Assembly: GCA_964023275.1 (NCBI GenBank)
Contig: OZ029914.1
Span: 45,062,937 to 45,126,936, forward strand
DNA length: 64,000 nt
Direction: 5' to 3'
DNA from: Norana najaformis
Taxonomy: Eukaryota; Annelida; Clitellata; Crassiclitellata; Hormogastridae
Under the pieces are notes generated by a model, which was not told the DNA's origin, searched no databases, and was given only the letters and a program-made list of their open reading frames with translations. Shown one piece after another: positions 1 through 64,000 of this stretch (positions are counted from its first letter, which is position 1; each line of letters opens with the position of its first letter). The translations under genes were made by a program, and so were the position numbers.

Positions 1-3000
1 TAAGTAAAAGCAACGTGATTTGCAAAGCTGGTAAGGGCTTCTGATGCGGAGAATGCCACTGATGCGGTTTTGCTGGTTTTTATCTTAGGTTTCAAACACA
101 ACATGTGAACAACCCGCAACCAACGCTGGAAAAACGTACAGAGAGTACAACATCATGTTTGTTCGTCAGTGCACTGCGTAGGATTAAATGCACACATCAT
201 CTGCTTCATCACGAAAATCATTGAATATGCAAAAGTGTTTATGAATATGCATTAGTGCATATGAATAGGCGTTAATTATCTGGCTAGAATTAGAATTTTT
301 TCATTAGACTGTTGGAAAGTTTGGCGATGTTGACGGTGGCAGATGCGGTAACCATAACGTTGTGGGCTTAGGCCTTTGGTTTTATGGGTATTTGCACTTT
401 GAAAGAGCAAGAGCTTAGAAAGTCCCACCTTAAATGAGAAGGTGGACAAACACCTTGCCTCCGTGGGTGGGGTTTTAACTTAATGACTTGTCTCATTTGT
501 TTGTAAAATGAGTTGTGTTTTGAGAAGAGCAAAATTGGGTAAATAAAACATCCCCGAGTGTAAATCGTTGAATTTGTGTTAAGCGCTTATGAAAATAGAC
601 AGTAACGAGACACGAGAAAAGCCAGTAGTGCAAATGTTTAGAGTTGATAGCGTAGTTGCTGAAAAAGTTACAAATCAAAGACAGTTGTATACGTTAGGTT
701 TACGAAATTGTAAACGTGTTGTCGTTTGAGTAGGTACTGTTAAAGTTACGATCTTACATGTTCTTCTTATTCAGAATCAAATCCTGTACAAAGCAATGAT
801 TGAGCGACAGCCTTGGCTGCAATCAGTGACAGCCTTGGGTACAGTTAGTTTGAATGTATTACAGAAAAAGCGTATGTTGTACACAGTTATTGCTTGTATG
901 GCCAGAATTTGACAAATGTATGCTATACCCTTAATCGTGGTATTGATGACTTGGTTAAATATATGGTGCACAGTATGAAGAAATAACTTGGCTGAAGGTC
1001 ATGTTGATGTACAGTAAGTGTGACTAAATTGGTTAAATATCGTGCATAGTATATTACATGTACTATTATTATTATTATAAGTGTATTGTGCTAATTTATG
1101 AATTCACCTAAAAGCCCACGTAGCTCTAGAAAGATAAGTCTTTAATTGGTTTCAAAATATGATAAGAAAAAATAGGATCCCTCAAAGCTGGTGCTAGTGA
1201 ATTCCGTAGATGAGGACCACCGTGTGAAGTTATATTCAATAACTTAGGTGAATATCGTACGTAATAATCTGAATAATATATTATATGCTGAGGGCTTATA
1301 ACTGATCAATCTGACCACATTTATCCAACTTTAGTTTCAGGTGCATAGGTTATACTGTACACAATTCTTGTACTTAGAAACAAAGACATATCATAATCGT
1401 TAACTTGAAATTTCTTAAGTGCACTGTAAAGCAAAGCGCATGTCATCAGCGTCATCGCAAGCACAGCTTGTTAATGAATGCTGGAATATTATGATAATCT
1501 ATGGAATGCTTTGCACTTTTGTCTCCTAGAGTTCCTAAAGTTTGTGCATCAAAAGATTCTGTAGATTTATAAATGCACATGGAGAAAGTATTTGAGATAA
1601 GCTGTGTATTGACGTGTTTTGTTTATCATGGTATGAACTGTTTGTTGACTAAGCAAAACATTACAGCTTGTCTACATGTAAGAGGTTAATTGTGACTAGA
1701 AGCATAATGGCATTTTTGTCCATCATCATCATTGGCGTCGTTATCATCATCATTATCGTGATACCTGAAGACCAGCTGAACTTTTAAAATGATTGTAGGA
1801 AGACAGGGATAATTGCAGATTTTTTGTAATGTAATCATTATTATTACTACTACTGTTATTATCACTTGTGTACAATGATGGAGAAGTGTGATAGAAATAG
1901 CAACTTTGTTATTGTATATAACAACAAAATTCAAAGTGATAGGATTGGATCTCACAGAAATGATGGCTTCGCTGCATGACAAATGCGGCGAGCAGCTTCA
2001 GCCAACATGGTGACGCTAGGAAGAATGTCTGTACCATACCTTTGGCCAGCTTTTACTTGAATCCTGTGCAGGAACCGAAGATTCTGAATGTTGTCCTGTG
2101 AATCTGTGTTTTTATATCAACGTTTGTGCAACAACAAGCATTGTCTAACTGCTGTTGCTAACATATGATCTTGTGTAGCTAGTGTTAACATCATCTTCTA
2201 CGTTTAACGTTAACAGGAATTTGTGTAGTTAACATGTGTATCAGTAAATACCAGTATGTTAGCAACATGTGTAATTACCAGTAGTGTTAACAGTTTGCAG
2301 GAACTTCTGTAATTTATGTTAACAGGTTTGCCATGTTAATATCAACATGAACATGTGTAAAAATTATAATATTGTTAACGTAAACTACAATCTTTAACAG
2401 GAGTGTGAAAAACTGAAACTTACTATGGATAGTAATATGTATTTAGCATATTAATTTACATAAGCTAGACTTTATTCAACAGCTTTTATCTGGACTGTAA
2501 ATTAACATACTTATGTAATGTTTTCAACTACTTTGAAGGATATGTACACACATGTTGCGTACAAACTAGAATAGCAGAAAATGCTTTTATGATCTACTGC
2601 ATTGTGTAGCGGAAAAATCTACGTACTGCATCATGTCAAATAATAATTACGTATGTATTGCAATGGAGACCATGATTTTGATGGGGACCAACTGATATTA
2701 CCAGGATTTTCTGATGACTATGGTTTGCGAAAACTGTTGCTTAAACTTTAAAGCAGTTTATTGCAAATTTGGTCCAAACAGTCAGAGTTATCTCCAGCTA
2801 GTTCTGCCTTCGGACATGGTCTCCTTTACCCTCTGCTTTTTGATCTGTATGTGATCTAGTTGTCATGTTGCAAAGAATTACAAGTTTCACATTAGCATTT
2901 TTATCACTAAATATAGAAACTGCGTGTAAAAATCGATTAATGTTCGAAGTTTTAAAAGTGGGCAGCTTCAAGTGTCTATGATATGCACTTGTCAACAAAA

Positions 3001-3570
3001 TAAAAGTGACTGCGGCTTATGTCTGTCCTCACCAAACTCAATTTTCCATGGACTTATTTATGACAAAGGGTAAACTCGACTCCTGGCGGAAACAACCTTC
3101 GACCTTCTCACCAAATCCTTTGTATGAAAGGCTTGCACATCAAACACTTCAAGATTTAATCCTGTAATTATGACAAGGTTTACATTTGACTGTGTAATTC
3201 AGACACTTACTTACAAGTGACTCGGTAGTAATTAGGACAATGTTACATTAAAACTGTTCACAACATGCACTTGTAGTTACGAGATCAGAAACGGAGACAC
3301 TGTCCTAGTGCTATTTACACTAACCCTTCAAGCCCTGACCGCTTATTAGGCCCATCCTGTTTCACATAATTATGTCTTGAAGGGGTCTGGAGTTTGCCCT
3401 CCAAGCCCCTGCTCTGTCCGAACTTAAAGCTTAACCAAGCACGCCCCTTCAACTTGTTCATGATCAGCCAAGGGCTTTAAAGGTTAAAGGTTAAAACATG
3501 GATCTTGATTAAAAATTGGAAAAAGCTAAGACAATTTGTTGGTCAATATAAAGCCGATATGTCCGTCTGT
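1..3570. other. Intergenic, no gene seen
   Basis: No open frame with recognisable protein similarity or a convincing exon pair was found on either strand. The stretch is AT-rich, has short GTTAAC-rich and TTATTA-rich patches (about 1050-1080, 1730-1870, 2160-2400), and contains no clear transposon ends. Confidence 0.5.
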
Positions 3571-3745
3571 TATTATTTCTGTAAATGTTAAGCATCACTA
3601 ATGACAAAGCATCAATCTATGGTGCAAGTAATTGTGCATGAAGCACTTGCTCAAGGTCCCTATGCAGTAAATGTCTCGAGGGAGGCTCAAACCCGCACAT
3701 CCGCTTTGCAAGGCAAGCTCTCAAATCAATTGGCTACCATGTTAC
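3571..3745 (-). repeat. SINE family B copy (tRNA-derived)
   Basis: Read on the minus strand this copy has a tRNA-like head (box B core around GGCTCAAACCC on that strand) followed by a body shared with copies at 25062-25240, 35820-36004 and a fragment at 43032-43150, including the blocks GCACTTGCTCAAGGTCCCTA and GCAGTAA read on the plus strand. It ends in a TATTATT-rich tail next to a TTTCTGTAAATG block. The similarity between copies is seen directly; the tRNA origin is inferred from the box A/box B-like motifs. Confidence 0.65.
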
Positions 3746-6029
3746 ACAAACCACACACGGAATGTCTTACACAGTAATTCATTTCCACCTGAAGTAGTTA
3801 GTTAGTTTCACTGTAAATAAGCTGAGCGAGTCCAATTTTTAGTATTATGTGCACTCGTGTTAACTTCTTTCAACCTCCAGAAACCAAGAAAAAGAAAGAA
3901 GCCACAAAAGATAATCATACATATGTTGGATGACTACACACCCCGACTTCAGCCCTTGACGGTTTGGTTCATGGGTTGAAGGATTGTTGGGCTTAAGCAC
4001 ATAAAACAATGATTCCGCACCTAAACAGTCTTTCCTAACGACCTAACAAAATGCCAATTTCACATCAAAAACCTGAATTTTATCTCCAGCTTGTGAACAC
4101 GCATTGAACAGAATTTTCTCAGTTTTTTCCCTTTCAGCTCACAGCTCAAACATTACATCTACAGTTGTAAGTTTTACTTTTTGCTTACAAATTACTGCTG
4201 TTACTAGGACTAATAGCAACATCATAAAAACCAATCAAAATGTCTTAAGAATGTCTAAAAACTATTGTATAAAACTGTAAATACAAAACCTGCTGATGGT
4301 AACAGAATGTAGACTTTGCATTTGCCCACTAAGAACAAAAATATTTGGTCCAGTCACAGGAAGAAAATGAGATGCATCAGCAAACCATTTCTAATCAAAA
4401 TTGCTACAAGCTGATCACCAAATGACAAGATTTAACATAAAACAAACAGCAAATAAAGCTGGATCACGGCATGAACGAAATTTAAGCGAGGTTTGAGATC
4501 ATAAAAATTATTCAGCAAAAGAAAACTGATTTGATAAAACATTCGCATGAACCTATATTTCTTATTCTATTCGCTCAGCCTTAAACTCATAAAATGACTC
4601 GTGGTAATGTTCCAAACGACCGTCGACTTCACTAACGTTCACTGCAGCTCTGTACCCAACTTCCAGTAAATCACATTCAAATGATAACTCGCTACACAAG
4701 AAAAAATTACAACAAAACACGAAATGAGTACTTCTCGAAAAAATTCTAAATTCAACACGAAAACAAGACTTCAATGCTGTGTTTTTCGATAAATCCCAAC
4801 TTGAACATTCTACTACTAAGCACGCAACAGACACATCTGAGATCATTAAATAACTTCAAAAAGAGTTAACGACACAAAAACCAGCAAAAACGACAAGTAG
4901 TTAATGAGAACAAAAATTACAAAAACCAAGAGCTGTGGTAATTTCTAAAACACGAACACAATTAAGTTAATGTGTATCTACATTTGGCAAAACAGACAAA
5001 TTTAGATGAACGTTTGTGTACCACTGGATCACACGACAAGTCAGAGGTAATCATGCAGGATGAACACCAGATAAATATTTTGAATAGATTTATTTTACTG
5101 TACTTTCTCCTTCCCTTCATTTTACCTCATATGCTTCCTTTGTTCAGCCTAATTCCCAGTTCAAAGGGCTTGTCGAAAACGTAAATTTCGTTATCTATTT
5201 TACAATACTGATCTTTGTATAGGCTGTTCCTAATTAATTGTCAAATGCCTCTTACAATCAACAGTGTACAATTTATATCAATATTTACCAATATGCTGTA
5301 CATTTGATAATATTTCAATATGTAAAGTTAATGCACTATAAGAATCTTCACGAAATCAATATATGGTAACTTTTCCTAAAACTTGTGTTATTTCAAACAT
5401 AGCAATATCAGTAACGTTAACACACTACAACACAATAGGGCTAAACAGAAACGTCAAATGGCTGATTACAATCGTCACATTATTAAATAATAAATGAAAT
5501 TATAGCAGTACTGCAGTAAATTAGCAACAGTTTCAGTAATACATTAAGAAAACTAAACATTAACAGTATTATTTTTAGTACCAGTATCACATGTATTAGT
5601 AAGAGAAGCTGACAAAACAGTAGCTACAGGTTTCTAGATTAATCAAATTAACAGAACACTGTTCTATTTAATTCCGAAAAATGTTTCTTATTTTGAAAGA
5701 AGAGAAACCTGCCTAGAAATGAAACGTGCAGATACTAACACAAGCATGCTAACAATGTCACATACGAACAATGATTACGATACATGCATAGTAATCAAGC
5801 AATACTAAACACGGCTTCCAAAATGGACAGGATTCAAGCATAAATACTAGAGCTAATCTGGTAAAGTTCTAACGAGAAAGAGCGGCAACACCACCTTCAA
5901 AGCTGGAACAAATACAGTTCAGCGACTTCTGGAAGCTTGCTCAACTGCACATGAACTAACTACGTGTGCCATCACATATACTGCATAAAAACTGTGCAGA
6001 CAAGAAGGACATCTGCTAGAAAATTAACT

Positions 6030-6430
6030 GGACATATATGCATGTATGACATCGTTTGTATGTACATCTGTATTTAAGTATCGGTATGTGTGCATGTATT
6101 CATGTATACGTGAGGCCTCAAAAGGAAAATCCAACAAAGTCCATTTTTCAGGTCCAATCAATTGAGATGGCTTTTTCAAGTGTACAAATGGACACAGTAA
6201 GTTATTTCATTTGAGACCGTAGTGAGGCCTCGCACCAACTAAGACTGTGAGACCACATGACAAGGCTACTTCGTTTTCAAAAATGGACTTGGTTATTTTG
6301 TTTGAAGCCTCATATGCAATGTATATGTATATATGTTAATATGTACATGCAAGTATATATTTATGTATGTAAGTTTATATGTATGTATTTATGTACATGT
6401 ATACGTATATTTATATATTTATATGGTGCT
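6030..6430. repeat. ATGTAT-rich simple sequence
   Basis: Irregular runs of TATGTATG/TACATGTA units, densest at 6315-6430. Overlapping open frames here encode only low-complexity Y/I/C/M-rich peptides and are not genes. Confidence 0.6.
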
Positions 6431-7239
6431 TTATATGAACCTCCTCACTAGCATATGGACACCTACTTACACAGCGGAAAAACCTGACCAAGTGAATTCT
6501 CTCCAGGTGCTACAACAATCACAACCCAAATGGATTATTTGTTCCCGGTGCTAAAAACCAAATGCAACAGTATTGTTATTGCAAAATAGCACATTATTCT
6601 AGCTGTAATTGTCCAGGTTACAGATAAAATATCCTCTGGAACACTGTTTCCGATACAATCAAGTACTAAAGTATCAGGAATATGGTTCCAGAAGCTAGAA
6701 AAGCAACATGCAGGCTGGAACATAGCTCCAAACAAATACAAAACAGAACTGACAGGAACATGTGACAAATACTTGAATAAAATCCGCTAGAATGCATTCT
6801 CACTGCTACACAAAACCAGGTCCAATACTGGTCCGAAATCCAAAAAGCCGTCAATAACACAGGTCCAGTCAGAACACTGTTCCACTAAAACCACGGTTCC
6901 ATCTGTCAGAAAAACAAGTCAACTCGAATACCACTCCTAGAACTGAAAAATCCTACCAAATGTTCCTAGAAATCACGCAACCGCTTGGAAAAACGTCGAC
7001 TTTATCGTTTGGCAATGCCTTCACGTTATTCTCTGCACAAGAACAATCAACCAAGTACCCCCAACATAAATGTACAATTCTCACTCAACAACTTTCCACA
7101 CAAAATAATTCCAAAACGAAGAATGCCATCTGACCAGCGACAAAAAGATCCACAGCTCAACAGTAACATCTACCAAAAATTAAGCAAGAAAGACAATTCA
7201 GCTCAGGGATGAAGTTCTTAAGGCTGAAACTCAAATAAT

Positions 7240-7470
7240 CTTTGATCTTGGTAGTAGTCCTTTTTGCTTACTAGTTGCAGATTAGCAAAATAGGACTATT
7301 AGTAGATTAGTACAATAGAACAAGGCTTTCAGTTTGCCTAATAGTCCTTCATCCTGGTACTAATCCTTGATCTTGATACTAATCTTTAATCTCTGTTCTA
7401 CTCCTTGAAGTTCATGACCTTGTACTACTCCTTGAAGTTCTTTGATCTTGGTACAAGTCCCTGACCCTGG
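7240..7470. repeat. Degenerate tandem repeat
   Basis: About eight imperfect copies of a roughly 20-25-bp unit resembling TTGATCTTGGTACTAATCC. Copies differ at several positions, so the array is old. Confidence 0.5.
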
Positions 7471-8199
7471 AAACAGTGTTTGGGTTGGTTCAGTTCCTCA
7501 AGACCTAAAAGCTAATTTCCACATCCAGTTCAGATTTCATGCCCTAGATTTATGGTCTTAATTCGTTCGGACTTCATCCCTGATCTTCATGAAAGGCCTT
7601 CACGTTTGCCTAAATAAACTGAAATGTGAGTGTAAAGAATTGTCTTTCTAACAATCATCAATGCCGCACTAACAACTCAGAGAATAAATATCATCATTTA
7701 ATTTAAAATGTCTTGCTAAACAGTTACACAAAAAAATGATGGAACTCAAATGTCACCTAAACTTTACAACTATTTTGCAGACTGAATTGGCAAAATCTAC
7801 AGCAAACAAATTAATCAGACAGATTGTGTTGCCACTGGATTACAATGAAAAAATCACACACACATTCAATGCAAAACTGCGACCAGGAAGAAACTTCAAA
7901 TGTACCAAAAAAAGGATTACAAAGAAGCAGGAAAAACTGCTATGCATGTTAACATATAGTTGGTCCAAGACGGTAACTAAAACCAAATGGAATATAAAAT
8001 ACGACTTCTGTTCTTTTGCATCTCTATACCTGCAAACAGGAAAGGTAACATACTTGTTCACACACCACTACAGAAACTCCTGAGAATCGTGGTTGTGGGA
8101 TTTGAAGGATCTTTGAAATGAAGTGCAACAGCGGGTGAACGTTGCCGTCAAAATCTGACCCAGATTCTCCAATGGAATATGATTTTGATTGTGATTTCA

Positions 8200-8277
8200 A
8201 CTGAAGCGACCATCAACTGATGCCTTGGGCATCATGAAAACGGCACTATAGAAGTCTTTCGATTAGATTAGATTAGA
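8200..8277 (+). repeat. SINE-tail repeat (family D)
   Basis: Shares the block GACCATCAACTGATGCC ... GCACTATAGAAGTC with copies near 14265, 15036, 34833 and 61598, and ends in a (GATTA)n run. The block contains the small palindrome ATGCCTTGGGCAT. It resembles the 3' half of SINE family B read on its sense strand, so it may be a related SINE or a 5'-truncated copy. Confidence 0.6.
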
Positions 8278-8915
8278 CACGGCAATCAAACAACAGGACA
8301 TCTTTTTAACCTCCTAACTTGAATTGAATAAGACAGAGTAAGGATGGAGGACTGAGTTGGCCTACATGGCCTCATACTCCATGCAATGTATGCGATAAGC
8401 TTTTAAACTGTAATGCAGAGATAATAAACAACCATGATCTTTATACATGTATGATGAACAGTGATATTCAAATATATTCCCAGTATATTTTTAAATTACA
8501 ATATCAAAGAAAAAACAACCATAATTTTTCTATATTGAAAACTCTCTAACCAAGACTTTTTTTTCACTCTAACCTGAAAACTTGCCTCTTCCAGTATTTT
8601 ATGGTTAATATTTCCCGCTGCTCAGCCTCAATGTGCACTTCTGAACTTTGCAAAGACGTTATCAAATTAAAGTTATATTTGCATTGTACTCTATACCCCT
8701 TGGATGGCCATTCATTCAAGCACTAAGCAGGCTCGACGCTGCTCAACTCCACTTTGCTTGGCAGTATAGTATCCCCAACATCTAGCTGCCATTCTACATC
8801 TACTCAAGACAGTTAAAAGCCTAGTTGTCCATCCATATCCAGATCCTCCATGCAAATGACAAATCAGAGAGCTTAAAAAGCTGCCCTACATTAGTCTGCA
8901 ACAAATCACAATCAT

Positions 8916-8921
8916 TTTATT
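8916..8921 (-). terminator. Possible polyadenylation signal of BRSK
   Basis: AATAAA on the minus strand, about 455 nt past the alternative BRSK stop at 9376 and 960 nt past the stop at 9881. I saw no canonical signal between the two stops, which slightly favours transcripts that extend through the 9376-9495 exon. Confidence 0.4.
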
Positions 8922-8984
8922 CAGTAGCTCAATTCCACAGTGACACTGTCACTATAACATAATGGCTGGCACATTAACACCACC

Positions 8985-9180
8985 CCTATTCTGAAACCTT
9001 GACCAGCCTGTAATTAAACAGGGCAACTGATGTAGAAGAGAAAAAACATTCCCACTTGAAAACCTTGGCCAGCCGTAGTAAAATAGGGCAACGGCTGCAG
9101 AACAGCAACAGTTACAAGAAACCTCCCACAGAGAAACCTTTGCTGGCTGTTGTAAAAATATCGCATAAACTGCTAGACAA
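8985..9180. repeat. Degenerate ~63-bp triplet repeat
   Basis: Three diverged copies with the core GAAACCTTGACCAGCC ... AGGGCAAC, starting near 8992, 9056 and 9133. They lie just downstream of the alternative BRSK last exon, so may be in its 3' UTR. Confidence 0.55.
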
Positions 9181-9375
9181 CCTAAACTGACAGACAAAGA
9201 CAGACAGACATGCAGCAAAAAGTGGACTGCGAGATCACGTCCAAAAAACTTAGCAGGACTGTCCCTCTAATTAGCATTGTTTCAAAGATATGGCTACCTG
9301 GGCAAAAGCGGTTAACTAAGACACTGTCTGGCCTGCCTATGCAGAAGCAGGTCAACAGGTCGCAGGTCATTCAGG

Positions 9376-9495
9376 TCAAAGCTTGAGGTCACGGCTGCTG
9401 CTGGTGGTGGTGTTATTCTGGGCGTCTCCGAGACCCCGTCGACCGTTGACGAGGCCCTGTGACGACTGGTTGTTTGTCGGCTTCTTTTCAAAACA
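9376..9495 (-). CDS. Candidate alternative last exon of BRSK
   Basis: In the last BRSK exon the final codons contain a strong donor, GAC|GTACGT, at 9890/9889. Splicing there leaves phase 0. At 9495 on the minus strand a polypyrimidine stretch ending TTGCAG precedes a 39-codon in-frame tail (starts CFEKKPTNN, ends SSSRDLKL) and a TGA at 9376-9378. Used this way, BRSK would be 687 aa rather than 650. The tail is Ser/Thr/Asn-rich with basic clusters, as expected of BRSK C-termini. The same stretch is open in another frame, so this is a splice-site inference without transcript support. Confidence 0.45.
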   Translation of the reverse strand, partial: CFEKKPTNNQSSQGLVNGRRGLGDAQNNTTTSSSRDLKL

Positions 9496-9880
9496 CTGCA
9501 ACAGCGACAACGGACGAACAATGACAGCCAGCATCAAGTAGGCCTACCATCTTGTTTTGTTAGATCGGATGTGAATCTGAGAAGCATTTCCTAAGGACTC
9601 GATTAGTACTACGGAGCAAATCTGAAGAATATATAGTAAGAAACATTCGATTTACTATCGCCTTGTTAGATTGGGCATAAATATGATAAGTGATTCCTGG
9701 AAAGCTTCTGACTACAATATTGCATAGTATCGTATTTGATAATTTATATAGCGCTTCTTACACAACAAACTACTCAGAGGCGCTTCCAGCATGAGAGCCC
9801 CTGGGAAATAAGAACGTCTTTAAACAATGAGCTGACTGCGCTCTATCAACAAGAGTGACCCTTGCACGAAGCGATAGCTT

Positions 9881-26828
<16,948 letters not shown>

Positions 26829-28083
26829 TTTCGGCAGCTGAAGAACGTTTTATTCGATAAACGCCTCCGTCCTTTATGCCGTAACATTAAAAATTAGTCA
26901 TTAGAAATTAATTTCACGGAATCAAAACAACAACGAGATTCTGTTTGCTTTGTCAGATTATTCATCCGGGAATGTGCCAACGCTGGTCCTCTGAAACTTT
27001 AGCATCAGCCGACAACCGCAACGGTCCGCTTACACGTAAGCAGAGAACCCGCTAAACATTAGCGTCGAAGCACAAACGACCAAATCACACCGGATAGGAA
27101 GTGAGTTGTGGGCATATTTTAGCATAATATACCACAAATAATAAAATCGCCAATAATATAATATAGGTCAGTAACTAACGCTGAAAAAAATTGATTTTAA
27201 AAACCAATGCTAAATCTTACGCTACCGGGTGTGATTATACTTTCATGGAAAGGTTCCTAGAAGGTATTGCAGTTAAGCTGGTTCTCGGAAATTTCTAGCT
27301 GACAATTGACAAGCGCGCATAGTAATTAGTGCGTCAAAAATGTCGCGCAAACCTTAGTTTGACTTTCATGAATTTGTTTTAAAACTTTGACCTAATGGTC
27401 GAAATTTAGGAAACTACACAAGTTAAACAGCGGGGGTGGAAGTGCTCGAAATGTCCAGTTTCTCGACGCTGGGATATGTCGGATTTAAAAGATTTGCTCA
27501 CGCTCCACCAGAGGGTCCAGGGTGGCAGCAAACGATTTTTGAGTGCATCTTTTGAAAATTTCTATTGGCGAGTTGACTTTTAAAGGGTCAATTGTGTCAG
27601 AGACTGGGGTTTCCGGGAGTAGATGTCAATGCTGATACCCTTGACATGAACTGTTTGATGAAGACTGCATAGAGAACCTGGGTTTTGACCATGCAGAGGG
27701 TCGGTACACCTCACCAAGACGATCGACAAATGCAGGCCTGATGTAATTGGCACACTATATTTAGAAATGCACTGTTCTATATTGGATGTTGTATGTTGAT
27801 CGCAGCAAGATCATATAAAGTTCAACCAAACAATACAAAACAAAAACTGGAAAAGTCACCGACAGTCTCTCATCCACTGCTTAAGACTTACAACTTGGCC
27901 TTTTTGCTATGCAGCATTTGCTCCACAGTTCATGCATATGGATAATTGAATGTTTTCTGCTTATCTTAAGTTGCATTTTTAGATCTGTTTGGCAGCCATA
28001 CTTCAATGTCATTGAGAGCTTCCTTACATAAATGTTGCCAATAAACACATGCATGACAAACACACACACGCTCAGACAAATGA
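26829..28083. other. BRSK 5' flank / BRSK-IFT52 intergenic
   Basis: Between the BRSK start and the probable IFT52 3' end. It should contain the BRSK promoter and 5' UTR. No TATA box or other decisive motif could be placed, and no other gene was recognised. BRSK and IFT52 are tandem on the minus strand. Confidence 0.45.
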
Positions 28084-28089
28084 GTTTAT
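28084..28089 (-). terminator. Probable IFT52 polyadenylation signal
   Basis: AATAAA on the minus strand about 350 nt past the IFT52 stop codon at 28437. Confidence 0.5.
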
Positions 28090-28436
28090 TGAAATGTCAC
28101 TACTACAAATATACACGTGTAGATCAATTAAACAGAAAATGTTGATCAATTCACTGTGTAGTGGTACTTTTGCATTCTTTCATGATGAGCTAAAATAAGA
28201 GATCACTAGCTGAAGTTGGTTTACAAAGGAGATCAAGTGTTGAGTTTTTTACAGTGTCAAATGCTTAGATATAATCCAAGAATTACATGTTTCTAATGAT
28301 GAGCAGTTTGCAGGAGGATTTTTCGTTTTTTTCTTTTGTTTCTTTAAAGTATTGTCTTGTGCAGACCAAAGTCAACGAATAACAACAATCAATCCTGCAG
28401 TTCTCATAAAAGTTTCAGTGTTTGGCAAAATTTCAA

Positions 28437-31400
28437 TCAAACATTGTCACCAGAATCCTAGGAAAAAAGACAGAAACCAATTAACTTTTATTCAGAATTC
28501 AACTGCCGCATACTAAATTAAATTCAGCAAATCAGAATCTTACACTGCAAGTAAACACAATGCAAGTAAACACAATGCAAGTAAACACAATGCAAGTAAA
28601 CAAAATGCAAGTAAACACAATGCAAGTAAACACAATGCAAGTAAACACAATGCAAGTAAACACAATGCAAGTAAACACAATGCAAGTAAACACAATGCAA
28701 GTAAACACAATGCAAGTAAACACAATGCAAGTAAACACAATGCAAGTAAACACAATGCAAGTAAACACAATGCAAGTAAACACAATGCAAGTAAAGGTGT
28801 CAGAACAGAGCAGTCAGAAGAAAGTCAAAAATGGGAAAATATCGCACAAAAATTTAAAGTTAAAATGTTGATTGAAAAAAGTCTAAACATGGTTGTGAAA
28901 AATTTTCAAAGATGAAAGCATGACCTTGGTTACCGGTCTCCCATTCTGAAAACTGTGCTAATGCTGTAGGTTGCAAGCCTCTGTGGCAGTTCTAAATTTG
29001 CTGTTAACTTAAAACACTTACAGCACATTCAAAGTCACTAACTCTGAATATGAGGCAATGTACCACGATAGAAGAATCCAACACAGAATGGTGAAGCACA
29101 GTTTAAGCTATCAATAAATAAGCTGATAAAAGCTGCAAGTAAAGTTTTAAGAGAGTCTTTAACTTAAAATATCACAGATACTGAATGATTCCAAAAAAAA
29201 TTCAAAAACGTACAACAGAACAGAAATTGCTCCTGTATTCTAATCCAACTTTAACTTCCACATTTTCGATAGCAGGTGCAACGTATTCAGATCCGACTAC
29301 ACGGGTCAATCCCTCTCTGTCCACTGGCACCACATATTTATACAGATCTGATTAGATAAAACTAGATAAGCAATAGAAGAAAAAGAGATTGAACCTGATT
29401 GAGTTTCTTGAACTCAACGACCCTGTGCAGGACGTATTCAAGTACGTCCTTTGCTGACCGCTTGTTCGTTGGCAACTTGTTGCTTATTCCCAAGATGTCA
29501 CCACATTCTCTCACGAAATACTCCAGATCCTCATCAGTACCTGAAATCAAAATTTACCAGCAGAGGATTTACACATTTCAGTTGTAATGTAAATAAATGT
29601 GTAATGTAGCTTAACCAAATAGACTAAACCAAAATTACTGCACAGAATGTACACACGATATTAAATCATTTAAATTCAAATGAATTACCTAATTTAAAAG
29701 CTTCTGCTCCTTGACTTAAGCAAAATCTTTAAATTCTGAACATTTAGGACACCTTTATTTTATCACAATGGCAGAAAAAACTAAAAACACACCAGCGAGT
29801 GCAAAAACACTGCAATTAAGAAAAAATATGTTTTAAACTAAACTTGAGAAAAAAACATCACAACAACACTGTGCACTGATAAATTTTCAATAAAAGTCTT
29901 ACATTTGTTTGTGATTTGTGCCAAACGTGCTTTCTCTGATGTGAAATGTTCATCCAGGTCAAAAAGGTCGAGCATTGGTGCTGGCAACTCACGAAATGCA
30001 GGCGGAAATACCTACAAAAGTTCAAGGAAGCAAGTTTAAAAGTACTCAAGTACATTTTGTCTAATCAAATCCAGCCTAATCCATTGACTTCCAAGCCAGT
30101 TCTATGACATTTAATATGATTACTGTTTTCATGCAATACTTTTATCCTTTGCTCACTTGTGGGGTGGGATTTTGAACTCTGAAAAATACTCACTAATCGT
30201 AATCCCAAGATTTCTACAGCGCCCAACGAAAGCCATGCCATAGGGACCAGCTTATTCACAGGCGCTCAGTCAATACAAAATCGATATGCAAAAAGGTCCG
30301 GTTCCAGGTCAAGATCCAAAAGTCAGACGGAAAGACAGCGTGGCAGCTACGGGGGGTGGTGTTTGGGGTTGGAGAGCAGAGAGAGATAAGAGGAAGAAGG
30401 GGTGTCAGGGTACAATCTGTGAAAGAGGAATGTTTTCAGTTTTGAGTGAAAGACCGATATAGATCAGTGTCTGTCTTGTGTTTAACAATCTTAGCATATT
30501 GTTAGCAATATGTTAAGACTGCAAAGTAAAAGAGCAACATTCTGATATGCTGAGTAGTGTGGCACTGAAAAATAGCAAGGTTTTACTTTGATTCATAGTT
30601 ACAATACAATTACAATCCTTCTGAACTCATACCATGTTTACTACTGATGTGCACACCATTACAAGAACCGCTTTTTCTTCATGAACAGGTCAACTGGAGC
30701 TATATAAATATAGGGAAGAAATAAAAATCAAAACAGAAACTTACGGCTGGTTGTAGTGGGGGTAACGGAGTTTCAAACTGCGGAGTTATCAACGTCAGTG
30801 GTTCGTGTGGAACTTTGAGCTGATCATAAGCTCTAAAACAATCATAATCAATCAATTAATTATATAAACAGATAAGTAACTGTTCTACACCCAAAATAAT
30901 ACATTAACGAATATATCCAACACTGGAATTGCATTTGTGAGGCTCATTAAACCAAAGCTATAAATACAACTTTATATTACAGTTACTGAAAGTAATTTAC
31001 ATGGACAAATAAATCAGAGCTCAAGCAATCATTTTCAGTGGGAGCTTTTCCCCAGTACTGCTTCTTCTTCCGATAACCATGGACCTTCTATCAATGCTTC
31101 AAAACAGTTCTTTACAAAAACTGCAGTGGCAGTCGTCAAACTGAAGCAGTGCTATATAACTTCACAGAATGAATTAATGACCACCTGATTGCTGCTGGAA
31201 CCATGCTTGTGTCCAGCTTGAAGAGGGAGACGTCGAAAAGGGTAGTTATGTCGGGTGGAACCTCTTCCGTTTCTTGGAGGCAGGACTTGACCTGTTCAGC
31301 CAACATGGCCGTGTCAGGCAGCATGTGGTAGTCAGAGATCTGCAAACAGCCAACAAGTTCCTCTTTCATATATTTCATTGAACATATAAATTATCATAAA

Positions 31401-34400
31401 TTAATTATTATCATTAATTATGCACTTGTGTATTACGTACTTGCCCAAGTTCTCTGCACCATATTGATTCTCTCACTGGGGCTGCAAATCTCCACACTCC
31501 TAGTTATCACAGGTGGATCTGGAGAGGTAGATTAGATTAGATTCTGGGCCACACCACTGAGCTCTAACCCTAGACTGGTTGGGCAAGGGTTGCTTACAAA
31601 AACAGTCATAAAAATCCAGGGATACTAAAAAATTAAATAAAAATCTGTGGCAGCAGTAGAAATGCTAGAAAAGTCCCTGGAAAAGTCATAAAACTCTGAG
31701 AAAGTAAAGACAAAGAACCTGTGCAAAAGATCCATACAAATTTTGACAAAACTTTCTCAAAAAGTGGTGATGAGTTAAAAAGGTTATAAATAAATAGCGT
31801 ATCAGACGTCAGTAGAGCCTACCGTACATGGTCCACCTTTTAAAACGTCTGGATCCCCAAATATCATTTTACAAGGTCGACACACTTAAACCCCTAGACC
31901 ACAATGTCATCATCACTTACTTCTGGATCATCGGCATCTATCTGGTTCAGATGAACCTCGTCGCTTGTCAGAAAGTTGAAGACAATATCCTGGAAAAAAC
32001 ATTTAAAATCAAACAGTCATTCCTATTACTAAAGACTAGAAAAAACTTTGTCTCACGAAATGGAATATTGTTAAAATTAGAGTAAGTAAAGATGTAATCT
32101 TTAAACATTAGATTAGATAGTTTCATGTAATAAACTAAAATCTGGAATAGCAAATCTAAATCCTCACATGATAACGACAAATTTCTTAGACAGAATTAGG
32201 ATTGTTGCCTTTTATTCAAATCATAACAACTGACAAATTAAGTTGGTCACTAATTGATGTAAGAAAATGACTGACCAGGATCTTTCCATTTTCCTCTTTG
32301 TCGAGATACTGATCGCTAAACATATGCATCGATCCAAAGACAACCAGTTTGCCATCACCGCTCTGCAAAAGAAATTTCCAAAACACATCAGCTAAATACA
32401 AGAACGTGCTCCATGAAAATTCTATTATATGGTTTTCTGCGAATAAAATGATGTAACAGTAACATCAAAAACAAAAACATGTAACATAATGCAATAGGTA
32501 ACATAATGTAATCTCATTAGTCACTTCTGTAGCATTTTTCACAAAATTATTATTGTATGAAGTAAGAGTTTTTAAAGAATTACTTTTAACACTAGCGTGA
32601 AATATTGAAAAGTACTGCAAAAATGTATACTAACTGCTAATAGTGAATGAATAAAGGTTATCCAATTCAATTCAATTTCACCTAATTAATTAATTAATTC
32701 AGTGTATTTTGGTTTATTTTATCTTAACTCAATCATTCAGTTTATTTGATACAATGTTACTCAGTCTGTTTTAAATCAGTATAATTAAATATAAATTCAA
32801 TTATATGCGGTGTAATCCAATTTGCCTTATTTTAGTACATTTTAATCCGATAATTCATTTCAAACAACAGAACTGGGTGGTTCCAACACAGATTAAATGT
32901 CTCCCAAACCACAAAACCCATGAAAAGTTATGTCATGTTAATTTGACGTGTGTCTATATATTGAGTTAGCTACCTTAGACTTGTACATGGCACAGACGGC
33001 TCTGTTGATGGGATAAGAGACACTGCCAGATGACAGGACGGCCACAGATGGCTTCGTTACGTTAAGCGTTGCTCCAAATGGATAGACAAATGTAAGAGAC
33101 CTTCAATGGAAGTTTGCAACTATAAATATTAAAGGAGTAGTGCCAAATATTTTTTGGCTCAGCCTGTCCAACAAGTCCACCAGAGTATACAAAAACTTCT
33201 TAGAGTACAATCACATATAGTTCGTGGCCCTGGCCCGCCCTTCAAGCAAGTACCCGTGCCGCTTTTTTAAGGACTTGCCGACAGGTTTAGATGTGACAAT
33301 CCCTATGTTTGCTGTGCAACTCCAGTATGTGGTGGTCAACAATGCAAACAGTACATAACTCAGTCAGTGTCAGGTGATACAGCTACATTCACCAAAGAGG
33401 AAATAAAATCTAGCTGATTGGACCCATACTTCCTCAACTGAAGTGCCACCACCTTAACTACCTTAACTATAATTTACACAAGCTGTTGGCTATTTGTAAG
33501 GTAAGTGCCTTGGACATTAGGAAGCTCAGAATGCCACATCTTAATGCACCTGTTATACAATTTTTTGTGTACAAATGACTCGATCTTGACAAATAATTAA
33601 GGTAAACCTAACAATCAAGGCACTATTAGAAGCATATCTGGCTCTGTGATTGCACACACATGTACCAAACAAACTTCAAAAATCAGTATCTCTATTCAGT
33701 ATTAATTAATCCACTAACAATTTTACACCATATCATTGCTGTGTTTCCACCACCCTTTCATGAATGCAAAATGGAGTGAGAAGATGAAAAAAAGCTGAAC
33801 ATGAAAGCAAAGCTCATCTCAGAATTGAAACTACAGATGAAATGAAACAGATGTGAATTTTAAAGTTTAAAGCAAAACAATATGATAAAACGAAACCTAT
33901 AAGAAGAAAGTGATAATGAGAATGAAAAACAATGATGAAAAACTAAGATAAGACCAAAGACTGAAGTGAAAATGATGCTGCAAAATTGAAACCCATGATG
34001 GAAGTGAAGCTGAAAATGAAACCTTACATGAAAGCAAAACTTAGATTTAAGAGTGTAACCTAGGATGATGGAGAAAATAAAATTTTGCATGGATGAAAAA
34101 AAATTGAAACTGAATATGAAGTTTAACCAAACAACAAGAAAATTCAACTGATTTTTTCAAACCACAAAAGTACACAAAAGTACACAAAAGTACACAAAAA
34201 ACATCATTAATCATTATTCAAATTACTACAGAAATATTCCAAAACAGGTGAAAATACACTCAATGATTCGATAAATCAGTTTATATATGACTACACTACA
34301 GTGTTAATCAAATGATTTTGCACTCATATCACCACTACCTGTCGTGAACCCTGTTAAAGAAATAACACCAATATTAGCTGACTGACACTAACCCAAGTAA

Positions 34401-37400
34401 ACAACTGCTTCCTGCCCATTGCTTTTATAGCTTCGTTCTAACTAATCTGAAATGTTAGCTTTGTGTTTTTATGAACACATGTAAATGGAATTCATCTTCT
34501 GCCCTTAGCATAAATTTATAGGCAAATTTAAACACACCCAATAAGGTTTTAGCACACTGATGCATATTGGGTATGTTAATAATTCTTATTATTAAAATTA
34601 TTCTCCATTCATTTATATTTAAACACTGAATGCTTTTATATTTACTCCCAAACGATTGCATGAAGAGGATACAAGACAGCTTTGCCTGCCATATTGCATT
34701 ATGGGATGACGCCACACCACAGACAGAGCCATGCTTATCACAAGTCTCTTCACGTCTAGAGAGAGACAGACAGAGACAGAGAGACTGAAAGACAGAGACA
34801 GAGAGACTGAAAGACAGAGATAGAAAGAGACACATGCCTTAAGCATTAAGATAATGCAATACAGAAGTCACTCGATTAGATTAGATTTGATCAGAAGTCG
34901 CTAGTTTAGATTAGATTCTGTATCACAAGCTAATAAATCTGTAGCAATCACACAATTGCTTAGCAGCAATTTCAACCTTCTTCAACAGATCTACACCATA
35001 TTCACTCATTCCATTTAAACAACATTCAGCTTTTTAATGCATAACTACTCCAGATATATAAACTAGTTTTTAAAAATCAGTTACTCACTGGGCGTGGTTG
35101 TTATCATCTTCAAACTGACCAAAGGACTTTCCAGCAGCCTGACTGATAGCCCTGCAGAACCAAAAAACAAGCAGCAGTCAGTTCAAACATGCCAACCAGA
35201 TGAATTGCTTTTCTTCAGCACATCATGCCTGTGCTGCCATTATCCAAATACCAATTGTTAATCTTACTAATATATTTCAGGCTTGCATGATAATTCACAA
35301 AAGCAAACTTAGATTCCCTCAGCCTGAATCATGTACAGATTTACTTTTCAAGATGCTGGTTAGCAAGAGCAAAAGCTATTTTTATGACAGCCAATCCATG
35401 TCTGATCTAGCTATCTGATGGCCAATCAGAGTCTGAACTACCTATGACAGCCAATCAAAGTCTGATATATCTATTTGACAACCAATCAGAGTCTGATATA
35501 GCTATATGACAGCCAGTCAGAATTTTTTCATCCATTTATGACAGCCAGTCGTGTTTTCATCCATAACAGCCAAAATCACAGTCTGACCTGCCATTAATCA
35601 AGTCACATCAGTGATCGCCAAACAGAGTTTGACTCATCTGTAATATCCAGTCAAATTCTCACATATCTATAATAGTCAGTTATAATTGCTCTGTTTATGA
35701 CATCTAACAGAGTATGACCTGTTTAGAACACCATTTGAGATGAGAGCCTCTTTGGGATGAAAGTACTTGTAGAAATGTGATCTTACTACAACATCTGATA
35801 CAAACAAACACAACATAATTATTATTATTATTTCTGCATTTATTAGGCGCCACTATCTTATGACTTAGCATCAATGGATGGCACTGAACAATTGTGACTG
35901 AAGGACTTGCTCGAGGTCCCTACACAGTAACCGTCTCAGAGGAGGCTCGAATCCACATACTCCGTGTTACAAGCCGAGCGCTCTATCCAATATGCTACCG
36001 TGTCCGAAGAATAGACAGCTGAAAACTATTACCAGTAGCCTGTACCTCAGGTTCAAAAAAATTCCATGAGAGAAGTTTAACTTCATACATCAAACTCCAA
36101 ACAAATAGCCTTCTAAATGACTTTACCATTACTGACTCAAATTCCAATACAGCTTGAACAGACAACCCATCATCATTGACTTGCATTCCAAACTCAGCTG
36201 GAACAGCAAACTCACCATTATTGACTCGTACACCATACTGTTCCAACAGAGTATTGATGTTAGTCTGGAACTTTGTGTCTCCTCCTTCCCCCATTAGAAC
36301 TAAAACACTTCCACCATCATCGATGAACTTCTTAATTGCATCAAACTAACAAAACAACACTTATTTTTGTTATTCATGCCATAAACAGCAACAGTAACTA
36401 ATTTCATATCAGCAGAGTTTTTAACTTAAATCTTAGTTGTCTAATTATACACTGAAAACTAAAAAATTAATACATAAAAAAATCCATCATCAAATAAGTT
36501 AGTAATATACAAAAAAATTATAAAAGTAACAGCAAAAAATATAAATAAATCAATATTAAAACTTAACAAGCAATATCATGCAATGCAACAATGTTGTTTA
36601 ATTATTTAAAAATTAATTAACAAATAAATTAGTGAAAATTAAAAGACATTATTAAGAATCTAATACGGCTCATAAGCCGCAGTGTAGAGTTCTTGCCTCT
36701 GGCATTGTGAATCTTTCCTGAGATCCAGCAATGACCAAGACTCGAACTCCGGACAGTCTTTCACTCGTGATGACATCCTTGTTTCTGCAAAAAACACCAC
36801 AAAATAACTATCATGCAACTCCTGCCATCGATGCCTCTATTTCCTCCTTGCAGATCTGTCTTGTCTTCGTCTGCCTGCGGTTCATCTCTGTGTATTGATC
36901 GATCAATCGATCCATCGATCCATCCGCCCATCCATCCATCTGCCCATCCATCTACCCATCCATCCACTCATCCATCCGCCTGCCATTCCATATAACCATC
37001 CGTCAGTCCGTCCATCCATTCATCCACCGATCCATCCACCCACCCACCCACTCAACCAATCTAGAGAAAAGTTACCCTATTAGACTGCTGTTGTCACGAT
37101 TGGGCTTCAACCCTGGAACCACACATCTGGGTAATATCATTGATATAGGCATGTAAAAACTCAGCCATTACCTTACATTGCCGTATTTATGTCACCCTTC
37201 CATCCAGAAAACCCATACCACGAGCATATGCATTCACCAAACCAACCAACCAATTCAATTCCAAATTTAATTAAACCTGAAGGCTTCTATTGTGCCATCA
37301 CCCTAAAATACAATAATCGATGGCAAAGATATTCATTCACTCACAATGCAACATTCCACGTTGTCTTCAGTTTCCTGTTAAGTGTTTTAAATCCGCTGTT

Positions 37401-38111
37401 CGGTGTAAATGTCTCTTTCTTGGCTACATTAAAAACCACGACGTTACTCTTTGCATCGGTGCGCTACATAATACCAAAATGAAAAGGATTCAGTGCAAGT
37501 AAATGACATTCGACAATTTCTTAGTGTAGCAAATACCATGCATAGGTCAATTTAAATAATAACAAGAACTATTATATTATTACACTGTTATTACTATTTA
37601 CGATGACTTACAATATGCTTCAAACATGCTTGATTAAAAAACCGTGACATAATCATAAAAATAAAAACACGAGTAACAGTTGGTTCGCTTCTTACCTGCA
37701 AGCATTCAAATCTGCCCCCTTCTCTCTCTCTGGTCTTCTGACAACCGGACTTTCTTCCTCTGGCATCTTTGGACAAGCCCCTCTGACTTGACGCAACGCT
37801 CGGGAATAAGCTGGTGCTCTGCGCTTAGCTTAAAAGTAGCGTTTTAAATATTTTCTAGATTACGTCTACGCTTACGAAAACTTAGCGAACACGAACGGAA
37901 AGGAATTTATCAACATGACAACCAACGACTTGTTAGGAGAGTGCATTTAACTCAAAGTACTCGGCAAACGCAATTAATTTTTAAAGAAAAGTTGCAGCCG
38001 ATAGAGTTTTTGATCAAAGTCTTTCATAAATAATTTAATATAATTCATTTTAAAGAGATTTAAACCTTAGTAACAACGAACTATTTAACAAACCTGAACT
38101 CCAGGCGCCAT
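28437..38111 (-). CDS. IFT52: Intraflagellar transport protein 52 (14 coding exons)
   Basis: Core subunit of the IFT-B train that carries cargo along cilia. Exons: 38111-38094, 37463-37345, 36784-36697, 36345-36216, 35794-35719, 35151-35089, 33100-32974, 32362-32276, 31989-31921, 31339-31185, 30832-30745, 30011-29903, 29540-29395, 28457-28437; sum 1296 nt, 431 aa (human about 437). Family motifs in order: VVVFNVAKKETF, the GIFT-like region with VLMGEGGDTKF, VYPFGATL, MHMFSDQYLDKEENGKI, VHLNQIDADDPE, ISDYHMLPDT, PPDITTLFDVSLFKLDTS, FRELPAPMLDLFDLDE, ARLAQITNKCTDEDLEYFVR, and VVEFKKLNQ near the C-terminus. The third exon ends with a GC donor (GAG|GCAAGA). The start (MAPGVQ, ATG at 38109-38111) was chosen because its donor is phase 0 and fits exon 2; an ATG at 37768 gives the wrong phase. 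The six-codon last exon is small but its acceptor TTTTTTCCTAG is good. Ends are less certain than the middle. Confidence 0.93.
28547..28795. repeat. 15-bp minisatellite, ~16.6 copies
   Basis: Unit GCAAGTAAACACAAT, nearly identical throughout (one unit has ACAAAATG). It lies in the last IFT52 intron, about 90 nt upstream of the last exon. All six frames stay open because 15 is divisible by three; the resulting peptides are not genes. Confidence 0.95.
30195..30420 (+). repeat. Dispersed repeat family C copy
   Basis: Starts near GTAATCCCAAGATTTCTACA, then GCGCCCAACGAAAGCCA, GGGACCAGCTTATTCACAGG, CTCAGTCAATACAAAATCGA, GGTTCCAGGTCAAGATCC. Related copies: 38470-38590, 45915-46040, 62365-62515 (plus) and 47095-47237 (minus). 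No terminal inverted repeats or tRNA boxes were evident, so its class is open. In an IFT52 intron. Confidence 0.7.
34745..34830. repeat. (GAGACAGA)n purine-rich repeat
   Basis: GAGAGACTGAAAGACAGAGACA units repeated, in an IFT52 intron. Confidence 0.75.
34833..34870 (+). repeat. SINE-tail repeat fragment (family D)
   Basis: GCCTTAAGCATTAAGATAATGC ... ACAGAAGTCACTCGATTAGATTAG matches the 3' end of family D only. Confidence 0.45.
35386..35730. repeat. Degenerate ~31-bp tandem repeat
   Basis: Up to ten imperfect copies of a unit like ATGACAGCCAATCAGAGTC followed by TGATATAGCT, best preserved at 35386-35530. The array stops at the donor side of the IFT52 exon at 35719-35794. Confidence 0.7.
35820..36004 (-). 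repeat. SINE family B copy (tRNA-derived)
   Basis: Plus-strand order: (ATT)n, TTTCTGCATTTATTAGGCGCC, TTAGCATCAATGGATGGC, GAAGGACTTGCTCGAGGTCC, CTACACAGTAACCG, GGAGGCTCGAATCC, CTCTATCCAATATGCTAC. On the minus strand the head is tRNA-like (TAGCATATTGGATAGAGCGC, GGATTCGAGCC). It lies between two IFT52 exons, sense to the gene. Confidence 0.78.
36121..36250. repeat. Triplicated exon-end/donor segment of IFT52
   Basis: Three diverged ~45-bp copies in tandem. The right-hand one (36211-36250) is the real 3' end of the IFT52 exon (GTTGGAACAGTATGGTG ... AATAATGGTGAG on the minus strand). The other two, at about 36166-36210 and 36121-36165, repeat the pattern GAATG/GAATTTGAGTCA.TAATG. The reading frame stays open through all three copies. 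Confidence 0.6.
36890..37065. repeat. (CCAT)n microsatellite
   Basis: CCATCCATCTGCCCATCC-type units in an IFT52 intron, flanked by a short ATCGATCGATC run. Confidence 0.9.
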
Positions 38112-38115
38112 CTTG
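38104..38115 (-). promoter_or_regulatory. YY1-like motif at the IFT52 start
   Basis: CAAGATGGCGCC overlaps the chosen ATG of IFT52. This matches the YY1/CAAGATGGCGGC initiator-type element known at start sites of many animal housekeeping genes. The function here is inferred from the match and position only. Confidence 0.35.
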
Positions 38116-38469
38116 TTTACATCTGTTGTGAAGTGACGTGTTTGTCACTAGATGGCGAATAAGTAAGTGAGCAACCAGCGTCGTCCTTTGCCAAATAGCA
38201 GAAGAAGAACAAACTTCTGAGGGAGCTGTGGATATGAATTGTTAGCGACTTCGTGTTTCTTGGCTTTGGGATTTGAGGGCAGATTGCCAGTCCTCTCCCT
38301 CGTTATAGCTGATTTGGCTAGTGGGCGCAAAAGGAGCCGAAATCTCGAAACAAATGTCGGCCCTGGTGGTGATTTGAACCCTCGAAAATAAAAATCTGAG
38401 AACTTCTGTAACGTTACTACAATAATGCTCAAGGCGTCAGTCGATGGTATCTTCCAATCAAGCAAAATC

Positions 38470-38590
38470 GTATTCGTATCGTAATCGTAATCTCGAGATT
38501 TCTACAGCGCCCAACGTAAGCTAAGTCGCTGGAACTAGCTTATTCGCAGCTCAGTCAAGACAAAATCGATAACCAAGATCCAAGATGCAG
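38470..38590 (+). repeat. Dispersed repeat family C copy
   Basis: GTAATCTCGAGATTTCTACA, GCGCCCAACGTAAGC, ACTAGCTTATTCGCAGC, TCAGTCAAGACAAAATCGAT, CAAGATCCAAGATGCAGG. Immediately upstream of IFT52. Confidence 0.65.
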
Positions 38591-39571
38591 GCCGGCCGGC
38601 AGTAAATGGGACGGGTAGGATTAGGTAAGAGGATGAACGGGTAGAGCGTGGTGACTGGATCGTAAATGTTTGCGAAGATAAGACGGTTAGGAGTAACGCA
38701 AATTGATTGTGAGCATTGTGAGTCCCTCCCTCCCTCCCGCCCTCCCTCTCTCCCTCTGTTTCCCTCTGTCTCTGTCTTTATGTCTCTCTCTGTCTCTGTC
38801 TCTGTCTGGTCTTCTGACAAATGCAAAGTCACAGGTTAGAGAAAGAATTCCGAAGTGAATGCGTCTCGGGATTTTCGGCCAGTTGAATGATTTAAGGATA
38901 AGTGTGATATGGGGATGTCTTGGGTGTCTTGAGAGCTCGGGCAAGTGATTTTTGAATGAGTTGAAGACGATTAATTTGAGTAGGCTAAGGTTAACGAAAA
39001 GAGAATTAGCAGGTCTATCTTAATCAAGCTTGGAAAAATGCTTGGTAACTCCAGGCGCCACCTTGGACATTAAAAACAGCAATTTCAGGGCGAGTCTAGT
39101 CGAAAGCAACGAAGGGAATTCCCCGAGAAGACAGGAGCATCCCATAGAGGAAATAAATGCAAGAAGAGATAATTATGTTTCAGTCAAGATATGAAATACA
39201 AAATGTAACGGAAATTATATTGGCGCTATGTAAATGTCGGGAGGTAGTGATTATAATAGTAGAGCTGCAGTCGTAAGGTGGTAGTGATGATGATGGCGGG
39301 TGACGCATCCGCCAGGCCGATCGATCGTGAGATCTTTGTTGAGCGAATTTATATCACGCCACAATGAACAAGGGAGTAGAAATTGTAGTAAGCAAGACTG
39401 CTGAGGAGAACCAAAAGAACCCACATCAGCCCTAGGAAACTGCTATTGAATCGTCACCTGGGATTGCCCGCATTGCGCCGCGGCGCTAGGCTGTGTATGA
39501 AGGAGGTTCTCGTGTTTGGAGGACCTTGGTACCAGAGCGGGGTTTGAACCTTATCCCCTAGCGCGGGCAAC
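38591..39571. other. Intergenic between IFT52 and the small gene
   Basis: Includes a pyrimidine-rich tract at 38720-38815 (CCCTCC and CTCTGT runs) and, at 39510-39575, a minus-strand GGTTCAAACCCCGCTCTGG that looks like a tRNA box B, but no complete tRNA or SINE could be drawn. No gene recognised. Confidence 0.4.
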
Positions 39572-39981
39572 TCAACCATGAATCAACTTGTTCTCCTCGG
39601 CAGCAGCCCGGTCGCCCGTTCGGCGGAAGAAGGAGTCCAGTCGCTTCAAAATACACTTAGCACAGCAAACGTTTACCGGAAGAGATTTGCAGATATGCGG
39701 GTCCAAGGTGATGCCAAGATTGCTATCTTGCAGATACGATGGAAACAAATCACAACTTTTGCCAACTTGTCCATTCAAATTGCATTTGGCACACATGCAC
39801 ATGGTTTGACATTTGGAAAATTAAGTCGACACACAAATAGTACTAAAGAGTTAATACTTGGGCTATATAAACGATATTCCGTAAATATACTTCCTGTTTT
39901 GAGCTTTGTCGTACCTTGGTATATTTGTAATCTCCCTTTTTGATCCTTTTCCTCGTAAGCTCTAAGGAACTTAGAAGCCAT
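39572..39981 (-). CDS. Possible small two-exon protein, unknown
   Basis: Candidate exon 1 39981-39915 (ATG in the context AAAATGG) ends CAAG|GTACGA in phase 1. Candidate exon 2 39726-39572 follows a pyrimidine-rich CTGCAAG acceptor and supplies the matching two bases, giving an open 73-aa protein. It starts MASKFLRAYEEKDQKGRL, contains VCCAKCILKRLDSFFRRTG and ends AAAEENKLIHG. Codon choice in exon 2 is GC-rich like the proven exons nearby. There are four cysteines, no signal peptide and no membrane segment. I recognise no family. It would be head-to-head with RPL17, about 600 nt from its start codon. A chance pair of open frames cannot be excluded. Confidence 0.35.
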
Positions 39982-40573
39982 TTTAACCAACGGTGAGTTC
40001 TAAAACTGCTTTTCAAGCCCCTTAGACTCTGTATGTGGACAGTGGCCAAATAAAGTTATAGTAAATATCTGTTAACATAATTTGTGTACTTTTTGCTATT
40101 GTTGGTACTTTGGTATTTACAACCAAAGCAGATGTCGATTACATGTGTAAGATACCATGTGGCAGTCTGCAGCGAGTGCGTGGATTTGGGTGTAAAATAG
40201 GGTAATCAGACCGCATACTGCCTGTGCAGGAATATTTAGGGTGTCACAAATAGTGTAGTCTTTACGTACCAACAATCTCAGGTTTAAGAATGCCGATGTC
40301 GTTGAAAATGCCAAAATTTGTCAAATCAAACGTGAGACGCCGGCCATTTTTCAAAATGGCCAGCCGGTCACAAAAATGTTTGATACACCTTTCAAAAATT
40401 GAAGGCTTTATTCTCGCGTTTGTATTGCACTGTTTGTGTTACTCTACACTAATTTACAAAATTTTGAAGAAGCCGTTGATGTGACATATTGTCAGGATTT
40501 TGTGGCTCAGTACCGAATGTATAATGCATAAATAATGATACTGTTTACAATAATTGTAAGATTTGTTTTGCAG
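39933..40573 (+). promoter_or_regulatory. RPL17 5' region with probable noncoding first exon
   Basis: The RPL17 start codon sits four bases after an acceptor (TTTTGCAG|AAAATG), so a 5' UTR exon must lie upstream. A plausible one ends AACG|GTGAGT at 39992, preceded by pyrimidine-rich CTCCCTTTTTGATCC and CCTTTTCCTC, as in ribosomal-protein TOP promoters, and by GCCATTTT (YY1-like, reverse AAAATGGC). At 40341-40364 there is a small inverted repeat, GGCCATTTTTCAAAATGGCC. The start site is inferred. Confidence 0.35.
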
Positions 40574-40576
40574 AAA

Positions 40577-44561
<3,985 letters not shown>

Positions 44562-44599
44562 AATAACTAACCCATGTGGTTAACTGTTTTAGAGATTTT

Positions 44600-44605
44600 A
44601 ATAAA
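44600..44605 (+). terminator. RPL17 polyadenylation signal
   Basis: AATAAA 39 nt after the RPL17 stop codon, the short 3' UTR usual for ribosomal-protein genes. Confidence 0.75.
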
Positions 44606-45292
44606 AACGTCTTCTAAACACAAAGCTGATTTTGTTCAAACCACAAATTTAAGTTGCAGTTAATATCTACACTGACAAGATTGTGGAAATAAAGCCGGCT
44701 AAAAGCAAGTCTCCAGTTCAACTGCTGCTCTAGTTGTCTGTACTATATATTTGGTTGAATTTGTGATGGTGTAAGGTGCGGTTGTAGGAATAAGAAAAAC
44801 CATCCATTGGAAAACTTTTTGCCAAAGAAGTCAAGACTAATTGAAATGAAGTGTACTTATACAAGAGAAATGCTCCAACAGATCCCTAAATTACATGGAC
44901 AATTAAGTTACGAAATTCCTCACAACTGACACTTTTTCATTAAATTTATGAAAAAGTACAAAAGAAAAATTAATATGCACAAAGTCTGAATTCATTCATA
45001 AAAGAATTTGTTCTATAAAAAATTATTAAAATAGACTAATCTGACAGAACATCTACATATATTAAATGTATAAAAATGTTGCTGAACCAGTTTTTCATAT
45101 GCAACACTACTCAGTTGTATACACTGAGAAACAAATGTAGTTAATAAACTCCTTTGAATGGTACACAAGCTCATCCAACTCGTGCCCTTCAAATATCTTG
45201 CTAGGTCAGTTTGTCAACGATTCTAAAAAGTGTCGCATTAAACGATACAAAGCGTAGCAGAAATTTTGCCAATTTTTTGAGACACTAAAAAT

Positions 45293-45826
45293 TTAAGTTG
45301 AACTGGTTGGCAGAGAATTACCAACAAAATCAAAAGAAGTGCCTGGTGAGAAGATACCAGAATTGCCAATTTCCAGTTTATCCTTTTCGCTGGCATGTGT
45401 CTTCATGTGATTCACGAGGCTTTCGTTTTCCAGAAAGAATGTGCTGCACTCGTGACACTTGTACTTTCCACCGGTGTGGACAAGCACGTAATGCCGCAAC
45501 ATCAGGTCGATGCGCCGGAACTTCTGTCGACACTCGTCGCATGTATGCAGTCGTTCTCCGGTATGAGTGCGCATGTGTCGCTTAAGGTGGTCCTGTCGTC
45601 CAAAGCGCTTCTCGCACTCCTTGCACACGTGGCGCTTTTCCGTGTCGTGGATTGTGCGGTGTTGTGCCAGTTGATCTGGTCTTCGGAATCTTTTGGCGCA
45701 CTCCTGGCAAGCGTAGCGTCGTTCATCCGAGTGGGTGACCATGTGCAGCTTCAGCTGACAGGGCCAGCGAAACTGTTTGCCGCACTGGGCGCAAGAATTC
45801 GGGCGCTTCTTGGACTCATATGCCAT
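45293..45826 (-). CDS. C2H2 zinc-finger protein, five fingers
   Basis: Open 177-aa frame from ATG (45824-45826) to TAA. Five tandem C2H2 fingers: CAQCGKQF...HMVTH, CQECAKRF...HRTIH, CKECEKRF...HMRTH, CDECRQKF...HYVLVH (one residue longer between the histidines) and CHECSTFF...HMKTH, with HTGER-like linkers between several. This indicates sequence-specific nucleic-acid binding, probably a nuclear factor; the target is unknown. The frame stays open 17 codons upstream to a good acceptor at 45878 (TTTACTTTGTTGCAG), so this may be the last exon of a longer protein whose upstream exons I could not find. The Ser/Thr/Gly-rich tail (about 138-177) lacks a recognisable domain. Confidence 0.8.
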   Translation of the reverse strand: MAYESKKRPNSCAQCGKQFRWPCQLKLHMVTHSDERRYACQECAKRFRRPDQLAQHRTIHDTEKRHVCKECEKRFGRQDHLKRHMRTHTGERLHTCDECRQKFRRIDLMLRHYVLVHTGGKYKCHECSTFFLENESLVNHMKTHASEKDKLEIGNSGIFSPGTSFDFVGNSLPTSST

Positions 45827-45914
45827 TCGTAAACTTCTCTGAGAAAATATACAGCTTCCAGCAAGTTGACTGACTTGGCTGCAACAAAGTAAAGAAAATT
45901 ACAAATGCTGCTGT

Positions 45915-46040
45915 GGAATTGTAATACTGAGATGTCTACAGTGCCCACAGAAGGATACTACAGAGGAACTACCTTCTTCACAAATGCTCAGTCAATACAA
46001 AACGACAGACCAGCAAGTCGAGTCCAAAGGGTTGGGCACA
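45915..46040 (+). repeat. Dispersed repeat family C copy (diverged)
   Basis: TTGTAATACTGAGATGTCTA, CAGTGCCCACAGAAGG, TTCTTCACAAATGCTCAGTC, AATACAAAACGACAGACCAG; aligns to the 30195 copy with many substitutions. Confidence 0.55.
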
Positions 46041-47094
46041 GTGGATGGCACTTAGAACTGAAGCAGTGGGAAGAGGAATGGGTGTAATCAGGATAGGATT
46101 TCTAGAAGAGCAGCCTGAAGTAAGTTGAATGGGTTAATATTAAATTGATTCAAAATAAATTTTCTTATGAAACAGAATACTGCTTTCTGATGAGCTGCAT
46201 TATTCCATCCACCTGTGGATCATAAAACAAGGTTTGCGCTAACCCAGCTCAAAATGACGAATAAACCATAGATTTGCTTATGTTTTAAAATAATTATTTC
46301 TATAATGTTCTTTCACATAAGTTCATCTTCAAATCAAGCTGGCAGAGTTTTCTCAGGGATTACGAGGTGTTACGCGCTTTAGCTGACGACGTCGATATTT
46401 AAAACCAGTTTAACACAACAAAAGACAGTTCCATAAGCTGAGAATAACCTAATTGCCGAATTTCTGAAGCGGCAGTGTAAAAAAACCAGCCACAATCACT
46501 CAAGCCTAGGTCAGTTCGTGCACGTTCCGTTCCTATCTGCAAAGATGCTGCTCATTGGCCATGGTCTCCACCTGCTACTTCGGCATAATGTTAATGACGG
46601 CATAGGCATCGAGCAACAGAATGTCTTGTTGTAGCACTAGCATCGGCGACTAGTATCTATCTCACAGTGTCGTTACGGTAAGCCACATAAACAAAATCGC
46701 CCTAACTGGCAAAGAAACAAAGCGATAATTTATTTCAACATGGCCACGAAATCCAGCGATGGACTAAACAGCGATGGTAGCAGCCTCAGTCGCATGTTTA
46801 GCATAATCCAGGCACTCGATGTTTCCACCTAGCGAGTGTTTAGAAATAACTTATTTTGTAATGCACATCCTAACGAATGTTTCAATCTCAAGCGACTAAC
46901 TCTTTAATGCCAACAATGTAGATAAGACTTGTGAGTCCAGTTAACAACCAAGGGAGAAATCCGATAAGACATATAAACAGTCTGATGAGGAAAGTGAGAC
47001 TATTGTAAGATTGGTTTTTATTGCAGATTCAAAGGCCAGCAGTGATTTTGCAGATCGAATGCGTTTGCGGATGAGATTCCTGAAGCCAGCAACG
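46041..47094. other. No gene seen
   Basis: 5' flank of the zinc-finger gene on the minus strand. It holds a minus-strand CCAAT box (GGCCAATGAGCAG near 46550-46560) and no recognisable exon. Confidence 0.4.
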
Positions 47095-47237
47095 GAAAAG
47101 GCAGGCTCATTGAGAGCTGGCCTTGTCCTCGGTATGGACACAGTTAGACAGTTTGGATCTTGACCTGGAACCGAACCCCTTTTTCCTATCGATTTGGTGT
47201 TGACTGAGCGTCTGTGAATAAGCTGGTCCACGGCCAT
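47095..47237 (-). repeat. Dispersed repeat family C copy, ends in a foldback
   Basis: In reverse orientation: TGGATCTTGACCTGGAACCG, CCTATCGATTTGGTGTTGAC, TGAGCGTCTGTGAATAAGCT. Where other copies continue into the CAGCGCCC block, this one runs into a perfect inverted repeat (47215-47279). Confidence 0.65.
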
Positions 47238-47279
47238 CTAAATAGGACCTATTTAGATGGCCGTGGACCAGCTTATTCA
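47215..47279. repeat. Perfect inverted repeat, 32-bp arms, 1-nt centre
   Basis: 47215-47246 and 47248-47279 are exact reverse complements around a single A. Outer arm sequence TGAATAAGCTGGTCC belongs to repeat family C; inner arm CACGGCCATCTAAATAGG is not found in other copies. Flanking bases (47214 G, 47280 A) do not pair. Confidence 0.97.
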
Positions 47280-47861
47280 AGCGGACTAATCATTTTCTTT
47301 GGAGCAACTCTCCTGGATTTAGGAAATCACGATCACGATTTCGGAAGAGTTACAGAAAACATTGCTATGACCTCGTTGATGTCTTACATTTTTTAAAAAT
47401 TTATTCCTTTCACTTTCAGTAAAATTGATTAATCTGTTTTTGTTGGCTATTTTAAGGCTAAATTAGATTTTGTGGGGTCAAAAAACCGTGTTAATTAGTG
47501 CCCTGTTATATCTTACGGTTCCAATCGTAAGTTAAGTTGCTGATATGGAAGGATTTTAAATCCATAGACATCCACTTAAAATATTCCTTCCATTTAATTA
47601 AGACTCTTCCAGGTTGAACTCCCGCCCTTGTCAAGTATTTTCTATGATTTATTCCTTACAGTTCCCATGTTAATAGCTCATACCTGCTTAGGTGTCAAGG
47701 TCAAATCCTGGCCATCACAAGTATTTTTTAAAATGTGGAACATTTTAAATTAAATTTTATACAAGACCAAATCTTGATCTTGTATAAAGTTGCAAGTGCT
47801 TGTGGAATTAACAGATAGGACTTTTAGTCTTATATGAACATTTTCCTCATTGTAACAGAAA

Positions 47862-48598
47862 ATGACGAGGTATTCGTTGGAGGCAGCAAATGCTGCCAAA
47901 TGTGAATAATACTAGTCGTAGTTTTACAATACTTAAGCATGAGACTTGAGCATGCTTTAGTCTTCTGTCTTTCCCTCAGTACACTGGAGACTTGGTATAA
48001 CATGCTTCGTTATCGCACACATTCTGATAGAGAAGACCTGGGCAAACTACGGCCTGGGGACCGAATCCGGCCCTCACACGCGTTTTGCAGCCCCCTGAAA
48101 AAACCAGAGCGACTAGTACAATCGTTCCAGATTTTGGGAGGCTTGTTAATTAAAACATGTTCTCAGCAGCATATGTCTCACTAACAATGGCCAAAAGTTA
48201 CATTTTTTCATTTAATGTTATTGTATTAAACTTGCCAGGTAATCAATTCATTAGTTATAGCAGTTTCTTCATGTTTGACGATTAATGAAAGTTTAAAAAA
48301 ATTTTAACCCGGCCCCCTGAAAAATTTTTGAGCTTCTAGTGGCCCCATGTTCAAAAAGTTTGCCCACCCCTGTGATAGACATGGATACTTAATTTAATTC
48401 ACCAATGGAAATAAATTCGTTGTGATGTGACCTCGTTATGAGGCAGTTCTTGATGTGTAATCTAATTTCCCTAAGTTTATTGGTGTTGTCTAAATTGAAT
48501 TAGCCTCACTGTTCAGAGCTAACTGGTGATGCATTTTTAATTTATTTACCTTTGCAGCGGCCAGGGCCAGGGGTTCACACCTTCGTATGCACTTCAAG
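47862..48598 (+). pseudogene. Truncated RPL17 duplicate (first two coding exons)
   Basis: 47862-47901 encodes MTRYSLEAANAAK plus one base, and 48558-48598 encodes the rest of S then ARARGSHLRMHFK, matching RPL17 exons 1 and 2 in length (40 and 41 nt), phase and acceptor context (CAG|AAAATGAC). Both donors are present (GTGAAT is weak, GTAACA acceptable). No equivalent of RPL17 exons 3-6 follows before PUS3 at 49235. Conserved introns mean DNA-level duplication, not retroposition. The protein changes are conservative, so it may once have been functional or may be expressed as a short peptide. Confidence 0.75.
48033..48372. mobile_element. Short non-autonomous hAT element
   Basis: 340 bp with ends GGGCAAACTACGGCC (left, 48041) and the reverse of GGTGGGCAAACTTTTTGAAC (right), the classic hAT/Charlie-type terminus. 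An 8-bp target duplication flanks it: TGATAGAG at 48025-48032 and TGATAGAC at 48373-48380, one mismatch. Internal CCGGCCC words recur near both ends. No transposase. It sits in the intron of the RPL17 fragment. Confidence 0.8.
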
Positions 48599-49234
48599 GT
48601 AACACAAGGTAACAGAAATTCTGCAGCGAAATTCATAGCTTAATGAATTTAATTATTTTAAAATCTTTAGTGCTATCTATTTAATCAGTGCATATTAAGC
48701 TGTTTCTTACAAGTATATTTTGAATCTTGTCTGTGTGGAAGGTTTTCAAGTTTAGGATTGTTTTTAAATGGTAATTTTATCTAGTTTTTTATTTCCTTGT
48801 GACATATTCATGGCTTGCTTATTTGTATGCATTTATGATGACAGTAATTTTTCCTGCATTTTCGTATTTTATACATTCTCATACTTATTTATTCATTATT
48901 TAGTGAAAAATGACCAACTCACACATACACTTATGTACTTGTTTTGTGACACTGAGCTTACCCATGCGAACTTATTTAGTGGCAAATGCCTTGCCTATGA
49001 ATACAGTCTAGTAATAGACTTTGATTTAGCATCTAAAGATTGGTTCATGCACTGAAGGTAATAGGTGACAAATTCTACGACTTCTAAATGTGTATAACTT
49101 CATTTGCTAGATGGCGCATATAAACGTCGTTAAACGAATGTTGAATCTGTAAGCAGTCGAAAAGGTCCTACTTCGTGATGGTGCCATGAGTTGAGTTATG
49201 TATTATCGCCCAAAAGTGTAATAATTAGATAGCA

Positions 49235-52200
49235 ATGGATGTGACCAAGACAGAAACCCCCGACAAATTCGCGAACATAATAGATCTCTCAAAAGAGGTA
49301 CTCAGGCTGCGGTAGCCTAAACTTCCGCCAGTATTACGATTGCATTGTGAGGAACTCCCACTGTGTGCTGGTATCTGACCTGTCATGTGAACTCGTCAAC
49401 ACCACCTCTGCATATTTCTGCACAGATTTTCCACTCAAAGCTGTAAACACTCCACTTCTAGAAATCTGATCCTGATTCTTCCTCTTCCTGTAATCTTTCC
49501 GTAAAGGCCCTATTACATCACTTATAACAATTATCCTTGTATATCGCATTTGTTTCAATATTTAGGAGTTGGCTGATCGAGTGAGGCAGCTTCAGACACA
49601 TATTACTCAACTGCAGAACGTAATTGCAAAGTCAAAATCTCAAGAACCGAAAAGTCGCTCACATCATCGAGCATTTGACTTTACCAAGTAAAACTCTTAG
49701 TTGTCTTTACCCTCAGAGTTGTTTTGAAAAGCACTATCTTATTATTTTTCCACAGCAGGTCATAAAGTCAATTAGATAATTATTTATTTTAAGCGGGTTT
49801 CAAAGCACTGATACATATTAGAATCTCTGTTCGCTATAATCCTGATTGCCTTTTTAATTCTGGATAAATGTCTTGACTGTCTTCTGTTGAATATGCTATT
49901 TAATTGTTTCAAAAGACCCATGTGGACAGAAAATGGAGAAATAACAAGTGTTTATTACCAATACTTAGTTGCATTTGTGCCCTTATGTTCGAATTGAATA
50001 TCCCCGTTTCCATCGTTTCTCTTCGGTTTTCAGTTCTACGGAAGAAATATGAAGTCTTCTCGGATACATTTTAACATATTTTCTGATGTAATGCGGTTGG
50101 AAACATGAATACCAGATTTCATTTCATTTTAGAATGTGTCTCATTACAGTTCAAAATCATTATAATGAGGTATGTATGAATGCATGTGTCTGAACATTTG
50201 TGTAGACCTAATGAAGGTTGCATTGTGAGAAAGTCCTACTGTGTGCTGGTATCTACAGGTACAATGTGAGGCATGTGGCTCTGAAGATAGCATATCTTGG
50301 CTGGGATTATCAAGGTTTTGCGGCTCAGGAGGACACAAACAGAACAATTGAAGCCGTGCTGTTTGATGCACTCATCAAAACAAGGCTTATAGAATCCAGG
50401 TGGGTTAAGTAACTGCCTGGACATATTGTTTAAAGTTTCTGCTATATATATGTATATAGCAGAAACTTTGGGTTGGGGTTCAACTTTCTAGCACCCTTTA
50501 GCAAACCCTGTTATAAAGTGATTGCAACATCAGCTATACACTGTCAGTAACAGGGTCAGATGGTGAGGGAGAGGACTTGTATGCTGAGGCTAAGAAAATG
50601 AAGTGGCAACACTTCATACCTCCGACTGTTTCTCTATGTTGGCATTAAAGGGGCCGATCTTCTGTGGATATGACGAAATATAGTCATCTTCCAGAATGAG
50701 CTAGAGTGACTGGGTTTACCCAAATCAATCCCCAATCTTTTCCCAGATTGATCTTGCTGTTACCCTTCCATACCTATTTTCCTTGTTAAACTTAACATAG
50801 TAGTTACGCTTTTCCATGATCATGCAAGTTATCTCATTGTTTAGTTGCAGTCTTAGACAAACTTCTTTGTGAACATTTTTATATATTTGTGTTCACTTAT
50901 CAACAGGGAGACATCAAATTACCACAGATGTGGTCGAACAGACAAAGGAGTTAGTGCCTTCTCTCAGGTAAGAACATACGTGGTGGCGTTGATGCAGTTG
51001 ATATTGCAAAGCACTGTAGAAGTATCTTGCTACCTACAATGCTATATATAAATTGTCATAATTACATGCATTTTTTCCATTATTTCCCATTTTCAAAATT
51101 CCCTTATTAATGGCCAGTTTCTTGTAAAGAAACTCGATTAGACTGTTGTAGAAAATTGTCACTGTAGCTCCTCTGGCTGTTGTTGTATGATGTGCAGGTT
51201 GTGTGGCAATCCTTACTGATAGAAGAGATGAGCAGTTTCTTAAGCTAAGTAAGTAAGTAATGCATTTGTTGACACACCATCAGCTGAGCGAGGAATTTTA
51301 GGTGAGTGGTCGAGTCACAGCAGTCAGACAACAAAAGCAAGACGGAACAAATAGATCTTAAGACGCTTTATGAATATATCTAGGGAGATATTGTTTCGAG
51401 TAAAGTTACCAACTAAATAAGTTAACCCTGAGAAGCGGCCATGAGTATGAAGTGCCTCAGATATGCATTATGTGTGGCTTTGCATGTGTTAAAAATCTTT
51501 GTAATAATAATAATAGTAAATGTTTGCAATTCATTTTTCTTAGCCTTGGCATGTTCTGGCTTAAATGTTCAAATGTATGTGTTTTGCTGTAGGTTATATC
51601 GATTGATCTTCGAACCAACTTGCTAGAAGGAAAGGGCATCAAGGTTCGAGATGGTGGAAAAGCCAATGAACGACCAGGTATGTTGATTATGTATTCTGCG
51701 TCATCTCACCTGTACTTGAATCACACACGGCAGTTATCTAAGTCTGTTTAGTCTTTCTTATTTACCCCTCTTGTATCTTCTGGCCAACTTTTAAAGTTAC
51801 TGACTGGTTACTTATTCCTTCTCTAAGTGACCAGTATATGTGTCAAGACCCTTCCATTCGTGGCAGTGTTTACTGGCAAACGAGCACGCATTTGTCAGGT
51901 TTCACTGCTAGAAAACTCTTGATGATGCTATAGATGAACTACAAGTTTACTATTATTATTGCTGGAGCCATTTGTGTTAAGAAATTCTTGAGCTGTTTAA
52001 TGAATCACCACAAAAATTGCCGACATCTTCATTTTAAACAATTAGGAAAAACCCAAAGGGTCATTATGCCTGTATATTAGTTCAGGCTTGTCCCTCTACC
52101 TCTAGCACAGTGGTGCACAACGTCCGGCCCGCGGGCCACATCCGGCCCGCCACGAGCCTTCATGTGGCCCGCGAAGATCAATGCGAAAGCCGAAAAATTG

Positions 52201-55200
52201 ATAATTCAGTCATATTTTTTCATGACGTTGCGATTGATTAAAAGTCAGCATTACGGTTGCGCACATGTCTAATTCTGCACATCTCTAATTCATAATGTGT
52301 CACCCATTTTTTGTTTTTGTTTACTTTTACAATCTCGTGTTTACATGACTAATTTCATCAAGTTGTTGTAATTCGTAATTAGTTGTGTTTTTATATCCCC
52401 TCGTAAATACGGAATGTCTAACGGTCGGAAACGAAAAGTTGACAATGAAAACAGACAATTTCATGATGACTGGACAGACCGCTACTGTTTTATTCAGCAA
52501 CAGGGTAACGTCATTTGTCTGTTGTGCCACTCAACAGTAGCTGTAGCAAAGATATCAAACATGAAGCGCCACTACGAGTCGAAGCACAAGGATTTCCAAA
52601 GTGTTGTTGGTGAAGAAAGAACAGCCAAAATTCAGTCATTGTGTCGTTCACTGAACCAGCAGCAGAAGGTTTTTACCAAGCGGTCTGCCGACTTTGATGC
52701 ATCATGTGAAGTTAGCTACGACATTTCACTTATGATAGCGAAATCGGGTCGGCCGTTCACCGATGGTGACTTTGTGAAGAACTGTATGATAGCAGCGTCG
52801 AAGAAACTGTGTCCAGATGCTACTAACAAGCTGCAGACTCTGAACCGCATGACAATACAATGCCGAGTTTCAGCTCTGTCACAGGACGTGACTAGGCAAC
52901 TGGCAGACAAAGTAGCTAACTTTTGTTACTTTTCTTTGGCGGCCGATGAGTCGACCGATATCGACTCTACTGCACAGCTGTTGGTGTTTGTCCGTGGAGT
53001 ATCCTCATCCTTTGAGATAACTGAAGAGTTGCTTGGTATGGGATCAATGAAAGGCAAAACAACAGGGGCTGACCTGCTGGACGAGACTTTGAAACTGTGT
53101 GGCAGTGTTTCCTTGGATATGACGAAGCTGGTTAGTATCACTACAGATGGAGCAGCAGCTATGACAGGTCAAACTAATGGGCTGGTGTCCTTGTTGTCAA
53201 GACATCTGGGAACTGGAAACAGGGAGCTGGTGAAGTTTCACTGCATTATTCACCAGCAAAATTTATGTGGTAAGGATCTTGGCTTCCAGGACGTGATGAC
53301 ACTGGTGACAAAAACTATAAATTTCATCAAGTCACGAAGCCTCAACTATCGGCAGTTTCGAAGCCTTCTTGAAGACACCTACACAGACCATGGCGATCTG
53401 CGCTATTATTGTGAAGTGCGATGGCTGAGTCGAGGTAAGATGCTGAGGAGATTCTGGGAGTTGATTGATGACGTTGCAGAATTCATGACAGGCAAGAAGA
53501 AAGAAGCAGAAGTCGCATCTCTCACTGACAAAGCGTGGCAGGCTGACTTGACATTTCTTGTTGACATTACTGAACACTTGAATCGTCTTAATGTGCAGCT
53601 GCAGGGAGAAAATCAGCTTGTGTGTCATCTTGCAAATCATGTTGCAGGCTTCAAAGTCAAACTAAAGTTGTTTATTCAACAAGCTGAGTCTGGAAACTTC
53701 GTTCATTTTCCAACATTCCAGTCCCTGTTGCAGAAAAATCCAGATATCTGTACGAACATATATGCTGAGAAGTTACAGGCGTTGATGACGGCGTTCGATG
53801 GTCGTTTTGCAGACTTTGACCACCACAGCTTGCAGATGAAGGTGTTTGCAGATCCATTTGCTGTTCCGGTGGAAGATGTTTCGCCGGAGTACCAGCTTGA
53901 ACTTATTGACATGCAATCCTCTGACACAATGCGTGCTGCTTTCAGAGATAAAACTTTGGTAGAGTTTTACAAGTGTCTTCCAGCAACATTCGTCAACCTG
54001 AAGGACAATGCTCTTGTTCATGCAAGCATGTTTGGAAGCACGTATCGCTGTGAGCAAACCTTTTCGCAAATGAAGCTCAACAAAAGCAACACCCGGAATC
54101 AACTCACTGACAAACATCTTGAAGAAGTTCTTCGTCTGTCAACTACGAACATTCGACCTGACATCTCCAGGCTTGTTGCGGACATGCAGCCACAGCCTTC
54201 ACACTGACTTGCATAATGTGATAAAACTAACAGTTTTGCAGGAAAATAAACTTGATAACTTATAAGTCTTAGTAATTAACACAGTTGAATTTAAACTTTA
54301 ATTTACGTTTGCTAATCCTCTTCCTAGACCATAAATTTCGCATCAGTCTTACAGGAGCTCAGTCGTTTGGCCCCCGAAGGCTTTCGGAATTCGAATTGTG
54401 GCCCTCTTCCCAAAAAGGTTGTGCACCACTGCTCTAGCACTTATTATATTGCAGGCGGCTTGTTAAATGATTTCAAGCGAGCAATTTTTGCTACTATGAT
54501 TGTGCTTGCTGATAATATAGTTGTTGCATTGACAAACTGTTTTATCGTAGGTGATAAAACTGTTGAAATACGATATATTCATATTCTGAATAAAGTGCTT
54601 CCACAAGAAATCCGAGTCTTGGCTTGGTGTCCTGTTGAGCCCGAGTTCAGTGCGAGGTATTTGTATTTGAATAATTTATCTTTATAGCTGTAAATATCTG
54701 TCAGTATTTCATACAAAACAGGATATTATTTGATGTCTCGTTGTGGTCCTTCAACTACCACTTCAAACAACCATACCTCATTCTGCAGTGGTCTTGGCAG
54801 GGCATGACATCACGTCGTGGATGCGAAGCTGAGTTTGCCCCAGACAATAAGAGAATGTTATCACTCTCGAAATGCTAGTATAGGCTCTGAAATTGTTTTT
54901 CCCGGGTCCTTTCAAAAACACCTTTGGGGAGTTTCTTTTGAATTGGCATTATATAAATTTTTGATTGCAATTACAATAAGCCTTTGAAAGACCACTTATT
55001 AACAGCAGTTGCTTCAATCACAGTTCTGTGGTAGAGTTTGTCATCTGGACTGAAAAAGTATAACAGCATTCCAAATTTCCATACAGAAATTCCTGGTGTG
55101 GTCTTTGTGCTTTATCACTTACAAATTTTGCTGTATTCCTGTTTTTAGATTTAGCTGTAAAAGAAGAACGTACAAGTACTACTTTCCAAGAGGAAATCTT

Positions 55201-58200
55201 GACCTAGGTGTAAGTTCTGCCACTTTATAGAGCTTTTGATTTGGCCTTGACCCTCGCAATTTCGACTAGACTGAACTTCTGGTTTTGTTTTAATCTGTAG
55301 CTAAATTTCTATCTCGAGACTCAGTGTTTTTTAAATGCCACAGAATTTCAGTGCAGTTCTTGTTTGTTTAGGGTAAAACTAATTGAACTCTTGAGGATAT
55401 TATTTGTTGGTACTATCACAGGATCGGGCATAACTTGGACTTGGCAGGCATAATTTACTTACTTTGCTCAGCTTGTTTTTGAAAGGCTGAGAATGTACAC
55501 TTTAGGATAGACCCTGATTGATTAATGATGCTGACAATTCAGAAATCACACTTTAGGGTAAATCATGATTGTCTGATGGTACATGTACTGACAATTAAGA
55601 AATCACATATTTAATCAAGACCTTGATTGCCTAACAATACTGATGATTAAGAATTTCATGCTTCAGGATAGACCCTCATTGATACAAACTGCCTATTGAT
55701 GTTCACTGTGATACTAGCAATTGTATAGGATGCACCGTTTCTCACCTTTTGTTCATTCACTGCAAAGTGATCCTGGGGAAGAGTGTAGTAGTTAATCTGT
55801 TTGTATACCATTAGTGATACTTGTTGGACATAAAATCTGCTTTGATGACTTTTTGTTAACTTTCTGTTGACCTTTGTTGTCATTTTTCTTAACCTTCTGT
55901 TGTTCTTTTGCATAGAAAATGGCAGAGGGCGCGCGTAGACTTGTAGGTGACAACGATTATCGCAATCTGTGCAAGATGGATGTTGCCAATGGTGTCGTCA
56001 ACTTCAGACGAACAATTCTGTCTGTTGATTTGAAGCCCCATTTAAGGTAGGCCGTTCTAACATGCACCACCAATTCCTGGTGTTTTTATGGTAATTTACT
56101 GTAATAAATGTGTATTTGGTGCTTAAATTTTTTGTATGTTCCATGTTTCACATTTTCGTAGATACTCTTACACCAAAAGATTCTTCTAATGAAAATTGCA
56201 GTTTCAAATACACCAGACACGTCGTATAATGCTGTTTTTGGATGCCATATCAAGGCCCATGTAATAATGAGGTCATGTTATAATGAGGTCATGTCATAAT
56301 GAGGTTTATACATTATTTATATCTTAAAAGTCTTTTGTCATTTTAATTTTTTATTTATATTTTATGTGCAACTCATTTGTTTATTTCATATTTCTAGGAA
56401 CTCAGATCAGTTTTTGCCTGCAGAACATGACGTGGACTTTGAAGATGCAAATGGTAGCTCAGCTGTTGAAACCAGGGAACCAGTTGAATCTTTTAAAAGT
56501 GGCACATCTGCCACAATTACAGCTGGTGGACTGTCAGAGTCCGTGGCCACAGTGGGTAGGAATCCAGTGGTGGATGGTGTAACGATCCGCATTCCAGAAA
56601 GCAGTTACGACATGTGTGAACTGACAGTCGTTGGAAATGCCTTCCTTTGGCACCAGATCCGGTGCATTTTGGCCGTTCTCTTGCTCATTGGAGAGGGAAA
56701 GGAAAGTCCAGAGGTGAGTTGCTGAATCAGCTTTACCTCTTCTGCTTCAGGGAGTTTTTTATTCTGGTTTTGAAATGTTTGTTGATAGTTGCCACCCAAT
56801 TCCAGGCACTTGAATATGGATACAGATAGGGAAGAACAGAACATGAAATGACAGAGAGAATTTATATCTGCCATGGACTGGTCACTGCAAGACAATTTAC
56901 CTCTGAACAATTTAGAACATTCAATACTCGTGATACAGGGATATGGAAATGCTAGCTTACAAGCTAAATAAATACTTTCTGTACAGATCGTAAATATGCA
57001 GAAACTGAGGAAAAGGCTACTGGTACTGCTTCATGCCTGTGGCTGATTATCCTTCGGTGAATTATCTCAGCATCCTATTCAGATATTTACATAGCTAATA
57101 AAATGGATTGCTTATCTTAAAGGAGGATTGTGTGGGATTTTATTTTTGAAGAATTTAAAACACTGGTCTGTAAACTTGTGACAAATGGATGCTAGTTCTG
57201 TCTCTTGTACGACTGTTTCTTACATTTTCTTACTTCTTTCAGTCTAACTTAGCTTGCTATTGTTCCATTTAATAATTTTTCCCCTTTTCCATTTGTATCT
57301 CTTGCTTTTTCTTTGTCTTCTGTCTTTATTTCTTCATCTTTTTTGTTCTTAATGACTTTAACTCCACTTAGGCTGGTTCAGGCAGCACTTTTTTCACGTA
57401 CTTAAAAGGCACTGTATATCTGGATACATACTGGGACATATATACACAAGTACATACTTGTCTGTGTCTGTGGTCTTCCTTTTTGCTCAACCATTTCTCT
57501 CAACCTAAACACAACCCACCATAACGGCTCTTCTGTCTGTGGCATCCTGCTCTTGGCTTTTAAGTAGTACTTTAGAAATTCTTGACTTTATGATTACTTT
57601 CCGTTTGATTGTTTTCCTTTGCCTTTTGAAGTCATAGCTACAGTTGTTCTGTTACCATTTGCGTCCATTGCAGGTAATTACTGAATTGCTGGACGTGGAG
57701 AAAAATCCTCAGAAACCACAGTATGCAATGGCCTCCGGTCAGTTCTTGTTCAGATTTAGGAATGCTCTTATTAATAGGTGAATGGATCATTTAGCAGAAA
57801 TTATCAATTAGTTTATAATTTGTTTAAATTAATTAAAAGGGATTTGATTAGACATGTGTTTGTGTCACTAAATTGAACTCTTTGAAAGACTTCACAAATG
57901 GACAAATATGTGGCCTTACAATGTTTAGATTATACCTTAAATAATTTGTATTCTGTAAAAGCTTCTGGAATGCATGATATTTTAAGAAATAATAGTCAAT
58001 ATAATCAATACAGTATTTAGGTGAGGCATGGTAGTCTAGTGGTGAGCATGTTGGACAGAGGTTGAGAGTTTGATTTCCCTCAAGGGCAGAAGGATAATTC
58101 AGAATTTATATTCCACTAGAGCCCTTGAGCTACAGAACGAGTACATAAAGCTTTACGCGATAAAGGAGAACAGCTTTTGTATGGCAAGTTGAAGAAAATT

Positions 58201-60535
58201 AAGCCTCTGACTGCCTGTCATGATTGATTGAAGGGACCGGTTCTTAGACCAGTTGAGCTGAATTTCACAGAATGAAGGAAAAAATGTTAGAAACCAGAAG
58301 CCAGTCGTGAATATTTGTTTTCGTTTTTTCACATTCAGCTTTATATTTGCTGCATTGTAGAGTTGCCACTGATCTTGTTTGATTGTGAATTCGAAGAAGT
58401 AGAATGGCTGTTTGACTCTGGTTAGTAAATAAACTTGTTTCACAGTTTCTCAGATCTACTAACATAAACAAACTTGTTCATTATAAACTAACTTTAATAA
58501 TAATTAAAATTTCATCATAAGTTGGTTGATGTTTGCAGGAGTATGAAACACACGCTATGTCTTGAATAAATGTTCAGAATCCTAATTTCACCAGTTAGGT
58601 TTGTGAAAATTTCAGTTGATAGCTACTAAATGCTATTAAGACTGCATGGTTTTGGTGAATTTCAATGCATCAGTTGTGTTGAGTGTGTACTTGTGAGCTT
58701 TTCTTATTGTGTTAGCAGTGGCATGGAGGCGTTTGAAATGTGAATGGAGAAGACGGCCAAAATCAGCAGGAAAGACCATAGAACAAATTAAGAGGTACAA
58801 GGGAACACTAGTGATTACCTTGAAGATGAGATAAATGAACAGGATGGGTCATATACTTTGGGGGAATTCGCTCCTGAAGACTGTGGTAGAGGGAAGAATC
58901 GAAGAAAAGAAAGCGATAGGAAGACCAAGAACTGTGCTGTTAGACTTATAGATGGATAAAGGAGTGAGACAGAAATACAAAGAAGTTAAGGAACAGACCG
59001 AGAAGAATGACTTTGTTGCATTCCTGGACCAGTGTGAGGGTAGGACACTGAAAATAAAGACAGAAAAGAAATTAACGGTAGTTCTGATTGCTGCAGAGGT
59101 AGTGGCTGTGTGGTTCTTAGGTGTTATGGCCATTGATGATTTAGAAATATTCCCGTGTAGCATAAACAGTCGCATGCTTTTCTTATTTTACAGAAAATAG
59201 AATAGAAACTATTGAGCAGCTTCAGGAATTGTGGATGAAGCAGTCGGTCAAGTAAGCTTCTAGAACACACAATTGCAAAGTAGTACTGAACTATTTAGAT
59301 GCTTATTACGTATTGCTAAGCCTTTTGCATAATTAATCTAATCTAATACTTCAATGGGTTTAACAGATTTTGTGCGTGTACCAAAGTGAATGCCATTTCC
59401 TCTGTGGCACAGCAATGTTCTGATAGAATTTGACTCATTTAAGATAAATAACTTTTGTCTTGTGAGAGAAGACAGACATGCAGCAGCAGCATTGGAGGCT
59501 TCATAAAAACGTTCTGCACTATTGTTTGTTTATGGAAATGTTTGTTATAATTTTGTGATGAAATAATTTTAGGGCAACTATGTTGAGAGGAATGTTAGAC
59601 CAAATGACCGCTACAGATACTGGTAATTATTTCTTTAAAGTTTTCCAAGCTTTTGCAGTAACTGTACAAACCAGAATTATTAACGATTATTATTAAAATA
59701 ATATTAAAACCTACCAGTAAACCATTACTGTTGCTTGCTTGAAATGCCATTTTATGACTGAGGTTGCTGTAGATATAAATATATTTCTGGATGATTTAAA
59801 TTTCCAAAGATTTGCAGCCATTAGTTAATGGTTGCTCAAATCCGTCAGCAATAAGTCAATCGCTGTCCAGACAAAAGCCATATACACAAAGTTTCTGCCA
59901 AGGATAAATAGCAATATGCACACATGCATACATACAGATCCTACAAATTGCGTGTGGCAATTTATCTTAAATTTCTCACTGCTGATGACTTGTACATTTC
60001 TTCAGGTGAGTTGATCTGTCATCAGGCAGTGGGACTTACACCAGGAAACCGAGCACGAATATATAAGCCGCTGCTGGATCGAGAACGATGCAGTACTTAA
60101 AATATTTCTATATATTTTATTCAGAAATATTTTGTTACTTGGGCAGTTAAATGCTACCATGGCTTCAAGAAAGCTGGTTAATCATTATGATCAATAAATG
60201 CCGTGGTTTAGTTACTGTGGTTTCAAGGTTAAGTTTAGATGTTTTGATACAGTGGATGAAATCAGGAGAAAGATTGTTACCAGCCGTACTGAATTTAAAA
60301 TGCCTCTTGCTGTTCTTTTGTAAATAATTATGCCATGATTAAAAGATCTGGTTTCCATACACTAACAGTTACACAACTAAATAAAGACTGAGGATGCTAC
60401 TGCATTAAATTATGCCATTACAGTGATATTAAAAGCAAGGTTTGCCTGTTCTTTTTAGAGAGCTTAGAGGATCGAGTGAAACACTATTCAAAGAAACGAA
60501 AAATAGATTTTAGCAGTGGAAGAGACAACAGCTGA
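49235..60535 (+). CDS. PUS3: tRNA pseudouridine(38/39) synthase 3 (15 coding exons)
   Basis: TruA-family enzyme (yeast Deg1 orthologue) that converts U38/U39 in the tRNA anticodon arm to pseudouridine. Exons: 49235-49297, 49566-49687, 50259-50399, 50907-50967, 51593-51677, 54551-54656, 55149-55209, 55916-56046, 56398-56713, 57674-57737, 58361-58420, 59194-59251, 59573-59622, 60006-60092, 60459-60535; sum 1482 nt, 493 aa (human 481). N-terminal coiled-coil-like ELADRVRQLQTHITQLQ, then RAFDFTKYNVRHVALKIAYL, GWDYQGFAAQE, catalytic motif HRCGRTDKGVSAFSQ with Asp121, RYIHILNKVLP, FSCKRRTYKYYFPRG, DYRNLCKMDVANGV, NAFLWHQIRCILAVLLLIGE, VEKNPQKPQYAMA, LPLILFDCEFEEVEW, RIYKPLLDRERC and a Lys-rich tail. 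The ninth exon carries an insert of about 45 residues (Ser/Thr/Gly-rich) between FRRTILSV and the conserved CELTV block. Intron 5 contains a whole hAT transposon. Confidence 0.95.
50465..50670 (+). repeat. SINE family A copy, 5'-truncated
   Basis: Begins at the box B-like GGGTTGGGGTTCAACTTTCT, then TACACTGTCAGTAACAGGGT, GGGAGAGGACTTGTATGC, TGAGGCTAAGAAAATGAAGT, CAACACTTCATACCTCCGAC. In PUS3 intron 3. Confidence 0.7.
52108..54431 (+). mobile_element. Full-length hAT transposon in PUS3 intron 5
   Basis: 2324 bp. Terminal inverted repeats start CAGTGGTGCACAAC (14 bp perfect; right end GTTGTGCACCACTG). A perfect 8-bp target duplication, CTCTAGCA, lies at 52100-52107 and 54432-54439. Sub-terminal CGGCCCGC/GGGCCAC words are typical of the group. 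It contains one uninterrupted transposase frame in the same direction as PUS3. Without it the intron would be about 540 nt. Perfect ends and an open frame suggest recent insertion. Confidence 0.96.
52414..54207 (+). CDS. hAT-family transposase (BED finger, DDE, hATC)
   Basis: 597 aa, intronless, 306 bp from the left end of the element. Residues about 20-60 form a BED-type zinc finger (C35xxC38, H53 and H58). The catalytic core shows LAADESTDIDSTAQL with Asp178, SITTDGAAAMTGQTNG with Asp245, a FHCIIHQQNLCGK block, and CEVRWLSRGKMLRRFWEL. The C-terminal dimerisation (hATC) block has FGSTYRCEQTFSQMK, KSNTRNQLTDKHLEEVLRL. Overall architecture resembles the transposases that gave rise to vertebrate GTF2IRD2/ZBED5/SCAND3-type proteins. 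Cleaves and joins DNA at the element ends in the family. All blocks are intact, so it could be active; that is an inference. Confidence 0.93.
   Translation: MSNGRKRKVDNENRQFHDDWTDRYCFIQQQGNVICLLCHSTVAVAKISNMKRHYESKHKDFQSVVGEERTAKIQSLCRSLNQQQKVFTKRSADFDASCEVSYDISLMIAKSGRPFTDGDFVKNCMIAASKKLCPDATNKLQTLNRMTIQCRVSALSQDVTRQLADKVANFCYFSLAADESTDIDSTAQLLVFVRGVSSSFEITEELLGMGSMKGKTTGADLLDETLKLCGSVSLDMTKLVSITTDGAAAMTGQTNGLVSLLSRHLGTGNRELVKFHCIIHQQNLCGKDLGFQDVMTLVTKTINFIKSRSLNYRQFRSLLEDTYTDHGDLRYYCEVRWLSRGKMLRRFWELIDDVAEFMTGKKKEAEVASLTDKAWQADLTFLVDITEHLNRLNVQLQGENQLVCHLANHVAGFKVKLKLFIQQAESGNFVHFPTFQSLLQKNPDICTNIYAEKLQALMTAFDGRFADFDHHSLQMKVFADPFAVPVEDVSPEYQLELIDMQSSDTMRAAFRDKTLVEFYKCLPATFVNLKDNALVHASMFGSTYRCEQTFSQMKLNKSNTRNQLTDKHLEEVLRLSTTNIRPDISRLVADMQPQPSH
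58020..58250 (+). repeat. SINE family A copy (tRNA-derived)
   Basis: Box A TAGTCTAGTGGTGAGCATG and box B GAGAGTTTGATTTCCC are the clearest tRNA-like pair in the window, about 34 nt apart. The body (AGGGCAGAAGGATAATTC, CCTTGAGCTACAGAACGAGT) is diverged from other copies. In PUS3 intron 10. Confidence 0.7.
60193..60384 (+). terminator. Alternative polyA signals in PUS3 intron 14
   Basis: AATAAA at 60193-60198 and a second AAATAAA near 60378-60384. If the donor at 60093 is not used, the frame ends RERCST with TAA at 60098-60100, and these signals would close a short 3' UTR. No AATAAA was seen soon after the stop at 60535. Confidence 0.45.
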
Positions 60536-61030
60536 ATGTTTAACGAACAGAGACAGCTGAAGATGAGATGACTATGATGCAGGAACGCAAGCAGTCACTG
60601 ACCGCTGGAAGACATGCAGAAAAGAAATGGTGAAACAACACTCTGAATAGACATGATCTGTCGCAAAACGTGCTGTGCACTGGATGTGAAGCAAATTCCA
60701 AAACCGACTTAAGTTATTAACAGTAAAATTTTTACAATACTGGTATTCTTTTAATAACAATGGTAAAATCATCTAAAAGTTCATTTAGCAAGTGTTTAAT
60801 TGCTGGTAAGCAGCAGACAGCCCGTTACTTGGTCACGTAATTCTGAGTGGTTGAGCAACATGAAATTATTCTGCTGTATTTGTACTTAAATTAACATTTA
60901 CCAGTAAAATCATGACTCAAGTAGTTGTCTTTTCAACAGAAAATCAGTTAAATTTACATATCAACCGCAAAGTTCATATCACAGAAAATCAGTTTCAGAA
61001 ACAAGGAACATACTGGACGAATTGTTTTTT

Positions 61031-62260
61031 TCAGTTAGTATTGACAAAGGCCTTGAGAAGGAATCTGTACGTCTCCGTCACGTCTCCTTTGATCGTGCAG
61101 TTGATGGCTGTAGAAGCCACAGTGTTTGGCTGCAAGACACAAACAATAAGATCATAAAACAGTTCTGTAAATTGATTTTTCAGTCACTGTTATATCTTTA
61201 GTGAGAGAATATAGTTCTCTTCACAGGGTTCCTATTGACTACCGAGGTTACCGCACATCTGACAAGAGAGTTAAACCGGTTCATGTAGCTTTGAGTTATT
61301 TATGTCTTGGGCAACAAATTTCGTTTCTCTTCCCACCGCAGATGTCATAAATGTCATGTATGATCAGAAGGATTCTTTGCAGCCGTGCTGATGACCATAA
61401 TGCACATCTTACAGAGATTTTCCGACTATGACTATTATGTTTGCAACTGGTGATGTTCAGTCAGAAATTTACAAGTGTTGCTATTCTGAATCACTTAACA
61501 AAGATGTTATTGTCTGAAAAAAGCTTGGGTTATTTCTCTTGGGTTACTTCCTTTTTCGCTCGATTTGCCCTGAAATTTGGCTGATTTTGCTCAGCAGCGA
61601 CCATCGACTGATGCCTCGAGCATTATTAAAGTGGTGCTATGGAAGTTTTCGGATTATTATTATTATTGCTGTTTTTTAGCAACTACTTAAAAATTGCAGT
61701 TATAATACCTGTAAGTTATTAGTAGTAGTAGTAAGCAACTGGGGACTTACATTGTGTCCTGATGGTGGAGTCCATGAAATGGTTACGTTACGTTCTGTGC
61801 CTGCCTCCACTGTTCCCTGTAGCATTGAATAAAAGGTCTTGTAATTTAGCTATGCAAAACAAATGACAAGTGCTAAAGAAGCTGACGGCAGTTCCTTCAA
61901 AAGCTGATGCATGAATCATATTCAAACACGTACATATACTGTAACAGTGCTGCTGCAAAAAAGACTCAATGTAAAAAATTACGTAAAAAATATAAGATGT
62001 AAATGTACTGGTAATTAAAAGTCAATCTGAATTGCCTTAATCAGGATAACTAGCTGTTCATTCATAGGTACAGCATAATTCTTAAGTGCTGGGTAGCATC
62101 TTGTCCACTTTGCTGATAAGACGTAGGCAAATGAAGACTGCAATAAATGCTAGAGACATCGTGGTGCTTACTGGTCATTTAACTCTCTCACCTTCAGTGG
62201 GTCGATGTTGAAGCCTAGTGCAGTTGCCTGCTGCATACTGTCGAATGACCACTCGGCATT
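61031..62260 (-). CDS. C-terminal exons of an ASH/MSP-fold protein (partial)
   Basis: Three exons, all phase 0: 62260-62192, 61816-61751 and 61129-61031 (TGA). Together they encode 77 residues: NAEWSFDSMQQ..., GFNIDPLKGTVEAGTERNV, TISWTPPSGHN, CTIKGDVTETYRFLLKAF, then VNTN and stop. The pattern AEWSF / GF.I.P..GTV..G / W.P / L..F is that of an ASH (ASPM-SPD2-Hydin) domain, common in ciliary and centrosomal proteins such as CFAP74, DLEC1 and HYDIN; which one cannot be decided. Upstream exons were not found in 62.3-64.0 kb and are probably outside the window. Convergent with PUS3; 495 nt separate the stops. Confidence 0.6.
61590..61675 (+). repeat. SINE-tail repeat (family D)
   Basis: AGCGACCATCGACTGATGCC, TCGAGCATTATTAAAGTGGT, GCTATGGAAGTTTTCGG, then (ATT)n. 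Lies in the last intron of the ASH-domain gene. Confidence 0.6.
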
Positions 62261-63684
62261 CTGTTTTAGACAAATACACCGATTTACTCAAAATTAATGT
62301 ATGAAACAAAAGTATCATAGCCTATAAAAGCTCCACATACACACATGCACCTGTTCTATCCTTTGTATCATAATTGTAATCCCGAGATTTCTACAGCGCC
62401 CAAAAAAGCCACGTCACAGGGACCAGCTTATTCACAGGCACTCAGTCAAAACAAAATCGACAGGCAAAAGTGTTTGGTTCCAGGTCAAGATCCAAGAGTC
62501 AAGCAGAGAGACATTATCTACAATGTTGCTCATCTACCTTTTAAAAGTTTTCCTCTTCATATACACCACCCACAGGTAGTACAGACGAAACAGACGGTTA
62601 TTTCAGCACTGAAAGTATAGCAAAGAGCTATACTTCGTCAGGGTTTGAAAATTTACCTATCGCGTGAGCAGCAAGGGAATAGACGGTTTGAAGTTACATA
62701 AATCCTTTTATTACATCACAAATGTAGGACAAAAAAAACTTTAAATTTTTTACCATTCTAAGCCCTAAGCAGCAGTCAGAGTGACTTGGATTTCAGTGGA
62801 GTGAAATAGTGAGCATGTATGTGTGGATTCTCAGCCTGAATAAGATAAGGGTTAAAAGAGAAACATGACCGAAATGTAAAGTTTGCTCTGTAAAACTATT
62901 AAATGCTGCGATAAAATAAAAGATTTGTACAGAAGGACATTTCTCACCTGCTTGCCTCCCTTTATGGTAGATATTAAAAACAAACAGAAAAATACAAATA
63001 CAAATTAAAAACAAACAGAAATTTATTTATATCAGAGCTGAAAGTTTATTTTCCCAGTGCTCAAAAATTAATCATTTCTAACAGGTCATAAATTAATGGG
63101 AGAGAGCTTATAAATGCCAAGTTTATACATCTCAGGGATTTATCAGGAATAGCCTTTCTCTTACAAATCATGCAGTAGTTAATCTGTCATACAAACATTT
63201 GTTAAGGCCTTAGCTTGACACCAGTTTCCACCTATGGCAAGTACAACATGGGCCTGATGAACATGCCTATCAGAGCTGAAAAATCCAATCCAATCATCAT
63301 TGTTTCTAATGTGCCACTCCTCACCTATCGGTCAATGCGAGTACAAGTGGCATGTCAAAATACAGTATAGTGTATCATATTGTAACAGGATTGGCTCACA
63401 GCGTTGACCAATCACAGTTAGGGGCTGCAGCAAACATGAACTGATAGACACTTCGACAACATGCCTAGGCGCAGATAGGAAAAGTAGAGATTCATGAACA
63501 CTACTGATAGAGCAACACACATCTGTAATCACACCATTAGAGTAGATATAATATATGATTAGAATCATCAAGGTGCTGCGTTTATGAAGGCCGATACTTT
63601 TCCAATATAAATTAACATTCATCTACAGTATTGTCAGAAACTGAACAATTTCATGTTATACTTCATTTTTTGACAAATATTGTG
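62261..63684. other. No exon recognised
   Basis: Apart from repeat family C at 62365-62515 no recognisable coding segment was found on either strand. A donor-like GCAAGCAG|GTGAGA at about 62948 (minus) has no plausible exon attached. Confidence 0.4.
62365..62515 (+). repeat. Dispersed repeat family C copy
   Basis: ATTGTAATCCCGAGATTTCT, ACAGCGCCCAAAAAAGCCAC, GGGACCAGCTTATTCACAGG, CACTCAGTCAAAACAAAATC, GGTTCCAGGTCAAGATCC. Closest in sequence to the 30195 copy. Confidence 0.7.
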
Positions 63685-63958
63685 CTACAGTTTAGTGGTT
63701 ATCGTGTTGGATTGTCAACTGTCAGTTCGGGAGTTCAATTTCCTGCCATGGCAGAAATTTGTTTCAAGCGTTCTACTCCTCTTGTGCGCCCTAGCAAGTT
63801 GGGTATAATGAGTTCACTCGCTGTAGACTCAGCGAGAAGATAAGACAATGAGAGATTGGAGTTACCACCCACCGTCATAAGCCAAGGCTAAGAAAAGTGA
63901 TGTTGTCAACACTTCATACCTAAGGCTGCCTCTCAGGGCTACTGGCTCTTCTTCTTAA
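63685..63958 (+). repeat. SINE family A copy (tRNA-derived)
   Basis: Head TTTAGTGGTTATCGTGTTGG (box A-like) and GGGAGTTCAATTTCC (box B-like), body AGAAATTTGTTTCAAG, ATAATGAGTTCACTCGCTG, AAGCCAAGGCTAAG, CAACACTTCATACCTAAGGC, CTGGCTCTTCTTC. The longest family A copy here. Confidence 0.8.
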
Positions 63959-64000
63959 CTCTAATCTCAATGCTGATTCACGAATATACTTGTTTAAGTT

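Follow-up and report, generated by a model that had tools for sequence, protein, structure and literature searches.

According to the papers cited here, hAT transposons of the Buster group, such as TcBuster, SPIN and Mar, generate 8-bp target site duplications of the form nnnTAnnn (PMC3517528, PMC3499496), and the target pattern given for Hermes is nTnnnnAn (PMC10368747). At its left end, Hermes carries a palindromic subterminal pair just within the inverted repeat, which is rigidly spaced and bound by BED domains (PMC10368747). The hAT-6_XT or 'GTF2IRD2-like' hATs of fishes, frogs and turtles possess conserved DDE/RW residues and are often misannotated as GTF2IRD2 (PMC10641963); in turtles, low divergence is described for hAT-6_XT (PMC11008031).

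From the analyses reported here it appears very likely that the window, which is the whole 64-kb stretch of Norana najaformis DNA that was analysed, contains a Buster-group hAT from a recently bursting family, and that this copy entered an intron early in the burst, has since decayed neutrally and can probably still be moved in trans. The element, of the Buster kind, is 2,324 bp long and is located at 52108..54431 on the forward strand, as defined by its ends, repeats and sister copies. Both ends read CAGTGGTGCACAAC and constitute terminal inverted repeats of 14 bp at 52108..52121 (+) and 54418..54431 (-); the first mismatch is at base 15. The sequence CTCTAGCA flanks both ends exactly, as left (52100..52107) and right (54432..54439) 8-bp target site duplication. 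An earlier note on this DNA had claimed perfect repeats and a perfect duplication, and both were confirmed by sequence match. With up to three mismatches allowed, the 14-mer occurs at six places in the window, compared to 6.33 expected by chance; perfect matches are restricted to the two ends of the element, which face each other. A second copy of the element was not detected in the window (best E 0.43). Since 26 of the 31 copies fetched begin and end at identical points and are all flanked by perfect 8-bp duplications, a chance origin of the ends is excluded; in the remaining five, one or both ends are missing. The same duplications and the short inverted repeats uphold the proposed membership in the hAT superfamily. 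In all 26 cases with matching duplications, the centre of the duplication reads TA; its second position is T in 20 of them, and its seventh position is A in 18. Because of the invariable central TA, the element is, judged by its target consensus nnnTAnnn, a member of the Buster group.

As stated in the note, a single transposase frame of 597 codons is present (52414..54207, +), two codons shorter than in 14 sister copies and with a private 6-bp deletion at 52836/52837. The BED finger and the hATC domain attributed to it were recovered in part. An N-terminal zinc finger exists, but the best Pfam name for it is the Spin-doc zf-C2H2_12 (PF18658, E 1.4e-8, above the cut-off), and zf-BED (PF02892) stayed below the cut-off with E 0.033. 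The hATC domain (PF05699) was found at E<=0.1 in 10 of the 12 proteins in alignment A1, with 2.7e-6 as best value, but the window protein itself did not reach E 1 with this model. In A1, D178 and R336 are near-invariant, and D245, W337 and E547 are invariant. D178, D245, E547 and the R336-W337 pair are putative counterparts of the catalytic DDE/RW residues of Hermes; the window protein keeps these putative catalytic aspartates, the glutamate and the RW pair. Presumably, it also resembles GTF2IRD2. Searching the PDB, phmmer yielded no match to the window protein at E<=1, and no hAT structure was among the seven matches of the A1 profile (E 0.14-0.62), all of which were unrelated molecules. The hATC result for the window protein and the PDB result were counted against the main reading given above.

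The element is located within an intron of PUS3, and the transposase frame has the same orientation as the gene. The PUS3 exons upstream (51593..51677, +) and downstream (54551..54656, +) of the element form a single continuous frame when spliced together, and the joined peptide matched PDB chain 9enb, 'tRNA pseudouridine(38/39) synthase', with E 9.7e-60. Pfam gave no match to this peptide at E<=0.001; the exon at 56303-56722 matched PseudoU_synth_1 (E 7.1e-10). These results confirm PUS3 as the host gene and, with exons joining in frame on either side, the view that it must splice across the element. A polyadenylation-like AATAAA, identified by motif match only, is located in sense with PUS3 at 54245..54250 (+), 38 nt past the transposase stop codon. 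This signal and the common strand would suit a take-over of the element by PUS3, which might use it as an alternative 3' end or as an exon, but the exons on either side stay in frame when the element is spliced out and the window copy shows no constraint beyond that of its sisters, which makes a take-over very improbable.

The genome contains at least 31 copies, with identities of 97-100%, and an uninterrupted frame of 599 codons is retained in 14 of the 31. The copies diverge from the column majority by 0.45% on average, and the copy tree is star-like. Copies L017 and L018 are identical over 2,329 bp, yet their duplications and flanks differ. As the copies form a star-like burst of low divergence, the insertion appears to be recent, in agreement with the earlier note. 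Many equally diverged copies with the same ends had been named there as a sign of old age; many copies do exist, but among 25 full-length ones the pairwise distance is 0.85% on average and 1.42% at most. This upper limit also argues against copies that are old or made by the assembly instead of by a transposition burst. Two identical copies could result from duplication or assembly error, but duplications and flanks differ both in the identical pair and in the 26 of 31 copies, and we consider such an origin hardly credible.

The sites occupied by defective copies are also informative. A TAG at codon 74 is common to L012, L014 and L016, which have three different duplications and no flanks in common, and the presence of one stop codon at unrelated sites points to mobilisation of broken copies in trans. 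Likewise, L031 and L033, which occupy different sites, have a 5-bp insertion and a 2-bp deletion in common. Within the ORF, a copy carries on average 0.0026 private changes per site, compared to 0.0029 outside it. The N:S ratio of these changes is 100:41, or 2.44, and falls in the range of 2.4-3.4 to be expected in the absence of selection; by these counts, they look neutral. Neutral decay would also be compatible with copies duplicating without transposition, against which the differing duplications and flanks argue. Searches with both ends gave known copies, one additional right-end fragment and cousins; among the candidates scored, 40 of 57 and 40 of 51, no short non-autonomous copy belonged to the young family. 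A recently active, multi-copy family of the Buster kind, in which copies with an intact frame occur beside broken ones, represents a natural system for copy decay and trans mobilisation.

For the window copy itself, the designations intact and possibly autonomous could not be maintained. Its frame is open, but the private in-frame 6-bp deletion removes V143-S144 (numbering according to the 599-aa copies), a VS pair in a conserved block that is present in all ten other A1 rows covering this place; none of the 30 other copies has the deletion. Four replacements, I154V, H314Y, D325Y and L332R, are private as well, and a near-invariant His is thereby replaced. Its transposase thus differs from, and is damaged relative to, those of the sister copies. 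Not every change need be harmful, since R152C and P250A recur in other copies or families. Among the 25 full-length copies, the window copy is the fifth farthest from the majority, and its end branch is 0.0056 versus a median of 0.003; by these measures it is not among the youngest copies. If 1e-9 to 1e-8 changes per site per year are assumed, the 10 private changes found over its 2,324 bp would correspond to about 0.4-4 million years. The 597-codon open frame, the perfect ends and the aspartates, glutamate and RW pair, with the catalytic role that we assume for them, could also indicate an active autonomous source producing its own working transposase. However, the two-residue deletion in the conserved block and the change of the near-invariant His are private, and as the deletion occurs in none of the 30 others, no sampled copy derives from the window copy; an active source is therefore regarded as improbable. 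Judged by conservation, the window copy probably makes no working enzyme, and because its ends are perfect it is probably still movable in trans by sister copies. An open frame and perfect ends are not sufficient to call a copy intact, the damage being revealed by comparison with sister copies.

In the history proposed for the bursting family, the N-terminal zinc finger of the transposase would bind the element ends, and the enzyme would excise the element and integrate it into targets centred on TA, where 8 bp become duplicated; the duplications are directly visible. Early in the burst, the window copy would have entered the PUS3 intron on the same strand. Neutral decay would then have removed two conserved residues and introduced several substitutions, leaving the frame open.

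The cousin L040 shows 78% identity, dN/dS against it is 0.13 over residues 121-599, and on sequence grounds the lineage is one formerly under selection. In the scored list, nothing was found between the 97-100% group and 78% over the body. This sharp gap below the 31 copies and a dS of about 0.93 to L040 would be expected if the family had arrived recently by horizontal transfer and not by reactivation of a resident lineage, and such transfer is published for the related hAT-6_XT between turtles, fishes and a frog (PMC11008031). On the other hand, the genome also harbours older cousins whose ends are closely similar, and two non-autonomous cousins, L061 and L065, are 98.5% alike and have perfect duplications; vertical persistence with one active lineage explains the gap, too. 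Recent arrival by horizontal transfer is rather unlikely. Back-translated patterns gave no confirmed relatives of the protein in viral_contigs and genome_contigs, and tblastn at E<=1e-5 gave none in plasmids and phages, all of these collections being mostly not eukaryotic and little informative. The window was also scanned with Rfam and for tRNA genes, and no match was obtained.

Comparisons of the element ends revealed a further feature. The palindrome GGCCCGCGGGCC at 52126..52137 comprises subterminal GGCCC sites 1 (+) and 2 (-) at element positions 19 and 26, followed by site 3 at position 37 (52144..52148, +) and site 4 at position 59 (52166..52170, +). Near the right end, GGCCC is located 62 nt (54369..54373, +) and 31 nt (54400..54404, +) from the end, and the palindromic pair is confined to the left end. 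All six sites occur at fixed end distances in the element and in five related families, the transposases of which are 34-42% identical to the window protein. Within the young family, constraint on the sites was undetectable (2 of 850 letters changed versus 80 of 14,939, Fisher p 0.33). It is an even question whether a fixed end code (left 19+, 26-, 37+, 59+; right 62, 31) was kept while repeats and transposases diverged, with the left pair docking two zinc fingers and the ends being told apart as in Hermes. If so, asymmetric end recognition would not be limited to the Ac group but would include the Buster group, and from the fixed subterminal sites one would predict paired zinc-finger sites as a mark of the left end in hAT elements other than those of the Ac group. 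Similar ends occur in vertebrate hAT elements. Among the papers listed for such an end code, only Hermes-type work was relevant, and repeat databases may well hold such ends; for the exact GGCCCGCGGGCC, a single paper was found, unrelated by its title.

Taken together, the element resembles the Buster group (TcBuster, SPIN, Mar) in its nnnTAnnn duplications, and also in its one-frame transposase with an N-terminal zinc finger and, in relatives, a C-terminal hATC region. Beyond the Buster consensus, T is common at the second position and A at the seventh, which overlaps the nTnnnnAn given for Hermes. By published description, the element is like the hAT-6_XT or 'GTF2IRD2-like' elements in being a hAT with putative DDE/RW residues and of low divergence. 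With Hermes, a member of the Ac group, the element shares a palindromic subterminal pair at the left end and rigid spacing, binding being putative here, but it belongs to a different group, the site is GGCCC instead of the AAGT of Hermes, and the pair occupies positions 19-30 instead of LE11-27. Overall, the element is a young and ordinary representative of a known kind, and the architecture of its ends can be tested.

The element inserted in PUS3 occupies positions 52108-54431 of the window (2,324 bp), with CAGTGGTGCACAAC at each tip and the same 8 bases, CTCTAGCA, adjoining it on either side. It carries a transposase frame of 597 codons on the forward strand (52414-54207). Tips, duplication and frame were re-found exactly as described in the earlier note, which had rightly identified a hAT element; the protein domains named there were recovered in part. 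An N-terminal zinc finger is present, matching the Pfam Spin-doc zf-C2H2_12 model (E 1.4e-8), but zf-BED itself stayed under the Pfam cut-off, as did DUF4371 over residues 142-256 (E 1.2e-4). The Pfam hATC model gave no match on the window protein at E<=1, but is found at E<=0.1 in 10 of the 12 rows of an alignment of related transposases. The window transposase probably resembles GTF2IRD2.

Four predicted PUS3 exons on the forward strand, 50259-50399, 50907-50967, 51593-51677 and 54551-54656, were joined by frame. They form one continuous frame, and the joined peptide together with a further stretch of the window matches PDB tRNA pseudouridine(38/39) synthase chains (best E 9.7e-60). The predicted intron bearing the element (51678-54550) has 2,873 nt and would shrink to 541 nt if the element and one copy of its duplication were removed. 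The element lies in sense orientation relative to PUS3 and contains AATAAA at 54245. A neighbour of PUS3 is a single 201-aa open frame with C2H2 zinc fingers on the reverse strand (45293-45895; zf-C2H2, E 2.2e-19). Elsewhere in the window are a TGGTAAAC-rich tandem array of 46- and 138-bp units (10219-10891), with long chance frames on the reverse strand, and a near-perfect array of the 15-bp unit ACAATGCAAGTAAAC (28542-28795; 16.9 copies, 98% matches).

The assembly searched comprises 608,420,607 bases in 17 contigs. With 40 of 70 candidates scored, at least 31 places showed 97-100% identity to the window element; next below among these 40 were cousins, 74-83% identical over the body and up to 91% at the ends. 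All 31 young copies and nine cousins were fetched for comparison. Both ends and perfect duplications are present in 26 copies, and one or both ends are absent in five. One copy lacking the right end (L037, G000 C13:27135481-27138793) has a 99% identical right-end fragment about 5 kb away (G000 C13:27131027-27131126), as if a later insertion had split it. In two other end-truncated copies, flanking sequence is repeated across the sides (L038, 92 bp identical; L035, 78 bp at 97%), unlike the 8-bp duplications of complete copies.

The 25 full-length copies differ on average by 0.45% from the column majority and by 0.85% from each other (range 0 to 1.42%). In a tree of the 28 copies exceeding 2,200 bp the branching is star-like: of the 24 inner branches, 16 are open and three well supported. 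No difference separates copy L017 from copy L018 over 2,329 bp; their sites have different duplications and share no flanking sequence. The recent insertion proposed earlier was borne out: the window element is an ordinary hAT transposon of the Buster kind, young and present in many copies. Selection held the transposase lineage, since dN/dS against the 78% identical cousin L040 is 0.13 (residues 121-599). Once inserted, copies decay freely, because private changes are about as frequent in the ORF as outside (0.00260 versus 0.00291 per site per copy) and those in the ORF (100 replacement, 41 silent, 4 stop) give an N:S ratio of 2.44, against 2.44-3.36 expected without selection, a range set by the assumed transition bias.

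An uninterrupted frame of 599 codons was detected in 14 of the 31 copies; the window copy has 597 codons and L032 has 595, while the frame is interrupted or truncated in the remaining 15. Compared with the 30 others, the window copy shows ten private substitutions and a private in-frame deletion of 6 bp, which takes out V143-S144 (numbering of the 599-aa sisters). Both residues are present, as (V/I)(S/P), in all ten other alignment rows covering this place, and both residues also in 7/7 cousins that span the two positions. Private replacements are I154V, H314Y, D325Y and L332R, H314 being near-invariant in the alignment. Changes also found in sisters are R152C (L020), P250A (L011, L021) and Q472H (five others); Cys occurs at the place of R152 in other families as well, so R152C could have arisen more than once and speaks less strongly for damage. 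Given the private deletion and replacements, the open frame is, judged against its sisters, not an intact enzyme gene, and the transposase has probably lost its function. To call this copy intact was wrong.

Several damaged copies were apparently still mobile. Three, L012, L014 and L016, carry the same TAG at codon 74 and are separated by 3 to 6 differences over 2,330 bases, yet each lies on a contig of its own with its own duplication, and none of the flanks are shared. A 5-bp insertion and a 2-bp deletion are common to L031 and L033, which show one difference over 2,298 bases; their right flanks differ, and the left tip of L033 is lost. Because the same lesions recur at unrelated sites, the most economical interpretation is that transposase produced elsewhere mobilised the broken copies. 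Readthrough, or later gene conversion of the lesion, is a possible alternative. Two 1,747-bp cousins, L061 (G000 C8:32022337-32024200) and L065 (G000 C1:19448400-19450300), are 98.5% alike, carry the perfect duplications ACCTAGAC and CTCTAGAC, and have left ends 93-94% like the first 67 bases of the window element. They were perhaps moved by the transposase of the young family.

The part of the finding worth a test is the arrangement of GGCCC pentamers at the ends. There are six altogether in the window element (element positions 19(+), 26(-), 37(+), 59(+), 2262(+) and 2293(+)), and the first two form the palindrome GGCCCGCGGGCC. Several other hAT families reside in the genome (L049-L060 and further places), many of them multi-copy; their transposase frames are open, roughly 600 codons long and 33-42% identical to that of the window element. 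For five (L049, 42%; L050, 40%; L052, 41%; L053, 34%; L059, 41%) the ends were located by matching duplications and inverted repeats, and all have TA at the duplication centre; L051, for which this matching yielded no ends, was left out. With one base of play allowed, 34 of 36 slots are filled across the six families, one left slot being empty in L049 and one in L052. The register was taken from the window element; excluding it, 28 of 30 are filled. When the letters of the ends were shuffled 20,000 times, 0.41 slots were filled on average and six at most. The mean number of families agreeing, out of six, is 5.90 in motif columns, 4.71 in inverted-repeat columns and 4.06 in other columns at the left end, and 5.50, 5.07 and 3.40, respectively, at the right. 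Four older cousins have 3 or 4 of the six slots filled, and among the young copies the GGCCC sites showed no detectable additional constraint. The likeness of ends among families is partly due to shared descent; by these column comparisons, the GGCCC sites are their least-changed part.

The hAT groups Ac, Buster and Tip are treated in PMC3942097, and the related hAT-6_XT and GTF2IRD2-like elements in PMC11008031 and PMC10641963. In the 26 duplications of the young family, positions 4 and 5 are T and A without exception, fitting nnnTAnnn, the Buster target pattern printed for Mar and TcBuster in PMC3517528 and PMC3499496. Position 2 is T in 20 and position 7 is A in 18, a leaning towards nTnnnnAn, given for Hermes in PMC10368747. 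According to that paper, two BED domains bind cooperatively to a quasi-palindromic, rigidly spaced pair of subterminal repeats at the left end of Hermes, and no BED domain is bound at the right. The window element likewise has a palindromic pair, placed next to its left inverted repeat on the inner side, and its right end lacks such a pair, although sequence and distance of its sites are not those reported there. By analogy, its left palindromic pair may work like that of Hermes.
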